Source of the DNA: Rhodospirillales bacterium
Lineage (GTDB): Bacteria > Pseudomonadota > Alphaproteobacteria > ATCC43930 > CGMCC-115725
Reading direction: 5' to 3'
Length of the DNA: 64,000 nt
Assembly (NCBI GenBank): GCA_947473305.1
Contig: CANJCB010000016.1
Location: 1-64,000, forward strand
The position numbers and the translations under genes were made by a program. Below are positions 1 to 64,000 of this stretch, piece after piece. Below the pieces are notes generated by a model, which had not been told where the DNA came from, made no database searches, and worked only from the letters and a program-made list of their open reading frames with translations. Each line of letters starts with the position of its first letter. Position 1 is the first letter of the stretch.

Positions 1-38
1 AGAGCTGGCTCGGTTTATCTGAGCAGCTTTTTCGCTTT

Positions 39-57
39 GATAAGTGGAACCTCTGCG
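39..57. repeat. Terminal inverted repeat of the IS (left end, orfB side)
   Basis: Starts GATAAGTGGAACCTCTGC and matches the reverse complement of 1235-1253 (GATAAGTGGAGTTTCTGC) at all but three positions. Lies just outside the orfB stop codon, as expected for an IS3-family end. Confidence 0.8.
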
Positions 58-61
58 GGGT

Positions 62-889
62 TCAGGCGGCCGCGATCTGCGGCAGCCTGTTGAAGTAAGC
101 TTGGTCCGGGGTCTTCCGGTCAAGGCTCGAATGGGGTCTGCGGGCGTTGTAGAAGCCGAGATAGCGGCTGATCGAGGCGCGCGCCTCGGAGACTGTGTCG
201 TAGGCTCTGAGGTAGACCTCCTCGTATTTGATCGTCCGCCACAGCCGCTCGACGAAGACGTTGTCGCGCCAGGAGCCCTTGCCGTCCATGCTGATGGCTA
301 TGTCGGTCTTGAGAAGAACGCCGGTGAAGGCGGTGCTGGTGAACTGGCTGCCTTGGTCGGTGTTGAAGATCTCCGGCCTGCCATGCCGGGCGAGCGCCTC
401 CTCCAGCGTCTCGATGCAGAACGCCGCTTCCATGGTGATCGAAAGACGCCAGGCCAGAACCCGCCTGCTGAACCAATCAACGACGGCGGCGAGATAGACG
501 AAACCGCGCGCCATCGGGATGTAGGTGATGTCCATCGCCCAGACCTGGTCGGGCCGAGTGACCGGCAACCGGCGCAAGAGATACGGATAGATCTTGTGGC
601 CCGGCGCCGGCTTGGAGGTATTGGGCTTGCGATAGATCGCCTCGATCGCCATCCGCTTCATCAGCGTCGCGACATGACGGCGACCAACCTCGATACCCTC
701 GGCGTTCAACAGATCCCGCAGCATCCGGCTGCCCGCGAACGGGAAGTCGAGATGGAGTTCGTCCATCCGGCGCATGAGGGCAAGATCGGCGACCGAAACC
801 GGCCGGGGCAGGTAGTAGACGCTGCCGCGGCTGATGTTCAGGGCTTTCGCCTGCCGGGTGATCGACAGGTCGTGGGAGCGGTCGATCAT
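62..889 (-). CDS. IS3-family OrfB transposase (DDE integrase), made by frameshift from OrfA
   Basis: 275 residues from the ATG at 889; the same frame is open up to 1066, which is what a -1 frameshift from orfA needs. Contains an IS3-type HTH_21 region, then the integrase core with DDE residues visible as WAMDITYI (first Asp), FNTDQGSQF (second Asp) and [17 protein letters not shown] (Glu), followed by the [15 protein letters not shown] tail typical of the family. No internal stop or frameshift is seen, so the element may still be active. It cuts and joins DNA during copy-out-paste-in transposition. The native product is most likely the OrfAB fusion. Confidence 0.93.
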
Positions 890-1200
890 CGCTTTGCGCT
901 CAGCAGGCCGGCCTTGCTGAGCGCCGATCCTAAAAAATCGTTCTCCAGCGTCAACTCTCCGATCTTCGCATGGAGCGTTTTGAGGTCGACGGTTGGAACC
1001 GCCGGATCGGTCCGGGCCTCGGAACCGAATACCCCGGCAGCACCCTCCAGAAGCTGCGCCTTCCATTGCGTGATCTGGTTGGGATGGACATCAAACTGCT
1101 GCGCCAGTTCGGCCAGCGTCGTCTCGCCCTTGATCGCAGCCAAAGCTACTTTCGCCTTGAAGCCCGCTGTGTGGTTCCGGCGTGGTCGTCTGCTCATCAT
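886..1200 (-). CDS. IS3-family OrfA (HTH transposase subunit)
   Basis: 104 residues. The N-terminal half (about residues 8-55, motif [32 protein letters not shown]) is the typical IS3 OrfA helix-turn-helix for end recognition. The C-terminal half is a leucine-rich coiled coil (about 72-95) used for multimerisation. Starts ATG ATG at 1200. The stop (888-886) overlaps the first possible orfB ATG as ATGA. A T TTT TTA slippery site lies inside the gene at 937-931, so part of translation should shift -1 into orfB and give the OrfAB transposase, while OrfA alone normally acts as a regulator. Confidence 0.93.
896..937 (-). other. Programmed -1 frameshift signal of the IS (slippery heptamer plus stem-loop)
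   Basis: On the minus strand the heptamer T TTT TTA (937-931) is in the X XXY YYZ register of orfA. After a 6-nt spacer (930-925) comes a perfect 10-bp stem (GCGCTCAGCA at 924-915 with TGCTGAGCGC at 905-896) around a 9-nt GC-rich loop. A -1 shift at this site enters exactly the orfB frame. Sequence and spacing match known IS3-family recoding signals. Confidence 0.85.
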
Positions 1201-1234
1201 CTCTCCTGCTCAGCAGCCATCTTGGCCGCGCTCA

Positions 1235-1253
1235 GGCAGAAACTCCACTTATC
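1235..1253. repeat. Terminal inverted repeat of the IS (right end, orfA side)
   Basis: Reverse complement GATAAGTGGAGTTTCTGC pairs with 39-57. Lies about 35 nt upstream of the orfA start, where the IS promoter would also be expected. Confidence 0.8.
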
Positions 1254-1255
1254 CT

Positions 1256-1378
1256 GATGTTCAGATTCTCAAGGCCGGCTCTAAGTTCCAGGAACTGGCT
1301 GCCAAGGCGAAAGCCGGTTGCCCGGTCTCGAAACTGCTGAAGGCCGAGATCACGTTGGATGCGGCGCTGGAGAGCTAG
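1256..1378 (+). pseudogene. 3' remnant of an OsmC/Ohr-type peroxiredoxin gene next to the IS
   Basis: The last roughly 33 residues before the TAG at 1376-1378 read as the OsmC-family C terminus: FQELAAKAKAGCPVSKLL followed by EITLDA. The CPVSK cysteine is one of the two catalytic cysteines of this thiol-dependent hydroperoxidase family. No start codon, ribosome site or N-terminal domain is present, because the IS right end lies immediately upstream. Bases 1-38 on the other side of the IS do not read as the missing OsmC part in any frame I checked, so the 5' portion was probably lost. Homology from about 1277 is clear; the first few codons are uncertain. Confidence 0.75.
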
Positions 1379-1389
1379 ATCTCCCTTGC

Positions 1390-1422
1390 GACCGCCCTCA
1401 GAAATTCTCGGGGCGGTCTTTC
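1390..1422 (+). terminator. Rho-independent terminator after the osmC remnant
   Basis: GACCGCCC (1390-1397) pairs with GGGCGGTC (1411-1418). The loop itself can pair AGAA with TTCT, and TTTCC follows. It sits 11 nt after the TAG of the osmC remnant, so it is probably that gene's original terminator. Confidence 0.7.
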
Positions 1423-1600
1423 CAATCCTTATCTGACACAGAAGACTCGCGAACCAAGCTCGATGCCGGATGTTTATCGGATGCTATAGCCTCGCAAAGG
1501 AATGCCAAGTCCGATAAACCGACCGTCAACTTGGCCGATCCATATCGGACGAGAGGGAAAGCCGCTGGATTATTGGGAAGGAGAGGGAGATTGATCCCGA

Positions 1601-2218
1601 TTATTCCCCCAATGCGCGGCCATAATGCGTATCGGCGCAGGGATCGCAGAGGCCGTGACTGATCTGAACTTCTGACGGGCCGCCGGCCCGATAATAGTTC
1701 TCCCCGGTGATCCAGTGGTCCGAGCCTTTCAGGCGGACCTTCTGACATAGGCTGCACAAGGAAAGCATAGGCAGGGGCCGGCGCTTCGTTAAATGTGCTC
1801 TTATTGCCTGAAAATCATAGAGCGAGAGGGGCGGCCGTTCTTCCTCGTTGAGAAGCGTCGAATGAAAAAGGATGCCTTCGATCCGGCCCCCTTTTCGGAA
1901 AGGGGTCATCGCCAGTCTCAATTCCCGCATTCGGTGCGGCGCGTCGCAGCGGGTCGGTAGCACGATCGCCCGTTCCTCGCCGTTCAAGATCTCGTCCATC
2001 CGCTTGCGATAGAAGGCGCGGACCTCGTCACCGAGAATGAAGGTGAAGAGGTCGTGGCCAAGAACGCGGTCGGGCGATACGAGGTCCGTCGCGCCGTTGC
2101 GCTCGGCGAAGGGCGCCCAATCCTGGCCGCCATAGGCGACGATCTTTCCCTGGGGATCGGCCAGATAGACGATGCCGTCCAGCGCGGACAGAATCTCGGA
2201 TGGATTGCCTCCAAGCAT
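1601..2218 (-). CDS. PAS-domain protein with C-terminal CxxC...CxxC motif
   Basis: 205 residues with no membrane segment. Residues about 8-125 look like a PAS sensor domain (LDGIVYLADPQGKIVAYG at the start, MTPFRKGGRIEGILFHST in the late strands). The tail holds two Cys pairs, C155-x2-C158 and C191-x2-C194, in the arrangement CSLCQKVR...W...Y...ISHGLCDPC. That W/Y/SHG-spaced block recurs at the ends of PAS and signalling proteins and probably binds a metal or redox cofactor; this last point is inference. It has no kinase, GGDEF or other output domain, so it must signal through a partner. ATG at 2218 follows GAGGAT. Monocistronic. Confidence 0.75.
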   Translation of the reverse strand: MLGGNPSEILSALDGIVYLADPQGKIVAYGGQDWAPFAERNGATDLVSPDRVLGHDLFTFILGDEVRAFYRKRMDEILNGEERAIVLPTRCDAPHRMRELRLAMTPFRKGGRIEGILFHSTLLNEEERPPLSLYDFQAIRAHLTKRRPLPMLSLCSLCQKVRLKGSDHWITGENYYRAGGPSEVQISHGLCDPCADTHYGRALGE

Positions 2219-2317
2219 CGAAGATCCTCTCGTTCAGAGTGTCTTCCTACAGGACGCCGCTATCGCAAAGTTGGAAAGCGCTACAACCTTGGATTTTTTC
2301 GAGGCGGGAGCTCTTCC

Positions 2318-3097
2318 TCACGCCGGCAGTTTCATCTCCGTCAGCGGGACGATCTTGACGCCGGCCGCTTCGAGGCCTTGAACGACGGCCTGGGCGATCT
2401 TCACCGAAGTGGGCTCGTCGCCGTGGATGCAGAGGCTCTCGACCTGATGGGGGATGCGCTTGCCGTTGCGCGAGATGACGGTGCCTTCCAGCACGATGGA
2501 AAGCACATTGCGCTTGGCCTGCTCCGGGTCGCTCATGACGGCGCCGGGGATCTTGCGGGAAGTCAGGTTGCCGTCATCATCGTAAAGCCGGTCGCAGAAA
2601 CCTTCGCGGGCCAGCGGCAGGCCGAGCTTGATCGCCGCCTTCTCCATCTCGGAGCCGCCAAGCGCCACATAGATCATCTTGGGGTCGACCGCCTTCATGG
2701 CGCGGCCGATGGCCAGCGCGTATTCCGCATCCTCGGCGGCCATGTTGTTGAGCGCGCCATGGGGCTTCAGGTGCGTGACCTTGGTGCCGGTATAGGCGGC
2801 CATGCCCTGAAGCGCGCCGATCTGATAGGCGACCAGGTTTTCCAGCTCCACCGGCTTCATGTCGATGCGGCGGCGGCCAAAGCCCCAGACATCGTTGAAG
2901 CCAGGATGACAACCGATGCTGACGCCCTCCTTGGCGGCGTTCTCGCAAAGCTCGCGCATCACATTGGCGTCGCCCGCATGCATGCCGCAGGCGACATTGG
3001 CGGACTTGATGTATTTGAGCAGCGGCAGGTCGTTGCCGATATGATAGATGCCATAGCTCTCGCCCATGTCGGCGTTGAGGTTGATCTGCTTGCTCAT
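2318..3097 (-). CDS. pxpA: 5-oxoprolinase subunit PxpA (LamB/YcsF family)
   Basis: 259 residues, the usual length. Opens with the LamB/YcsF signature INLNADMGESYG and continues with ANVACGMHAGDANVM, HLKPHGALNN and CIHGDEP, all conserved in the family. PxpA forms the hydrolase part of the ATP-dependent PxpABC 5-oxoprolinase, which opens the lactam of pyroglutamate to glutamate in the cytoplasm. In most genomes it is in one operon with pxpB and pxpC; here it is divergent from them across a 168-bp gap that contains a 17-bp element repeated before the molybdenum hydroxylase operon. A relative acting on another lactam cannot be excluded. Confidence 0.93.
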   Translation of the reverse strand: MSKQINLNADMGESYGIYHIGNDLPLLKYIKSANVACGMHAGDANVMRELCENAAKEGVSIGCHPGFNDVWGFGRRRIDMKPVELENLVAYQIGALQGMAAYTGTKVTHLKPHGALNNMAAEDAEYALAIGRAMKAVDPKMIYVALGGSEMEKAAIKLGLPLAREGFCDRLYDDDGNLTSRKIPGAVMSDPEQAKRNVLSIVLEGTVISRNGKRIPHQVESLCIHGDEPTSVKIAQAVVQGLEAAGVKIVPLTEMKLPA

Positions 3098-3153
3098 GCT
3101 GTCTTCTCCACCGCGTCTCGCGAGATCGTCGTTCCGACCAATCGCCGTATCGT

Positions 3154-3170
3154 CCTAAGAATAGAACCAT
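3154..3170. promoter_or_regulatory. 17-bp repeated element, candidate GntR operator (copy 1)
   Basis: CCTAAGAATAGAACCAT lies between divergent pxpA and pxpB. It is identical to 5829-5845 before the molybdenum hydroxylase operon, with the gntR gene between the two copies. Operator function is inference. Confidence 0.55.
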
Positions 3171-3265
3171 GATAAGAGAGGGGCTGCGAGGCGGGCAACA
3201 GGTTTCCGCGATGCTCCCCGCGACCTAAAGCCCCAAGTGTCCCTTCCGCAAGAGCCTGCCTTCCC

Positions 3266-3982
3266 GTGACCATCCGTTTCCTGCCCAGTGGTGACACAGC
3301 CCTCGTCGTCGAATTCGGCAGCGTGGTCGATCGAGCTTTGAGCGATCGGGTGCTCCGGCTCGCGGCCGGCCTGGAGGGAACGAAGGGCATCGTGGAGACG
3401 GTGCCGACCTTCCGCTCCATCATGATCCACTACGACCCCCTCTCGACGGGTTTTGCGGAACTGAAATCGGCGGTCGAGGCTTTGCTGGGCCGGGACAAGC
3501 CCATCGAGCGGCAAGCGAAGCTCTGGCACGTGCCCGCCTGCTACGAGGGTGAATGGGCGCCCGACCTCGAAGACGTGGCCCGCCGCACCGGTCTCGGGAC
3601 CGCGGAGGTGGTGAAGCTCCATTCGGAAGTCCGCTACCACATCTATATGCTGGGCTTCCTGCCGGGCTATCCCTACATGGGCGATTTGCCCGAGGTGCTG
3701 CGACTGCCCCGCCGCATCGATCCCCGGGTCAAGGTTCCGGCCGGTTCGGTGGCGATCGCAACGACCATGACCGCGATCTATACGCTGGAAAGTCCTGGCG
3801 GCTGGCATTTGATCGGCACCACGCCCCTGCGTTTCTTCGATCCCGCTGCCGAACGGCCGGCGATCCTGAGCCCTGGCGACGCCATCGAATTCGAGCCTGT
3901 GAGCCCCGGCGAATTTGCCTCGGTCAAGCGGGCTGTCCTCGCCGGCGACTACAAGGTGCAGAGCGAGAGGCTGGTGCTGTGA
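3266..3982 (+). CDS. pxpB: 5-oxoprolinase subunit PxpB (KipI family)
   Basis: 238 residues from a GTG start. Matches the KipI/PxpB family throughout: FLPSGDTALVVEFG at the N terminus, an HxxxxY-type block around YHIYMLGFLPGYPYMGDLP, the RIDPRVKVPAGSVAIA stretch and GGWHLIGTTPLRFFDP near the end. Together with PxpC it activates 5-oxoproline using ATP so that PxpA can hydrolyse the ring. Its stop overlaps the pxpC start as GTGA, so the two are translationally coupled. Homologues also regulate kinase KipI in Bacillus, but the complete ABC set here favours the enzyme role. Confidence 0.93.
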   Translation: MTIRFLPSGDTALVVEFGSVVDRALSDRVLRLAAGLEGTKGIVETVPTFRSIMIHYDPLSTGFAELKSAVEALLGRDKPIERQAKLWHVPACYEGEWAPDLEDVARRTGLGTAEVVKLHSEVRYHIYMLGFLPGYPYMGDLPEVLRLPRRIDPRVKVPAGSVAIATTMTAIYTLESPGGWHLIGTTPLRFFDPAAERPAILSPGDAIEFEPVSPGEFASVKRAVLAGDYKVQSERLVL

Positions 3983-4995
3983 CGCTCAAGGTCGCCTCGC
4001 CGGGTTTTCATACCACCGTCCAGGATCTGGGTCGCGTCGGCTGGCAGGATTCAGGCGTGCCGGTATCGGGGGCGCTCGATCCCCTGAGCCTGCGTATCGC
4101 CAATGGCCTCGTCGGAAATGCGCCTGATGCGGCTGCGCTGGAGATGCTCCTCATGGGGCCTACCTTGGAGGTCGAGGCGGAGTCCGTCCGGGTGGCGCTT
4201 GCGGGCGATGCCGCGAAGCTTGAAATCCTTGGCGAGAGCCCCCGTGCTCTCCTGTCGCATCAGAGCGTGTTTCTCAGCCGGGGCCAGAAGTTCCGCGTGG
4301 CGGGACTGGCATCTTCGGCCTGCGCCTATCTTGCGATCGAGGGCGGGATCGCGGTGCCGCCTTTTCTCGGCAGCGCCTCGACCTATGTCCGGGGCGGGCT
4401 GGGAGGTTTCGAGGGGCGCGCGCTGAGGGCCGGGGATCTGCTTCCCTTGGTTCGCGACAAATCCCCGGAGCGGCCGGAGCTCCGGCTGCGCCGTGCCCCG
4501 GAAATCGACCGCGACGTGATTCGTGTGGTGCTGGGACCCCAGGACGATTTCTTCGACGAGGCCAATATCGCCACCTTCCTCGGTTCGGACTGGCGTATCT
4601 CGCGTGACGCCGACCGGATGGGGATGCGGCTCGAAGGACCTACGCTCGCTCACAAGGCTGGCTATGATATCGTGTCGGACGGGATCGTGACCGGGGCGAT
4701 CCAAGTCCCGGGCTCCGGCCAGCCGATTCTTCTGCTGGCGGATCACCAGACCACCGGGGGCTATCCCAAGATCGCCACCGTGATTTCGGCAGACCTGCCT
4801 GCCGCCGGGCGCCGCCGGCCGGGCGGAACCATCCGCTTTGCCGCGGTTACGGTCGAAGAAGCGGAAGAAATCCGCCGGGCGCAGGAACGGGATCTGGCGA
4901 AACTTCTCGCCTCGGCGGAAACCGTGATGCAGGAAGCGATCATCGATCTCGGCGCCCTCTATTCGGCGAACCTCATAAGCGGGGTCGTCGGGTGA
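3979..4995 (+). CDS. pxpC: 5-oxoprolinase subunit PxpC (KipA/biotin-dependent carboxyltransferase family)
   Basis: 338 residues. I choose GTG at 3979, which overlaps the pxpB stop, over the much longer open frame upstream, because family similarity begins exactly at LKVASPGFHTTVQDLGR. Further signatures are GVPVSGALDPLSLRIAN, the AYLAIEGGI region, VVLGPQDDFF and SDGIVTGAIQVPGSGQPI. It forms the ATP-dependent part of 5-oxoprolinase with PxpB. Forty nucleotides downstream is a GntR regulator on the same strand, probably co-transcribed. Confidence 0.93.
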   Translation: MTLKVASPGFHTTVQDLGRVGWQDSGVPVSGALDPLSLRIANGLVGNAPDAAALEMLLMGPTLEVEAESVRVALAGDAAKLEILGESPRALLSHQSVFLSRGQKFRVAGLASSACAYLAIEGGIAVPPFLGSASTYVRGGLGGFEGRALRAGDLLPLVRDKSPERPELRLRRAPEIDRDVIRVVLGPQDDFFDEANIATFLGSDWRISRDADRMGMRLEGPTLAHKAGYDIVSDGIVTGAIQVPGSGQPILLLADHQTTGGYPKIATVISADLPAAGRRRPGGTIRFAAVTVEEAEEIRRAQERDLAKLLASAETVMQEAIIDLGALYSANLISGVVG

Positions 4996-5035
4996 GCGCG
5001 GTTCCGGTAGACTCACAAAAAAGGAATTCAGGATT

Positions 5036-5785
5036 GTGGGGATGACGAGCGCGCCGGCAAGGACGACAAGGCAGAACGGCATCCCGCTCTATGTGCAGCT
5101 TGCGACGACGCTTCGCCGCCGCATCGAGACTGGGAAATGGCCTTCGGGCAGCAAGATCTCGACCCTGGAAGAATTGCAGGAGGAGTTCCAGGTCGCCCGG
5201 GTCACCGTGCGCCAGGCCGTGGACCTCATCCAGAAAGAAGGGCTCGTCCGCCGTCAGCAGGGCAAGGGCACTTTCGTGCTCGAAGGGCTCGAAGACAGGC
5301 GCTGGCTCAAGCTCGCCATGGATTGGAAATCGCTTGTCGATACCATCAAGGACAATGTCCTGAAGGTGATTGAACTCGACAAGGAGCCGGCGGCGCCCCG
5401 ACTCGACGAAGGGCAGGGGAAGCCTGCCGCAGCCTATGTCTTCCAGCGGAGCGTCCAGTCGAGAGGGGATCAACCCCATTCGGTGGTGAACCTTCATCTG
5501 GCGAAGGACCTCTATGAGAGCGATCCCCGCGCCTTCCGCAGCCGTTCGGCGCTTGGCACCATCGCTGCGATGAATATAGAGGTGAAGGGCGCGCATCAGA
5601 CGCTGGTGATCGGCACTGCTGATACCCAGACTGCCTCGCTTCTGGCGCTGCCCCTCAATGCGCCCATCGTCGAGACTCATTGCGTGGTGGTCGATCAGGC
5701 GGGTATCGCGATCTATGTGGCGGATGTCATCTATCGCGGTGACGTCATAAAGCTCGATATCGACCTGCTGGCCTCGCGCGACTAG
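5036..5785 (+). CDS. GntR/HutC-family transcriptional regulator with UTRA domain
   Basis: 249 residues from GTG at 5036 (AAGGA 10 nt upstream; an ATG two codons later is also possible). The N-terminal winged helix (about 15-85) is typical: LYVQLATTLRRRIETGKWPSGS, then VARVTVRQAVDLIQKEGLVRRQQGKGTFV. The rest is a UTRA ligand-binding domain (about 100-245), which makes it a HutC-subfamily member that likely senses a small organic metabolite. It sits between pxpBC and the molybdenum hydroxylase operon. The two flanking 17-bp repeats are the obvious candidate operators, so it probably controls both units, including its own operon. Confidence 0.9.
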   Translation: MGMTSAPARTTRQNGIPLYVQLATTLRRRIETGKWPSGSKISTLEELQEEFQVARVTVRQAVDLIQKEGLVRRQQGKGTFVLEGLEDRRWLKLAMDWKSLVDTIKDNVLKVIELDKEPAAPRLDEGQGKPAAAYVFQRSVQSRGDQPHSVVNLHLAKDLYESDPRAFRSRSALGTIAAMNIEVKGAHQTLVIGTADTQTASLLALPLNAPIVETHCVVVDQAGIAIYVADVIYRGDVIKLDIDLLASRD

Positions 5786-5828
5786 GGTTGCCGCACATCG
5801 CGACGCGGTTGACGGGTAACGACAAGGG

Positions 5829-5845
5829 CCTAAGAATAGAACCAT
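5829..5845. promoter_or_regulatory. 17-bp repeated element, candidate GntR operator (copy 2)
   Basis: CCTAAGAATAGAACCAT, identical to 3154-3170. It ends 20 nt before the GTG of the molybdenum hydroxylase large subunit, a position suited to blocking transcription. Function inferred. Confidence 0.55.
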
Positions 5846-5865
5846 AGTCCCATCGGGGTTGCGAA

Positions 5866-8229
5866 GTGGCAGACGGAGATATCAAAGAGGGCAAAGGCGT
5901 CGGCGCGCGGCTCATCCGCAAGGAGGATGACCGCTATATGCGCGGGCGCGGCCAATATATCGCCGACATCAAGCTGCCGGGGATGGTGGAGGTCGCCTTC
6001 CACCGCAGCCCGCTTGCCCATGCGCGGTTGCGCGGCGTCACGATCCCGGAGGAACATCGGGGCTCGGTCTTTACCGCCGCCGATATGGTCGGCGTGAAGC
6101 CGATGCGCGCGGTCTCCGGGCTTCCGGGGTTCAAGCCCTCCGAACAACCCGCCATCGTTACCGAGAAGGTCCGCCATGTGGGCGAACCGGTCGCGATCTG
6201 CTTCGCCGAGGGTCGCGCCGAGGCCGAGGACATCGCCGCCTCTCTGATCGTCGATTGGGAGGAACTGCCGGCCGTCTCCGACATGCTCAAGGGCCGGGAA
6301 CCCGGTGCGCCCCTGCTGCATGAGCATTGGGGCGACAACATCTTCCTCGAATCCTTCGTGGATGGGGATATCGAGTCCATTGCCAAGGATGCGGCGATCA
6401 AGGTCACGCGGGAAATCCGCACGGCCCGCCAATGCATGGCGCCCATCGAAGGGCGCGGCGTCGTCGCCTGGTGGGACAACCGCCTCAACCAGCTGACGCT
6501 CTATAGCGCCTGCCAGATGCCACATATCATCCGGACCGGGCTTTGCGGCTGCCTCGGTCTCGATCATGCGCAGGTGCGGATCATCGCGCCCGACGTGGGG
6601 GGCGGTTTCGGCTACAAGGGCATCCTGCTCGCCGAGGAAGTGGCCTGCGGCTGGCTCGCCATGAAGATCGGGCGGCCGGTGCGCTGGATCGAGGACCGGC
6701 GCGAGGCGCTGACGGCCGCCGCCAATTGTCGCGAGCATCATTATTTCATCACCGGCTATGCCGCGGCGGACGGCACGCTCCTGGCGCTGGAAGCCGAGGC
6801 GACGGTCGATAGCGGCGCCTATTCGGCCTATCCCTTCAGCGCCTGCCTCGAAGCGGCCCAGGTCGCGAGCATCCTGCCCGGTCCCTACGACTTCAAGGCC
6901 TATCGCTGCCGGACCTATTCGGTGGCGACCAATAAGTGCCCGATCCTGCCCTATAGGGGCGTGGCGCGGACGGGCGTTTGCCTGGCGATGGAACTGATCC
7001 TCGACGGCATCGCGGTCGAGGCCGGGATCGAACCCTATGAGGTGCGGTTGAAGGCCTTGGTGCCGCCAGAAAAGATGCCCTTCGACAATATCACCAAGAA
7101 GCATTTCGACAGTGGCGACTATCCGGAATGCCTGAAGCGGGCGGTTGCGGCTATCGACGTGCCGGCGGTTCGTGCCCGGCAGAAGCGGGGCGAGCCGGAT
7201 GGCCGGCTCATCGGCCTCGGTATGTCGATCTTCTGCGAGCAGGGCTCCCACGGAACCTCGGTCTATGCGGGCTGGGGCATTCCCATGGTGCCGGGCCACG
7301 AACAGGCCCAGGCGCGCATGACGCCGGACGGCGGCCTCGAAATCCGGGTTGGTGTTCAGTCGCATGGCCAAGGCCTGGAGACGACGCTCGCCCAGGTCGC
7401 CAATGAGGTGCTCGGGATCGATCCTGCCAAGATCCAGGTCGTTCACGGCGACACGGGCATGACGCCCTATTCGACCGGCACCTGGGGCTCCCGCTGCATG
7501 GTCATGGCCGGCGGCGCGGTGGCGACCGCCTGCAAGGAACTCGGCAAGCGGCTGGGACGCATCGGCGCGAAGCTGCTCCAGACCGATGTCGCCAACGTCA
7601 AGATCGGCAATGGCGAGGTCGTCGGGCCTTCGGGCAGTGTCTCCATCGCCGAAATCGCCCGCGTCTGGTATCTCCGCCCCCAGGATCTCCCGGCCGATGT
7701 CGATCCAGGCGGGATCGAGGTCACGGCAGGCTATAAGCCCCAACGCGACAGCGGCACCTTCAGCTATGCGGCCCATGCGGTCGTGGTTGCCGTGGATCCC
7801 GTGACCGGCGGGGTCGAAATCCTCGACTACGTGGTGGTCGAGGATGGCGGCGTGCTGGTCAATCCGATGATCGTCGATGGCCAGGTCTATGGCGGTGTGG
7901 CCCAGGGGATCGGCACCGCGCTTCTGGAAGAAATGCCCTTCGATGCGGCGGGCCAGCCGCTCGCATCGACCTTGGCGGACTATCTGCTGCCGGGTTCGAC
8001 CGATGTGCCGTCGATCCGCATCCTCCATATGGAGACGCCCTCGCCCTATACGGAATTCGGCCAGAAGGGCATCGGCGAGAGCGGCGCGATCGGTCCCCCC
8101 GCCGCCATCGTCAATGCGATCAACGATGCGATCCGTCCCTTGGGCGCGGAAATCAACCAGGTTCCCGCCACCCCGCGCCGGGTGGTCGAGGCGATCGCTG
8201 CGGCCGCCCGCGCCAAGAAGGTCGCATGA
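5866..8229 (+). CDS. Molybdenum hydroxylase large subunit (xanthine dehydrogenase/CoxL family)
   Basis: 787 residues, GTG start, with the family opening GVGARLIRKEDDRYMRGRGQY about 10 residues in. Molybdopterin-cytosine-dinucleotide-binding stretches include GGGFGYKG near 245. The active-site loop around residue 362 reads PYRGVARTG, related to the AYRGAGR loop of form-II enzymes and lacking the Cys of true CO dehydrogenase (AYxCSFR). The catalytic Glu is in GIGESGAIGP near residue 736. It hydroxylates an unknown substrate, probably a heterocycle, aldehyde or lactam-type ring, using water as oxygen source. It overlaps the FAD subunit gene by 4 nt. Its link to pxpABC through gntR suggests formation or breakdown of a lactam. 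Confidence 0.92.
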   Translation: MADGDIKEGKGVGARLIRKEDDRYMRGRGQYIADIKLPGMVEVAFHRSPLAHARLRGVTIPEEHRGSVFTAADMVGVKPMRAVSGLPGFKPSEQPAIVTEKVRHVGEPVAICFAEGRAEAEDIAASLIVDWEELPAVSDMLKGREPGAPLLHEHWGDNIFLESFVDGDIESIAKDAAIKVTREIRTARQCMAPIEGRGVVAWWDNRLNQLTLYSACQMPHIIRTGLCGCLGLDHAQVRIIAPDVGGGFGYKGILLAEEVACGWLAMKIGRPVRWIEDRREALTAAANCREHHYFITGYAAADGTLLALEAEATVDSGAYSAYPFSACLEAAQVASILPGPYDFKAYRCRTYSVATNKCPILPYRGVARTGVCLAMELILDGIAVEAGIEPYEVRLKALVPPEKMPFDNITKKHFDSGDYPECLKRAVAAIDVPAVRARQKRGEPDGRLIGLGMSIFCEQGSHGTSVYAGWGIPMVPGHEQAQARMTPDGGLEIRVGVQSHGQGLETTLAQVANEVLGIDPAKIQVVHGDTGMTPYSTGTWGSRCMVMAGGAVATACKELGKRLGRIGAKLLQTDVANVKIGNGEVVGPSGSVSIAEIARVWYLRPQDLPADVDPGGIEVTAGYKPQRDSGTFSYAAHAVVVAVDPVTGGVEILDYVVVEDGGVLVNPMIVDGQVYGGVAQGIGTALLEEMPFDAAGQPLASTLADYLLPGSTDVPSIRILHMETPSPYTEFGQKGIGESGAIGPPAAIVNAINDAIRPLGAEINQVPATPRRVVEAIAAAARAKKVA

Positions 8230-9035
8230 AGCCCGGTCCTTTCGATTACGCCCGGCCCGCGACGGTCGAGCGTGCGGCGGCTCTGTTGGCCGGCAGCGGC
8301 TTTGCTAAGCTGCTTTCCGGTGGGCAGTCACTTGGCCCGATGCTGAATCTTCGATTGGCGCGGCCGGATCTGCTGGTCGATCTCACCCATATCGCGAGCC
8401 TGAAAGAAATCCGCGAAACAAAGGACTTCCTGGAAATCGGCGCCTGCGTGACCCATGCCAATATCGAAGATGGCCTGGTGCCCGATTGCACCAATGGGAT
8501 GCTGCCCTCGGTGGCGTCCAATATCGCCTATCGGGCGGTGCGCAACCGGGGCACCATCGGCGGCAGCCTCAGCCACGCGGATCCTGCCGCCGATTGGGTC
8601 AGCACGCTGACCGTGCTCGATGCCGAGATCGTCATTCGCGGGGCCAAGGGACAGCGCCGCGTGCCCATGGCGAATTACATGCTGGGCACCTTCGAGGTGG
8701 CGCTCGAAGAAGGCGAGTTCCTGGAAGCGGTTCGCGTGCCGAGGTTCTCGAAATCCGCGCGTTGGGGCTATTACAAATTCTGTCGCAAGGCGGGCGAATT
8801 TGCTGAAGCCATCGGGGCGGTGGTGCGCGATCCCGAGCGTGGCGTTTGCCGCGCCGTAATGGGGGCCACCCATTCGACGCCCATCCTGGTAGCAGATGCG
8901 ACCGCGCTTATCGGCCAGGGCTTCGATGCGGCCGCGGCTGGGGCGTTGCTCGACCGGCATGAGATAACCGACGCCTATGAGCGCCAGCTCCATGTGGAGG
9001 CCTTGCGCCGCGCCACGGTCCAGGCAGGGGCCTGA
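8226..9035 (+). CDS. Molybdenum hydroxylase FAD-binding medium subunit (CoxM family)
   Basis: 269 residues. The FAD-binding PCMH fold is marked by LLSGGQSLGPMLNLRLARP (about 31-50) and by RNRGTIGGSLSHADPAADW (about 103-121), which contact the flavin in CoxM and XDH relatives. The C-terminal CO_deh_flav_C domain follows (about 170-265). It passes electrons from the iron-sulfur subunit to an acceptor. ATG at 8226 overlaps the large-subunit stop (ATGA), and one nucleotide separates its stop from the next ATG, so the L-M-S(G) genes form one tightly coupled operon. Confidence 0.92.
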   Translation: MKPGPFDYARPATVERAAALLAGSGFAKLLSGGQSLGPMLNLRLARPDLLVDLTHIASLKEIRETKDFLEIGACVTHANIEDGLVPDCTNGMLPSVASNIAYRAVRNRGTIGGSLSHADPAADWVSTLTVLDAEIVIRGAKGQRRVPMANYMLGTFEVALEEGEFLEAVRVPRFSKSARWGYYKFCRKAGEFAEAIGAVVRDPERGVCRAVMGATHSTPILVADATALIGQGFDAAAAGALLDRHEITDAYERQLHVEALRRATVQAGA

Positions 9036-9036
9036 G

Positions 9037-10218
9037 ATGGAAAAGCTCACGCTTACCGTCAACGGCAAGAAGGTCTCCGCCGAGGTCCAGCCGCGTACCC
9101 ATCTCGCCGACTTCCTGCGCGAGCAGGTGGTGCTGACGGGCACTCACATCGGCTGCGAGCATGGCGTCTGCGGGGCCTGCACCCTGCTGATTGACGGTCA
9201 ACCCGCGCGGTCCTGCATCACCTTCGCCATCGCCTGCGAGGGAGCCGATGTCACCACCATCGAAGGCCTCGACGACGACGAGGTGATGGTGCAACTCCGG
9301 ACTGCCTTTTCCCGCGAGCATGCGCTGCAATGCGGCTATTGCACGCCGGGGATGCTCGCCATGGCGCGCGATATCGTGCGGCGGCTTCCCAATGCGGACG
9401 AGCAGCGCATCCGTCTCGAACTCTCCGGCAACCTCTGCCGCTGTACCGGCTATGTCGGGATCGTCGGCGCCATCCGTAGTGTTCTGGAGGCGCGTAAAGG
9501 CACGGCCGCCGTGCCGCTCCCCGAAAAACTCGGGCCGGTGGGATCGCAGGGCTTAGCCTCGGAGACCGTCACCGCCGATGTGAAACACGAGCCGAAGCCT
9601 ATTCCGCCCGAGGCTTTTGCGCCGACGAAGATAGCGCCCGGCCCAGATCTGCCGATGGGCAAGCCCGCGACGGTAATCAACCAGTCCTTCACTGTCCATC
9701 GCCCGCGCCCCGAGGTCTGGGCGCAATTCGGCGATATCGCTAGCACGGCGACCTGCATGCCCGGCGCCAAGCTCTCGAAACCTCCCGAGGGCGGCCATGT
9801 GGAAGCCGAAATCCGCATCAAGTTCGGCCCCATCGTCGCGCAATTCCAGGGTGAACTGGATGTGGAGCGGGACGATGCGCAATTCCGCGGCGTCGCTCAT
9901 GGCCGGGGTCGCGACGACCGCCAAGGGGCTCTTGTCCGTGCCGAGGTAACTTACGCTCTGGCCGAGGTCGAAGGCGGTGCGGCCACCCGCGTCGATGTGA
10001 CGGTGGGCTTTACGCTCGCTGGCCCTCTTGCTCAATTCAGCCGCAGCGGACTCGTCAACGATTTCGCCTCCCGGCTCACGGCGGAATTCGCCCGCAATCT
10101 GGAGGCGCGCATGGCAGGCGGCTCGGAGGCCATCCTGCCTGCCGAGGAATTAAGCACGGTCTCGCTGTTCTTCTCGGTCGTCTGGGGACGGGTGAAGCGG
10201 CTCTTCGCGCGTTCGTGA
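9037..10218 (+). CDS. Fusion of 2Fe-2S small subunit (CoxS) and CoxG-like SRPBCC domain
   Basis: 393 residues. Residues 1-150 are a complete CoxS: C40, C45, C48, C60 for the plant-type 2Fe-2S cluster and C99, C102, C134, C136 for the second cluster (CGYC...CRC). A Pro-rich linker (about 155-210) leads to a CoxG-type SRPBCC domain (about 212-360, with CMPGAKL and a FxGELDVE-like strand) and a short hydrophobic/basic tail (LFFSVVWGRVKRLF, 377-390) that could touch the membrane. CoxG is normally a separate membrane-associated protein reported to connect Mo-CO dehydrogenase with membrane quinone. Here it is covalently tied to the electron-exit subunit. I start at ATG 9037; an upstream in-frame extension lies inside coxM. 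Confidence 0.92.
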   Translation: MEKLTLTVNGKKVSAEVQPRTHLADFLREQVVLTGTHIGCEHGVCGACTLLIDGQPARSCITFAIACEGADVTTIEGLDDDEVMVQLRTAFSREHALQCGYCTPGMLAMARDIVRRLPNADEQRIRLELSGNLCRCTGYVGIVGAIRSVLEARKGTAAVPLPEKLGPVGSQGLASETVTADVKHEPKPIPPEAFAPTKIAPGPDLPMGKPATVINQSFTVHRPRPEVWAQFGDIASTATCMPGAKLSKPPEGGHVEAEIRIKFGPIVAQFQGELDVERDDAQFRGVAHGRGRDDRQGALVRAEVTYALAEVEGGAATRVDVTVGFTLAGPLAQFSRSGLVNDFASRLTAEFARNLEARMAGGSEAILPAEELSTVSLFFSVVWGRVKRLFARS

Positions 10219-10228
10219 TTGTGCACAA
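10219..10228. promoter_or_regulatory. TTGTGCACAA palindrome upstream of a TauD gene (copy 1)
   Basis: Perfect 10-bp palindrome directly after the stop codon of the CoxS-CoxG gene, about 200 bp before the TauD start at 10429. The same palindrome occurs at 23184-23193 before another TauD gene. It resembles FadR-type GntR operators (T-GT-N-AC-A). Candidate only. Confidence 0.4.
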
Positions 10229-10274
10229 GATACGCAACCCGCTAGGGTCTCCGCCGCGGCGATCCTTCGGGTAC

Positions 10275-10280
10275 TATAAT
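10275..10280 (+). promoter_or_regulatory. Candidate -10 element TATAAT
   Basis: A perfect TATAAT in GC-rich surroundings, 13 nt before the short leader ORF and about 150 nt before the TauD gene. No good -35 lies 16-18 nt upstream, so an activator or extended -10 would be needed. Confidence 0.4.
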
Positions 10281-10292
10281 CAGGAGGCTTCC

Positions 10293-10358
10293 ATGATCGC
10301 GTCTCGGAAACGCAGGGGTCTGGTGGGTCGCCGCAACTCTCCCGATATCTCCGGCTGA
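10293..10358 (+). CDS. Short Arg-rich leader ORF (21 codons)
   Basis: ATG at 10293 follows AGGAGG at 10282-10287 with ideal 5-nt spacing and encodes 21 residues, MIASRKRRGLVGRRNSPDIS plus Gly, ending TGA at 10358. Six of 21 residues are Arg or Lys. The ribosome site is better than most in this window, so translation is likely, but the peptide has no known homologue to me. It precedes the TauD gene by 70 nt and could act as an upstream ORF controlling it; this is inference. Confidence 0.4.
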   Translation: MIASRKRRGLVGRRNSPDISG

Positions 10359-10428
10359 AGCCGTAACTTTTCTTTTCCCCTGGAAGCGCTTAGCTTTGCG
10401 GGAATTGTTCGCCTTGAAAGGAAGCGCC

Positions 10429-11481
10429 ATGTCCGAGATCCAGTTTTATCGCCCGACCGGCAAGTCCGTCTGGTACGGCAAGGACCTGGCGAAATCCACG
10501 GAATGGACCTACCAGTTCACCTCGGCGGCGCTCGCCGAAATCGACCGTAACTTGACCGAGGTCAAGAAGCGCGGCGCCAAGATCGAGGAGATCACCAAAG
10601 CCGACTTCCCGCTGACCGCCATGGCCGAGGATATGAAGGCGCTCATCCAGGAAGTCGCCAAGGGCCGTGGTTTCGTGGTCATGCGCGGCCTGCCTCGGGA
10701 CAAGTACAGCGACGAGGATCTCGGCCTTATCTACTGGGGCGTGGGCGCGCATTTCGGCCGTCCGATCATCCAAAGCCACCAGGGCGACCGCCTCGGCCAT
10801 ATCATGGACCTGAGCGACGAGGAGCCCGATCCGACGCGCCGCCGGGCCTATCATTCGGGCGGCCCGCAGCATACCCATACGGACGCCTCGGACATCGTCT
10901 CCATGCTCAGTCTGCAGGCCGCTAAGACCGGCGGCTGCAGCCGCCTCGCCAGCGCCCATACCGTCCATAATGTAATGATGGACACCTGCCCCGGCCTGTT
11001 GCGCCAGATGTACGAGGGCTTCCTCCTGCGCGAGCCCGACAGCGACGCTGCCGCCGCCCAGCGCCCGCCGCTGTCGCCCTATCGCGTCCCGGCCTATACG
11101 GTCCAGGGCGATCTCCTAGATTGCTATTATGTCGGCGGCTTCGTCGACCGTGGCGTGCGCGCCGGCGACTTCACCCTGACGCCGGTGGAGCAGGCGGCGA
11201 AGGACGCCTTTGCCGCCATCAGCAACCATCCGGATATCTATCTCGACATGCATCTGGCGCCCGGGGATATGCAATTCTTCAACAACCGCAGCGTTCTCCA
11301 CGGCCGCGAGGCTTTCGAGGATTTCCCCGAGAAGGAACGCCGCCGCCATCTCCTGCGCCTCTGGCTCAAGGTGCCGGAATGGAAGCCGATCGATGCTCGT
11401 CAGGGCCGTTATTCCTCCGACGAGTTGACACGGAACTGGGAAGCGTCGGCGCAGAAACATCGCGCGGCAGCGGCGGAATAG
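10429..11481 (+). CDS. TauD/TfdA-family Fe(II)/2-oxoglutarate dioxygenase (paralogue 1)
   Basis: 350 residues from ATG 10429 (AAAGGAAG 5 nt upstream). Iron ligands are visible as H150-x-D152 in HTHTDASD and H291 in NNRSVLHGRE; the Arg residues of RRRHLLRLW (near 305-310) would bind 2-oxoglutarate. Such enzymes hydroxylate or desaturate small molecules, releasing succinate and CO2. It differs most from the other three TauD genes here (22021, 46810, 48004), which share an N-terminal YRxxIxHPSAW block absent from this one. Substrate unknown. It lies downstream of the molybdenum hydroxylase operon but has its own leader region. Confidence 0.9.
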   Translation: MSEIQFYRPTGKSVWYGKDLAKSTEWTYQFTSAALAEIDRNLTEVKKRGAKIEEITKADFPLTAMAEDMKALIQEVAKGRGFVVMRGLPRDKYSDEDLGLIYWGVGAHFGRPIIQSHQGDRLGHIMDLSDEEPDPTRRRAYHSGGPQHTHTDASDIVSMLSLQAAKTGGCSRLASAHTVHNVMMDTCPGLLRQMYEGFLLREPDSDAAAAQRPPLSPYRVPAYTVQGDLLDCYYVGGFVDRGVRAGDFTLTPVEQAAKDAFAAISNHPDIYLDMHLAPGDMQFFNNRSVLHGREAFEDFPEKERRRHLLRLWLKVPEWKPIDARQGRYSSDELTRNWEASAQKHRAAAAE

Positions 11482-11488
11482 ACCTCTC

Positions 11489-12091
11489 ATGAACCCTCGG
11501 GCTTTTGCCGCGAGCCTTCTTCTCGCAGCGGTTCTGGCGATGCCCCTATTCGCCCAGACCGCCACGACGCGAATCGCTGGAACCGTGGCCTCTTTTGATG
11601 GCCAGACCGTTTCCGTGAAGCGGGCGGACCAGTCGGTGGTGACTGTCCTCTTGCCGGCGGGTATCGAGATCGGCGCGGTGGTGGACCGGAAGCTATCGGA
11701 CATCAAGCCGGGCGACTTCGTGGGATCCGCTGCCGTCAAGGGCATGGACGGGAAACTTCATGCCCAGGAAGTCCATATCTTCCCGGAAGATCGGCGGGGT
11801 AGCGGCGAAGGGCACAGGCCCATGGGCGAGCCTGAGCAGACCATGACCAACGCCACGGTCGCCGAGGTCGCCACCATCTCCGATGGCCGGACGCTACGCC
11901 TCAAGTATCCGGGCGGGGAGCAGGTGATCGATGTGGCGCCGGGTACGCGGGTCGTCATGTTCGTGAAGGGCGACAACAGCCTCTTGAAGCCCGGTGCGGC
12001 GATTCGGATCCAGGCTGCCACGGGCGGGGACGGCAAACTCGTGGCGCGTTCCGTCCAGGCGGAAAAGGACGGCGTCAAACCTCTGATGTAG
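11489..12091 (+). CDS. Exported protein with two small beta-barrel-like repeats (DUF5666-like)
   Basis: 200 residues. Residues 1-22 form a Sec signal peptide (SLLLAAVLAMPLFAQ). The mature part has two related halves, one starting TRIAGTVASFDGQTVSVKRAD and one starting NATVAEVATISDGRTLRLKY, each ending in a PGD/KPGA-type turn (DIKPGDFVGSAAV; LLKPGAAIRIQAA). This pattern is like DUF5666 periplasmic proteins. No enzymatic motif is seen. It starts 7 nt after the TauD stop, so it may be co-transcribed, though a functional link is not evident. Confidence 0.7.
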   Translation: MNPRAFAASLLLAAVLAMPLFAQTATTRIAGTVASFDGQTVSVKRADQSVVTVLLPAGIEIGAVVDRKLSDIKPGDFVGSAAVKGMDGKLHAQEVHIFPEDRRGSGEGHRPMGEPEQTMTNATVAEVATISDGRTLRLKYPGGEQVIDVAPGTRVVMFVKGDNSLLKPGAAIRIQAATGGDGKLVARSVQAEKDGVKPLM

Positions 12092-12130
12092 CGATTTGTG
12101 ACCTAGACAAATAATGCGATTTGTTGACTT

Positions 12131-12148
12131 CTGTCGCGAGTTTGTCAC
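12131..12148 (+). promoter_or_regulatory. Pho box upstream of pstS
   Basis: CTGTCGC-GAGT-TTGTCAC: two 7-bp repeats with 11-bp periodicity, close to the PhoB consensus CTGTCAT-N4-CTGTCAT. It lies 49 nt before the pstS start. A convincing -10 is not obvious (TAACGT at 12156-12161 is weak). Confidence 0.75.
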
Positions 12149-12196
12149 AAGGCAGTAACGTCCGGTCCCTAGTCTCAGGCATCGCTTCAAAGCGTC

Positions 12197-13300
12197 ATGC
12201 CGCGACGAAAGGAACCTCGCGCCTTGTTCACTTCTCGCAGGCTCATATTGAGTTTGATGCTCGGTATCGCTCTTCTTGCTGAGGGAGCAGCCGCTGCTGC
12301 CGATATTTCCGGCGCCGGGGCGACATTTCCTTATCCAATCTATGCGAAATGGGCGGAGATTTATAAGACGCGGACAGGAGTTTCCGTCGTCTATCAGTCG
12401 ATCGGGTCCGGCGGGGGAATATCCCAGATCCGGTCGAAGACTGTGGATTTTGGCGCTTCGGACATGCCGCTCGAATCCGAAAAGCTTGATGAATCAGGAT
12501 TTGTCCAATTTCCGATGGTCATCGGCGGCGTGGTGCCGGTGGTGAACCTCGCGGGCGTGAAGCCGGGAGAGCTGAAGCTCGATGCGCGGGCGCTTGCCGA
12601 TATCTATCTGGGTCGCGCGCGAAAGTGGAACGATCCGGCGATCACGCGGCTCAATCCCGGGTTGAAGCTGACCTCGCAGCCCATCGTGGTCCTGGCGCGC
12701 TCCGACAGTTCGGGGACGACTTTCATCTTCACCAATTATCTTTCCAAGGTCAGCGCTGATTGGCGCGACCGGGTGGGGACAAACGCATCGGTGGATTGGC
12801 CGGTCGGCACCGGAGCCAAGGGCAACGAGGGCATCGCGGCCCTGGCGAGCCGGACGCCTGGCGCTATCGGTTACGTGGAATATGCCTATGCGAGGCAGAA
12901 TCAGCTGACCTATGCCCTGGTCCAGAACCGAGACGGTGCCTTCGTGCGTCCTGAAATCAAAAGCTTCCAATCCGCCGCTGCTAATGCCGATTGGCGCAAT
13001 GCGCCGGGGTTTTATCTTCTGCTCACCGATCAGCCGGGCAAGGAGAGCTGGCCGATCACGGGTGCGAGTTTCATCCTGATGTATAAGACGCAGGAGAAGC
13101 CCGCCGTGGGGCGCCAGACCCTCGATTTCTTCTCCTGGTCCTATCGCAGCGCGAGCGCCAAGCTCGCCACCGAACTCGACTATGTGCCGATCCCGAGCCC
13201 GGTGGTGGAACTTGTCCAGGATATGTGGCGCCGGCAGATCAGGGATACGGCGGGCAAACCGATCTGGGCAGGCCCTGCTGGGGAGGCGACGGCCGATTAG
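12197..13300 (+). CDS. pstS: Phosphate-binding protein PstS
   Basis: 367 residues from the ATG used here. TTG at 12224 has a better ribosome site (AAAGGA, 10 nt) and gives a more typical signal peptide (FTSRRLILSLMLGIALLAEG). The mature protein shows the phosphate-binding signatures ISGAGATFPYPIYAKW, SIGSGGGISQI, DFGASDMPL and DSSGTTFIFTNYL. It captures inorganic phosphate in the periplasm for PstCAB. No pstCAB or phoU genes are in the window, so it is either an orphan copy or supplied by a distant operon. A Pho box lies just upstream. Its stop overlaps the convergent sensor kinase by 4 nt. Confidence 0.92.
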   Translation: MPRRKEPRALFTSRRLILSLMLGIALLAEGAAAAADISGAGATFPYPIYAKWAEIYKTRTGVSVVYQSIGSGGGISQIRSKTVDFGASDMPLESEKLDESGFVQFPMVIGGVVPVVNLAGVKPGELKLDARALADIYLGRARKWNDPAITRLNPGLKLTSQPIVVLARSDSSGTTFIFTNYLSKVSADWRDRVGTNASVDWPVGTGAKGNEGIAALASRTPGAIGYVEYAYARQNQLTYALVQNRDGAFVRPEIKSFQSAAANADWRNAPGFYLLLTDQPGKESWPITGASFILMYKTQEKPAVGRQTLDFFSWSYRSASAKLATELDYVPIPSPVVELVQDMWRRQIRDTAGKPIWAGPAGEATAD

Positions 13301-15567
13301 TCGATCAGGATAACTGGCGGCGCTTGATGCGCCGGCAGGATGATCGTCGCGGTCGTCCCATGCCCGATACGACTTGTGAGTTCCAGCTTTCCACCATGAA
13401 GACGGATCAGGCGATCACAGACTGCCAGTCCCAGGCCCGTCCCTTGATGGCGTCGGCTATGGCCGCTCTCTGCCTGATAGAAGGGTTCCGTTACCCGCGC
13501 GAGATCCTCCTGGCTCATGCCGATGCCCGTATCCCGCACAACGATACGAACCTCATTCGGATAACGCGCTGTGGATAGAACGATGCGCCCGCCGGCCGGG
13601 GTGAATTTGATCGCATTGCTGAGGAGATTGAGCAAGATTTGCCTCAGCCGCCGTTCGTCGCCCCAGACCGTGTCACTGCTTTCCCCCGCCTTGATCTCGA
13701 TGGCGAGTTCGGCTTCGTCGGCCTGAGGCTGCATCAGGCGGCATACGCTGGTCAGAAGCGAGTGCTGGTCCACATTCTCCGGATTGAGCGCGAGCTTGCC
13801 CGCCTCGGCTTTCGCGAAATCGAGGATTTCGTTGATGATCGACAGAAGGTGCTGCCCGCTCGCCAGGATGTCGCCCGCATAATCCTTGTAGAGCGGGTTG
13901 CCCACCGCGCCGAACATCTCCTTGGTGATGATTTCGGAAAAGCCGATAACGGCGTTGAGCGGCGTTCGCAACTCATGGCTCATCGTGCCGAGGAATTCGG
14001 ATTTGGTGCGGTTCGCCGTCTCGGCTGCTTCCTTGGCGAGCCGCAGCTCATCCTGGGCGAGCTTTGCCGCCGTGATATCGCGCGCCGTACCCCGGAAGCC
14101 GCGGAAGTCGCCAGTCGTTTCCTCGATGATGGGCTTGCCGCTGATCCGCCACCAGCGGGTCTCGCCACTGGGCATCGCCATGCTGATAACAAGGTCGCGG
14201 AAGGCCCGGCGCTGTTGGAAGGACTGGGCGAGCTCGGCTTCATCTTCCACCGCTTCATGAGCCACGGCGAGTCCGATGGTTGATTTATCCAGCACGTCGG
14301 ATGGCTGGAGCCCGGTCACTTCGGAAAAATGTTCGGAGACATGGGTATAAAAACCCTCTGGATCGCGTTCCCAGAAAAAATCGCTCGCCACGTCGGCCAT
14401 GTCGCGGAAGCGGTGTTCGCTGGCGGCTAGCGCTGTCTCGCGAGCGTCCAATTCTTCCGCCATGCGATTGAAAGCCGCTGCGAGGGCCGCAAACTCGCCA
14501 GCTCCAGCCGGTACCAGGGCGCGGTGGGAAAGATCGCCGCGCCGAAAAGCATCGGCCGCCCGTCCCAGGACCCCAACCCATCGCACGACGGCCAGTTCCG
14601 CAAGAAACCAGGCGGCCACGAGGGTCAGCACCGCCACCGCTCCCAGGATCATGAGAGAGTTCCGCGCGGCGCTCTCCTGCTCGCCTACCACGTCCTGGCG
14701 TGCCAAGCCGACGATGACCTTGGCGCCGGTTTGAGGAAGCTGGGTAAAGGCGAAAATCTGCTCCATCCCCTCCCGCCATCGGCCTGTGGCGGCGCCTTCG
14801 AACCGCATTCCCAACCCCGGCATCAGCGGATGCTCGCCGAGAAAAGTTCCGAGCAAGCCGGACTGTTCGGGGTCCCGCGCAAGAATGACGCCGTTGCGCG
14901 CGACGACGGTCACATCATAGGCGATGCCGCCGGCTTCCCGTGCGGTGCGGCGCTGGATCTCGGCAAGGTCGAGCTCGACGATCGCCGCCCAGTCGCGTCC
15001 GTCCAGACTATTGTTCGCCCGGAGGCCTGCAAAGGCCACGGATCCATTCTGAGCGTCGAGTTGAAATTCGCTGACTTCGAGCGAATGGCTACGGAAGAGT
15101 GTGTCGACGAAGACACGTCCCGCGCGATGCAGATTATGTTCGTCGGCCTCTGTCGTGCAGAGAATCGCGCCCGTGGGGTCGACGGCCGTGAGAGGCGAGT
15201 ACCACTGATTGCGCCGCTGCATTTCCCGCAGCACATCGCCGCAAGCTTCGATCGTGGGGATCTCACGGGTTGCGGCCTGAAGCAGGAGATGGGCTTCACG
15301 GACCAGGGAATCGTGATTGCCCGCCCAGGCCTGGGCGACGCGCAGCGCCAGGGCTTGAGCGTCCGTCATGAGCCGCTCCCGTTCTTCCGCAGCGTGATTG
15401 AGAAAAAGAATGACGGCGGGTGCCAGCGCGAAGAGCGTCAGCACGATAAGACGCCAGCGCAGTCGGATGATGACCGGCCGTCGAGGAGCAGGAGCCTCGC
15501 GTGACCCGGACGGGATCTGTGGCGTCAAGGGCAGCGCGCCGACGTTATTGACCATGTTCAACCGCAT
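13297..15567 (-). CDS. Membrane sensor histidine kinase with periplasmic, HAMP and PAS domains
   Basis: 756 residues (ATG at 15555 is an alternative start). TM1 about 36-56, a periplasmic Cache-like domain about 57-300, TM2 about 304-324, HAMP about 325-375, PAS about 385-505, HisKA with the phospho-accepting His near 531 (MSHELRTPLNAVIGF), and an HATPase domain (NLLSNAIKF, DTGIGM, GTGLGLAVC). No receiver domain and no adjacent response regulator, so an orphan kinase with unknown partner. It sits between pstS and pit, both with Pho boxes, but its architecture is unlike PhoR (large periplasmic sensor rather than a short one), so a phosphate role is only suggested by position. Confidence 0.9.
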   Translation of the reverse strand: MRLNMVNNVGALPLTPQIPSGSREAPAPRRPVIIRLRWRLIVLTLFALAPAVILFLNHAAEERERLMTDAQALALRVAQAWAGNHDSLVREAHLLLQAATREIPTIEACGDVLREMQRRNQWYSPLTAVDPTGAILCTTEADEHNLHRAGRVFVDTLFRSHSLEVSEFQLDAQNGSVAFAGLRANNSLDGRDWAAIVELDLAEIQRRTAREAGGIAYDVTVVARNGVILARDPEQSGLLGTFLGEHPLMPGLGMRFEGAATGRWREGMEQIFAFTQLPQTGAKVIVGLARQDVVGEQESAARNSLMILGAVAVLTLVAAWFLAELAVVRWVGVLGRAADAFRRGDLSHRALVPAGAGEFAALAAAFNRMAEELDARETALAASEHRFRDMADVASDFFWERDPEGFYTHVSEHFSEVTGLQPSDVLDKSTIGLAVAHEAVEDEAELAQSFQQRRAFRDLVISMAMPSGETRWWRISGKPIIEETTGDFRGFRGTARDITAAKLAQDELRLAKEAAETANRTKSEFLGTMSHELRTPLNAVIGFSEIITKEMFGAVGNPLYKDYAGDILASGQHLLSIINEILDFAKAEAGKLALNPENVDQHSLLTSVCRLMQPQADEAELAIEIKAGESSDTVWGDERRLRQILLNLLSNAIKFTPAGGRIVLSTARYPNEVRIVVRDTGIGMSQEDLARVTEPFYQAESGHSRRHQGTGLGLAVCDRLIRLHGGKLELTSRIGHGTTATIILPAHQAPPVILID

Positions 15568-15616
15568 GGGACCGCCCGTCGATTTTTCAGGGATCGGGGC
15601 GATGCTAGCGGAGTGC

Positions 15617-15643
15617 CGAGCATCACCTCGTCGGTGATGCTCG
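15617..15643 (-). terminator. Hairpin downstream of pit
   Basis: Perfect 11-bp stem CGAGCATCACC/GGTGATGCTCG around a 5-nt loop, 14 nt after the pit stop codon and before the start of the sensor kinase. No U-tract follows on the minus strand, so it may be a processing or attenuation hairpin rather than a strong terminator. Confidence 0.55.
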
Positions 15644-15657
15644 ACTTTCCCGCAACT

Positions 15658-17289
15658 TTAGAACAGATGACTGAACAAGTAGAACAGTGAGCCCGAGAGC
15701 AGGATTGCCGCCGGGAGGGTCGTGATCCAGGCGAGCGCCAGGTTTCGGACGGTGCTGAGCTGGAGCCCTGACTTATTCGCCGCCATGGTGCCGGCAACGC
15801 CCGAAGACAGCACATGGGTGGTGCTGACGGGAAGGCCGTAACCGTCGGCAGCCTGGATGAGACCGAAGGCGACGATTTCGGCCGAGGCGCCCTGGGCGTA
15901 GGTCAGGTGCTCCTTGCCAATCTTTTCGTCGACGGTCACGACGATGCGCTTCCAGCCGATCATGGTGCCGAGACCGAGTGCAATCGCGACCGCGACCTTG
16001 ACCCAGGTGGGGATGAACTTGGTCGCCTTGTCGAGTTCGGCCTTGTAGTCGTTGAGCGCTTTGACTTCGGCGGCGGAGAGTTCCGCCTCCTTGTCCTTCA
16101 TCAGGAAGCGAACAGCTTCCGAGGTCAGGTACATGTCGTTACGGGTGTTGCCCACGACATCCGAGGGGATCTTCGCCAGGGAGCCGTATTGCTGGGCCTG
16201 CTTCGAAATTTCAGTCACCAGCACGGCCAGGGAAGGATAAGTGCCTTCGTTGATCTTGTGCTGGGAGACATAGGCCGTCACCGCGGGGCGCGGATTGCCG
16301 AGGACATTGTAGCCGGCGGCCTTGCTTTCGATGGCGGCGGAGGCGGCGCTCGAAGCCTTGACGAAGACCGCGACTTCGTTATCGGGAAGCGCCTTGTTCA
16401 GCGCATAGGTCGTCGGAATCGTACCAATCAAGATCAGCATGATGAGACCCATGCCCTTCTGCCCGTCGTTCGACCCATGGGCGAAGCTGACGCCCGTGCA
16501 GGTGAGGATCAAGAGGCCGCGGATATACCAGGGCGGGGCCTTGTTGCCGACCGGCGCCTTGTAAAGCGCGGGCACGCGGATCAGGGCCTTGCAGACGAGG
16601 AGCAGGGCGGCGGCGGCGAAGAAGCCGGCGAGCGGAGAGAACAGCAGAGATTTGCCGATATTCGTCGCCTGGGCCCAGTCGACGCCGCTGGTGCCGCTGC
16701 CGGCCGGCGCCATGAGCTGGTTCATCAGGCCAACGCCGATGATCGAGCCGACCAGGGCGTGCGAACTGGAATTGGGAATGCCGAACCACCAGGTTCCGAC
16801 GTTCCAGATGATGGCGGCGATGAGCAGTGCAAAGACCATCGCGAAGCCGGCGCTGCTGCCGACCTGAAGGATAAGTTCCACCGGCAGAAGGGAGATGATG
16901 CCGAAGGCGACCGCTCCGGAAGAGGTCAGCACGCCCAGGAAGTTGAAACAGCCCGACCAGATCACCGCGAAATTGGCGGGCAGGGAATGGGTATAGATGA
17001 CGGTCGCCACAGCATTGGCGGTGTCGTGGAAGCCGTTGACGAATTCGAAGCCGAGCGCGATCAGCAAGGCGAACGCCAGAAGGAGATAGACCAAGGTCGC
17101 CGTCGGCGGCGCGTTGGCGAGATCGTTCAGGATCGAATAGCCGACGAAGATGCCGCCCGCTACCAGCACCCCGATGGTGATCAGCGGGAAAATCTGCTGA
17201 AACCAGCCCGGCAGACCGCTTGAGTGAAGTGGATGATGGGCTGCGTGCCGGGCGCCACGCGCCGGGTCGCGGATGACCGTATCGCTCAT
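15658..17289 (-). CDS. pit: Low-affinity inorganic phosphate transporter (Pit family)
   Basis: 543 residues from ATG 17289 (GGGGGAAT upstream); the open frame further upstream lacks similarity. About ten membrane helices. The two PHO4 signatures are present in inverted halves: GFHDTANAVAT near residue 90 and GSNDGQKGMG in the second half, each carrying the conserved Asp. A central hydrophilic loop separates the halves (about 320-455). It imports phosphate with protons, often as a metal-phosphate complex. A Pho box with a well-placed -10 lies about 90-110 nt upstream. No DUF47 (phoU-like) gene, the usual pit partner in rhizobia, is adjacent. Confidence 0.93.
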   Translation of the reverse strand: MSDTVIRDPARGARHAAHHPLHSSGLPGWFQQIFPLITIGVLVAGGIFVGYSILNDLANAPPTATLVYLLLAFALLIALGFEFVNGFHDTANAVATVIYTHSLPANFAVIWSGCFNFLGVLTSSGAVAFGIISLLPVELILQVGSSAGFAMVFALLIAAIIWNVGTWWFGIPNSSSHALVGSIIGVGLMNQLMAPAGSGTSGVDWAQATNIGKSLLFSPLAGFFAAAALLLVCKALIRVPALYKAPVGNKAPPWYIRGLLILTCTGVSFAHGSNDGQKGMGLIMLILIGTIPTTYALNKALPDNEVAVFVKASSAASAAIESKAAGYNVLGNPRPAVTAYVSQHKINEGTYPSLAVLVTEISKQAQQYGSLAKIPSDVVGNTRNDMYLTSEAVRFLMKDKEAELSAAEVKALNDYKAELDKATKFIPTWVKVAVAIALGLGTMIGWKRIVVTVDEKIGKEHLTYAQGASAEIVAFGLIQAADGYGLPVSTTHVLSSGVAGTMAANKSGLQLSTVRNLALAWITTLPAAILLSGSLFYLFSHLF

Positions 17290-17379
17290 AAATTCCCCCG
17301 TATGGTATTGGCCGAGCCGCCGTCGCGCGCCTTCGGCAGAGGCTAGACGCCTCGCGGGAAACATCTATATCCGCTCTCC

Positions 17380-17397
17380 GTGACGCTACGGTGACAG
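17380..17397 (-). promoter_or_regulatory. Pho box of pit with matching -10
   Basis: Minus-strand CTGTCAC-CGTA-GCGTCAC (17397-17380), then exactly 10 nt, then TATAGA (17369-17364). Pho box in place of a -35 followed by a -10 is the standard PhoB-activated promoter layout. The pit ATG is 75 nt beyond the -10. Confidence 0.8.
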
Positions 17398-17541
17398 TGC
17401 GGACGGCGCTTAAATCCCATGAATTTCAGCGGGATAGATGAGGGGATCGACAAAGCGCCGACTGAAATCTGAACCGGAACGTTCGAAATCGGGCCGCAAA
17501 TTTTCGAACGGTTGCTTGCCCTTATCTTTGTTACAGGCTCG

Positions 17542-17559
17542 CTGTCACAGGACTGACTC
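17542..17559 (+). promoter_or_regulatory. Weak Pho box candidate for plcP-btaAB
   Basis: CTGTCAC-AGGA-CTGACTC: the first repeat is perfect, the second matches at four of seven positions. After 8 nt comes AATAAT (17568-17573). It lies 134 nt before the plcP ATG. Supported mainly by the gene content downstream. Confidence 0.5.
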
Positions 17560-17692
17560 GCGGCCGGAATAATTCTGCCACGCCTAAGTGCTACCAGGGC
17601 TTGTGGGTAGCGCCTGCCTGGGACACGAGCTTTCGATCCGGGCGGTCGCGATGAGGTCGGCGAGAAGGCCGAGCTCGCTTCCCGGAGGCGCG

Positions 17693-18547
17693 ATGAGCGA
17701 AACCGACGACATCATCCATTACCGTACGATCTGGCTTTCCGATATTCATCTCGGAACGCGAGGGTGCAAGGCGGACTTCCTGCTGGATTTCCTGAGGAAC
17801 ACCGAGAGCGAGCAGCTCTATCTGGTCGGCGACATCATCGACGGCTGGCGTCTCAGGAAATCCTGGTACTGGCAGCAAAGCCATAACGACGTCATCCAGA
17901 AGATCCTGCGCAGGGCGCGCAAGGGCACCAAGGTCGTTTATATCCCGGGCAACCACGACGAATGGCTGCGCGAGTATTGCGAGCTGCAGGTCGGTGGCGT
18001 CCAGGTCATGGAGGAAGCGATCCACGAGACCGCCGACGGCAAGCGTCTGCTTGTGGTCCATGGCGACGCTTTCGATGGCGTGGTGCGTTACGCAAAGTGG
18101 CTCGCATTCCTGGGCGACTGGGCCTATGACGCGGCGATCCGGCTCAATCACTGGTTCAACCTGATCCGCCGCAAGCTGGGTTATCCCTATTGGTCGCTCT
18201 CCGCCTATCTCAAGGGCAAGATCAAGAACGCGGTCCAATTCATCGGCAATTATGCGGATGCGGTCTCCGGCGAGGCCCGGCGGCGCGGTGTCGATGGGGT
18301 GGTCTGCGGCCATATCCATCACGCGAAAATCCGCGAGATGAACGGCGTCCTCTATTGCAACGATGGGGATTGGGTCGAGAGTTGCACCGCCCTGGTCGAG
18401 CATTTCGATGGGCGGCTCGAGGTCATCCATTGGATGGACCTGCGTGCCTTGGACCCGCTTCTCCCCACTGTCACCAAGCCCGTTTCCGCCCCCGTTCCGG
18501 TTCTGCCGGAGCTTGTCGCCCGCATCCCGGTGAAAGAGCTGACATGA
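17693..18547 (+). CDS. plcP: PlcP-type phospholipase C (LpxH-like metallophosphoesterase)
   Basis: 284 residues from ATG 17693 (CGGAGG upstream). Calcineurin-like phosphoesterase motifs in order: LSDIHLG, GDIIDGW, GNHDEW, VHGDAFD and GHIHHAK, which bind two metal ions. The fold is that of UDP-2,3-diacylglucosamine hydrolase LpxH, but alphaproteobacteria mostly use LpxI for that step, and relatives located with lipid-remodelling genes (PlcP) cleave phosphatidylcholine and phosphatidylethanolamine to diacylglycerol under phosphate starvation. Here its stop overlaps the btaA start (ATGA), and diacylglycerol is the BtaA substrate, so PlcP is strongly favoured. Probably cytoplasmic, acting at the inner membrane face. 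Confidence 0.85.
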   Translation: MSETDDIIHYRTIWLSDIHLGTRGCKADFLLDFLRNTESEQLYLVGDIIDGWRLRKSWYWQQSHNDVIQKILRRARKGTKVVYIPGNHDEWLREYCELQVGGVQVMEEAIHETADGKRLLVVHGDAFDGVVRYAKWLAFLGDWAYDAAIRLNHWFNLIRRKLGYPYWSLSAYLKGKIKNAVQFIGNYADAVSGEARRRGVDGVVCGHIHHAKIREMNGVLYCNDGDWVESCTALVEHFDGRLEVIHWMDLRALDPLLPTVTKPVSAPVPVLPELVARIPVKELT

Positions 18548-19755
18548 GCACCGATCTCGTCGAGAACGCCGTTTTCAACACCTCTGCCATGAGCCGGAAG
18601 GGCCTGCTCGACCGCCTCTTCGCCTATTGGTTCAAGCGCTTCGTCTATAACCAGATCTGGGAAGATCCCCGGGTCGACCTTGAAGCGCTGCGGATCACGC
18701 CCGAAAGCCGGATCGTCACCATCGCTTCCGGCGGCTGCAATGTGCTGAACTACCTCCTCGCGGATCCCGCGTCGGTGGTGGCGCTGGACCTCAATCCAGC
18801 CCATATCGCCTTGACGCGACTGAAGCTCGCGGCGGCCCGAGAGCTTCCCGAGCATGAAGCTTTCTTCCGCCTCTTCGGTGCGGGCGCCGATGCGGTGAAT
18901 CGCGAAGTCTATTTCAGCCGGCTGCGCCCGTCGCTCGATCGCGAAACACGTAAATTCTGGGAAGAGCGCTCCTTGACCGGCAAGCGCCGGATCGAATATT
19001 TCGCGAGTGGTCTTTACCGCCATGCGCTCCTGGGTAAGTTCATCGGGCTTCTCCATGGACTGGCGGGGATCACCGGCCGCAAGCTTTCCCGCATCCTCGA
19101 AGCCACCTCCATCGGCGAACAGGAGAAGGTCTTCGACGAGATGATCTCGCCGCTCTTCGACCTCAGGATCGTCCGGCTCCTGTGCCGGCTGCCGATGACC
19201 TCCTACAGCCTCGGCATTCCGCCAGCGCAGTTCAACCTGCTGCGCGGCGAGGCGGCGGGGGAGGTGGCATCGCTCTATCGCGACCGCGTCCGGCGGCTGG
19301 CCTGCGATTTCCCGATCGAGGACAATTACTTCGCATGGCAGGCCTTCGGCCGCAGCTACGATCTGGAGCACCGTCAGGCGGTTCCGGAATATCTCCGTGC
19401 CGAGAACTACGACACGCTGCGCAGCCGGGCGGGCAGGGTCGAGGTCAGGCTCGCTTCCATGACCGATTATTTCGGATCGCAGGCGCCGGAAAGCATCGAT
19501 CGCTATGTTCTGCTCGATGCCCAGGACTGGATGAGCGACGAGCAGATCACCGCGCTCTGGCAGGAGATCGACCGTACCGCCAAACCCGGCGCGCGGGTGA
19601 TCTTCCGAACCGCGGCCTCCGATTCTCCTCTGGAGACAGCTCTGCCCTCGGCGATCCTGGCGCGCTGGCATTACGACCAGGGGACCAGCCAACGTCTCCT
19701 GACCCACGACCGGTCGGCGATCTACGGCGGGTTCCACATCTATGAGCGCCGCTGA
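18544..19755 (+). CDS. btaA: BtaA: S-adenosylmethionine:diacylglycerol 3-amino-3-carboxypropyltransferase
   Basis: 403 residues, DUF3419 family. Signatures include YWFKRFVYNQIWEDPRVDLEAL at the N terminus, the SAM-binding stretch IASGGCNVLNYLL, then VVALDLNPAHIAL, and NYFAWQAFGRSYD near residue 265. BtaA moves the aminocarboxypropyl group of SAM onto diacylglycerol to give diacylglycerylhomoserine, the first step of betaine lipid (DGTS) synthesis. The start codon overlaps the plcP stop and the end overlaps btaB by 14 nt, so the three genes form one coupled operon that supplies, then converts, diacylglycerol. Confidence 0.93.
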   Translation: MSTDLVENAVFNTSAMSRKGLLDRLFAYWFKRFVYNQIWEDPRVDLEALRITPESRIVTIASGGCNVLNYLLADPASVVALDLNPAHIALTRLKLAAARELPEHEAFFRLFGAGADAVNREVYFSRLRPSLDRETRKFWEERSLTGKRRIEYFASGLYRHALLGKFIGLLHGLAGITGRKLSRILEATSIGEQEKVFDEMISPLFDLRIVRLLCRLPMTSYSLGIPPAQFNLLRGEAAGEVASLYRDRVRRLACDFPIEDNYFAWQAFGRSYDLEHRQAVPEYLRAENYDTLRSRAGRVEVRLASMTDYFGSQAPESIDRYVLLDAQDWMSDEQITALWQEIDRTAKPGARVIFRTAASDSPLETALPSAILARWHYDQGTSQRLLTHDRSAIYGGFHIYERR

Positions 19756-20422
19756 ACAGGCGGCCGACGATGGGCCGGCCGACGCGCGGGTGCGGATGGA
19801 CCGGATGTATCGCCACCAGCGGCACATCTACGACCTCACCCGGAAATTCTATCTTCTCGGGCGCGACCGCATCATCGCCGGGCTGGAGGTCCTGCCAGGC
19901 GATCTCGTCTGCGAGGTCGGTTGCGGCACCGCGCGCAATCTGGTGGCTTTAGCACGACGGCATGGAGACGCAAGGTTCTTCGGGCTCGATGCTTCCGCCG
20001 CCATGCTCGAAACGGCGGGCAAGTCGCTCGCGCGGGCGGGCCTGAGCGAGCGTATCCGCCTCAGTCACGGCCTTGCCGAAGAACTCGACGCCGCGCGGGA
20101 TTTCGGTCTGGATTGCCCGTTCGATACCGTGATCTTCGCCTATTCGATCTCGATGATTCCGACTTGGCGGGAAGCGATAGCCCAGGGGATCGCCAATCTG
20201 CGGCCGGGCAGGTCTCTGGTCGTGGTCGATTTCTGGGACCAGCGGGGATTACCGCGCTGGTTCGGCAAATCCCTGCGCGCCTGGCTCGCTCTTTTCGACG
20301 TTCATCCGCGCTTCGATCTTGTCGAGCATTTCAGAACTCTGCCCGGGGGACGGACGGAAGTCGCGCCGATCCTGCGCGGCTATGCCGTCTCCCTCAGGTT
20401 CCGCAAGGACGAAGCGGCCTGA
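19742..20422 (+). CDS. btaB: BtaB: diacylglycerylhomoserine N-methyltransferase
   Basis: 226 residues, class I SAM-dependent methyltransferase. The SAM motif I is VCEVGCGTARNL (about 57-68), followed by FFGLDASAAML and a motif near FDTVIFAYSISMIPTWREAI. The N-terminal MDRMYRHQRHIYDLTRKFYLLGRD block is typical of BtaB. It methylates diacylglycerylhomoserine three times to the zwitterionic lipid DGTS, which can replace phosphatidylcholine when phosphate is scarce. Last gene of the plcP-btaA-btaB operon; it converges with a solute-binding protein gene 4 nt away. Confidence 0.92.
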   Translation: MSAAEQAADDGPADARVRMDRMYRHQRHIYDLTRKFYLLGRDRIIAGLEVLPGDLVCEVGCGTARNLVALARRHGDARFFGLDASAAMLETAGKSLARAGLSERIRLSHGLAEELDAARDFGLDCPFDTVIFAYSISMIPTWREAIAQGIANLRPGRSLVVVDFWDQRGLPRWFGKSLRAWLALFDVHPRFDLVEHFRTLPGGRTEVAPILRGYAVSLRFRKDEAA

Positions 20423-20426
20423 ACGG

Positions 20427-22007
20427 CTAGTTCTTCCGCCGCCATGCGTCGCGCCACATCAGGGTGAAATTCTCGTCGTCGATCCCCTCGATGAGCCGGG
20501 ACATGCCGTCCGACAGCGCCCGCTCATGCAGCGTGAGCACCGGCAGATCAACGGCCAGAATGGCCTGCGCCTTCTTGTAGAAGACGCCGCGGACCTCCGG
20601 GTCGGTCGAGGCTTGGCCTTTGTTGAAAAGATCGTCGACTTCAGGATTGGAATAGGCCGAGGCGTTGCTGTTGGGGCGGCCGATAGACCCCGTCACATAT
20701 TGCCGCGCGATGCCGATGGCGGGATCCCCGAAGCTGGTGAAGCTCTGGAGCGACAGATCGTAGTCCCGGTCGACGAAGACACGCTTCTGGGCGATGGCGC
20801 TATCCACCGCATCGACCGTCACATCGACGCCGACATTACGCCACATCGCCTTGAGCGCGACCGCGACAACGGCAAGTTCCTGGCTGTCGGCGGCATAGAC
20901 GAGATCGACCTTGAAGCGCGTGCCGTCCGCCCCTCGCTTGGCACCCACCTCGTCGAGCACCGCATTCGCCTTCGCATAGTCGAAGGGATACATCTTGCGA
21001 TAGTCGATATCGTGATTTGCCGCCCATTTGATCTGGCTGGTGAAGGGCATGATGCCGACATCGCCCAGCCCCTGGTAGACGGTATTCCGGATATAGTCCC
21101 GATCCGTCGCCATGAGGAGGGCCTGACGCACGCGCTTGTCGTCGAAGGGCTTGCGATGGATGTTGACGAAGGCGAAGTCGGTGCCCGGCGCCACATGGGC
21201 GGGCTTCAGCGCCAGTTTCGGATCGTCCCGCGCGATCTTGTAGTCCGCCGCCGGGAAATAATAATAATTCAGGAAGTCGATCTCCCCGGCTTGGAGCGCG
21301 CGGGCGCGCGAGCCCGCGTTCGGAATGATCTTGGCGATGACCTCGTCAAGATAGGGCTTACCCGGTTCCCAATAATTTGGATTGCGCCCGAAACGCAGAT
21401 GGTCGCCCCGCTTCCAATCGGTCAGGAGAAACGGCCCTAGGCCCACGGGGGTGCTGAAGGTCGCGGGGTTCTTCATCGGATCCGTGCCGGCGTAGACATG
21501 GGCCGGCAGGATGCCCGCGTTCATGGTGCAAGCGAGCGATAGCAGGAACGGGCCGTAGCTCTCCTTGAGCTTAATGACGACCTTGTCGGAAGCTGGCGTC
21601 TCGATCGCCTCGATAAGTTTCCCCGCCCCCTGGAACAGGGGACCGTATTTCGCGCTCACTTCGAGCAAGGTATATTTCACGTCTTCGGAGGTGAAGGGTT
21701 TGCCATCCTGCCAATTGGCTTTCACCAGGTCGAAGCTATAGGTCTTGCCGTCCGGCGTGATGGTCCAGGATTTTGCCAGCAGCGGCTTTACGTTGCCTTC
21801 TCCGTCGATGCGCGTCAGCGCCTGATAGATGATGCAGGCGGTCAATTCCTCCGGGATGCCGGTCGTGACATCGGGATTGATGTTCGGCGGGTCGGTTGTG
21901 ATGGCGAAAACGATGGCCCCGCCGCGCTGAGGTTCCTCGGCCAGCGACGTAAGCGCGGGCAGGGTCGCGAAAAGGGCGGCTGCGGCCGCGACGATTTTAA
22001 GGTGCAT
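20427..22007 (-). CDS. Periplasmic solute-binding protein, ABC peptide/nickel family 5 (copy A)
   Basis: 526 residues from ATG 22007, with a Sec signal peptide (KIVAAAAALFATLPALTSLAEE). The mature protein is a full-length SBP_bac_5 domain: RGGAIVFAITTDPPNINPD, LLAKSWTITPDGKTYSF, NWQDGKPFTSEDVKYTLL, VGLGPFLLTDWKRGDHL. It binds a peptide-like or other organic ligand. No permease or ATPase gene is adjacent; instead it lies 13 nt after a TauD dioxygenase gene on the same strand, so the two are probably co-expressed. A close paralogue is at 37436 and a third at 35828. Confidence 0.9.
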   Translation of the reverse strand: MHLKIVAAAAALFATLPALTSLAEEPQRGGAIVFAITTDPPNINPDVTTGIPEELTACIIYQALTRIDGEGNVKPLLAKSWTITPDGKTYSFDLVKANWQDGKPFTSEDVKYTLLEVSAKYGPLFQGAGKLIEAIETPASDKVVIKLKESYGPFLLSLACTMNAGILPAHVYAGTDPMKNPATFSTPVGLGPFLLTDWKRGDHLRFGRNPNYWEPGKPYLDEVIAKIIPNAGSRARALQAGEIDFLNYYYFPAADYKIARDDPKLALKPAHVAPGTDFAFVNIHRKPFDDKRVRQALLMATDRDYIRNTVYQGLGDVGIMPFTSQIKWAANHDIDYRKMYPFDYAKANAVLDEVGAKRGADGTRFKVDLVYAADSQELAVVAVALKAMWRNVGVDVTVDAVDSAIAQKRVFVDRDYDLSLQSFTSFGDPAIGIARQYVTGSIGRPNSNASAYSNPEVDDLFNKGQASTDPEVRGVFYKKAQAILAVDLPVLTLHERALSDGMSRLIEGIDDENFTLMWRDAWRRKN

Positions 22008-22020
22008 GGGGGCTATCGCT

Positions 22021-23040
22021 TCAGGCAGTGGCAGGGGCAGGGGATCGGGTTTCGCGGTTCTCTTCATAGAGCCGCTCATAGGTCGAGCCATATCTGAGAA
22101 GCTCGGGCACTACGGGCCGGGCTTCCGGCGCCTTGAGCCAGAGCCGCAGGAGGTGCCGCTTGTTGCGCTCGGAATCCTGGAACTGGGCGCGGGCGTGGAA
22201 GGCGGTGAAATTGTTGATGAGGACCATTTCGCCCGGCTCCAGCGTGACCTTCAGCCGGAAGTCGTCGTTGACGGCGAGGTCCCGCACATAGTCGAGAGCC
22301 TCGGCAAAATCCGCGGGCAGAGGGGAGCCCAGATGCGCCGCCGCGCGGTCCATCGAATTCCGGTTGAGCATATTGCTCACGACGTTGCCCACGGTCGAAT
22401 AAACCGGGATCGCATAATCGGTCACCGGGGAGGAGAGCCCCTTGGAATCCGGCGCCGAATAGACATGGCCGCGATACAGCGGCTCCAGCAGGTCGGGTCG
22501 CGTGCGGAGGATCTCGTTATGGATGGCGATCCCGCTGACCAGCCGGCTTTCGCCCCCGATCTCGGCACGGCTCACGCACATCAGGCCGATGAGCGGGAAG
22601 GGATCGGAATGGGGGGTCAGTTCCTGGTCGCCGATATAGCCGCGGTTGGTGGGATTGTCCTTCTCCTTCCGGACATGACCCAGGCGGTCGCCGAATTTGT
22701 TCTGCATGACCGCTTGGCCCCAATGGGTCCCGAAGCCCCAATAGATCCGCTCGAAATCCTCCTCCGAGTAACGCTCCGGCGTGAGGCCCGCGATGATCAG
22801 CGTGCCGCGCCCTTGGGTGAGTTCCTGGTAAATCTTGGCGAGAAAGGCGTTCAGCACGGGATGGTCGAAATCCTGCCGGGTGACCTGCTGCGGGGCGAGC
22901 CGTCGCGTCTTCGCGAGGAGGCCGTCGATGGCATCGAGTTCCGCCGCGCCGAGACGGATAACGAGCCCCTCCTTGCCGCCGATCGACTTGCTCGTCCAGG
23001 CGCTGGGGTGGTCGATAGGCTGACGATAGATCGGCGTCAT
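22021..23040 (-). CDS. TauD/TfdA-family dioxygenase (paralogue 2)
   Basis: 339 residues from ATG 23040 (GGGAGG upstream). N-terminal block YRQPIDHPSAWTSKSIGGKEGL is shared with the proteins at 46810 and 48004. Iron ligands: H-S-D in LTPHSDPFPL and the distal His in NNFTAFHARA; RNKRHLLRLWL carries the 2-oxoglutarate Arg. It probably oxidises an imported compound delivered through the binding protein encoded just downstream. Substrate unknown. Divergent from an amidohydrolase gene across a 295-bp gap that carries a TTGTGCACAA palindrome. Confidence 0.9.
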   Translation of the reverse strand: MTPIYRQPIDHPSAWTSKSIGGKEGLVIRLGAAELDAIDGLLAKTRRLAPQQVTRQDFDHPVLNAFLAKIYQELTQGRGTLIIAGLTPERYSEEDFERIYWGFGTHWGQAVMQNKFGDRLGHVRKEKDNPTNRGYIGDQELTPHSDPFPLIGLMCVSRAEIGGESRLVSGIAIHNEILRTRPDLLEPLYRGHVYSAPDSKGLSSPVTDYAIPVYSTVGNVVSNMLNRNSMDRAAAHLGSPLPADFAEALDYVRDLAVNDDFRLKVTLEPGEMVLINNFTAFHARAQFQDSERNKRHLLRLWLKAPEARPVVPELLRYGSTYERLYEENRETRSPAPATA

Positions 23041-23183
23041 GGGCCAAGCCTCCCGTTTCGGTCTCTTCGGGTGCAATCCGCGCGCCAGACGGGCAAGCGC
23101 CTGTTTCGCAGATGTCCGACGGAAGCATAGCCGAGCTTTCCCTTCCGTCCTTCATGAATCTTCATGCGTGGGTTGCCGGGATT

Positions 23184-23193
23184 TTGTGCACAA
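23184..23193. promoter_or_regulatory. TTGTGCACAA palindrome in the TauD2/amidohydrolase gap (copy 2)
   Basis: Identical to 10219-10228. The 295-bp gap (23041-23335) also has a CTTCATG direct repeat at 23155-23171 and AAGGAG before the amidohydrolase ATG; nothing else recognisable. Confidence 0.4.
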
Positions 23194-23335
23194 TGTGCTT
23201 GGAATCTGGGCAGGCTGCACCAGAAACCCCAATAGAAATATCCTTTAGACTCGGTAGCTTAGCGCGACGCTCTGGACTAGCATCCTGACTAACAGTTCAA
23301 TCCCCGGGGGATGGGCCCGGATCAAGGAGAAAACC

Positions 23336-24475
23336 ATGACAGAAAAGCAGCTGCTGTTCATCTCGGGGGACTCCCATATTTTCGAGCCGGAGGATCTCTG
23401 GGAGAAACCTCTCGCAGCGAAATACGGCGACCAGGTTCCCCGCATGGTGAAGCGGCATATGGGCGTCGAGGGCAAGTTCTTCTTCAGCGGCCTCGAATAC
23501 ATCCGCCAGGACGAAGCGGTCGAGGGTGACGCGGAGATGCAGGCCAAGCTCCTGCGCGCCAGCTATGACCCGGCGGAGCGGATGAAATGCCTCGACGAAG
23601 ACAATATCTACGGGGAGATCGTGAATTCGACCTTCCTGCTCTTCGGCATGCGGGCCAAGAACGACGATCTCGTGCGCGACTGCTGCGCGGTCTTCAACGA
23701 CTGGCTCTCGGAATATTGCAGCCACGCGCCCAAGCGTCTCTTCGGAACCGCGATGATCCATATGGAGGATCCCATCTGGGCGGCGAAGGAGTTGGAGCGG
23801 GTCGCCAAGCGGGGCTTGAAGAGCGCGATCATCAATTGCGACACACGGCCCCATTGGGAACCCTATCAGTCCCGCAAATACGATCCCTTCTGGGCCGCCG
23901 CCCAGGCGCTCGACATGCCGGTCACGCTCCATATCATCACCGGCAACGAGCGCGACCTTTTCACCCTCCACGGGCCGGAGCGTATCAATATCCCGCGCTC
24001 GGCCCTGGGCGTCCTCGGCGAGGCCGGCGCGGTGCTGGCCAACGAATTCATCTTCGGCGGGATCATGGATCGCTTCCCGAAGCTGAAGCTGGTCTGCTCG
24101 GAGTTCGAGGTTTCCTGGCTGCCTTATTGGTTCTTCCGGGTCAGGCAGATCGAGCAGGATTTCGGCCCCGTGCTGAAGTTCCCCAAGATCGCGCGTCCGG
24201 TGGAGGAATATCTGCCGCGCATCTACCACGGCATGATCGACGATGTTTACATCGAGAAGGTGCTCGACGTGGTGCCGCTTTCCACCTTGATGTGGGGGTC
24301 GGATTTCCCCCATGCGCGCTGTACCTATCCCGAAACGGCGAAGGTCATCGACCGGATCTTCGGGAACCTCGATCCGGCGACGCGTCATGCGGTGACTTTC
24401 GCCAATGCGGCAAAGCTCTATAATTTCGACGTGCCTGCGGAAATTGCCGCCGCGGCTGCCGCTGCCGCCGCCTAG
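23336..24475 (+). CDS. Amidohydrolase-family (COG2159) hydrolase or decarboxylase
   Basis: 379 residues with an AAGGAG ribosome site. TIM-barrel amidohydrolase of the ACMSD-like group: D12-x-H14 in GDSHIFEP, His199 in VTLHIITG and Asp323 in [14 protein letters not shown] are the expected metal ligands. Members either decarboxylate aromatic acids without oxygen or hydrolyse C-C/C-N bonds in degradation routes. The C terminus ends in an Ala-rich tail of low complexity (9 or more Ala). The next gene, an aldo/keto reductase, follows after 10 nt, so the two form an operon. Confidence 0.88.
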
Positions 24476-24485
24476 GGGTGCGAAG

Positions 24486-25490
24486 ATGCTGACCCGGCCG
24501 ACCCGTTTGGGGCGAAGCGACGCGCTGATTTCCGGAATGGGGCTCGGTTGTCTCAGCATGTCCGCCTTTTACGGCCACAAGGAAGAGCGCGATGAAGGGC
24601 AGTCGATCGCCACCATTCATCGCGCTCTCGATCTCGGGATCAATTACCTCGACACCGCCGACATGTACGGCATGGGGGCGAATGAGGAATTGGTTGGCCG
24701 CGCGGTCAAGGATCGCAGGGACCGCGCCTTTATCGCCACCAAGTTCGGGGTCGTCGCATCCGTTCGCTCGGGCGATTCGACCATGCGGGGCGATCCCGCC
24801 TATGTGCGTCAGGCCTGCGAGGCGAGCCTCAAGAGGCTCGGCGTGGAGACGATCGATCTCTACACTCTCCATCGCCTGGATCCCGCGACGCCGATCGAGG
24901 ACACCGTGGGGGCCCTGGCCGAACTGGTGGCCGAAGGCAAGATCCGTTTCGCCGGTTTGTCGGAGGTGAAGCCGGCGGTTTTGCGGCGCGCCCAGGCGAT
25001 TCATCCCATTGCGGCCTTGCAGACAGAATATTCCCTCTGGTCGCGGGACCCTGAGGATGGAATCCTTGCCACCTGCCGGGAGTTGGGCGTTACCTTTGTC
25101 GCTTATAGCCCGCTTGGGCGCGGTTTCCTGACCGGCGCCGTCAACGACGCTGCGCAACTCGCCGATGACGACTACCGGCTCGCGACGCCCCGGTTTCAGG
25201 GTGAAAATTTCCAACGGAATCTGGGGGCTGTGGAGCGATTCGGCGCTATCGCGAAAGCCAAAGGATGTTCGCCGGCTCAACTGGCATTGGCTTGGGTTCT
25301 GGCCCAGGGGGAGGACGTCGTCCCGATCCCCGGCACCAAACGCCTCAAATACCTTGAGGAAAATGTCACCGCGCTGAACATCTCGCTTGGCGCGAACGAT
25401 CTGGCGGATATCGAAGCGGTTCTGCCTCGCGGCTTCGCAGCCGGCGAGCGTCTCCCCGAAGCTGCCATGAAGTTCACGCGGATCGAGTGA
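24486..25490 (+). CDS. Aldo/keto reductase
   Basis: 334 residues. I start at ATG 24486, because the open frame further upstream overlaps the preceding gene. Catalytic residues are visible: Asp and Tyr in LDTADMYG, Lys in IATKFG and His in LYTLHRLD. The C-terminal NADPH site is [15 protein letters not shown]. Closest in pattern to the AKR group that includes pyridoxal reductase and YajO/AKR13-like proteins. It reduces aldehydes or ketones in the cytoplasm. Probably co-transcribed with the amidohydrolase; substrate unknown. Confidence 0.9.
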
Positions 25491-25524
25491 CGGGAGCGCC
25501 CTGTCGTGCGATGTTGCGCTCGTC

Positions 25525-26082
25525 ATGAGCAAAGCCTTCACCAAGGAAACCGATGCCGAGCCTGAGGACGAGCGGGAAGATGCGCCCGTCTCGGAGCCGG
25601 GCGGCAAGAACTACATCACGCCCCAGGGCCTGCGCCGCCTCCAGGACGAGTTCCGAAAGCTCTTCCGGGAGGAACGGCCCAAGGTCGTCGAGGTCGTCCA
25701 TTGGGCGGCCGGCAATGGCGACCGGTCGGAAAACGGTGACTATATCTACGGCAAGAAGCGCCTCCGCGAGATCGACCGCCGCATCCGCTTTCTGTCAAAG
25801 CGGATGGAGATCGCCGAAGTGGTCGATCCGACCCGCCAGACCCGCAAAGACCAGGTTTTCTTCGGGGCGACGGTCACCTATGCCAACGAGCGCGGCGACG
25901 AGCGGACGATCACGATCCTCGGCATCGACGAGGCGAATATCGAACAAGGCGAGGTGAGCTGGGTCTCCCCTATCGCCCGGGCGCTGTTGAAAGCGCGGGA
26001 GGGCGATGTGGTGGAGCTTAGGACGCCTAATGGCATCGAGCCTATCGAGGTGATCGAGATCCGCTATCCGGCCCCGGGCTGA
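25525..26082 (+). CDS. greB: Transcription elongation factor GreB
   Basis: 185 residues. N-terminal coiled coil (about 28-100, with YITPQGLRRLQDEFRKL and NGDRSENGDYIYGKKRLREIDRRIRFL carrying the acidic tip) and a C-terminal FKBP-like domain (about 108-182, VTYANERGDERTITILG, SPIARALLKAREGDVVEL). It rescues backtracked RNA polymerase by stimulating transcript cleavage. An acidic N-terminal extension of about 25 residues precedes the coiled coil. The gene ends overlapping by 19 bp with the convergent hybrid kinase gene. Confidence 0.93.
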   Translation: MSKAFTKETDAEPEDEREDAPVSEPGGKNYITPQGLRRLQDEFRKLFREERPKVVEVVHWAAGNGDRSENGDYIYGKKRLREIDRRIRFLSKRMEIAEVVDPTRQTRKDQVFFGATVTYANERGDERTITILGIDEANIEQGEVSWVSPIARALLKAREGDVVELRTPNGIEPIEVIEIRYPAPG

Positions 26083-27740
26083 GATTTGCGCCTGCTCCAA
26101 CCGACGACCTTTGCGAGCAGGGCTGCCCGGTCGATAGGCTTCGAAATATAGTCGTCCATCCCCGCTTCCTGGCATTTGGCCGCCTGGTCGGCCATGGCGT
26201 TGGCGGTCAGCGCGATGATGGGCACGTTTCTTTTCGGGTCCGCGAGTTCACGGATCGTTCGAGTGGCGGTAAGCCCGTCCATCTCGGGCATTTCCATATC
26301 CATGAGGATCACATCGAAATCCTCGCGCTTGAGCGCCTCGACCGCTTCGAAGCCGTTGACCGCCAGAGTGACCTGGTGACCGTTGGCTTTCAGGATGATC
26401 TCCACCAGCATCCGGTTGACCTTGACGTCGTCCACGACGAGGACGCGCGCCGCCACGGAGGAGGTGGACTTTACTTCCAGCGGCTGTACGGCGGCGGGCG
26501 GATCGGCCCTGTGCAAGGCGATGGTGAACCAGAAACGGCTGCCCCGGCCGGCTTCGCTTGAAACCCCGATCTCGCCGCCCAGAGCCGCCGCAAGGCTTTT
26601 GCAGATCGCCAGCCCAAGTCCGGTTCCCCCAAAGCGCCGCGTGATCGTCTCGTCGGCCTGGGAGAAATTCTCGAAGAGACGGCCGCGGATATCCTCGGGG
26701 ATGCCGATCCCGCTGTCCTCGACTTCAAACCTTAATCTCGCATCCGGGGCCGCAGGATCGCGGGAGGCGCGCAAAGTCACCTGGCCCCGGTCGGTGAATT
26801 TCACCGCATTGGTGAGCAGGTTGAGCAGGATCTGCCGGAGGCGCGTCGGATCTGTCGCAACCCAATCCGGCAGGTCGGCCGAGGCTTCCAGGGTAAGGGA
26901 AAGCCCCTTCTCGGCGGACGCCCGCCGGACCGTCGCGAGAGCGGCCTGCGCCACCTCGCCGGGATTGGTGGGCAGATGTTCGAGTTCCAGCCGGCCCGCC
27001 TCGATCTTGGAGATATCGAGGATGTCGTTGATGACGACGAGGAGCGCCTCCGCCGAATCCTTGAGAAGGCTGAGGTTGCGGTGTTGATCCGGTGTCACCT
27101 CCGACTGCAGCACGATATCAGCGAAACCGAGGATGCCGTTCATCGGGGTGCGGATTTCGTGGCTCATCCTGGCCAGGAAAGTCGATTTGGCCCGATTGGC
27201 CGTCTCCGCGTCTTCCCGCGCGCGGTCGAGCCGGGCGTTCAAAAGGCGCAACTCCATCTCGTCGACTACGATACTGGCGAAGTCCTGGAGCATGTGGCCT
27301 TCGTCGAAATTCGCCCGTGCTTTCGTGTCGATGATGCAGAGCGTGCCGAGCCGATAGCCGTTCCGGTCGACCAGGGGCGCGCCGGCGTAAAACCGGATAT
27401 CGGGCCGCCCGAGAACGAGGGGATTGCCCGCAAAGCGTCGGTCGAGCGTCGCATCGGGTACGAGACAGACATCCCCGCCTAGGATCGCATGGGCGCAGAA
27501 GGCGAGTTCGCGCGGGGTTTCGGTCGCGTCGAGACCGACCCTCGCCTTGAACCACTGACGGTTCTCGTCGACCAGGCTGATGAGCGCCATCGGCACGCGG
27601 AAGTGACCGGCCGCGAGACGGACGATCCGCTCGAAATTGGGTTCGGCCGGCGTATCGAGGATTTCCATCCGGCGCAGCGCGGTCAGCCGCTTCGACTCAT
27701 CCGGGGGAAGCGGGGCTTCGATATAGCCCGATTGCGCCAT
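26064..27740 (-). CDS. Cytoplasmic hybrid histidine kinase (GAF-HisKA-HATPase-receiver)
   Basis: 558 residues from ATG 27740 (GGAG upstream); the open frame continues upstream without similarity. GAF domain about 25-160, starting from LTALRRMEILDTPAEPNFERI, the usual opening for this sensor group. HisKA with His194 (MSHEIRTPMNGILGF), HATPase (NLLTNAVKF, DSGIGIP, GTGLGLAI), then a receiver domain with Asp481 in LMDMEMPEMDG. No membrane segment. Receiver phosphorylation suggests a phosphorelay to a partner that is not in the window. Ligand unknown. Confidence 0.92.
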   Translation of the reverse strand: MAQSGYIEAPLPPDESKRLTALRRMEILDTPAEPNFERIVRLAAGHFRVPMALISLVDENRQWFKARVGLDATETPRELAFCAHAILGGDVCLVPDATLDRRFAGNPLVLGRPDIRFYAGAPLVDRNGYRLGTLCIIDTKARANFDEGHMLQDFASIVVDEMELRLLNARLDRAREDAETANRAKSTFLARMSHEIRTPMNGILGFADIVLQSEVTPDQHRNLSLLKDSAEALLVVINDILDISKIEAGRLELEHLPTNPGEVAQAALATVRRASAEKGLSLTLEASADLPDWVATDPTRLRQILLNLLTNAVKFTDRGQVTLRASRDPAAPDARLRFEVEDSGIGIPEDIRGRLFENFSQADETITRRFGGTGLGLAICKSLAAALGGEIGVSSEAGRGSRFWFTIALHRADPPAAVQPLEVKSTSSVAARVLVVDDVKVNRMLVEIILKANGHQVTLAVNGFEAVEALKREDFDVILMDMEMPEMDGLTATRTIRELADPKRNVPIIALTANAMADQAAKCQEAGMDDYISKPIDRAALLAKVVGWSRRKSQPGAG

Positions 27741-27918
27741 AAAGGTCTCCGAAAGGGGACAATAGGATAGTTTCTGCCATCTTGCACGAAAAGCCCGCGT
27801 TGACGGACTGGCATCATATTCCGGGGAATTGAGATAAAGCTCCTCAACGGGGCCTTGTCCCGCCTTGCGGGGCGTGAGGCCGACGCCTACTCTGGGGACA
27901 GGGGAATTCGGGGGCTGA

Positions 27919-29079
27919 ATGCTGCCAACAATCTGGATGAGACGGCTGCGTTTGGTGACGGGCCTCGTCCTCATGGCTTTCGTCACCAGCCATCTCGGAC
28001 TGCTGGCGATGGGGATCGCGTCGCTTCATCAGATCGATGTCTGGTACCCCTATTTCATGGAGCCCTGGGAAGGCCGGGTCGGTGAGACGCTGCTTTGCTT
28101 CTCGGCCTTTGTTCACCTCGTGCTGGGACTTCAGTCTATCGCCGCGCGGCGCACCCTGGCGATGAGCCGGACGGACGCGGTCCAGCTCTTCCTGGCGCTC
28201 CTGGTGCCGCCGCTCCTCATCGGCCATGTGCTGACGCTCCGGATCACCGGCGAACTCACCTCCGGTTTCGAGGCGGGCTACGAATTCATTCTCTCCGTCT
28301 ATTGGAGCTTTGCGCCACTTTACGCGATCCAGCAGCTTCTCGCGCTGATCGTGATCTGGGCCCATGCGGCCATCGGCTTCTATGGCTTCATGGTGCTGCG
28401 ACCGATCTGGAAAAGAATCGGTGGTCTGGTCACCCCGGTTCTTTTCGCGGTCCCGATCCTTTCTCTTCTGGGTTTTGCGCAGGGCGGCAAGGAAACCGTC
28501 GACCGTCTTGCCGCCGATCCCGCCTTTCGCCAAGGGATCGAAGCGAGCTGGCAACGGGTGGGGGAGGTCGCCGACCGCCTCATGCGGATCGAGACGATCT
28601 TTCTTTCGATCTATTTTGCGGCGGCGGGCCTGGCGATCGGCTTCTTCCTGTTTCGCTTCCTGCTGCGGAGCCGGGCGACAGTCCATGTGGCTTATGACGG
28701 CGGCGCGGTCGCGACGGGTCCCAAGGGCTTGTCCATCCTGGAGTTGAGCCGGACCAACGATATCCCTCACGCCAGCGTCTGCTCGGGTCGCGGCCGTTGC
28801 GGGACCTGCCGCGTTGAGATTGTTGCCGGCGCCGAGCGCCTGTCGCCTGCCGTTGCCATTGAGACTCGGACGCTGGCCATGGTCCGCGCCGGCCCCGGTG
28901 TCCGTCTCGCCTGCCAGGCCCTGGTCCTGGGAGAAGGCGTATCGGTCGTGCGCGTCCTTCCACCCTTCGCCGATGCCTCCGCCGCCCGTGAGCCGCAGGA
29001 ATGGGTGACCGAACCCGCGCCTGTCGTTGCCGCGCCGGCCGGCCTGGATACTGAAACCGTGCCCGAGGCTGCTTCGTGA
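27919..29079 (+). CDS. Membrane protein with C-terminal 2Fe-2S ferredoxin domain
   Basis: 386 residues. The first roughly 260 hold about six membrane helices (for example 9-35, 58-80, 90-112, 125-160 and 230-255) with several His residues. Then a plant-type 2Fe-2S domain: C288-x5-C294-x2-C297 in CSGRGRCGTC, and C332 in RLACQ. The same membrane-plus-ferredoxin module occurs in alphaproteobacteria joined to an adenylate/guanylate cyclase; here there is no cyclase, and the protein ends in an Ala/Pro-rich tail. The stop overlaps the start of an MscS channel gene, so the two are coupled. It may carry electrons or sense redox state; the exact role is unknown. Confidence 0.8.
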   Translation: MLPTIWMRRLRLVTGLVLMAFVTSHLGLLAMGIASLHQIDVWYPYFMEPWEGRVGETLLCFSAFVHLVLGLQSIAARRTLAMSRTDAVQLFLALLVPPLLIGHVLTLRITGELTSGFEAGYEFILSVYWSFAPLYAIQQLLALIVIWAHAAIGFYGFMVLRPIWKRIGGLVTPVLFAVPILSLLGFAQGGKETVDRLAADPAFRQGIEASWQRVGEVADRLMRIETIFLSIYFAAAGLAIGFFLFRFLLRSRATVHVAYDGGAVATGPKGLSILELSRTNDIPHASVCSGRGRCGTCRVEIVAGAERLSPAVAIETRTLAMVRAGPGVRLACQALVLGEGVSVVRVLPPFADASAAREPQEWVTEPAPVVAAPAGLDTETVPEAAS

Positions 29080-31007
29080 ACGCCTATATGATGCATCTCA
29101 TGGCGGCCCTGTCCGAGGCCGGGGGCAGGATCTGGCGACTGGCCGACGATCTGCTCGGCGCGCCTGCCGATCTGACCGGCCTTTGGCATCACCTCACGCG
29201 CCTCGTCGACAGCGACGTCGGCGTGAGGGGTTTCACCTATATGCTGATCCTGCTGGTGATCGGCGTCGGTCTGGAATGGCTTTTCTGGACTTATGCGCTG
29301 CCGTCGCGCCAGGCGATAGAGGCGGCGGAACCGGAAACCCCGCGGCGCGCGCTCGTCCTGGGGCTTCAGCGTCTTGGCCTGCGTTTCGCGGGGCTTCTCC
29401 TCTTCGTCGGCAGCATCGTCGCGGCTACTTCCGGTTTTGTCTGGCCGCCCGGAATCCAGGATGTGGTGGTGACGCTGACGCTCGCCATCCTCACGGTCCG
29501 TTTCGCGGGTCTTGTCAGTGATTTCTTCCTGGCGCCCCGAACGCCTCGGCTTCGCCTCCTGCGGATGACGCCGCAAGCGGCCAAGCGCGCTAGCAAGGGG
29601 GTTGCGGCCGTCGTCTATGTGCTGGCGGCGGGGATCTTCCTGGCGGAATTGGTCGATCATGCGGGGGCGGTGCATCTGGCGAGTATCATCCGGGTCGCCG
29701 CGGCCGTCCTGACCGCCGTGCTGCTCCTGGGCGCCATCGCCGCCCAATCCCGTGCGAGGCCGCGCGTCCCGCGGCGCGGTCGCCGGTTGCCCGCCTCGCC
29801 CCTGGCCTTCATGGGATCGTGTTTTGTCCTGGGCGTGCTGGCGCTCTGGCTGATCGGCGCGGATCGCGCTGCGGCCTCCCTTATCGTCGCGGCAGTGGTG
29901 GTGGGCGCCGAGGTCGTGCTGCGCGATATGGTCGAGGCCTTGACCCGCTCGGATGAGGAAGCGTCGGAGGACGATACGGTGGCCGCCGTCGTCAGCGGCA
30001 TCGTCCTCCGCCTGATGCGTCTGCTGGTGGCCTTGGTCGGTCTGGGAATCGGGGCGGTCATCTGGGGCGTGCCGATCCTGGCCATGGAAGGCGGCGACAG
30101 CATGGGAGGGCGGCTTGCCGGCCGCATCCTGGGAGCGATCGCCCTGCTGCTGATCACCGACGTGATCTGGGCGGCGGCCAAGGCGGCGATCGATACGAAG
30201 CTCTCCCGCCTCGGTCCCATGGCGCTCGAAGGCCGGGCGGGGCCGAACGCGAGGCTTGGGACCCTCTTGCCCCTGCTGCGCAAGGGGTTCGGCATCACGC
30301 TCTGGACCTTGGCCCTGCTCTCGACCCTCTCGATTCTCGGGATCGAGATCACCCCGCTGCTGGCCGGTGCCGGTGTCATAGGCATCGCCCTGGGCTTCGG
30401 CGCCCAGACCCTGGTGCGGGACATGCTGTCCGGCATGTTCTTCCTGATCGAGGATGTCTTCCGCGTCGGCGAATACATCGAAAGCGGGACCAATATCAAA
30501 GGCACGGTGGAGCGCATCACCCTGCGGTCGGTGGCGCTGCGGCACCACAACGGACCCTTGTACTTCGTGCCCTATGGCGGCATGGGCGCGGTCCGGAACA
30601 ACTCCCGCGACTGGGTGATCGAGAAGTTCAATATCCCGCTGCCCCATACGGTGGACATCGAGACGGTGCGAAAGCTCGTCAAGAAGGTCGGCCAGAAGAT
30701 GCTGGAGGAGCCGGAACTCGCGGCGGTGATCAACGAGCCTCTGAAGTGCAACATCTACAGGATCGAGCCGGGCCTGAAGATCTTCCGCTGCAAGTTCCAG
30801 TCGCTGCCGGGCCAGCAGTTCACCGTGCGGGCGCAGGCCTATCGGCGGATCGAGACGGCATTGAAGGCAGCGGGCCTGGGCTTCGCGGACAATGCGCAGA
30901 AGCTGTTGGTCGAGCACCAGGGAACCAACGAGAGCGCCCCGGAAACGATCTCCACGCTCGCCGGGGTGCCGCCGTCGATGTTGAACCCTGGGGCTGCGGC
31001 AACCTAG
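29076..31007 (+). CDS. Large mechanosensitive channel of the MscS family
   Basis: 643 residues from a GTG that overlaps the preceding stop (GTGA). About nine to eleven membrane helices precede the conserved MscS pore helix, which starts near residue 428 (LLAGAGVIGIALGFGAQTLVRD), followed by the beta domain (VFRVGEYIE, GTVERITLRSVALR, VPYGGM) and a C-terminal cytosolic domain. Length and extra helices place it with MscK/YbdG-type proteins rather than small MscS. It opens under membrane tension to release solutes on osmotic downshock. The pairing with a membrane ferredoxin protein is unusual. Confidence 0.9.
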   Translation: MNAYMMHLMAALSEAGGRIWRLADDLLGAPADLTGLWHHLTRLVDSDVGVRGFTYMLILLVIGVGLEWLFWTYALPSRQAIEAAEPETPRRALVLGLQRLGLRFAGLLLFVGSIVAATSGFVWPPGIQDVVVTLTLAILTVRFAGLVSDFFLAPRTPRLRLLRMTPQAAKRASKGVAAVVYVLAAGIFLAELVDHAGAVHLASIIRVAAAVLTAVLLLGAIAAQSRARPRVPRRGRRLPASPLAFMGSCFVLGVLALWLIGADRAAASLIVAAVVVGAEVVLRDMVEALTRSDEEASEDDTVAAVVSGIVLRLMRLLVALVGLGIGAVIWGVPILAMEGGDSMGGRLAGRILGAIALLLITDVIWAAAKAAIDTKLSRLGPMALEGRAGPNARLGTLLPLLRKGFGITLWTLALLSTLSILGIEITPLLAGAGVIGIALGFGAQTLVRDMLSGMFFLIEDVFRVGEYIESGTNIKGTVERITLRSVALRHHNGPLYFVPYGGMGAVRNNSRDWVIEKFNIPLPHTVDIETVRKLVKKVGQKMLEEPELAAVINEPLKCNIYRIEPGLKIFRCKFQSLPGQQFTVRAQAYRRIETALKAAGLGFADNAQKLLVEHQGTNESAPETISTLAGVPPSMLNPGAAAT

Positions 31008-31025
31008 GTTCTGCGAACACCCGTA

Positions 31026-31940
31026 TCAGGTCTCGCCGACCGCCTTCCGCCAATACCCCAGGTCCACGTATTTCTCCGGTGCGGGCGGCGTGCCCCCCGA
31101 CTGACCTTCGACTTTGGCCCGGATCGCGAGCACGTTCTTGAAGCCTTCCCTGTCGAAAGTCGCGTCCTTCGCGAGTCCTGTCCCGGGCGCCGTCGCGATC
31201 TCATAGGCCTTTGCCGCGATGGTAGGTGCGAGTTTCAGCCGCTCTTCCAGCAGCTTTACCGCTTCCGCACGGTTCTTGGGGTCGAGCGACCAGCGAAGGC
31301 CTTCCACATAGGCCTTGATATAGCTGACCAGGGCCGCCTCGTTCTTCTTCCCCCAGTCGCGCATGACGAAGCCCGCGGTCGAAAGATAGGGACCGACCAT
31401 GCCGATGATCTCGCCCTTGTTCTGAAGTCCGGCTTGTTCCGCCAGCAGATGGAACGGGAGGTTCATGACGGCGGCCCGCGCGCTCTCGTCCTTGAGCATC
31501 CGGGCGAGGCGCAGGTGGGTTCCACCTTCCGGGATCGCCTTGTAGTCGCTCCGCTCCAAGCCATTCATCTGGAGGATGCGGTAAAGGGCCAGGGCGAAAG
31601 CGGTATTGGGCGCATCCACGAGCACGATCTGGCCCCGGAGATCCTCGAAGGAACTGACGCCTTTCTGGAAGATCAGGCAGTTGAAGCCGTTGTCGCCGCC
31701 CATCACGATGGCGACGTCGTGATCCGCGAGTTCGACCATGGCGACGGCATTGTCTACCGCTGTATGAGCAATGTCATAACGCCCTTCCGCCAAACCATCG
31801 CGCAACTCGCCGGAATTAGGTGTACTGGTCAGTCTGACGTCTAGTCCGTGCTTGTCAAAAAAACCGTTATTTTCTGCGGCGAAGAGCGGCAGGTTCTGCA
31901 CGCCAGAGAAGAGGATGACGTGAAGGCTGGGCTTGGGCAT
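31026..31940 (-). CDS. SsuA/THI5-like (NMT1) substrate-binding protein without signal peptide
   Basis: 304 residues. Reads as the SsuA/THI5 fold: LPLFAAENNGFFDKHGLDV near the N terminus, DIAHTAVDNAVAM and DLRGQIVLVDAPNTAFALALYRIL. Such proteins bind sulfonates, nitrate, pyrimidines or aromatic acids for ABC importers. Oddly, it starts directly with the first beta strand (MPKPSLHVILFSGVQ) and has no hydrophobic leader, and no in-frame start upstream would add one. No permease is nearby. It may act in the cytoplasm, like the THI5 enzyme, or be misrouted. Divergent from the second molybdenum hydroxylase operon. Confidence 0.82.
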   Translation of the reverse strand: MPKPSLHVILFSGVQNLPLFAAENNGFFDKHGLDVRLTSTPNSGELRDGLAEGRYDIAHTAVDNAVAMVELADHDVAIVMGGDNGFNCLIFQKGVSSFEDLRGQIVLVDAPNTAFALALYRILQMNGLERSDYKAIPEGGTHLRLARMLKDESARAAVMNLPFHLLAEQAGLQNKGEIIGMVGPYLSTAGFVMRDWGKKNEAALVSYIKAYVEGLRWSLDPKNRAEAVKLLEERLKLAPTIAAKAYEIATAPGTGLAKDATFDREGFKNVLAIRAKVEGQSGGTPPAPEKYVDLGYWRKAVGET

Positions 31941-32079
31941 GGCGCGAAAATCCTGGAAATCTGGGATTGCATACGATACCGACGGCGACGCTTTTCAGGA
32001 CTTGGCCGACGCGCCACCGTCATATAGGTTTGGACCCCGGTCCCAAGAGCGGGGCCGGACAAGAGGATGAGCCGTTCCG

Positions 32080-32940
32080 ATGAAGCTACCGCCCTTCGAA
32101 TATGCCTGTCCAGCGACCCTCGACGAGGCGATAGCGCTGCTCGCGTCCCGTGACGGCGACGCCAAGGCGATCTCCGGTGGCCAGAGCCTGATGCCGATCC
32201 TGGCGTTCCGCTTGGCCTCCCCCAGCCTGCTGGTCGATCTCAAGAAGCTGAAAGGTCTCGATCAGATCAAGATCGACGCCTCGGGCATCACGCTCGGCGC
32301 GAAGGTAAGCTGGCGGCAGATCGAGGATGACAAGCGGCTCGCGACCGCCCATCCGCTCCTCCAGGAAATGATCTCCCATGTCGCGCATTATCAGATCCGC
32401 AACAGGGGCACGGTGGGCGGCAGCATCGCTCATGCGGATCCCGCGGCCGAAATGCCCGGCTTCTCCGTAACCTGCGACGCCAAGATCGTGGTCAAGGGAT
32501 CGAGCGGCGAGCGCATCATTCCGGCCGGCGAATTCTTCGAAGGGCCGCTGATGACGGTTCTCGAAGCCGACGAATTGATCACCGAGATCCGGCTGCCGCC
32601 CTGGCCTGCGGCGCGGCGCTGGGGGATGCTCGAATTCGCCCGCCGGCGTGGCGATTTCGCCATGGGCGGTGTTGCGGTCTTCTACGATCTCGACGCGCAG
32701 GGTCGTGCGGTCGATGCCCATGTGGGCGTGATCGGCGCGGGCTCGATCCCGCATCGGGTGCCCGGCGCCGAGGCCGCGATCAACGGCACGACCGTGGATG
32801 AGACGGCAATCCTCGCGGCCGCCAAGGCTGCGGCGGCGGGAGTGGAGCCGCTGACGGACATCCATGCGAGCGCCGCCTATCGGCGCAATCTGATTTCGGT
32901 GCTGCTCGAGCGCGCGCTTCGCGCCGCCGTGGCACGTTAA
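32080..32940 (+). CDS. Second molybdenum hydroxylase, FAD-binding subunit (CoxM family)
   Basis: 286 residues. FAD-binding signatures are AISGGQSLMPILAFRLASP near residue 28-46 and RNRGTVGGSIAHADPAAEMP near 107-126, with the C-terminal flavoprotein domain after about 175. First gene of an M-S-L operon, the order of coxMSL, whereas the operon at 5866 has L-M-S. Next gene follows after 15 nt. Electrons from the small subunit leave through this FAD. Confidence 0.92.
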   Translation: MKLPPFEYACPATLDEAIALLASRDGDAKAISGGQSLMPILAFRLASPSLLVDLKKLKGLDQIKIDASGITLGAKVSWRQIEDDKRLATAHPLLQEMISHVAHYQIRNRGTVGGSIAHADPAAEMPGFSVTCDAKIVVKGSSGERIIPAGEFFEGPLMTVLEADELITEIRLPPWPAARRWGMLEFARRRGDFAMGGVAVFYDLDAQGRAVDAHVGVIGAGSIPHRVPGAEAAINGTTVDETAILAAAKAAAAGVEPLTDIHASAAYRRNLISVLLERALRAAVAR

Positions 32941-32955
32941 GGGGGAACAGGGACA

Positions 32956-33447
<492 letters not shown>

Positions 33448-33458
33448 GGGGAAATAGG

Positions 33459-35756
33459 ATGAGTAAGGCGAACCGCTTTGTCGGCAGCCCGGTCGAGCGG
33501 CTTGAAGACCTGCGCTTGTTGCGCGGGCGCGGGCGCTTCGTCGACGATCTGACCGCAGAGGGCGTGCTGAACGCCGTCATCCTCCGCAGCCCGGTCGCCC
33601 ATGGCATCATCAAGGGCATCGACACGAGCGCCGCTCTCGCCATCCCTGGCGTCGTTGCCGTGCTCACGGCGGAGGAGATCGGACGGCCGGTCCCGACCAT
33701 CCCGATCCGGCTTTTCGCTTCAAAGCTCACGGAGCCCTTGGAACAGCCCTGCATCGCCGATCGCAAGGTGCGCTATGTGGGCGAGCCTGTCGTGCTCGTG
33801 ATCGCCGAGAGCCAGGCAATTGCCGAAGACGCCTGCGACGCGGTCGTGCTCGATATCGAGACGCTGCCGCCGGTCGTGACGCGCGAGGCTGCCGAGAAGG
33901 GCCAGTCGCTGCTTTTTGACGAGTTAGGCACCAATCGCTGCGCGCGATTCACGGCGATCAAGGGCGATGCGGACGATGCCTTCCGCAATGCTGCCTATCG
34001 CCGCCGCGAACGTTTCGGGGTGCATAGGCATACCGCCGTCTTCATGGAGGGCCGGGGGCTTCTGGCCGAATGGTTCGAGGAGGAAGGCAAGCTCGTCGTC
34101 CAAGGCGGCGCCAAGGTGCCTTTCGCGACCCGCAAGGCGCTATCCAAGCAGATGAACCTGCCCGAGGACAAGATCGAGGTCCATGAGGCGGATACGGGCG
34201 GCGGCTTCGGCTCGCGCGGCGAGTTCTATCCCGAGGATTTCCTGATCCCCTTTGCCGCGCGCTATGTGGGCAAGCCGATCAAATGGGTCGAGGACCGGCG
34301 CGAGCATCTCGCCTGTTCCAACCATTCCCGCGAAACCGAGGTCGAGGCCGAGATCGCCTGCGACAAGAACGGCATGGTGCTGGGCCTGCGCGGCACCGCT
34401 TTCGTCGATTCCGGCGCCTATGTGCGGACCAACGGGCTTATCAACCCGCGCAATGTCTCGCAGTTCATGTCCGGTCCCTATCACGTGCCGAACATCAATA
34501 TCGTGACGGATTTCTATCTCTCGAACAAAGGACCGGTCGGGACCTATCGGGGGCCGGGCCGGTATGAGACGGATTACGTGCGCGAGCGGCTCTTCGACAT
34601 GGCGGCCAACGACCTCGGCATCGATCGGGTTGAATTCCGGCGCCGCAATCTCGTCCGCGAAGACCAGATGCCCTACCAGCTTCCGCAGATCGTGGAAACC
34701 AAGAGCGGCGACGAACTCGACAGCGGCAACTACGAGGTCACGCTCGACCAGTGCCTCGCCGAATTCAAATGGGCCGAGAAGGTCGAGAAATACGACGGTA
34801 AGCTGATCGACGGCCGCTATCACGGGTTGGGCCTGCATTGCTTCATCGAAGGCGGTGCGGCGGGTCCAAAGGAAAATGCGCGTCTCGTGCTTGAGAAGAG
34901 CGGGAATGTCTCGGTCTATGTGGGCTCGTCCCAGGTAGGGCAAGGCGTGGTCACCGTCCTGACCCAGATCGCTGCCGATGCGCTCGAAATGCCGATGGAT
35001 AAGATCGCCATTTTCCACGGCTCCACGACCGGGACGAAAGAGGGCTTCGGCTCCTTCCATTCGCGCTCCACGGTGATGGGCGGTTCCGCCATCGTCGTGG
35101 CAGCCGCCAGCCTTCAGAAGCTCATGCGCGAGGCGGCGGGCCGTCGCTTCAACTGCGCGCCGGGCGAGGTAACTCTCGAAGACGGCAAGGCGCAGGGGCC
35201 GGGCGGTAAGTCGCTGACCTTCGCGGAACTGGCGGAAGAGGATATCTCCATCGAGGAGAGTTTCTTCAACCACAAGCACACCTGGGCCTATGGCACCCAT
35301 GCGACCCATATCGCCGTGGATCCTCAGACCGGGCAGGTCGAGGTGCTGGAATATGTCGCGGTCGAAGACGTGGGCCGCATGGTCAATCCGCTGACCCTCG
35401 GCGGGCAGGCGGTGGGCGCCATTGTCCAGGGCCTGGGCGGGACCTTTCTCGAACATCTGATCTATGACGGCGAGGGCCAGCTTCTGACCGGCACTTTCGC
35501 GGATTATCTCCTGCCGACGGCGGGCGACTTCCCGCGGATCCGGGCGATCATGACGGGCAACTATCCTTCACCGATCAATCCCTTGGGCGTCAAGGGTGCT
35601 GGCGAGGGCGGCATCATTCCGGTGGGCGGCATCATGGCCAATGCCATCGCTTCGGCGCTCAGGTCCTTCAATGTTCAGCCTCTGGAACTTCCCCTCTCTC
35701 CGCCGCGCATCTGGAAGCTGATCGATGACGCCAGACCGGCGGAGGCAGCGGAGTAA
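33459..35756 (+). CDS. Second molybdenum hydroxylase, large subunit (CoxL/XDH family)
   Basis: 765 residues. N-terminal block FVGSPVERLEDLRLLRGRGRFVDD; cofactor-binding GGGFGSRG near residue 250. The active-site loop near 362 is TYRGPGRYE, again a form-II-like loop without the CO-dehydrogenase cysteine. The catalytic Glu lies in GVKGAGEGG near 714. It hydroxylates an unknown organic substrate. Maturation genes (coxDEF, moco sulfuration) are absent nearby. A solute-binding protein follows 71 nt downstream on the same strand and may supply the substrate. Confidence 0.92.
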   Translation: MSKANRFVGSPVERLEDLRLLRGRGRFVDDLTAEGVLNAVILRSPVAHGIIKGIDTSAALAIPGVVAVLTAEEIGRPVPTIPIRLFASKLTEPLEQPCIADRKVRYVGEPVVLVIAESQAIAEDACDAVVLDIETLPPVVTREAAEKGQSLLFDELGTNRCARFTAIKGDADDAFRNAAYRRRERFGVHRHTAVFMEGRGLLAEWFEEEGKLVVQGGAKVPFATRKALSKQMNLPEDKIEVHEADTGGGFGSRGEFYPEDFLIPFAARYVGKPIKWVEDRREHLACSNHSRETEVEAEIACDKNGMVLGLRGTAFVDSGAYVRTNGLINPRNVSQFMSGPYHVPNINIVTDFYLSNKGPVGTYRGPGRYETDYVRERLFDMAANDLGIDRVEFRRRNLVREDQMPYQLPQIVETKSGDELDSGNYEVTLDQCLAEFKWAEKVEKYDGKLIDGRYHGLGLHCFIEGGAAGPKENARLVLEKSGNVSVYVGSSQVGQGVVTVLTQIAADALEMPMDKIAIFHGSTTGTKEGFGSFHSRSTVMGGSAIVVAAASLQKLMREAAGRRFNCAPGEVTLEDGKAQGPGGKSLTFAELAEEDISIEESFFNHKHTWAYGTHATHIAVDPQTGQVEVLEYVAVEDVGRMVNPLTLGGQAVGAIVQGLGGTFLEHLIYDGEGQLLTGTFADYLLPTAGDFPRIRAIMTGNYPSPINPLGVKGAGEGGIIPVGGIMANAIASALRSFNVQPLELPLSPPRIWKLIDDARPAEAAE

Positions 35757-35827
35757 GACGGGCTTATAACGACGCCGCCTCGTGGGCTGACGGTATAGGG
35801 CGAGCGGATATCCGAAAGGGATCGCCT

Positions 35828-37396
35828 ATGAAACGCACCGCCATTTCGCTCGTGAGCGCCGCGGCGTTCTGGTCCGTCACCGTCTTTGCGCAAACGCCTG
35901 AACGGGGTGGCAGCGCCGTCTTCGTTCTCAATCAGGACCCGCCGCTGCTGACCTCGGTCCTGTCCAATGGGGTGGCGGAGCGGTCCATCGGCTGCATCGC
36001 TTATGAAGGGCTCGTGCTGATCACCGACGATTACAAGGTGATGCCTGGACTGGCGAAATCCTGGAGCGTGTCGCCGGACGGTCTCAGTTACAGCTTCGAT
36101 CTCGAAAAGACGACCTGGCACGACGGCAAGCCCTTCACCTCGGAAGATGTGAAGTTCGCGCTTCTCCAGTTGAATGCCAAATACTCCTCGGTCTTCCTGG
36201 CTGCCGGCCGGGCCATCGACAGCATCGAGACGCCGGCGCCGGACAAGGTGGTCATCAAGCTGAAGAACACCTTCGGGCCTTTCATGCTCTCGCTCACCTG
36301 CGAGCAGGGCGGCTCGATCCAGCCCAAGCATATTTTCGAGCAGGGCGATCCCCTGAAGAACCCGGCCAATGCCGCGCCGGTCGGCACGGGACCCTTCAAA
36401 TTCGCCGAGTGGAAGCATGGCGATTTCGTGCGGATGACCCGCAACGACCAATTCCACGAGGCGGGCCGTCCCTACCTCGACGAGGTGATCGGCAAGGTTA
36501 TCCCCCAGTCGGCGTCCCGCATCCACGCGCTGATCGCCGGCGAGGTCGATCTCATCCATATCCTGCCGCCTAACGAGGTCAAGAACATCGAGGGCAATCC
36601 GAAGGTCAAGGTGGTGGCGAGCGACGTGTCGCCCCTGGCCGTTCTGGCCTTCTTCAATACCTTGAAAAAGCCCCTAGACGACAAGCGGGTGCGCCAGGCG
36701 CTGATGATGGCGACTGACCGGGAGTATCTCTTCCGCAATCCCTTCTTCGGCGTCGGCAGCGTCGGAACTCAGCCGTTCCTGACCGATATCACCTGGACGC
36801 GCGTGCCGGAGATCGACTACCGCAAGATGTATCCCTTCGATGTGGCGAAAGCGAACGCGCTACTCGATGCGGCGGGGATGAAGCGCGGCGCGGAGGGTAA
36901 GCGCTTCCCTGTCCGGATCGCGATTTTCAGCAGCGACTATCCTGAATTCCAGGAAGTCTCCGTGGCGCTTAAGAGCATGTGGCAGGCTGTTGGCGTCGAT
37001 GTGACGATCGAGGCGGCCGAAAGGCCGACGCTGGTCAAGCGGGTCTTTACCGACCATGACTTCGACGTGACACTGCAGGTCTATGCGTCCTACGCCGATC
37101 CCGCACTTGGGGTGGCTCGGACTTTTTCGAGCCGCACCATCAATATGGGTTTCGGCAATGCCGCGAGCTATTCGAACCCGGTGGTCGACGATCTTCTGGA
37201 AAAGGGCGAGCGCGCGACGAATTTCGACGAACGTGCGGTCTTTTATAAACAGGCTCAGATGATCCTCGCGGAGGATCTGCCGGTGATCACGCTACGCCAG
37301 TACCGCGATCCCGATGGCGCATCGAAGCGTCTCAATGGCCTCTGGGGCGAGTTCCAGGGCAACGGCTACTGGGCTCACGCCTGGTTGTCGAAGTAG
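35828..37396 (+). CDS. Periplasmic solute-binding protein, ABC family 5 (copy B)
   Basis: 522 residues with a signal peptide ending ...WSVTVFAQT. Full SBP_bac_5 domain (RGGSAVFVLNQDPPLL, LAKSWSVSPDGLSYSF, WHDGKPFTSEDVKFALL, VGTGPFKFAEWKHGDFV). AAAGGGAT precedes the ATG. It stands 71 nt after the second molybdenum hydroxylase operon on the same strand, with no transporter membrane genes near. More diverged from copies A and C than they are from each other. It ends at a strong hairpin shared with the convergent copy C. Confidence 0.9.
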   Translation: MKRTAISLVSAAAFWSVTVFAQTPERGGSAVFVLNQDPPLLTSVLSNGVAERSIGCIAYEGLVLITDDYKVMPGLAKSWSVSPDGLSYSFDLEKTTWHDGKPFTSEDVKFALLQLNAKYSSVFLAAGRAIDSIETPAPDKVVIKLKNTFGPFMLSLTCEQGGSIQPKHIFEQGDPLKNPANAAPVGTGPFKFAEWKHGDFVRMTRNDQFHEAGRPYLDEVIGKVIPQSASRIHALIAGEVDLIHILPPNEVKNIEGNPKVKVVASDVSPLAVLAFFNTLKKPLDDKRVRQALMMATDREYLFRNPFFGVGSVGTQPFLTDITWTRVPEIDYRKMYPFDVAKANALLDAAGMKRGAEGKRFPVRIAIFSSDYPEFQEVSVALKSMWQAVGVDVTIEAAERPTLVKRVFTDHDFDVTLQVYASYADPALGVARTFSSRTINMGFGNAASYSNPVVDDLLEKGERATNFDERAVFYKQAQMILAEDLPVITLRQYRDPDGASKRLNGLWGEFQGNGYWAHAWLSK

Positions 37397-37427
37397 TCCC
37401 CTCTCCGCCAGAAGAGCGGAGAGGGGA
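37397..37427. terminator. Bidirectional terminator-like hairpin between two convergent SBP genes
   Basis: Perfect 12-bp stem TCCCCTCTCCGC/GCGGAGAGGGGA with a 7-nt loop, starting right after the copy B stop and ending 8 nt before the copy C stop. Only weak T-runs flank it. Confidence 0.65.
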
Positions 37428-37435
37428 TAGCATCT

Positions 37436-39016
37436 TTAGCGGTCGAGCCAGGCGTCGCGCCAGGTGATCAGGAACTGCTCGTCGTCGATGCCGCGAACGT
37501 CCTTTGAGATGCCGTCGTAATATTCGTGCTCGTGGAGCGTATAGACCGGCAGATCGTCGGCCAGGATGACTTGGACCTTGCGATAGATGGCGCCGCGCGC
37601 TTCCTTGCCGACAGCCTTCTGGGCGTCTTCGAAAAGCTTGTCCACTTCCGGGTTGGAATAGCCCGATCCGTTGCCGAAAGCCTTCTTGATCGACGAGGTA
37701 ACCCAGGTCCGGGCCATGCCCAATGCGGGATCCGAGAAGCTCGTATAGGAGTTGATGAAGGTATCGATATCCATGTCGGTATACATGCGCTTCGTCGCCG
37801 TGGTGCGATCCACGGATTCGATCGAAAGATCGACGCCGACATCACCCCACATCTTCTTGATCGCCTGGGCTGCGACCGGGGAATCCACATCGTCTGCCGC
37901 GATCAGGATGCCGAGCTTGAAGCGGATGCCGTTGGCGCCACGTTTCATGCCAGCCTCGTCGAGCATCTCGTTGGCCCGCTTAGGGTCATAGGCGTACATC
38001 TTGCGGTAGTCGATGTCCGGATTGGCCGACCAGGCAAGCCGGTTGGTGAAAGGCATGGTGCCGGCTCCCCCAACCCCCTGATAGGCGGTCTTCGCGATGT
38101 AGTCGCGGTCCATGGCGATAAAGAGCGCTTGGCGCACCTTCTTGTTGTCCAGCGGTTTGCGATTGACGTTGAGGAACATGAAATCGACGCTGGGCGGCGT
38201 GGAAGACGCGACAAGGGCAAGCTTCTGGTTCGACTTCACGACGTTGTAGTCGCTCACCGGCAGGAAATAATTGGTGACGAAATCGACTTCGCCTGCGACC
38301 AGCGCCTGGGTCCGCGCCGTGGATTGCGGAATGACCTTGGCGATGATCTCGTCGAGGTAGGGTTTGCCCTTCTCCCAGTAGTTCGGATTCTTGACCAGGG
38401 TCAGGTGATCGCCGCGCTTCCATTCCTTGAGCAGGAAAGGTCCGAGGCCGATCGGCTTTTCCAGGGTGGCCGGATTGGTCAGCGGATTGGTGCCCTCATA
38501 AACGTGCTTCGGCAGGACCGAGCCGCCCTGCTGGCAGGCCAGGGAGATCAGGAAGGGTCCGTAGGGTTCCTTCAGGTGGATAATCACCTTGTCCGGGGCC
38601 GGCGTATCGATCGTTTCGATCACCCGGCCGGCGCCAGCGAAGACGGAACTGTATTTGGAACTCACCTCGAGGAGGGAATATTTGACATCGGCCGAGGTCA
38701 TCGGCTTGCCGTCTTCCCAATTCGTCTGAACGAGGTCGAAACTGTAGGTCAGGCCGTCCGGGGATACCGTATAGGACTTGGCGAGCAAGGGCTGCGGATC
38801 GCCCTTGGCGTCCATCCGCATCAGGCCCTGATAGACGACGCAGGCGATATGGCCATCCGCATTGCTGCTGCCGATGCTGCGGTTCAAGGTGCTGGGATCG
38901 GTCCCGATGGTCAGGACCAGGGTGCCCCCGCGCTTGGGTGTCGCGGTTTGGGCCGAGGCGTCGCAGAACGGAAGAGATGCGGCCAAGGCCGCGAGGAACA
39001 GGGACCGGACGAGCAT
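37436..39016 (-). CDS. Periplasmic solute-binding protein, ABC family 5 (copy C)
   Basis: 526 residues; AGGAGG 8 nt before the ATG; signal peptide RSLFLAALAASLPFCDASAQ. SBP_bac_5 domain closely parallel to copy A at 20427 along its length (same LLAKS..T.SPDG.TYSFDL, NW.DGKP.TS.DVKY.LLEVS and GLGPFLL.WKRGDHL blocks), so a recent duplicate. No permease or ATPase gene adjacent. Divergent from an aldehyde dehydrogenase gene across 139 bp. Ligand unknown; peptides, opines or other organic acids are typical of the family. Confidence 0.9.
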   Translation of the reverse strand: MLVRSLFLAALAASLPFCDASAQTATPKRGGTLVLTIGTDPSTLNRSIGSSNADGHIACVVYQGLMRMDAKGDPQPLLAKSYTVSPDGLTYSFDLVQTNWEDGKPMTSADVKYSLLEVSSKYSSVFAGAGRVIETIDTPAPDKVIIHLKEPYGPFLISLACQQGGSVLPKHVYEGTNPLTNPATLEKPIGLGPFLLKEWKRGDHLTLVKNPNYWEKGKPYLDEIIAKVIPQSTARTQALVAGEVDFVTNYFLPVSDYNVVKSNQKLALVASSTPPSVDFMFLNVNRKPLDNKKVRQALFIAMDRDYIAKTAYQGVGGAGTMPFTNRLAWSANPDIDYRKMYAYDPKRANEMLDEAGMKRGANGIRFKLGILIAADDVDSPVAAQAIKKMWGDVGVDLSIESVDRTTATKRMYTDMDIDTFINSYTSFSDPALGMARTWVTSSIKKAFGNGSGYSNPEVDKLFEDAQKAVGKEARGAIYRKVQVILADDLPVYTLHEHEYYDGISKDVRGIDDEQFLITWRDAWLDR

Positions 39017-39155
39017 TCGGTGAGCCTCCTAGTCGTTGTCGTTTCATTATTCATGACTGCCAGGAATTGCGCCAGCCTCATGCCGGCTTGGCAGCGGGGG
39101 CGGGCCACACTACCCTCACGCCGGATTTCCCAGGACCCAACCTTCGGATAGAACG

Positions 39156-40586
39156 ATGACCCAGCCTTCTTCCATTGTCTCTTTCATCGGCGGGCGTGAT
39201 GCGGATGCCGGCCCCGGCGGTTTCGATCTCGTCAATCCCCAGGACGGATCGGTCATCGGCCGAATCTCGGAGGCAGGCGAAGTCGGCGTCAATGCGGCGG
39301 TGACCGCCGCCCAGGCCGCTTTCGCCGCCAACCGCAAGTCGCCGGTCCACCAGCGGGTCGCCTGGCTCAAGGCGGCGGCAGTGGCCCTGGGCAAGGCGGG
39401 CGACGAGTTGGCCGAGATTATCTGCGCCGATGTCGGTAAGCCGATCCGGGTCTGCCGCTTCGAAGCTAAGCGCGGTGTCGAGTTCATCGAGGCGGTGGCG
39501 GCGGCGCTCCCCCAGATGGGCGGGGAGGTACTGCCTTTGGATTCGGTGGCAGGCGGCACGGGGCATCTTGGTTTCACCCGGCACATTCCCTATGGCGTGG
39601 TCGCCGGCATCACGCCCTTCAACGCGCCGATAAACCTGTTGGTCCAGAAGGTCGCGCCGGCCATCGCCGCAGGCAATGCGATTGTCGTGAAGCCCGCCCC
39701 CGCCGGGACGAGGACGGCGCTCCGCGTGGCGAAAATTTTCCAGGAAGCGGGCTGGCCCAAGGATCTCTTCAACGTGGTGACCGGTGACCGGGAGACGGCC
39801 TTGGCTCTGGCCGGTCATCCCGATGTCTCGGCGGTGACCTTCACCGGTGGGACGGGCGGCGGCAACGCCCTGGCGCGCGCAGCGGGCGCCAAGAAGTTCG
39901 TGGCGGAGCTTGGGTCCAATGCCGCCAATATCGTATTGGCCGACGCGGATATAGAAGATGCGGCCAAGAAGATCGCCGGGGCCGCTTTCGAGGCCAGTGG
40001 GCAGCAATGTATCTCGGCCCAGCGGGTCTTGGTCGATCACAAGGTGCTTCCGGCGTTTCTCGAGAAATTCGTGGCGGCGGCGAAGCTTCTGAAGGCGGGC
40101 CGCGCGGACGATCCCACCACCGATCTTGGGCCCATGGTGAGCGCTGCCTCGGCCGACCGGGTTATGGCAATGTGCGAAGATGCGCTGAAGCGGGGCGCGC
40201 GCTACGCCCTGGAGCCGCGTCGTGACGGCGCGCTCGTGACGCCCGCGGTTTTGGTCGATGCCCCACGGGCGTCGCGGCTCTGGCATGAAGAGGTCTTCGG
40301 CCCGGTCGCCATCGTCGTTCCCTTCGATGGGATCGACGAGGCATTGGAACTCGCCAACGATTCGCCCTTCGGGCTTCAGGGAGCGGTCTTCACGAGCGCC
40401 TTATCGTCGGCTCTGCGGTTTGCCGATGATTTTCATGTCGGCTCGCTCTGGGTCAACGAGCCGAGCCGGTTCCGGCTCGATATGTATCCCTTCGGCGGGG
40501 TGAAGCAGAGCGGTGTCGGCCGCGAGGGCGTGCGTTATGCGATCGAAGAACTGACCCAGATCAAGTTTATCGGGATCAAGCCCTAA
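39156..40586 (+). CDS. NAD(P)-dependent aldehyde dehydrogenase
   Basis: 476 residues. ALDH signatures: the catalytic Glu in FVAELGSNAANIVLADADIEDAA and the nucleophile Cys in EASGQQCISAQR; the NAD-binding region includes GITPFNAPINLLVQKVAPAIAAGNAIVVKPA and FTGGTGGGNALA. The ELGSNAAN form (Ser instead of the second Gly) points to the glyceraldehyde/lactaldehyde-like group, not betaine aldehyde dehydrogenase. It oxidises an aldehyde to the acid in the cytoplasm. Alone in its unit; the neighbouring oxygenases and binding proteins suggest a catabolic role. Confidence 0.9.
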   Translation: MTQPSSIVSFIGGRDADAGPGGFDLVNPQDGSVIGRISEAGEVGVNAAVTAAQAAFAANRKSPVHQRVAWLKAAAVALGKAGDELAEIICADVGKPIRVCRFEAKRGVEFIEAVAAALPQMGGEVLPLDSVAGGTGHLGFTRHIPYGVVAGITPFNAPINLLVQKVAPAIAAGNAIVVKPAPAGTRTALRVAKIFQEAGWPKDLFNVVTGDRETALALAGHPDVSAVTFTGGTGGGNALARAAGAKKFVAELGSNAANIVLADADIEDAAKKIAGAAFEASGQQCISAQRVLVDHKVLPAFLEKFVAAAKLLKAGRADDPTTDLGPMVSAASADRVMAMCEDALKRGARYALEPRRDGALVTPAVLVDAPRASRLWHEEVFGPVAIVVPFDGIDEALELANDSPFGLQGAVFTSALSSALRFADDFHVGSLWVNEPSRFRLDMYPFGGVKQSGVGREGVRYAIEELTQIKFIGIKP

Positions 40587-40604
40587 CGGTTCCGGGCTTC
40601 CCGG

Positions 40605-41663
40605 TTACTTTGCATCCTGCGCCGGGACCCAGAGGCCTTCGGATTTTACGTCGGGTCCGACGGCCTTCTGCTCGAAGCCGCGGGCGCCTTCGGAATATTG
40701 ATGCCAGTAGAAAAGGTCCTCGTAGCGGATCGGCGGATAGCGCGCCGGATTTTCCGCCGTGACGCAGGTCGGCGCGCATTCGACGATGGCCTCGAGATCC
40801 GGAGCGAAAAAGATAGGGACCGAGAAACGGTCATGCTCGCCGATATTGATGACGCGATGCCGGGTGGACTTAAAACGCCCGTTGCTGATGCGGACCATCG
40901 TATTGCCGGAATTGATGACGAAGGCTCCGCGCCGGGGCTCGACGATACGCCAGTGACCGGAGGGCATCTCCACCGCGAGACCGGGCACGTCTTCTTGCGC
41001 CAGGATGGTGATGAAGTTGTTGTCGGTATGAGGCGGGATTCCATATTGCCGGTTGCCCATGACCTTCTGCGGGGGATAGTGCAGCAGGGTCGTGGTGATA
41101 TGCGGATCGACGAAATATTTGTCGAAATAGTCCACGGGCATATCGAGCGCCGCCGCCCAGAGCGGCAGCAGAAGCCGGCCCAAAGCCTCGCCGCGGTCGT
41201 AATACTCCAGCACGTTTTCCTTGAAGCCCGGCAGCCAGTCGGGCCAGGCGTTCGGATAGCGGAAGACCGTGCTCATGTCGTTCATCGGATGATCGGGCGG
41301 ATATTCCCGATGGACGTTGAAGGAGGAATTGAGCCGGGGCTTCTGATTGAGGGAAATATTGGGCCGGTCCTCGATCCCCCGATAGGTGCCGCGGCCGATA
41401 TTCTTGATGGTGCGCCGTTTTTCCAGCGGCGACAGATGCAGACGTCTCGCTTCGCCGAACATCCGGTCGATGAGGCTCTGGGGCAGCCCGTGTCCGATGA
41501 GTTGAAAGAAGCCCACGGTCTCGGAAATCCGGCCAAGCTCCTTGCTGAGGCGTTCCCTGGCGCCCGGCTCGCCTGCGATATAGGGAGCGATATCCAGCAC
41601 CGGGATGTCCTCGGTGCTGTCCGGATGTTCCATCAGATAAACGTCGTCCGCGCCATCCATCAT
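40605..41663 (-). CDS. Isopenicillin-N-synthase-like Fe(II)/2-oxoglutarate oxygenase (paralogue 1)
   Basis: 352 residues from ATG 41663 (GGAG 8 nt upstream). DIOX_N domain about 15-130 (IPVLDIAPYIAGEPGARERLSKELG, VGFFQLIGHGLP) and 2OG-FeII_Oxy domain about 190-300 with H212-x-D214 (PPHTDNNF), distal H269 (STRHRVIN) and the R-x-S pair in DRFSVPIFF. Bacterial members oxidise small acids or amines; the substrate here is unknown. Downstream partner of the similar gene at 41698 (34-nt gap), sharing the MEHPDST N-terminal block, so a tandem duplication in one operon. Confidence 0.9.
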   Translation of the reverse strand: MMDGADDVYLMEHPDSTEDIPVLDIAPYIAGEPGARERLSKELGRISETVGFFQLIGHGLPQSLIDRMFGEARRLHLSPLEKRRTIKNIGRGTYRGIEDRPNISLNQKPRLNSSFNVHREYPPDHPMNDMSTVFRYPNAWPDWLPGFKENVLEYYDRGEALGRLLLPLWAAALDMPVDYFDKYFVDPHITTTLLHYPPQKVMGNRQYGIPPHTDNNFITILAQEDVPGLAVEMPSGHWRIVEPRRGAFVINSGNTMVRISNGRFKSTRHRVINIGEHDRFSVPIFFAPDLEAIVECAPTCVTAENPARYPPIRYEDLFYWHQYSEGARGFEQKAVGPDVKSEGLWVPAQDAK

Positions 41664-41697
41664 GGATGTTTCTCCAGGGTCGGAAGCAATGTGTGGC

Positions 41698-42780
41698 TCA
41701 GCCGTAGTCGCTCTCGGCGGGCGCATTCCCTGGGGTCGGGTCCACAGGCACCCAATAGCCCGCGGTCTTGTCGTCGGGGCCGGCCGCCTTGGCGAAGTTC
41801 CCCTTCTTCAGGAGATACCATTCCATGAGCTGCCGATAGGTCATCGGCTCGAACTGGGGCGGGTTCTCCGCGCTGACGCAGGTGGGCGCGCATTGGATCA
41901 CGGCCTCCTGGTCGGTCCCGAAGAAGAGCGGAACCGAATAGCGGTCGCGCCCGTCCGTATTGATGACCACATGCTTGGTCGATTTGAAGCGGCCGTTGGA
42001 GAGGCGGACCATGGTGTTGCCGCTGTTAATCAGCAGCGTTCCGGGCTTCACATCCGCCACCCGCCAATGCCCGTCCGGCATCTGCACCGCGAGGCCCGGC
42101 ACGTCGTATTGCGCCAGGATGGTCATGACGGTGTTATCCGTATGAGGCTGGATGCCGTATTGGTTGTTCCCGATGACCTTCTGATGCGGGTAATAGGTCA
42201 TTGTCATCGAGATATAGGGCTCCTTGAAGAAGCCGTCGAAATAGTCCGCCGGCAGATCCATCGCCGCGGCCCAGAGCGGCATCATCTTCTTGCCGAGCGC
42301 TTCCATGCTCGAATACCAGCCGACGACCTCCTCCCGAAAGCCGGGCAGCCAGTCGGGCCAGCGGTTTGGCTGGTGGAATTCGTCGTCGAGCTTCAGCTTC
42401 GGATCGTCCGGCGCGCGTTCCCGCTGCATGCTGAAAGCCGAATTGAGCGTGGGCGGCGCCACCCCGCCGAGGTTCGTCTTGTCCTCCATCGCGTCGTAGC
42501 CGGGTCGGCGGCGGCTCGCCTTTCGGATCGTGCGGAGCTTTTCCAGGGGCGATTTATGGATACGTCTGGATTCGGCGAAGATCCGGTCGATCTGGGCCTG
42601 GGGAATGCCGTGACCCGTCAGATAGAAGAAACCGACCGTCTGGGATATCTCGCAGAGCTGTTTTCCGATCCGCTCCCGTGCCCCGGGTTTCCCCGCCAGA
42701 TAGTCGCTGATATCGAGAACCGGCAGTTCCGCGGTGCTGTCGGGGTGCTCCATCAAGCGGCGTTCTTCTTCCTCGGTCAT
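41698..42780 (-). CDS. Isopenicillin-N-synthase-like Fe(II)/2-oxoglutarate oxygenase (paralogue 2)
   Basis: 360 residues. I choose ATG 42780 (GAGGA 7 nt upstream) over an upstream TTG at 42807, because the paralogue also begins just before MEHPDST. Domains and ligands as in paralogue 1: QPHTDNTVM (H-x-D), STKHVVIN (distal His), DRYSVPLFF (R-x-S). First gene of a two-gene unit divergent from a LysR regulator, which probably controls it. Clear differences in the middle of the protein (LNSAFSMQRERAPDDP) suggest different substrates for the two. Confidence 0.9.
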   Translation of the reverse strand: MTEEEERRLMEHPDSTAELPVLDISDYLAGKPGARERIGKQLCEISQTVGFFYLTGHGIPQAQIDRIFAESRRIHKSPLEKLRTIRKASRRRPGYDAMEDKTNLGGVAPPTLNSAFSMQRERAPDDPKLKLDDEFHQPNRWPDWLPGFREEVVGWYSSMEALGKKMMPLWAAAMDLPADYFDGFFKEPYISMTMTYYPHQKVIGNNQYGIQPHTDNTVMTILAQYDVPGLAVQMPDGHWRVADVKPGTLLINSGNTMVRLSNGRFKSTKHVVINTDGRDRYSVPLFFGTDQEAVIQCAPTCVSAENPPQFEPMTYRQLMEWYLLKKGNFAKAAGPDDKTAGYWVPVDPTPGNAPAESDYG

Positions 42781-42878
42781 CAGGCGATCCTCATAGACGA
42801 AGGGCAACCATAAGGCAGGCCACGGCGAGACAGAAATTTATAATTGACATGTTCCATATAAGCATTGGGAATGATTTT
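42781..42878. promoter_or_regulatory. Divergent promoter region of the oxygenase pair and lysR
   Basis: 98 bp. An AT-rich core (about 42834-42862) holds TATAAT at 42839-42844, overlapping TTGACA at 42844-42849, and ATATAA at 42856-42861, with a TATA...ACATGT...TATA partial dyad, as expected for a LysR-type control site. Individual promoter elements cannot be assigned with certainty. Confidence 0.45.
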
Positions 42879-43742
42879 ATGCTCCCCGATCTCGATATCA
42901 GCCTGATGAGAACCTTCGTCGCCGTCTGCGAGGAGAGGAACGTCACCGCGGCCGCCCGGAAGCTCAACCGGACGCAGCCGGCGGTCACCCAGCAGTTGAG
43001 GCGGCTCGAAACGGCGCTCGGCAAGACCCTCTTCGACCGCAGCAACCGCCGCCTGAAAGTGAGCCGCGATGGCGAGACCTTGCTGCCCTATGCACGGGCG
43101 CTCCTTCAGATGAACGACGAGGCGCGTGACCGGCTCGTCCATCCCAAGGTCGAGGGGCGGGTCGTGCTCGGCATTCCCGACCTTTATGCGGCTAATCTCC
43201 TGCCGGAAATTCTCGCGCGCTTCGGCCAGACCTATCCGGAGGTCGGAATCGAGCTTCATTGCTCGGGCAGTCCGAGGCTTCACGACGCGGTGGGCAAGGG
43301 GGAAGTGGATCTGGCGCTGGTGAGCAAAGTGCCAGGCTATCCGGACGGACTTCTGGTCCGGCGCGAGCCTTTGGTCTGGGTGGGAAATCCCAAGCGGCCC
43401 CGCTGGCAGGACCCGGTGCTGCCTTTGGCCATGCACCAGCATGGCTCCTATTACCGCGAGCTTGGCCTGAAGTCCCTGGACGAGGCGGGCCGCCGCTGGC
43501 GCGTCGTCTGCGTCAGCGACAGCGTGAGAGGCCTGGAAACAGCCGTCTCTGCTGGCCTGGCGATTTCACTCCTGGCGCGGTCGGGCGTACCGGGCGACCT
43601 GAAGATTCTGGGCGCGGCCGAAGGATTGCCCGCCTTGCCATCCATCGACCTCGTGCTTCGCCGCAAGCCGGGACCGGAAACGAGCGCCGCGACCCGACTG
43701 TCCGAATATATGGTCGAACAGCTCGGGAACGGTTTGGTCTAG
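42879..43742 (+). CDS. LysR-family transcriptional regulator
   Basis: 287 residues from ATG 42879; a longer version from 42849 is possible but would begin within the AT-rich promoter core. The N-terminal HTH_1 domain (about 5-64) has the hallmark ITLMRTF-like start (ISLMRTFVAVCEERNVTAAARKLNRTQPAVTQQLRRLE). The rest (about 90-285) is a LysR substrate-binding domain. It is divergent from the isopenicillin-N-synthase-like pair and probably activates it in response to a substrate. Ends overlapping the convergent nadX by 4 nt. Confidence 0.92.
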   Translation: MLPDLDISLMRTFVAVCEERNVTAAARKLNRTQPAVTQQLRRLETALGKTLFDRSNRRLKVSRDGETLLPYARALLQMNDEARDRLVHPKVEGRVVLGIPDLYAANLLPEILARFGQTYPEVGIELHCSGSPRLHDAVGKGEVDLALVSKVPGYPDGLLVRREPLVWVGNPKRPRWQDPVLPLAMHQHGSYYRELGLKSLDEAGRRWRVVCVSDSVRGLETAVSAGLAISLLARSGVPGDLKILGAAEGLPALPSIDLVLRRKPGPETSAATRLSEYMVEQLGNGLV

Positions 43743-44545
43743 CCGATCTTCAGCGGGCTTACGAGATTCTTGAGCGTCGCGATCACGGAAAGCGCCGCGA
43801 TGCGGCTTGTGCGCGGGTTCTCGACGGCGGGCAGGTTTTCGATCTTGAAATTGAGGATCGCGCTCTCGGAATCCACTTCGACCTGATGGGTATTGCGGGT
43901 GAGGGTGGGATCGGCCCAGATCTCGACCATTGTCCGGTCGACGCCGATGCCGGCCAAACCGAGGGCCGCCCCGACGTTCACATTGGCGGGAAAGGCAGCC
44001 GCCGCCTCCCGCGCGGTGCCGGCGAAGACACGGACAGGCTCCTTGATCCCGGTCAGGTCGATCTTGTTCTGAACGAGATAAGGAGCGCCGACCAATCCCC
44101 CCGGTGGTTTCTTGCTGACAAGCTTGACTGAATGGATGGTCTCTTGCGACGCGGCCACCAGACCGTCGAGCCCCAGGAGGGCACCCGAGGGGACGATGAT
44201 CTGCCCGCCATGAGCGCGAGCAAGATCGACAAGATCCATATTCGCGGCCAATGCGCCGACGCTCAGGGCGACCAGTTTCCGGCCTTTCTGAAGCGCCGGT
44301 TCGGCAACCTTACGGAAGATCGAGGCGGGAAGGCTTTCGGCGATGACCTCGGCCATTTCGGCCAATTTCTGAAGCGGAACAACGGGTACGGGGTGCTTGA
44401 AGCCTTTGAGGATCGCTTCGGCGCGCGCGGCGTCCGCTTCGGCGACAGCGACGAGCTTCAGACCCGGTATGCCCTGATCCAGGGCCTCCGCAACCTTCTT
44501 TCCGATCGCGCCGAAGCCTGCCACGGCCACTGAAATGTCGCTCAT
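43739..44545 (-). CDS. nadX: L-aspartate dehydrogenase (NadX family)
   Basis: 268 residues. N-terminal Rossmann fold VAVAGFGAIGKKVAEAL, then the family-typical VPSGALLGLDGL, KKPPGG and FPANVNVGAALGLAGIG, with the conserved catalytic His in the C-terminal part (NTHQVEV). It oxidises L-aspartate to iminoaspartate (towards NAD) or reductively aminates oxaloacetate. No nadA or nadC genes are nearby, so a role in a catabolic pathway acting on aspartate-like amino acids is also possible. GGGAGG precedes the ATG. Confidence 0.88.
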   Translation of the reverse strand: MSDISVAVAGFGAIGKKVAEALDQGIPGLKLVAVAEADAARAEAILKGFKHPVPVVPLQKLAEMAEVIAESLPASIFRKVAEPALQKGRKLVALSVGALAANMDLVDLARAHGGQIIVPSGALLGLDGLVAASQETIHSVKLVSKKPPGGLVGAPYLVQNKIDLTGIKEPVRVFAGTAREAAAAFPANVNVGAALGLAGIGVDRTMVEIWADPTLTRNTHQVEVDSESAILNFKIENLPAVENPRTSRIAALSVIATLKNLVSPLKIG

Positions 44546-44695
44546 CTTCCGCCTCCCGGGAAATCGTTGCCGGTTCCTAGCACGAGCATTCTCCGCGGCA
44601 AAGCGGCCAGGCGAGGTCGCAACTGTTTACCCGGGCTTTCGCGCTGAATATGATGACCGGCAGGTTTTGTATGCACTCGAGAGAGGATCCGACAA

Positions 44696-45226
44696 ATGAG
44701 CGTCGCCCGACACCCCCGTCCCAAAGAGCTGGAAGGCATGCCCATCGAGGAGATCGCCGACCGCTATGTGGTCCGTTTCCGGGATCTGAAGGGCGATTGG
44801 GCGGCTTTCGAGGACGCGAAGATCGAAGGATTCAAGCGCGCCCAGCATCGCTTCATCGGCGCCGGCGGATCCGCCAAGCACGACCGCACCGACACGATGC
44901 CACCCCGCGCCTTTACGCTCAGCATCATGTTCGTGCAGCCGGGCCAGGGCAACGCCGCCCATACCCATGAGGTGGAAGAGGTCTTCTTCGTGCTTCAGGG
45001 CTATCTCAACGTCTTTTTCGAGGACGAGAGCGGCAAGCGTATCTGGAAAAAGCTCGGTCCCTGGGAATGCGCGAACTGCCCGCCCGGCGTCATCCACGGC
45101 TACGAGAACGACAGCCTGGAGCCGGTCTACTTCCAGGTCATGCTCGGCAAGGCGCGGCCCGAGGCTATGGGCTATGTGGACGAAGAGCTTTTCAAGAACC
45201 GGGACGCCCATCTGAAGACTGTTTGA
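44696..45226 (+). CDS. Cupin-domain protein
   Basis: 176 residues. One complete cupin barrel: motif 1 GQGNAAHTHEVEEVFFVLQG (H-x-H, E) and motif 2 PPGVIHGYEN (His), so a metal is expected. A roughly 85-residue N-terminal extension precedes the barrel. Function could be dioxygenase, isomerase or sensor. One nucleotide separates it from the alpha/beta hydrolase downstream, so the two form an operon and may process the same compound. Confidence 0.82.
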   Translation: MSVARHPRPKELEGMPIEEIADRYVVRFRDLKGDWAAFEDAKIEGFKRAQHRFIGAGGSAKHDRTDTMPPRAFTLSIMFVQPGQGNAAHTHEVEEVFFVLQGYLNVFFEDESGKRIWKKLGPWECANCPPGVIHGYENDSLEPVYFQVMLGKARPEAMGYVDEELFKNRDAHLKTV

Positions 45227-45227
45227 A

Positions 45228-46133
45228 ATGGGTCCTCTTCCCGCGATCCCCGAGGAGGTCTGGGCGCTTTTCGACGAGATTGGCCCCCGCTGGCGCGAGA
45301 ATGTCTCGGGCCATGTGAAGATGGTCTGCGAAGCATTGACCCCCGTCCTGAAGCTTGCGCCGAAGGATGGGATCGAGGTCCATACCGTCTCCTATGGCCC
45401 TCACGAGCGGCAAGCATTCGAAGTCTTCACGCCGCCGAGCGCCGGCAAACTGAGGCCGGCCCTGCTCTTCGTGCATGGTGGGGCCTTCGTCGAAGGCAGC
45501 CGGAACCGCACCGACGAGATCTATTCCAACGTCCTGAATTTCGCGGCCTCCAACGGCATCGTCGGGATCAATGTGGGCTACCGCCTCGCCCCAGATGCGA
45601 TCTGGCCCGAGGCATCCAAGGATATCGGGACGGTGGTGCGCTGGGCCGCCTCCCATGCAGAGGAATTGGGCGTGGATCCGGCGCGGATTTTTCTGATGGG
45701 ACATTCGGCCGGTGGAGCCCATGTGGCCAGTTGGGCCTATGACAAGCGGGTTCATGGCGGCGAGGGGCATGGGCTCGCCGGCCTTATCGTCGCCAGCGGG
45801 CGGGTGCGGGCGGATAACCTGCCGGAAAATCCGAACGCCCGGAAGGTCGAGGCCTATTACGGGACCGATGCCTCTATTTTCGACGACCGTTCCCCGGTCA
45901 CCCACGTGACGGCCGACAGCGTGCCGACGCTGGTGACCTGGAGCGAATTCGAAAATCCGCTCATGGACCTCTATTGCTCCGAACTGGTCCATCGGTTGGC
46001 ACAGGCGAAGCGACGCGGCCCCCCTGTAGTCTATTGCCCGAGGCATAACCACACCTCGACGGTTGCTCAGATCAATACCGCCGACGACCTGCTCGGGCCT
46101 GCCATTCTGGATTTCATCGACAATCCCAGATAG
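45228..46133 (+). CDS. Alpha/beta hydrolase (BD-FAE/arylformamidase-like esterase)
   Basis: 301 residues. Oxyanion-hole motif HGGAFVEGSRN (near 82), nucleophile Ser in GHSAGGAHVA (near 163), a candidate Asp in ENPLMDLY and a late His in PRHNHTS. The HGG plus GxSxGG pattern places it with hormone-sensitive-lipase-like or kynurenine-formamidase-like enzymes that cleave esters or N-formyl groups. Co-transcribed with the cupin gene just upstream. No signal peptide, so cytoplasmic. Confidence 0.87.
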   Translation: MGPLPAIPEEVWALFDEIGPRWRENVSGHVKMVCEALTPVLKLAPKDGIEVHTVSYGPHERQAFEVFTPPSAGKLRPALLFVHGGAFVEGSRNRTDEIYSNVLNFAASNGIVGINVGYRLAPDAIWPEASKDIGTVVRWAASHAEELGVDPARIFLMGHSAGGAHVASWAYDKRVHGGEGHGLAGLIVASGRVRADNLPENPNARKVEAYYGTDASIFDDRSPVTHVTADSVPTLVTWSEFENPLMDLYCSELVHRLAQAKRRGPPVVYCPRHNHTSTVAQINTADDLLGPAILDFIDNPR

Positions 46134-46140
46134 GGCCTCC

Positions 46141-46779
46141 TCAGGGAACGTAGATCTCGATCCGTTCCTTGCCCTTGCCGATGTTCTTGCGCTTCAGGTC
46201 GATGGCCCCGACCTCGCCGGTGCGCTTCAGATGCGTGCCGCCGCAGGGCACTTCGGCGAATTCGGCGATCTTCCAGTAACGCCGCTCGGCGGCCTCGTCG
46301 CTCCAGGCGCTGAGGATCGGCTGGTCGGAAGCCACGATGGAGCGGGCGGCTTCGGCGAGCATGGGCAGGTGCGGCGTGATCGCGCCTTCCCAGGCGAAAT
46401 CGATGCGCGCTTTGTCCTCGGCGATATGGGCGCCGACCTTCTCGATGGGACCAAGGGTCTTGTAGACCAGTTCCAATACGATCTCTGCCGCAAAATGGAG
46501 CCGCATCAGGCGGTAGCGACGCGGCCAGTCGATGGTCAGCGCGACCGGATCGCCGGCTTTCAGCCCGTGGCCCTCGTCGAGATGGTAGCGGATCTCCAGC
46601 CCGTCCTTGCGGGCCGCAAGCACAGGCCGCCCTCCGATCGTGCCACGATCGCTCTCCTGGCCGCCGGAAAGTGCATAGATGATCGTTTCTTCCAGGGTTA
46701 CCTCAGTGCCCAAAACGGAGGCGACGCGGGTAGCGGCCTCCGTCCGGTAGGGATCCTGCCAGAAAAGCTTATGGGTCAT
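46141..46779 (-). CDS. AlaX-like alanyl-tRNA editing protein
   Basis: 212 residues. Resembles the editing half of alanyl-tRNA synthetase: an N-terminal beta domain (ETIIYALSGGQESDRGTIGG) and the SAD domain with the zinc-binding CGGTHLKRTGEVG near residue 180. The usual first metal motif HxxxH appears as HFAAE (near 93-97), so the second His is replaced by Glu. It would hydrolyse mischarged Ser- or Gly-tRNA(Ala) in trans. Whether the altered site is active or tuned to another substrate is unknown. A free-standing gene between catabolic units. Confidence 0.83.
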   Translation of the reverse strand: MTHKLFWQDPYRTEAATRVASVLGTEVTLEETIIYALSGGQESDRGTIGGRPVLAARKDGLEIRYHLDEGHGLKAGDPVALTIDWPRRYRLMRLHFAAEIVLELVYKTLGPIEKVGAHIAEDKARIDFAWEGAITPHLPMLAEAARSIVASDQPILSAWSDEAAERRYWKIAEFAEVPCGGTHLKRTGEVGAIDLKRKNIGKGKERIEIYVP

Positions 46780-46809
46780 CGGTCGGAACCAGGTATCTCG
46801 CCCAGTGTA

Positions 46810-47823
46810 TCAGGCGGCCTCGACTTCCTCGCTCAGCTTGCCCATTTTCGACAAGGGCTTGCCGACGCAAGTGTCCATCTCCGGAACCGCTGGGCGGCCG
46901 TTGGCGACCTCCACCCAGAGGCGCAGCAGATGGCGTTTTTCCTCCGGCTTCTCGCCGTCCTTGAATTCGGCGCGGGCGTGAAGCGTGGTGAAGTTGTTCC
47001 ACAGCGCCATCTCGCCGGGCTCGATCATGAACTGGCACTGGATGTCGGGCCGGGTCGCGACCTGGCCGAAATAGGTGAGCGCTTCGTCGAACTTCTTCGG
47101 CAATTCGACGCCCAGCTTTTCCGCCGCGACGCGCTGGGCGTTGCCGTAGCGGCAACTCACCAGGCCGTTCACAGAGCAGAAGATCGGCACGTCATAGGGC
47201 GTTATCGCAGGCTCGCCCGGCTGATGCTCGCCGCGGCGATAGCTAGGATAACCCCGATAGAGCGGTTCCAAAAGATCTGGCCGGGTCGCCAGGATTTCGT
47301 TGTGCACGGCGAGCGAGCTTGCAAGCTGGCTCAAGCCGCCCTCCTTCGCCTTCCGCACGCACATCAGGCCGACGATCTCGGTCTGGTCGGTATGGGGCGC
47401 CAGTTCCATCGTGCTGCGATAGGCGCGGACATTGGTCTGGTTGGGCTCATGGCGGACATGGCCCAGCCGGTCGCCCCAGGCGCTCTGCACGACGCCGATC
47501 CCGAGATGGGTTCCGAGGCCCCAATAGATCCGCTCGAAATCCTCTTCCGAATAGCGGTCATGGGTCACGCCGTTGAGGATGGCGACGCCCCGCCCCTTCA
47601 TGATGATGTCGCGCACTTCGGTCATGAAGGCGTTGACCGCCGGATGGTCGAACTGCCGGCGGCGGACTTCCTGGGGCTTCAGGGACCGGGTCTTTGCGAG
47701 CGCCTCATCTATCGCATCGAGATGCTCGGGCTTCAGGCGATAGACGAGGCCTTCCTTGCCGCCGATCTCGCTGCTCTTCCAGGCGCTCGGATGCTCGATG
47801 CGTTTGCGATAGACTTCCGTCAT
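46810..47823 (-). CDS. TauD/TfdA-family dioxygenase (paralogue 3)
   Basis: 337 residues; AGGAG 7 nt before the ATG. N-terminal YRKRIEHPSAWKSSEIGGKEGL block shared with paralogues 2 and 4. Iron ligands: H-T-D in LAPHTDQTEIVGL and the distal His in NNFTTLHARA; KRHLLRLWV holds the 2-oxoglutarate Arg. The C-terminal tail (CVGKPLSKMGKLSEEVEAA) differs from the relatives. Divergent from paralogue 4 across 180 bp. Substrate unknown. Confidence 0.9.
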   Translation of the reverse strand: MTEVYRKRIEHPSAWKSSEIGGKEGLVYRLKPEHLDAIDEALAKTRSLKPQEVRRRQFDHPAVNAFMTEVRDIIMKGRGVAILNGVTHDRYSEEDFERIYWGLGTHLGIGVVQSAWGDRLGHVRHEPNQTNVRAYRSTMELAPHTDQTEIVGLMCVRKAKEGGLSQLASSLAVHNEILATRPDLLEPLYRGYPSYRRGEHQPGEPAITPYDVPIFCSVNGLVSCRYGNAQRVAAEKLGVELPKKFDEALTYFGQVATRPDIQCQFMIEPGEMALWNNFTTLHARAEFKDGEKPEEKRHLLRLWVEVANGRPAVPEMDTCVGKPLSKMGKLSEEVEAA

Positions 47824-48003
47824 GTCCCAGCTCCTTTGAACGCATAAGTTTCGTGAAATCTAATCCAGGCCCGATAGCCTGCCAAGCCGGAGCACCGCCG
47901 GGTGAGCCATGCGGTCGGGACATGGCGGCGGGCTTGTCGCATGGCTGGAAATGTGTGCCCTACCAGCGTATTAAGAGTTGAGGGTGCGCGAGGAGCCAAG
48001 TCC

Positions 48004-49017
48004 ATGACCGACATCTATCGCAAACAGATTGACCATCCGAGCGCCTGGACCGGCAAATCTCTGGGCGGCAAGGAAGCTCTGGCCCGTCGGCTCAACGCCG
48101 CTCAGCTCGATGCGATCGACGACCTTCTGGCAAAGAGCCGGCACTTGAAGCTTCAGGAGGTCACGCGGCAGGATTTCACCCATCCCGCGCTCGATCCCTT
48201 CCTGGCGGAAATCTACGAGGTGCTGCAGCACGGGCGCGGCATTGTCCTCATCCAGGGCGTCACGCCGGATCGGTATTCCGAGGAAGATTTTCAACGAATC
48301 TACTGGGGCTTCGGGACCCATTGGGGCGAGGCCGTTGTGCAGAACAAATGGGGCGACCGTCTCGGCCATGTGCGCCAGGAGAAGGACAATCCCAATGGCC
48401 GAGGCTATATCGGCAATCAGGAGCTCTCGGCTCATTCCGATCCTTATCCGCTCATCGGCCTGATGTGCATCGGTCGGGCCGAGACGGGCGGCGAAAGCCA
48501 TCTCGTCAGCGGGCTCGCGCTCCACAACGAGATGCTGAAGACGCGGCCCGATCTGCTGGAGCCGCTCTATCGCGGGCATGTCTATACGGCGCCCGACGCC
48601 CAGCGCATGGCAAAGCCCGTGACCGATTATGAGATCCCCGTCTTCTCGGTGACGGAGGGGGTGTTGAGCAGCCTCTACCTCCGCTCGTCGATGGATCGCG
48701 CGACGGTCGCCTTGGGAACGTCACTTCCGGCTGACCTTCAGGAAGCGCTCGATCATCTCGACGCCTTGGCGGCGCGAGAGGATATCCGGATCGCCTTCAC
48801 GCTCGAGCCCGGCGACATGCTGCTTGTGAACAATTACACGGCGCTCCATGCCCGCGAGCCCTTCGAGAATTCGGAGCGCAACACGCGCCACCTTCTGCGC
48901 CTCTGGCTGAAGGTGCCGGAAGGCCGACCCGTTCATCCGGCGCTGGCGCGCTACAGCGCCACCTACGAACAGATGTATCGCGACCAGATGGCCGCCGAAC
49001 GCGCGAAGGCTCATTGA
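48004..49017 (+). CDS. TauD/TfdA-family dioxygenase (paralogue 4)
   Basis: 337 residues from ATG 48004 (AGGAG 9 nt upstream); the open frame before it is not similar to the family. Same N-terminal block (YRKQIDHPSAWTGKSLGGKEAL), iron ligands H-S-D in LSAHSDPYPL and distal His in NNYTALHARE, Arg in TRHLLRLWL. Closest to paralogue 2 at 22021, with long shared stretches such as the YSEEDF.RIYWGFGTHWG region. An MBL-fold hydrolase follows after 19 nt, probably in the same operon. Confidence 0.9.
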   Translation: MTDIYRKQIDHPSAWTGKSLGGKEALARRLNAAQLDAIDDLLAKSRHLKLQEVTRQDFTHPALDPFLAEIYEVLQHGRGIVLIQGVTPDRYSEEDFQRIYWGFGTHWGEAVVQNKWGDRLGHVRQEKDNPNGRGYIGNQELSAHSDPYPLIGLMCIGRAETGGESHLVSGLALHNEMLKTRPDLLEPLYRGHVYTAPDAQRMAKPVTDYEIPVFSVTEGVLSSLYLRSSMDRATVALGTSLPADLQEALDHLDALAAREDIRIAFTLEPGDMLLVNNYTALHAREPFENSERNTRHLLRLWLKVPEGRPVHPALARYSATYEQMYRDQMAAERAKAH

Positions 49018-49036
49018 GCCAGTCAGGACTTCCAGG

Positions 49037-50089
49037 ATGACGCCCCCCGATGCAGGCGGCCTGCCGCCCCGCCTGATCTATCCGCATGAGACGCCCGATG
49101 GTCTCGGCATCGTGGGCGAGCCCTGGCCGGGCATCTTCTGGCTGCGCATGCCGCTGCCCATGCGGTTGAACCATATCAATCTCTGGCTGCTGGCGGACGG
49201 CGACGGCTGGACCGTGGTGGATACCGGCCTCGGGACGCCGGAAGCGAAGGAAATCTGGGAAGGGATCTTCGCGACAGGTCTTCAGGGCAAGCCGATCACG
49301 CGAATGATCGTAACCCATTTCCATCCCGACCATGTGGGTCTTGCGGGCTGGCTCGCGGAGCGCTGGGGCGTGACCATGGTCGCAACCGAGCTCGAATGGC
49401 TCTACGGCCGCATGATCCCCCTGGAGGCAAGCCCCGAGCGGGTGGTTAACGCCAGCCGTTTCTATCGCGAGAACGGGCTCTCATCGGAGGTTGCCGAGAC
49501 GGTGGCCGGCCGGCCCGGATCCATGCGGGCTTTCGTGAGCACTGTGCCGACCTTCTTCAAGCGTATCTCGGACGGGGACGATATCGAGATCGGCGGGCGG
49601 TCCTGGCGTGTCATCGTCGGCCAGGGTCATTCGCCGGAGCATGCCTGTCTCTTTTGCCCCGAGATCAACGTGATGATCGCGGGCGATCAGGTGCTGCCCC
49701 GGATCACGCCCAATGTCAGCGTCTGGCCGGGTGAGCCCGAGGCCGATCCCTTGAGCCGGTTTCTTTCATCCCTGGCACGGATCGACGGCATGGTGAGAAG
49801 TGATCCCCTCGTCCTGCCGTCCCATGGATTGCCGTTCCAGGGGCTCAATCCGCGGATCGGCTATCTGATCGCCCATCACGACGAGCGTCTCGCCGAGGTG
49901 GAAATAGCCTGTGAGGAACCCAAGACCGGCGCCGATATCCTGCCGTTGCTTTTCCGGCGAGAGTTGGACGTTTCCCAGATGGGGATCGCGCTGGGCGAGG
50001 CGCTTGCCCATACTCATCTGCTGGTTGCGCAGGGCCGCCTTCACAAAGCGAGGCGGGACGACGGCGCGATTGTCTTTCGGAAGCTCTAA
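49037..50089 (+). CDS. Metallo-beta-lactamase-fold hydrolase
   Basis: 350 residues. Metal motif THFHPDHVG (H-x-H-x-D-H, near 97-102), further ligands in GQGHSPEHACLF and AGDQVLPRITPN, and a late PSHGLPFQG. This is the glyoxalase-II/arylsulfatase-like or lactonase-like branch that hydrolyses thioesters, lactones or similar bonds. A C-terminal helical extension (about 275-350) resembles the winged-helix-like tail of BLACT/LACTB2-type proteins. Downstream of TauD paralogue 4, so it may act on its product. Confidence 0.87.
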   Translation: MTPPDAGGLPPRLIYPHETPDGLGIVGEPWPGIFWLRMPLPMRLNHINLWLLADGDGWTVVDTGLGTPEAKEIWEGIFATGLQGKPITRMIVTHFHPDHVGLAGWLAERWGVTMVATELEWLYGRMIPLEASPERVVNASRFYRENGLSSEVAETVAGRPGSMRAFVSTVPTFFKRISDGDDIEIGGRSWRVIVGQGHSPEHACLFCPEINVMIAGDQVLPRITPNVSVWPGEPEADPLSRFLSSLARIDGMVRSDPLVLPSHGLPFQGLNPRIGYLIAHHDERLAEVEIACEEPKTGADILPLLFRRELDVSQMGIALGEALAHTHLLVAQGRLHKARRDDGAIVFRKL

Positions 50090-50091
50090 CC

Positions 50092-50475
50092 CTACCAGCG
50101 CGGCGGGGGTGGCGGCGCGTAATAGGGGTAATAGGCCGCCGGCGGCGCTTGGTAATAGTAATAGGTCGGCGGCGGGGGCGGAGGAGGTGGCGGTGCGTAA
50201 TAGCCGTAGCCGTAGCCATAGGCCCGATCGGTATTGCGGCCCACCGCGCTGCCGACCGCGGCGCCGATAAGAGCACCGGCCGCCGTTGCCGCCACATTGC
50301 CGCTGCCGCGCCCGATCTGGGCTCCGGCTAGCGCGCCGGCACCCGCGCCGAAGAGGCCGCCGGCAGTTTCGTTCGGATGATAGGGATTGAAGCAGCCGCT
50401 CAAGGTCCCGACAAGAAAAAGGCAGAAAAGAGCTTTCGCCGCCCGTTTCGCAAACCCAGCCGTCATCATGTTCAT
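50092..50475 (-). CDS. Glycine-zipper lipoprotein with Pro/Tyr-rich tail
   Basis: 127 residues. A lipoprotein signal with lipobox LSGC (Cys28), then a glycine-zipper segment about 38-80 (GAGAGALAGAQIGRGSG, AAGALIGAAVGSAVGR), then a low-complexity tail of Pro runs and Tyr repeats. Such proteins sit in the outer membrane or periplasm and can oligomerise. Last gene of the five-gene lpoB operon (6 nt after the preceding gene). Function unknown; the operon suggests an envelope role. Confidence 0.75.
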   Translation of the reverse strand: MNMMTAGFAKRAAKALFCLFLVGTLSGCFNPYHPNETAGGLFGAGAGALAGAQIGRGSGNVAATAAGALIGAAVGSAVGRNTDRAYGYGYGYYAPPPPPPPPPTYYYYQAPPAAYYPYYAPPPPPRW

Positions 50476-50481
50476 TCCCGC

Positions 50482-51450
50482 CTAATGCCCCCAGGATTGG
50501 GCCAGTTGCGTCATCATGGCAAGCGCGATCTCGGCGCCATTGGCATTGCCGGCGGCGCGGCTCGGACGGGCTTCGAAGCCATGATTGGTCGCCACATATT
50601 CGGTGAGGCCCGAACCGGGGGTTGCGCCGTCCGACATGGCGTCGGCGATCACGGCGCCTGTGTTCACGTCCTTTGCGGTCGCCCGGAAGAGATAGCCCGA
50701 GGGGGACCCGGAATCATAGGTCATCAGGACTTCGATGAAGACATCCGCATGACCGCGCAGGGCGGACATTTCGATGCGCTGCACATCGCTGGCGCCGGGG
50801 TGCTTGTCACCAGCGATCCGGATCATGGAACTGCGGTCCACAAGCCGCGCACCCGCCTTCAAGAAAGGATCCTCGAAGCCCTTTTCGAAGCGCCACATGT
50901 CCTTCTCGGCCATGACCGGCGCACGGGATCCGGAGCCGACCTGGACGTCGGTCTGGACGCGCTCCCGGGTGCTGCCGCCGACCGCGCCGAAGGTCGTCGT
51001 GCTCTGGCTGCCCGCATAGGTCTGGGCGAGTGAGCCATAGCCGTAGGGTTGATAGCTTGTCGAAGCGCCGCCGGAACGGTTCGTGCTGATCTGGCCGGCG
51101 ACCCCGCTCGTGCGGACTTCGCTGTCCACCTTGTACTTCTGCGATTCGACATCGCTGCTGAGCACGCGGTTCCAGAAGACGGCGATGCGGGGCGACTTAT
51201 GCGCGAGATAGGCAGCCCGGAAACGGGAAGTGGTCGCGCCCTGGGCCGCCGGATCCGTCGCCTTGGGTGGGGCGGTCAGGACTTCCGGCAGGTTTTGGCG
51301 GTCTGACGGGGTTCCCACAGCCGGTGCCCCCAGGCTGGGAACGCCCACGGGCATAGGGGGAATATAGGGCGGCACACCCTGGGCCGACGCCATTCCGCCC
51401 GTCTTTATGACGAGGGCGCCGATCAGAACGCCAAGAGCCAGCCGTTTCAT
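50482..51450 (-). CDS. Exported protein of unknown function in the lpoB operon
   Basis: 322 residues; AGGAG 7 nt before the ATG. Signal peptide LALGVLIGALVIKTGGMASAQ, then a Pro-rich stretch (about 25-70), a region SPRIAVFWNRVLSSDV (about 86-101) that looks like the first strand of LpoB/CsgG-type folds, a Ser/Gly/Thr-rich middle, and a C-terminal domain with the R-x-E-M-x-A-L-R pattern (about 230-300). I do not recognise a named family. It starts 1 nt after the YcfL-like gene, so it belongs to the operon and is probably a periplasmic partner of the neighbouring lipoproteins. Confidence 0.7.
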   Translation of the reverse strand: MKRLALGVLIGALVIKTGGMASAQGVPPYIPPMPVGVPSLGAPAVGTPSDRQNLPEVLTAPPKATDPAAQGATTSRFRAAYLAHKSPRIAVFWNRVLSSDVESQKYKVDSEVRTSGVAGQISTNRSGGASTSYQPYGYGSLAQTYAGSQSTTTFGAVGGSTRERVQTDVQVGSGSRAPVMAEKDMWRFEKGFEDPFLKAGARLVDRSSMIRIAGDKHPGASDVQRIEMSALRGHADVFIEVLMTYDSGSPSGYLFRATAKDVNTGAVIADAMSDGATPGSGLTEYVATNHGFEARPSRAAGNANGAEIALAMMTQLAQSWGH

Positions 51451-51451
51451 C

Positions 51452-51964
51452 CTAGTCTCCTTCGCGCAACTCGACGGTGAAGTTGGCTACCCGACGAATG
51501 TCGGTCGACTTCTCTTGGTACTGTCCGAAGGAGCGCGGCGGCAGGAAGACGCGCTGCCAGGCGCTCGGCGGCTCGACATTGAAGTTGGCGGTGTCCAGGA
51601 ACATCGTCCGCCCCTGCACCTGCAAGGGGAAGTCGGTGCAGTTGATGAGCCGGGATTGAACCTCGACCGTGCCCGTCTCGGTGCGCCGCGCCGCGACCGA
51701 CTGCACGAGCACCTTGTTGGCGATCCGGGGGTCGATTACCCGCACAGAATTGAGCGGAACGGCGGTCATGGTGCCAGGCAGCGGCCCCATGATGACCTGT
51801 CCCGCCTGAACGGCGGTCAGATAAGGGGTGAAGTCGCAGGCCACATCCGGCGGCCGGGTCACCTGTGTGGGGACGCAGCCAGCCAACACCGCGGCGCCCA
51901 TGAGGGCGCCGAGTGCCGTCGTCTTGCTAACCTTGCGGTTCATGCTTCTGCTCTTGTCGGTCAT
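51452..51964 (-). CDS. YcfL-like (DUF1425-type) lipoprotein
   Basis: 170 residues from ATG 51964 (ATG 51943 also possible). A lipoprotein signal with LAGC, then about 135 residues including a motif like VQSRLINCTDFPLQVQGRTMFLD and FLPPRSFGQYQEKSTDIRRVANFTVEL. This matches YcfL-type proteins, whose gene in E. coli lies beside lpoB; the similarity in both sequence pattern and context supports the call. Probably an outer-membrane lipoprotein that helps LpoB-related peptidoglycan synthesis; the role is inferred. Confidence 0.65.
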   Translation of the reverse strand: MTDKSRSMNRKVSKTTALGALMGAAVLAGCVPTQVTRPPDVACDFTPYLTAVQAGQVIMGPLPGTMTAVPLNSVRVIDPRIANKVLVQSVAARRTETGTVEVQSRLINCTDFPLQVQGRTMFLDTANFNVEPPSAWQRVFLPPRSFGQYQEKSTDIRRVANFTVELREGD

Positions 51965-51971
51965 GATGGCC

Positions 51972-53318
51972 CTATCTGCGCGCGATCGCGCCAGGAGCGC
52001 TATCCGGTACATCGAGCGCGGAACGAGCCCGAACCCAACCGAGGCTGCATTGGCCCGCGGTTGCAATCTTGACCGGCTTGCGTCCGACCTCGGTCCCGGC
52101 CGGGTCGTAGAAGACCGCTTCGAATTGCAAGGGCTGGCCGCCGCCTTGGAGGTCGCTCGCCTTCAGCGTGGTTACCGCGATCGTCCCTGGGATATTGTCC
52201 CAGGCGCGCACGTCGGCTTCCGGCCGCATGGCTTCAGCCGCCATCGAGGCGAACATGCCGACCAGCGCCAGCGCGGCGCCAGCGCCCTGGAGATTGCTGT
52301 TGTTGGACATCGTCATCAGGGCGGCGCCGGTCGTCATGGCGACTGAACCGGCCGTCTTGGTGGCGTCCTTGAATTCGGCTTTACCCTCGAGGATGCCGTC
52401 GATCGGACGCCCGTTGCGGGTGCTCGCCTGACGGAAGAGGTCCGACGCCGGAGCGGCCGCGAAAGCGGCCGTCCGGGTCTTGGCGCCATCGGCCATGCTT
52501 TCGATGACAACGCGGGTGATATTCGAGGGCGGACCCGGCTGAAAGGTCAGCAGCTCGGAACTCTTGCCCTTCGCCACCTTCATCGGCGGGTTGCCGTATT
52601 CGGCGAGGATGAGGACATTGTTTTCCGTCGGCGGCGCGCCAAGGGCCGGAGAGGTCTTCGCGGCAACGTCAAAGGAATCCTTACCGGAACTGCCGGCCGG
52701 GGAGCAACGAGCGGCCCATCCTTCGAGGAAATTCAGCAACGGGAAATCCGCGTCGAACCGCTCGTTATAAGAGAAGGTGCTTTGCAGAATGCCGCCGCGG
52801 AAGCTGGCCCGCGCGTTCTCGTAGTCGCCGGCATGCATGTAAGTGAGGCCGCGATAATAGTAGGCGAGGGCCCGTTCATAGGGCTCGCCCTTGAAGTCCT
52901 TGACGTTTTCCTTGGTCCAGAGCGACCGGGCCTCCGCCGCCTTGGGATTGTCGGCATAGATCGCTTCGATCGTGTTGAGTGACACGTCGAAGGACTTGGC
53001 CGCGTTGTCGTCGTCGCCGAGCTGAAAGGCGGCAAGGCCGGCGCGCATATGGTTCAGCGCCTCGTTCCGCTTACCTTCGATGAGCACCCGGGAATAGAGA
53101 CGTTGGGCATCCTGCGGCTTGTCCGCCAGATAGTCCTTCATCTGATCCTGCGGAATCGCCTGGGCCAGTTCGTGGGTCTGGATCGGTCCGCAAGCGGTTG
53201 CCAACGCACAGACGGCCGTAGCCGCCAAAAGCCCTGCGATTCTAATCGTGTATCCCCCCCTTTTTATAAAGCGTTTATCGATAGATGATGTCGTCGGCCG
53301 CGGCGCGGGCGAATTCAT
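51972..53318 (-). CDS. COG3014-type TPR-like lipoprotein
   Basis: Up to 448 residues. TPR-like helices about 75-190 (GLAAFQLGDDDNAAKSFDVSL, YYRGLTYMHAGDYENARASFRGG), then NNVLILAEYGNPPMK and SNITRVVIESMADG, the COG3014 pattern found next to lpoB in other bacteria. The start is uncertain. ATG 53318 overlaps the end of lpoB by 44 nt and adds 20 odd residues before the lipoprotein signal (LLAATAVCALATAC). A run of seven Gs ends at 53254, 7 nt before an ATT at 53246 that would give a normal-length signal. I keep the ATG and flag the start. Confidence 0.8.
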   Translation of the reverse strand: MNSPAPRPTTSSIDKRFIKRGGYTIRIAGLLAATAVCALATACGPIQTHELAQAIPQDQMKDYLADKPQDAQRLYSRVLIEGKRNEALNHMRAGLAAFQLGDDDNAAKSFDVSLNTIEAIYADNPKAAEARSLWTKENVKDFKGEPYERALAYYYRGLTYMHAGDYENARASFRGGILQSTFSYNERFDADFPLLNFLEGWAARCSPAGSSGKDSFDVAAKTSPALGAPPTENNVLILAEYGNPPMKVAKGKSSELLTFQPGPPSNITRVVIESMADGAKTRTAAFAAAPASDLFRQASTRNGRPIDGILEGKAEFKDATKTAGSVAMTTGAALMTMSNNSNLQGAGAALALVGMFASMAAEAMRPEADVRAWDNIPGTIAVTTLKASDLQGGGQPLQFEAVFYDPAGTEVGRKPVKIATAGQCSLGWVRARSALDVPDSAPGAIARR

Positions 53319-53925
53319 AGATCCCGCTCCAGACGATCGTGCCGCGCTCCAGGTCGACCATCTCGAAGGTCACCTGGTTGTAGCGCTGGATCATGCCGGT
53401 GCGGGGATCGCGGGAATCGAGGCTCGCGATATTGCCGCGCAGGCGGAAGTCGCCGCCCGCCTGGGCCTTGGTCAGCCCGACCGTGCCGGTGTCGACCTGT
53501 CCCTGGCGCTTCAGGTCGCGTTCCTGCTGCACCATGCCGGCGCTCTGCCGGGAAACAAAGACCATGCGTCCCTGGGATGCGCGGTTGAGGTTGATGCGCA
53601 GCCGGTCGGCGATGATGTTGCGGTTGATCCGCTGCGAGCTCTCATTGGAGAAATATTCGCCATCGACGATGACCTGGGGCGGAACCGCGCGGCCTGCAAG
53701 CTGTGGGGTACCGAGCATGTCGCGCATCATCTGGTCGGTCATGCTGGTGATGTCCTGGCCTTCGATGCCGACGCCCGCGACCGGTCCGCGCGTGTTGGGA
53801 TCCAGGTTCACCGTCGCCGAACCCGCGACGTTCTGTGTCGGCGAGGTCATCGGGCCATTACAGGCGCCAAGGCCCACGACCAGGCCGATGGCGACGCAAT
53901 TCCGGATCAGAGTTTGAATAGGCAC
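53275..53925 (-). CDS. lpoB: LpoB-family penicillin-binding protein activator (lipoprotein)
   Basis: 216 residues from GTG 53925 (GGGGGAG 10 nt upstream). Lipobox GLGAC gives Cys about 22 in the mature anchor. The C-terminal domain (about 60-216) has IDGEYFSNESSQRINRNII-like and FRLRGNIASLDSRD, RYNQVTFEMVDLERGTIVWSG patterns typical of LpoB. In E. coli the outer-membrane LpoB reaches through peptidoglycan to activate PBP1B. First gene of a five-gene minus-strand operon of exported proteins. The promoter lies in 53926-54186, shared with the divergent hydratase gene. Confidence 0.85.
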   Translation of the reverse strand: MPIQTLIRNCVAIGLVVGLGACNGPMTSPTQNVAGSATVNLDPNTRGPVAGVGIEGQDITSMTDQMMRDMLGTPQLAGRAVPPQVIVDGEYFSNESSQRINRNIIADRLRINLNRASQGRMVFVSRQSAGMVQQERDLKRQGQVDTGTVGLTKAQAGGDFRLRGNIASLDSRDPRTGMIQRYNQVTFEMVDLERGTIVWSGIYEFARAAADDIIYR

Positions 53926-54023
53926 GCGCGGTATCTCCCCCAAGGTTCAAGCCGCAGCCGCGGGCAAAATGATACTCTATTGGGCTTGTGCGGCGTCGAT
54001 AGCGCCTAAAAAGATATCAAAAT

Positions 54024-54101
54024 GTCACAGGAGCGGCAAACTTTCGTTCATCCGCGGCTGTGACGAGGCTCACGGTAATGGTCCTATTGTTGAGATTACC
54101 G
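54024..54101. promoter_or_regulatory. Two inverted repeats in the lpoB/hydratase gap
   Basis: Dyad 1: GTCACAG-N3-CGG (54024-54036) with CCG-N3-CTGTGAC (54052-54064). Dyad 2: CGGTAAT (54073-54079) with ATTACCG (54095-54101). Both have 15-nt centres. They lie before the hydratase start and are possible regulator sites or hairpins. Confidence 0.45.
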
Positions 54102-54186
54102 AACCTCATTCCCATTGCATCGGGCGGTTCATCCGGGCGTAATTGGATCGCGCAACGACGCGAAGAAGCCCAAGAGGATCGATCCC

Positions 54187-55011
54187 ATGTCGTCATACGA
54201 ATGCATCGAGGTTGCCATCGACGAGGCGGTGGCCTCGGTCACGCTGAACCGGCCGAAGAAACTCAACGCCTTGAGCGATCAGCTCATGGTTGAACTAACG
54301 GCGGCGTTGGACGAGATCGCCAAGGACGACAAGATCCGCGTGGTGGTGCTATCCGGCGCCGGCCGCGCCTTCAGCGCCGGCTTCGACGTGACCCCGCGCC
54401 CGGTGCCGCGTAGCACGATCCAGGAATGGAAAGAGCATGTACATATCGGCATCGGGGCGATGAAGCGGGTCTGGACGCTGCCTCAGCCGGTGCTCGCCAA
54501 GGTGCGTGGCGCCTGCGTCGGCGGCGGCTTCGACCTGGCCTTGTCCTGCGACCTGACGATCGCCAGCGAAGACGCCTTCTTCGGCGAGCCCGAGGTGAAG
54601 TGGGGCGGCGGGGCCATGTTCATGATCCTGCCCTGGATCCTGCAATTGAAGCATGTGAACGAGCTTCTGATGATCGGCCGGACGATGCCCGCCAAGCGCG
54701 CCTATGAACTCGGCATCGTCAACGAGGTCGTGGCCAACGAGGCGCTCGACGAGCACGTCATGAACACGGCCAAGCATCTCGCCACCATGCCGGCCGGCAC
54801 GCTCGCCCGGAACAAGGAAGCCGTGCATCGCATGCTGGATATCATGGGCATCGCCGAGGGCATGCTGGCCAGCCAGGACCTCACGACCCAGCGGCTCGCC
54901 GGCCGCAGCGGCGAGGGCAAGGAATTCGGGGAATACGCCGCCAAGCACGGCCTTAAGGCCGCCTTCGAATGGCGCGACAAGAAGTTCGGGGAGAAGGTCC
55001 AGCCGAAGTAG
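54187..55011 (+). CDS. Enoyl-CoA hydratase/isomerase family protein (copy 1)
   Basis: 274 residues from ATG 54187 (AGAGGAT upstream). Crotonase fold: VASVTLNRPKKLNALS, oxyanion-hole stretch GRAFSAGFDV and GACVGGGFDLALSCDLTIAS, then FGEPEVKWGGGAMF, where the usual second catalytic region LGLLPGAGGTQ is replaced, so the reaction may not be a plain hydration. Its C-terminal 30 residues (EFGEYAAKHGLKAAFEWRDKKF) are a helical tail. No partner acyl-CoA ligase nearby. Ends at a strong hairpin facing a second crotonase gene. Confidence 0.88.
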   Translation: MSSYECIEVAIDEAVASVTLNRPKKLNALSDQLMVELTAALDEIAKDDKIRVVVLSGAGRAFSAGFDVTPRPVPRSTIQEWKEHVHIGIGAMKRVWTLPQPVLAKVRGACVGGGFDLALSCDLTIASEDAFFGEPEVKWGGGAMFMILPWILQLKHVNELLMIGRTMPAKRAYELGIVNEVVANEALDEHVMNTAKHLATMPAGTLARNKEAVHRMLDIMGIAEGMLASQDLTTQRLAGRSGEGKEFGEYAAKHGLKAAFEWRDKKFGEKVQPK

Positions 55012-55025
55012 GGCTGATTATTCGG

Positions 55026-55054
55026 ACGCGGAACGGGGAAGACCCGTTCCGCGT
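55026..55054. terminator. Bidirectional terminator-like hairpin between two hydratase genes
   Basis: Perfect 12-bp stem ACGCGGAACGGG/CCCGTTCCGCGT with a 5-nt loop in the 52-bp gap between convergent genes. No clear T-run on either side. Confidence 0.65.
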
Positions 55055-55063
55055 AAGGCTGTG

Positions 55064-55867
55064 TCAAGTCTGGGTGGGTTTCTTCAAGGCAAAATCCTTC
55101 CCGGCCTTCTGCCGCTCTGCACTCAGCAAATGAAGCCGATAGAGGTTGCGGCCATGCTGGATGGACTCGTCGCGCGGTTGATTGAAGCCGATCTGCAGCG
55201 CCTCCATTTCGACCCGCACCGCGTTGGGTGGGCTTAGGGCGATAAGGCCCACCAGGCGTTCGGCCTCTTTCACCACCTCGCTCGCCGGAACGACCGTGTT
55301 GACGAGGTGGATTCTCCGAGCCTCTTCCGCGTCGAGATGCTCGCCGGTGAGCACGATCTTGGCGGCGACCGCATAGGGCAGATGGCGGGCCAATTGGGTC
55401 GTGGCGCTGACACCCGCAAAACCGTAGCTCAATTCCGGCAGGCCGAATTTGGCGTCTGTGGCGGCAACCCTGATGTCGGTGAGCGCGAGCAGATAGATAA
55501 AGCCTTGGCCCAGGCACCAGCCGTTGATTGCGCCGATGATCGGCTTCATCCGCTTGTGCCGGATGATGTCCTCTTCCCAGCCGGGACGGCTCGGCTCTTC
55601 TCCTTCGCCTTCGTGCAGGAAGAGATAGGCGTCGAGCTCCTGCTCCCGCGTGCGCTCCGGACGGAAGCCGTTCTTGAGATCGGCGCCGGCCGAGAAGGAG
55701 CGCCCGTCCGCTCCCATCATGATCCCCGCGCGCACCGAACGGTCCAGTTCGAAGTCGCGGATCGCGTGATAGAGATCCTTGTGCATCTGCGGGTTGAAGA
55801 CGTTGACCTTGCCGTTGTCGATGATGAAATAGGCGATCCCGTTCTTCTTTTCGTAGCGCAAGGTCAT
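55064..55867 (-). CDS. Enoyl-CoA hydratase/isomerase family protein (copy 2)
   Basis: 267 residues from ATG 55867 (GGAGGA upstream). Crotonase fold with GRSFSAGADLKNGF and GWCLGQGFIYLLALTDIRVA: the oxyanion-hole GGG is LGQG here. KFGLPELSYGFAGVSATTQLARHL carries a normal Glu but lacks the GAGGTQ motif. It may be an atypical hydratase, isomerase or hydrolase. A small cupin gene lies 32 nt upstream on the same strand, so the two are likely one operon. Confidence 0.87.
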   Translation of the reverse strand: MTLRYEKKNGIAYFIIDNGKVNVFNPQMHKDLYHAIRDFELDRSVRAGIMMGADGRSFSAGADLKNGFRPERTREQELDAYLFLHEGEGEEPSRPGWEEDIIRHKRMKPIIGAINGWCLGQGFIYLLALTDIRVAATDAKFGLPELSYGFAGVSATTQLARHLPYAVAAKIVLTGEHLDAEEARRIHLVNTVVPASEVVKEAERLVGLIALSPPNAVRVEMEALQIGFNQPRDESIQHGRNLYRLHLLSAERQKAGKDFALKKPTQT

Positions 55868-55899
55868 GAGCGTCCTCCGGTCTTTTGAAAGATTGGGTG

Positions 55900-56343
55900 T
55901 TATTTCTGCTCGGCTTCCGAGATGCCGCGCGTGTGATAGCTTTCTTTCAGCGGCGTGTGATTGACCCGGTCCGCCCGGATCGCCGCCATGTCGGGAAGCG
56001 CCACGTCGAAGGCTTCGACCTGGAGCAGTTCCAGATCCTCCTCGCCCGCGGATTCGAACCAATAGGCGAAGTTGCGGGGGATCAGGACACCTTCGTGGGG
56101 GCCGAGATCGGCGACCACCGCATCGCCCTCGCCATAAAAGCGGGCGCGGCCTTTCAACACGAACCAGAAGCCGTCGAGATGCTTGTGGGAATGGAGGTTG
56201 TTCTCCCCGCCCTGCTTGATGACCTGGATATTGGCGTACATCCGGTCGGTACGGGCGAGACGGATGAAATGCTTGCCCTTCTCGAATTCGGGCTTGGTGT
56301 AGTGGAAGGTCTGGGCCTGCGGGCCGACGGTGATTTCGCTCAA
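55900..56343 (-). CDS. Cupin-domain protein
   Basis: 147 residues forming a single cupin: motif 1 GGENNLHSHKHLDGFWFVLKG (H-x-H-x4-D instead of Glu) and motif 2 HEGVLIPRNFAYWFES, in which the usual His is replaced by an aromatic. Metal binding is thus partly altered. Probably co-transcribed with the downstream crotonase gene. Could be a sensor, isomerase or small dioxygenase; not assigned. Confidence 0.8.
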   Translation of the reverse strand: MSEITVGPQAQTFHYTKPEFEKGKHFIRLARTDRMYANIQVIKQGGENNLHSHKHLDGFWFVLKGRARFYGEGDAVVADLGPHEGVLIPRNFAYWFESAGEEDLELLQVEAFDVALPDMAAIRADRVNHTPLKESYHTRGISEAEQK

Positions 56344-56500
56344 GGGGAAGCTCCTCGGAGGGGAGTGCCTAGCCTAGGGGTTGCGGGTTGCCTGTCAACC
56401 GCCGGCTCGCTGGTTCGCATGCCAGGGTTGCGGGTTGTGGCGCGCCCCGCCGGCATCTGATACGGATGAACCGCAAGGGGCGCGAGGGATCGGCAGGCGA

Positions 56501-57889
56501 ATGGCGGAAGACGAAGGAATACCGCCGCCTGGGCGATATTGGGCGGTGCTCGCGCTGACAATCGCTATCGTTTTGGCGGCCATGGACGGCAATATCGTCA
56601 ATGTGGCGCTGCCGACGATTGCCCGGGATCTCGATGCCTCGGCCGCCTCTTCGATCTGGGTGGTCAACGCCTATCAGCTCGCGGTCACCATCGCGCTCAT
56701 CCCGCTTTCCTCGGCGGGGGATATTTTCGGGTATCGCCGCATCTATGTCAGCGGCCTGGCCATCGTGGTGCTGGGCTCCATCGGCTGCACCCTTGCCGAT
56801 TCGCTCCCCCTGCTGACGGCTGCCCGATTCCTCCAGGGGATCGGCGGGGCCGGCATCATGAGCGTCAATATGGCGCTCGTGCGCACCATCTATCCCAAGG
56901 CCCAACTCGGGATGGGGATCAGCGTCAATGCGATCACCGTTGCCGTGACCTCCGCGGCGGCTCCCTCGATTGGCGCCGCGATCCTGTCGATCACCAGCTG
57001 GTCCTGGATCTTCGCGATCAATATTCCGCTGGGCCTCACGGCTTTCGGGCTGACGCTGCGGTATCTTCCGAAGGTGAAGGGATCGGGCGGGCGGTTCGAT
57101 GTGCTGAGCGCTGTTTTGTGCGCGCTGGCCTTTGGCTGCCTTATCGGCGGGCTCAATGGGCTTGGCCATGGCCAGGCGCGGTGGATGGTCGGCCTGGAAC
57201 TCGCGGTCTCCCTGGTGACGGCGGTGCTCCTGGTGCGCCGCCAGATCTCCATGCCGGTGCCGCTGCTGGCGATCGATCTCTTTCGCCGGCCGGCTTTCGC
57301 GCTCTCCTCGGGGTCGGCGGTCTGCTGCTTCATCGCCTTCACGCTCTCGCTGGTGTCGCTGCCCTTCTATTTCCAGAACGACCTTGGCCGGTCCTATGTG
57401 GAGGTGGGATTGCTCATGACGCCCTGGCCGCTCGCCGTGGTTATCGCGGCGCCGCTGTCGGGCAAGCTTTCGGATCGTTTCTCGGCGGGCTGGATGGGCG
57501 GCATCGGGCTTGCCTGCTTCAGCCTCGGCCTCGTCCTGATGGCGCTTTTGCCGGCGGGGGCCTCGACGGCCGATATCGTGTGGCGCATGGCGGTCTGCGG
57601 CTTCGGCTTCGGGTTCTTCCAGACCCCCAACAACCGGATGCTGATGCTGAGCGCGCCGCGGGAGCGCAGCGGTGGGGCGAGTGGGGTGCTGTCGACCTCA
57701 CGGCTGCTCGGGCAATCCACGGGCTCGGCCTTCGCCGCGCTCATTTTCGGGTATTTCGCAACGACCGCCAATCCGACCGGGGATGCGGCCCTGGCGGCGC
57801 TCCTGGCCGCCGCCGGCTGCGCTGCCTGCGCGGCGATCGTCAGCATGCTGAGACTCGTCGATTTCGGGTCCGCGAAAACCCAGGGCTGA
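56501..57889 (+). CDS. MFS transporter of the DHA2 (EmrB/QacA) type
   Basis: 462 residues from ATG 56501; about 14 membrane helices. Family motifs: LAAMDGNIVNVALPTIARDL in TM1, GYRRIYVSG in the first loop, RFLQGIGGAGIM near TM4, and a C-terminal half ending in MLRLVDFG. Members export drugs, dyes or metabolites in exchange for protons. No membrane-fusion partner (EmrA) or regulator is adjacent. A second, different DHA2 transporter is encoded at 58252. Confidence 0.9.
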   Translation: MAEDEGIPPPGRYWAVLALTIAIVLAAMDGNIVNVALPTIARDLDASAASSIWVVNAYQLAVTIALIPLSSAGDIFGYRRIYVSGLAIVVLGSIGCTLADSLPLLTAARFLQGIGGAGIMSVNMALVRTIYPKAQLGMGISVNAITVAVTSAAAPSIGAAILSITSWSWIFAINIPLGLTAFGLTLRYLPKVKGSGGRFDVLSAVLCALAFGCLIGGLNGLGHGQARWMVGLELAVSLVTAVLLVRRQISMPVPLLAIDLFRRPAFALSSGSAVCCFIAFTLSLVSLPFYFQNDLGRSYVEVGLLMTPWPLAVVIAAPLSGKLSDRFSAGWMGGIGLACFSLGLVLMALLPAGASTADIVWRMAVCGFGFGFFQTPNNRMLMLSAPRERSGGASGVLSTSRLLGQSTGSAFAALIFGYFATTANPTGDAALAALLAAAGCAACAAIVSMLRLVDFGSAKTQG

Positions 57890-57902
57890 AGCCGGACCTT
57901 CG

Positions 57903-58085
57903 TCAGAAAGCCGGCGGCGGACCGATCGGGCCGCGGTCCTGACCGTGGGTTCGGCTATCGGTGGTCGGGACATGGAGAGCGACAAAGGCCAGAGCATCTA
58001 GGCTGCCCAACACGATCATCACGAAAAACAGGATGGGGTTCATCTGCGCCGCCAACCTGTCGAGCCAACCCGCCACCTTCTTCAT
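57903..58085 (-). CDS. Small single-pass membrane protein (60 residues)
   Basis: 60 residues, ATG 58085 with GGAGG 8 nt upstream. Lys-Lys start, an amphipathic segment (KVAGWLDRLAAQMN), one hydrophobic helix (about 17-39, ILFFVMIVLGSLDALAFVALHV), then a polar, Pro-rich tail. Codon use and the ribosome site argue for a real gene, and nothing is coded on the other strand. It lies opposite to both MFS genes on either side. I do not recognise the family. Confidence 0.55.
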   Translation of the reverse strand: MKKVAGWLDRLAAQMNPILFFVMIVLGSLDALAFVALHVPTTDSRTHGQDRGPIGPPPAF

Positions 58086-58251
58086 GCCTTGCCTCCAGCC
58101 TTTCCCCTTTTCCTCAACGAAGCCTAAGAGATGGTGCTCGCTCCCTGCGACGGATAGCCCATCCGGAAGGAGGTCCCGATCACCTCATGCGCCTTGCGCG
58201 GTCCCGTCAGGGCGGCATACTGGGTTTTCAGGAAACCCCTCGGATTTTTGA

Positions 58252-59646
58252 ATGCTCGTCGCCTCGGTCATCGCCTGCGCCTATTTCATGCAGTGGTTCG
58301 ACAGCACGGTGATCCTGACCGCCTTGCCCCAAATGGCGAAGAGCTTCGGGTCGAGCCCGGCCGATCTCAGCCTGGCGGTCACCTCCTATATCCTCAGCAC
58401 GGCGGTGTTCATTCCGGTCAGCGGCTGGGTGGCGGATCGTTTCGGGACGCGGACTGTGTTTCGTGCGGCAATCGTGGTCTTCACCCTCGCGTCGATCGGT
58501 TGCGGTTTCAGCAATTCGATCCTCCAGCTCACCCTGGCGCGCCTGGTCCAGGGTATTGGAGCTTCGATGATGGTGCCGGTCGGGCGGCTCATCCTGCTGC
58601 GCACCTTCGACAAGTCCCAGATTGTGACCATGACGGCCTTCGTGAGTGTGCCCGCGCTGATCGGCCCCATCATGGCGCCGCCCATCGGCGGTTTCATCAC
58701 GACCTATTTCTCCTGGCGGTGGGTCTTCTTCCTGAATATTCCGATGGGCCTGGCGGGTATCGTGGCGGTGTCCCTCTTCATCAAAAACATCCGCGAGGAG
58801 AACCCACGCCCCTTCGATTGGCTGGGGTTCCTGCTGACCGGCGCGGCGCTCTGCTCGTTCATGTATGTGCTGGAACTGGTGGGACACGGTGCTGCCGGCG
58901 GCGTTGGCGGGGGCGTTGTCGGTTTGCTGGTGGTAGTGGCTTTCGTGGCAGGGACCTGGGGCCTGATCCATCAGCGGCGTCATCCCACACCGCTGATCGA
59001 TCTGGCGCTTTTCCGGATTCCCACTTTTCGGGTCGCGAACGATGGAGGGGCGCTGTTCCGTATCGGGGTTGGCGCCAGCATGTTCCTGCAGCCGGTGCTG
59101 CTTCAGGTGGGGTTCGGCATGTCGGCCTTCTCCTCCGGCCTGACGACCTTTGCGGGAGCGGTCGGGTTGCTGGTCATGCAGCCCGTCACGCGCCCTGTCC
59201 TGAAAGCCTTCGGTTTTCGCTCGATCCTGATCTGGAACGGTATGCTCAGCGCCATGGCGATCGGGCTAGGCTGCTTCTTCACCTCCGCGACGCCCATGGT
59301 GGTGATGTTTTTCTACTTCATGATCTGCGGGCTTACTCGCTCGCTCCAATACACGGGGCTCGGGACGTTGACCGTCGCAGATCTCGACGGCCCGCGCATG
59401 AGCACCGGCTCAAGCCTCGCGAGCGTTCTGCAGCAGATCCTGCCGGGCGTGGGCGTGGCGCTGGCGGCGATGTTCCTCCAGGTGCTGCAAGCGATGAACG
59501 GTCCGGGCGTCGAAGTCGGAGCCAGGGACATCCAGATCGTTCTCGGCGCGGCCGCGGGGATGGTCGCCGCGTCGGTTCCTTTCTATCTCCGACTTGCGCG
59601 CGACGCCGGCGCTGCCGTCAGCGGCCATAAACCGCGAAGGGTTTAA
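58252..59646 (+). CDS. MFS transporter of the DHA2 (EmrB/QacA) type
   Basis: 464 residues, about 14 membrane helices. Motifs: YFMQWFDSTVILTALPQMAKSF in TM1, DRFGTRTVFRAAI, RLVQGIGASMMVPVGRL, and GPIMAPPIGGFITTYFSWRWVFFLN. Likely a proton-coupled exporter. The ATG is directly preceded by an in-frame TGA, has no good ribosome site, and leaves almost no cytoplasmic N terminus, whereas AAGGAGGT at 58167-58174 serves an out-of-frame ATG at 58187. The 5' end may therefore be damaged by a frameshift or translated by re-initiation. Confidence 0.87.
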   Translation: MLVASVIACAYFMQWFDSTVILTALPQMAKSFGSSPADLSLAVTSYILSTAVFIPVSGWVADRFGTRTVFRAAIVVFTLASIGCGFSNSILQLTLARLVQGIGASMMVPVGRLILLRTFDKSQIVTMTAFVSVPALIGPIMAPPIGGFITTYFSWRWVFFLNIPMGLAGIVAVSLFIKNIREENPRPFDWLGFLLTGAALCSFMYVLELVGHGAAGGVGGGVVGLLVVVAFVAGTWGLIHQRRHPTPLIDLALFRIPTFRVANDGGALFRIGVGASMFLQPVLLQVGFGMSAFSSGLTTFAGAVGLLVMQPVTRPVLKAFGFRSILIWNGMLSAMAIGLGCFFTSATPMVVMFFYFMICGLTRSLQYTGLGTLTVADLDGPRMSTGSSLASVLQQILPGVGVALAAMFLQVLQAMNGPGVEVGARDIQIVLGAAAGMVAASVPFYLRLARDAGAAVSGHKPRRV

Positions 59647-59667
59647 GGCCGCTGCGCTTCGACTTGC

Positions 59668-60447
59668 CTAGCGGCCCTTGAAGACCGGCTTGCGCTTTTC
59701 GCGGAAGGCGGCTGCGGCTTCGAGCCGGTCCTCGGTGGTGGTGAGCAATGTCGAAAGCCCGATCTCCAGCGCCATGCCGTCGCCATAGGGCATCTCGAAC
59801 CCCCGTTTGACCGCTTCCTTGGCGTAGCGGGTGGCGAGCGGCGGGAAACCGGCGATCTTGGTCGCGAGCTGCTCGGCGGCGGTTTCAAGCTCGGCGCGCG
59901 GCACGACCTTTGAGACGAGGCCGATCCGATGGGCCTCGGCGGCGGGGATCCGCTCGGCCGAGAGCGTCATATAGAGGGCCGGTCCCATGCCGATCAGCCG
60001 CGCCAGCCGCTGGGTGCCCCCGGCGCCGGGGATGATGCCATGGGTGACCTCGGGCAGCGCCAGTTGCGCGTCTTCCGACGCGATGCGGATATCGCAAGCC
60101 ATGGCGATCTCCAGCCCGCCGCCCAGGCAATAGCCATGGATCGCCGCGACGATGGGCTGGCGAACGGTCTCGAAGGTATGGATCCAATGCCCGTCGAGCC
60201 TTTGGTTGCGGTAGCCCGCGGTGCTGTCGACCTTGCCGAAGCCCTTGATGTCGGCGCCCGCGCAGAAGGCCCGCTCGCCGGCACCCTTGAGCAGGATCAC
60301 CCGCACATCCGCGTCGTTGGAAAGCTCGCGCAACAAGGACTGCAGCCGGTTGCGCATGTCCTCGTCGATCGAATTGAGCTGGTCGGGCCGATTGAGCGTC
60401 AGGATGGCGAGATTGTCCTTGCGCTCGAAGAGCACGGTCTCGGTCAT
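59668..60447 (-). CDS. Enoyl-CoA hydratase (copy 3, canonical)
   Basis: 259 residues. All crotonase landmarks are present: LAILTLNRPDQLNSID, ERAFCAGADIKGF, GYCLGGGLEIAMACDIRIAS (oxyanion hole) and ALPEVTHGIIPGAGGTQRL, with both catalytic Glu positions filled. It most likely hydrates trans-2-enoyl-CoA in beta-oxidation or aromatic-acid breakdown, a paaF-type role. Divergent from an amidase gene across 152 bp. Confidence 0.92.
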   Translation of the reverse strand: MTETVLFERKDNLAILTLNRPDQLNSIDEDMRNRLQSLLRELSNDADVRVILLKGAGERAFCAGADIKGFGKVDSTAGYRNQRLDGHWIHTFETVRQPIVAAIHGYCLGGGLEIAMACDIRIASEDAQLALPEVTHGIIPGAGGTQRLARLIGMGPALYMTLSAERIPAAEAHRIGLVSKVVPRAELETAAEQLATKIAGFPPLATRYAKEAVKRGFEMPYGDGMALEIGLSTLLTTTEDRLEAAAAFREKRKPVFKGR

Positions 60448-60599
60448 GGGAAAGCCTCTTCAAGGGAATGGGTCGGGCGATACGAGACAGGCAAAGCGGG
60501 AGCCGGTCAAGCGGGACTGAAGGGGCAAAAGCCATCTCGTTAAGCTTCGGTGCCGAGTGCTAGTCTCTCGGGGTTCGAAGACGGGAAAGGGCCGACCCC

Positions 60600-62039
60600 A
60601 TGACGCTGGCAGCCGATGTGACGACACTGACCGCCGTGGATCTTTCCGCGGCGATCAAGGGCCGGAAGATTTCCTGCCGCGAGGTCATGACCGCCTATCT
60701 CGCCCGCATCGCCAGGCTCAATCCCAAGGTCAATGCGATCGTCGCCTTGCGGGACGAAGCAGAGCTTTTGCGGGAGGCGGACGAAAGGGACGCCGATCTG
60801 GCGCGGGGTGAGTGGCGAGGTCCGCTCCACGGCTTTCCCCATGCGGTGAAAGATCTTTCACCGGTACGCGGGATCGTTTCCACGGAGGGGACGCCGATCC
60901 TCAAGGATTTCGTGGCCAAGGAAGATTCGATCTTCGTCGAGCGCTTAAGGCGGGGCGGCGTGGTTTTCATCGGCAAGACCAATACGCCGGAATTCGGGCT
61001 CGGATCGCAAACCTATAACGAGGTCTATGGCGCGACGCTCAATCCCTACGATCTCACGAAAACTGCGGGCGGCAGCAGCGGCGGGGCGGCAACGGCGCTG
61101 GCGCTCCGGCTCATGCCCGTGGCGGATGGCAGCGACTTCGGCGGATCCTTGCGCAATCCGGCGGCCTATAACAACGTCATCGGCTTCCGGCCTTCCTATG
61201 GGCGGGTGCCGGCCGGTCCCAACCGCGAGATTTTCTTCCAGCAATTGAGCACCGACGGCCCGATGGGGCGGAATGTTGCCGATGCGGCCATGCTGTTTTC
61301 GGTCATGGCCGGTCCCGATGCCCGGGCGCCGCTGTCAATCGACCAGGATCCGGCCATTTTTGCCGAATCGCTGAAGCACGATCCACGCGGGATCCGGATC
61401 GGCTGGCTCGGGGACATGGACCATATGCCGATGGAGGCGGGCGTCCTCGATCTCTGCTGGAAGGCGCTGCGGGATTTCGAGGCCTTGGGCTGCGTTGTCG
61501 AAGAGGCGAGCATCGACTTTCCGGCGGAGAAGATCTGGCAGACCTTCGTCACCCTGCGCCATTTCTTTATGATCGGGCGGCTCCAGGCCTATTACAACGA
61601 CCCCGCGAAGCGCGAGAGACTTAAGCCCGAAGCGATTTGGGAAGTGGAGAACGGGCTGCGGCTGTCGGCGGTGCAACTTCACGAGGCTGTCGCCGCCCGC
61701 GCGGCCTGGTATCAGGCGCTGCGGCGGGCCTTCGAGCGCTTCGATTTCCTCGTCCTGCCGAGCGCCCAGGTTTTCCCCTTCGACGTCACGACCCATTGGC
61801 CCCAGGAGATCGCCGGGGCCAAGATGGACAGCTATCACCGCTGGATGGAGGTGATGGGGCCTGCCACTCTCTCGACCTGTCCCGTGATCGGGCTGCCGGC
61901 CGGCTTCAACGAGGCCGGCCTGCCCATGGGCATCCAGGTGATGGGGCCGCGACAGGCGGATCTGGCGCTGCTGCGCCTCGCCCATGCCTATGACGAGGCC
62001 ACGGGCTGGGTCGGGAAGCGTCCGCCGCTTCTCGACTAA
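60600..62039 (+). CDS. Amidase (amidase-signature family)
   Basis: 479 residues. The Ser-cisSer-Lys triad is visible: Lys in FPHAVKDLSP (near 86), cis-Ser in GGSSGGAATAL (near 161) and the nucleophile Ser in GSDFGGSLRNPA (near 182). It hydrolyses an amide to acid and ammonia in the cytoplasm; GatA is excluded by lack of gatB/C and by overall pattern. The stop overlaps the convergent PhnB-like gene by 4 nt. Substrate unknown. Confidence 0.92.
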   Translation: MTLAADVTTLTAVDLSAAIKGRKISCREVMTAYLARIARLNPKVNAIVALRDEAELLREADERDADLARGEWRGPLHGFPHAVKDLSPVRGIVSTEGTPILKDFVAKEDSIFVERLRRGGVVFIGKTNTPEFGLGSQTYNEVYGATLNPYDLTKTAGGSSGGAATALALRLMPVADGSDFGGSLRNPAAYNNVIGFRPSYGRVPAGPNREIFFQQLSTDGPMGRNVADAAMLFSVMAGPDARAPLSIDQDPAIFAESLKHDPRGIRIGWLGDMDHMPMEAGVLDLCWKALRDFEALGCVVEEASIDFPAEKIWQTFVTLRHFFMIGRLQAYYNDPAKRERLKPEAIWEVENGLRLSAVQLHEAVAARAAWYQALRRAFERFDFLVLPSAQVFPFDVTTHWPQEIAGAKMDSYHRWMEVMGPATLSTCPVIGLPAGFNEAGLPMGIQVMGPRQADLALLRLAHAYDEATGWVGKRPPLLD

Positions 62040-62509
62040 CCGCGCCGCGCCGCCTCGATCGCCGCGACGTCGATCTTCCTCATGTGCATCATCGCCTCGA
62101 AGGCGCGCTTTGCCTCGGCGCCGCCGGCTGCCATCGCCTCGGTCAGCACGCGCGGCGTAATTTGCCAGTTGATGCCCCATCGGTCCTTGCACCAGCCGCA
62201 GGCGCTCTCTTGGCCGCCGTTACCGACAATGGCGTTCCAATAGCGGTCGGTTTCCTCCTGGTCGTCGGTGGCGATCTGGAAGGAGAAGGCTTCGCTGTGT
62301 TTGAACATGGGACCGCCGTTGAGGCCGATGCAAGCGACCCCGGCAACGGTGAATTCGACCGTCAGCACATCGCCCTTCTTGCCCGAGGGGTAGTCGCTGG
62401 GCGCCCGGTGGACGGCGCTCACGGCGCTGTCGGGAAAGGTCTCGGCGTAGAAGCGGGCAGCCGCCTCGGCGTCCTTGTCGTACCAGATGCAGATTGTGTT
62501 CTTTGCCAT
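62036..62509 (-). CDS. PhnB/3-demethylubiquinone-9 methyltransferase-like VOC protein
   Basis: 157 residues from ATG 62509 (AAGGA 6 nt upstream). VOC fold of the PhnB-like group (ICIWYDKDAEAAARFYAETFPDSAV, SFQIATDDQEETDRYWNAI, CGWCKDRWGINWQITP). Despite the database name, these proteins have no methyltransferase fold; function is uncertain. The C-terminal AKRAFEAMMHMRKIDVAAIEAA helix is typical of the group. It precedes another VOC gene on the same strand (41-nt gap), likely one operon. Confidence 0.85.
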   Translation of the reverse strand: MAKNTICIWYDKDAEAAARFYAETFPDSAVSAVHRAPSDYPSGKKGDVLTVEFTVAGVACIGLNGGPMFKHSEAFSFQIATDDQEETDRYWNAIVGNGGQESACGWCKDRWGINWQITPRVLTEAMAAGGAEAKRAFEAMMHMRKIDVAAIEAARRG

Positions 62510-62550
62510 TACGGGTCCTTTCCTATCTAAGTCGGGGCTATCTTCGCGAT

Positions 62551-62973
62551 TCAGGACTTGCCGGTCGCGGCCTTGAAGCCTTCCATGTCCATCCACATCG
62601 TCTCCCAGATATGGCCGTCCGGATCCTCGAAGCTGCGACCGTACATGAAGCCATGGTCCTGCACGGGCGAAGGATCGGCCTTGCCGCCGGTTGCCGCCGC
62701 CTTGGTCGCAAAGCCATCGACCTCGGCCTTGCTGTCGGCGGAGAGGCAGATCAGAACTTCGGACGCGGCCCTGGCGTCGGCAACCTTGCGGGGCGTGAAC
62801 ATCCGAAATTTGTCATGGGTCAGCAGCATCACATGGATGGTCTCGGAAAAGACCATGCAGGAGCCGGTGTCGTCAGAGAACATCGGGTTCTTGGTCGCAC
62901 CCACCGCCTCGTAGAAGGCTGTCGCCTTCTTGAGATCGCTCACGGGCAGGTTTACGAAAATCAGCTTGGGCAT
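62551..62973 (-). CDS. VOC-family (glyoxalase-like) protein
   Basis: 140 residues from ATG 62973 (GAGGAA upstream). Two beta-alpha-beta modules of the vicinal-oxygen-chelate fold: FVNLPVSDLKKATAFYEAVG at the start and HGFMYGRSFEDPDGHIWETMWMD at the end, the latter with the usual His/Glu metal ligands. Could be a lyase, dioxygenase or resistance protein; not assigned. First gene of the two-gene VOC unit, 73 nt after the M20 hydrolase gene on the same strand. Confidence 0.85.
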   Translation of the reverse strand: MPKLIFVNLPVSDLKKATAFYEAVGATKNPMFSDDTGSCMVFSETIHVMLLTHDKFRMFTPRKVADARAASEVLICLSADSKAEVDGFATKAAATGGKADPSPVQDHGFMYGRSFEDPDGHIWETMWMDMEGFKAATGKS

Positions 62974-63046
62974 GGGGTTCCTCCTCTTTTGTCGTCGTCC
63001 CAAGGACGGCCGGGGAGGTCCCTATCCGACAGGCTTCGTGAAAAAA

Positions 63047-64000
63047 CTACCGCGCCTTCGCTTCTCCGGCAAAAGCCAGGACCGCATGGAACAGGACCTG
63101 GGCGCCAGCGGCAATATCCGGCTTGGAGGCGTTTTCCACCTCGTTGTGGCTGATCCCGCCCTCGCAGGGCACGAAAACCATGCCCGAGGGGGCGACCCGG
63201 CTCATGTAGCAGGCGTCATGGCCTGCGCCGGAAACGATGTCGCGGTGGCTGTAACCCAGCCGGTCCGCCGCATCCCTGACCGCCTGCACGCAAGCGGGAT
63301 CGAAGCGGACGGGCGGCGAATACCAGATCTCCTCGATGGCGATCTCGAGCTTGCTCTCTTCGGCGATGCGTTCCAGCGAGGCGCGCAACTCCGCGTTCAT
63401 GGCCGAGAGCTTCTCGTCGTCGGGATGGCGGAAATCGACGGTGAAAAACACATGGCCGGGGATCGTGTTGCGTGAATTGGGGCTCGATTGGATGAGGCCT
63501 ACCGTCGCACAGGCGTTGGGTTGGTAAGCCAGTCCGATCCGGTTCACCTCCTGGATGCCGCGCGCGGCCCCCAGCAGGGCGTCGCGCCGAACATGCATGG
63601 GGGTCGGCCCGGCATGAGCCTCTTGGCCGATCACGGTCACCTCGAACCAGCGCTGGGCCTGGGCGCCGAAAACGACGCCGATGGTCTTGCCCTCGGCCTC
63701 GAGGATGGGACCTTGCTCGATATGGGCTTCGAAATAGGCCCCGATGGGCCGGTTGCCCATGGCGGTGGGGCCGGAATAGCCGATGCGTTCCAATTCCCCG
63801 CCCAGGGTCGCTCCGTCCAGCGCCGTCCGGGAAAGCCCGTAATCGAGGTCGAAAACCCCCGCGAAGACGCCGGAACCGGTCATGGAGGGGGCAAAGCGCG
63901 CGCCCTCCTCATTCGTCCAGGCGACGACTTCCACCGGGGCATCGGTCTCGATGCCGAGGTCGTTCAGGGTGCGGATGATTTCGAGCCCCGCCAGCACGCC
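63047..64000 (-). CDS. M20-family hydrolase (N-carbamoyl-amino-acid/allantoate amidohydrolase type), 5' part beyond window
   Basis: The last 317 residues; the N terminus lies past position 64000. Begins inside the GVLAGLEIIRTL helix that follows the first zinc ligands. Visible: the Zn/catalytic NEEGARF, EAHIEQGPILE, AHAGPTPMHVRRDAL in the dimerisation domain, SSPNSRNTIPG and GAGHDACYM, all typical of HyuC/AmaB/AllC enzymes. These cleave N-carbamoyl-L-amino acids, allantoate or ureidoglycine to release ammonia and CO2. With the upstream part missing, the exact substrate class cannot be chosen. Confidence 0.9.
   Translation of the reverse strand, partial: GVLAGLEIIRTLNDLGIETDAPVEVVAWTNEEGARFAPSMTGSGVFAGVFDLDYGLSRTALDGATLGGELERIGYSGPTAMGNRPIGAYFEAHIEQGPILEAEGKTIGVVFGAQAQRWFEVTVIGQEAHAGPTPMHVRRDALLGAARGIQEVNRIGLAYQPNACATVGLIQSSPNSRNTIPGHVFFTVDFRHPDDEKLSAMNAELRASLERIAEESKLEIAIEEIWYSPPVRFDPACVQAVRDAADRLGYSHRDIVSGAGHDACYMSRVAPSGMVFVPCEGGISHNEVENASKPDIAAGAQVLFHAVLAFAGEAKAR

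Follow-up and report, generated by a model that had tools for sequence, protein, structure and literature searches.

Why is an iron-sulfur subunit of a molybdenum hydroxylase joined covalently to a CoxG-type domain, and what might that domain do there? The question is raised by a single gene, called SG here, in the 64,000-nt stretch of a Rhodospirillales bacterium contig (CANJCB010000016.1) that we analysed and refer to as the window. SG lies third in a tight L-M-SG operon, in which the CoxL and CoxM genes overlap by four bases and one base separates the CoxM stop from the SG start. The operon, the parts of SG and a comparison gene are:

5866–8229, + strand: CoxL-type molybdenum subunit, 787 aa (Pfam Ald_Xan_dh_C, MoCoBD_1 and MoCoBD_2; PYRGVAR loop, GIGESG)
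8226–9035, + strand: CoxM-type FAD subunit, 269 aa (Pfam FAD_binding_5)
9037–10218, + strand: CoxS-CoxG fusion gene (SG), 393 aa (ATG at 9037, TGA at 10216–10218)
9037–9501, + strand: CoxS part of SG, residues 1–155, two [2Fe-2S] motifs (Fer2, Fer2_2; cysteine motifs; fold match)
9502–9663, + strand: Ala/Pro-rich linker, residues 156–209, LGPVGS near its start (pLDDT, composition)
9664–10119, + strand: CoxG-type SRPBCC domain, residues 210–361 (PF06240; 8UDS by sequence and fold)
10150–10215, + strand: hydrophobic/basic C-terminal helix, residues 372–393 (model, column conservation)
32956–33447, + strand: plain CoxS of the second hydroxylase, 163 aa (comparison case)

SG is a single open frame running from a two-cluster CoxS through a linker and a CoxG-type SRPBCC domain to a C-terminal helix. 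Pfam places Fer2 (1.3e-07), Fer2_2 (9.6e-25) and COXG (1.2e-09) on it, all above the Pfam cut-offs, and both [2Fe-2S] motifs are intact in SG and in all 66 distinct fusions that we collected from loci in other genomes and this one. A sequencing artefact does not explain the frame, since the same genome has a second S-G fusion and the collected loci contain 66 distinct ones. An earlier sequence-only reading of this DNA had claimed a two-cluster CoxS covalently joined to a CoxG-type domain, and the one 393-aa frame, its Pfam domains and its cluster motifs bear this out. An NCBIfam search at E 0.001 gave no model spanning the whole SG protein. The second hydroxylase of the window (32080–35756, gene order M-S-L) has the plain CoxS listed above and, as the same reading had said, no CoxG: SG is the sole PF06240 match on the contig.

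The AlphaFold2 single-chain model of SG (mean pLDDT 83.9), for which 62 of the 66 fusions served as the input alignment, has two well-formed domains, a linker with pLDDT below 50 at residues 175–200 and a separate C-terminal helix at 374–392. Its S part resembles CO dehydrogenase small subunits (1n60_D, Z 22.4). The predicted CoxG domain superimposes on M. smegmatis CoxG (8UDS) with Z 21.6 and an rmsd of 1.4 Å over 146 of 147 residues at 34% identity, well ahead of the next fold matches, 2pcs (Z 17.9) and 2ns9 (Z 16.8). Sequence searches agree: the domain scores 38.4 bits against PF06240, whose curated cut-off is 22.2, and 8UDS is its only clear solved relative (1.8e-19). The CoxG-type assignment holds. 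The 8UDS entry is titled ‘CoxG from M. smegmatis, minus lipid anchoring C-terminus’. Across the 66 fusions the core is conserved at PG 242–243, GP 264–265, G272, G329, LAQ 331–333 and R336; of the 40 positions at which 90% or more of the fusions have a hydrophobic residue, M. smegmatis CoxG is hydrophobic at 38, as compared with 58 of 144 overall.

The linker, described earlier as Pro-rich, is Ala/Pro-rich, with a mean Ala plus Pro fraction of 0.36 over the 66 fusions against 0.14 in the S part and 0.18 in the G part; it is 29–81 residues long (median 54) and is predicted to be disordered. An LGPxGS motif often stands at its start (9529–9546 in the window, residues 165–170), with P167 present in 95% of the 66 fusions. 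The tail deserves the name hydrophobic/basic that it had been given, as its mean net charge is +4.2 and the 66 fusions conserve hydrophobic residues at positions 377, 378, 381, 382, 386, 389 and 390 and basic ones at 385, 387 and 392. We also considered an amphipathic helix, but over roughly the final 18 residues the moment exceeded that of composition-matched shuffles (z 1.64) in just one of the 66 fusions; we therefore keep to the term hydrophobic/basic helix. In a genome of the same family, one locus (L105:5867–7564) encodes a CoxS that lacks the CoxG domain. Its C-terminus consists of a short Ala/Pro segment plus a basic tail (LWGKIKTALGAKPKA), which looks like loss of the CoxG domain with retention of the tail.

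A molybdenum subunit, an FAD subunit and a two-cluster iron-sulfur subunit encoded together make this, by Pfam, cluster motifs and gene order, a three-subunit xanthine-oxidase-family hydroxylase. The copper-binding loop of form I Mo-CODH is AYxCSFR; this is absent here, and the active-site loop reads PYRGVAR in the window CoxL and in 56 of the 62 CoxL rows of fused units. Against the CO dehydrogenase model TIGR02416, CoxL scores 454.6 bits, below the cut-off of 991.15. Loop and score together uphold the assignment as a non-CO hydroxylase.

What, then, does the CoxG domain contribute? That the two are covalently fused is a good indication that CoxG works together with the hydroxylase itself. 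Our preferred reading, to which we give a probability of roughly 55%, is that the domain is a tethered, membrane-anchored module that delivers ubiquinone to a non-CO molybdenum hydroxylase. In xanthine-oxidase-family enzymes electrons travel from the molybdenum centre through two [2Fe-2S] clusters to FAD. For SG we infer quinone binding, docking at the FAD, membrane contact and the direction of electron flow, and the steps could be these. L-M-SG would act as a three-subunit hydroxylase of this family on a substrate other than CO, and the two S-part clusters would relay electrons released at the molybdenum centre to the FAD on M. A flexible, roughly 50-residue Ala/Pro linker would tether the CoxG domain to S, and the C-terminal helix would keep that domain close to the membrane, where it could pick ubiquinone from the bilayer, offer it to the FAD and return it reduced. 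A tethered quinone carrier would thus replace the separate CoxG of Mo-CODH. According to an excerpt of PMC13240472, which cites Kropp 2025, CoxG binds menaquinone and hands electrons derived from CO to the quinone pool.

The choice of ubiquinone comes from the genome. The proteobacterial UbiA family (ubiquinone prenyltransferase) matches at 358 bits (cut-off 275.45), while searches for the MenA and MqnA-type families in the genome found no match to either, so that a quinone carried by the CoxG domain should be ubiquinone; judged by these three families, the genome appears to be ubiquinone-only.

A conserved core, a flexible arm and a tail together are best fitted by the tethered quinone carrier, and the main rival is a plain anchor, which we regard as unlikely although it is the strongest of the alternatives: CoxG domain and tail would dock the hydroxylase at the inner face of the membrane, where the FAD would reduce ubiquinone directly, and the pocket would hold lipid or nothing. 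Such a role has precedents. Oligotropha coxG mutants retain active CO dehydrogenase, but their growth on CO is about seven times slower and the particulate form of the enzyme is lost (PMC4240915, excerpt), and in the excerpted text of PMC11962113 a CoxG-like protein of Sulfolobus recruits glycerol-3-phosphate dehydrogenase to the membrane, the enzyme alone being able to reduce quinone. The relative with a tail and no CoxG domain (L105) also suits an anchor. Against this, the tail alone would suffice for anchoring, yet the SRPBCC core is conserved in the 66 fusions, and among solved structures the domain is closest to a CoxG described, in the part of PMC13240472 cited, as menaquinone-binding.

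A good deal less probable is that the CoxG domain binds some other ligand, such as a hydrophobic substrate or product, or that it aids enzyme assembly. SRPBCC domains accommodate a wide range of hydrophobic ligands (PMC2577659, in part), and the neighbouring genes indicate catabolism of varied compounds; the very differences among neighbours, however, are easier to reconcile with a common electron-transfer part than with one for the substrate, and the metal cluster of CO dehydrogenase assembles without CoxG according to an excerpt of PMC4240915, which argues against assembly. We think it highly improbable that the chain is cut, or an internal start used, so that S and G work separately: an in-frame start codon lies near the CoxG domain in 44 of the 66 fusions (in the window an ATG with a Shine-Dalgarno match of 2 out of 6). 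In four of the 66 such a start reaches a match of 5 out of 6 or better, versus 0/66 at a control place in S. But the other 62 have no such site by this weak test, which recognises only 15 of the 66 true SG starts, and the Met next to the CoxG domain is not a conserved column.

The sequence-only reading had made the fusion look more exceptional than it is. It is real but recurs widely, with a second copy in the same genome outside the window. PF06240 occurs at four places in the genome, one of the four being on the window's contig (C16): the others are a standalone gene adjoining S and L (C10), a standalone gene (C52) and the second S-G fusion, 383 aa long, downstream of its own L and M (C13). 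Whole SG protein searched against its own genome matched at 18 places, of which, among the matches listed, two span both domains; close relatives of the genome seem to lack the fusion, in that among the matches listed for 41 genomes in the same whole-protein search, only those of the own genome span both domains. The second fusion (L107:6255–10900) lies beside a gamma-glutamyltransferase gene and a ring-hydroxylating dioxygenase pair. We considered whether the design is confined to this genome, and rejected it in view of that second fusion and of the fusions in other loci and genomes.

A search for the same domain order, which the sequence-only reading had proposed, did find it. Scanning genome contigs gave 430 loci, of which the best 80 were kept; because the query was itself fused, fractions of these are not frequencies. 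S and G share one frame in 59 of the 80 and are separate genes side by side in 14, and seven have no G near. These seven are close L-M-S operons, so not every enzyme of the group requires the CoxG domain; this speaks against the carrier reading, as does the unremarkable moment of the tail. Split units have the gene order L-M-S-G in 16 of 18 cases, which speaks for it. Fusions also occur in Burkholderiales (L026) and Actinomycetota (L096, L097, L099). A survey of 387 genomes sampled from the window's class, with at most four candidates scored per genome, gave a full-length fused frame without stops in 15 and one more with an internal stop. A match was found in 1280 plasmid records, and in 36 of them it covers 80% of the query or more (split genes counted in); the usual annotation of the fused gene there, where it has one, is ‘2Fe-2S iron-sulfur cluster-binding protein’. 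These widespread fused enzymes, known in plasmid records only as Fe-S proteins, are thus candidate respiratory dehydrogenases. Our search of the open literature, in which Kropp 2025 and the HpdA paper (see below) were not covered and may contain one, gave no description of a CoxS-CoxG fusion.

Phylogenies give mixed support for a single origin of the fusion. In the CoxS tree a single clade of the 66 fused rows is not rejected (p-AU 0.264). In the CoxL tree the window row falls inside a set of 52 fused rows (SH-aLRT 95), nearest to L023 at 73% identity, with the split and G-less groups outside that set; a single fused clade is rejected (62 versus 36 rows, p-AU 1.3e-05), although this hypothesis was set after seeing the tree, the tree has long branches, and L may have been reassorted. 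The CoxG tree requires two changes.

Lipoyl domains swing on Ala/Pro linkers, and a wider proposal for SG, which we hold tentatively and at somewhat below even odds, is that these recurrent molybdenum hydroxylases carry their own quinone on a swinging domain, whose Ala/Pro arm would let it move between the bilayer and the FAD, the fusion having arisen, or having been reassorted with its partner subunits, more than once. If so, heterocycle oxidation would be wired to respiration inside one complex. We know of few tests of how electrons leave cytosolic xanthine-oxidase-family enzymes other than CO dehydrogenase. SG offers a single protein for expression, and cutting its linker, domain or tail can separate quinone transport from membrane anchoring.

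Comparison with known systems sets SG apart in several respects. M. smegmatis CoxG (8UDS), a partner of Mo-CODH, has the fold predicted for the SG domain and a membrane-directed C-terminus, as the SG tail may be; it is a separate protein working with menaquinone and CO dehydrogenase, whereas SG is fused to the Fe-S subunit, probably uses ubiquinone and belongs to a non-CO enzyme. Split L-M-S-G operons, as on Azospirillum plasmids (L103), share gene order and L group with SG and have a similar tail, but there S and G are two genes and the S-G linker is missing. HpdA, the 3-hydroxypyridine dehydrogenase of Ensifer adhaerens HP1, has four genes by the title of its paper, and a CoxG homologue is proposed as the anchor of this four-component dehydrogenase (cited in PMC11962113, excerpt). 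The glycerol-3-phosphate dehydrogenase of Sulfolobus acidocaldarius is likewise brought to the membrane by a CoxG-like protein; unlike SG, that case involves another enzyme class and a separate protein, one argued in the same excerpt of PMC11962113 not to carry electrons.

As for the substrate, the genes around the operon offer some indications:

2318–3097, − strand: PxpA-like (LamB/YcsF) gene (PxpA subfamily model, 332.9 bits, cut-off 226)
3266–3982, + strand: PxpB-like gene (189.7 bits, cut-off 145.55)
3979–4995, + strand: PxpC-like gene, 5-oxoprolinase/urea amidolyase domain (TIGR00724, 301.6 vs 230.2; PxpC equivalog 239.5, under 500)
5036–5785, + strand: GntR/UTRA regulator (domain match)
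10432–11481, + strand: TauD-family dioxygenase downstream of SG, relation uncertain (Pfam TauD, 5.6e-29)

Relatives of the GntR regulator are found in 30 of the 59 fused loci, and PxpA-, PxpB- or PxpC-like genes in the flanks of 17; none of the 21 unfused loci has either, a comparison in which the queries were the window's own genes and so favour near relatives. The TauD-family gene has no close relative beside the other fused loci. PxpABC-like genes adjoin GntR and L-M-SG at 2318–4995 in the window and in the flanks of L022, L023, L026, L048, L052, L059, L064 and L070, and this recurrence in several fused loci suggests a lactam intermediate. With low confidence, we propose that the hydroxylase converts a cyclic imine or N-heterocycle to a lactam that would be opened by the PxpABC-like enzyme. 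Genes around the fusions vary from locus to locus. On S. meliloti pSymA (L100, 2680–5606), NAD(P) transhydrogenase genes stand immediately upstream of the L-M-SG operon, and PNTB was found in 6 of the 141 neighbour proteins scanned.
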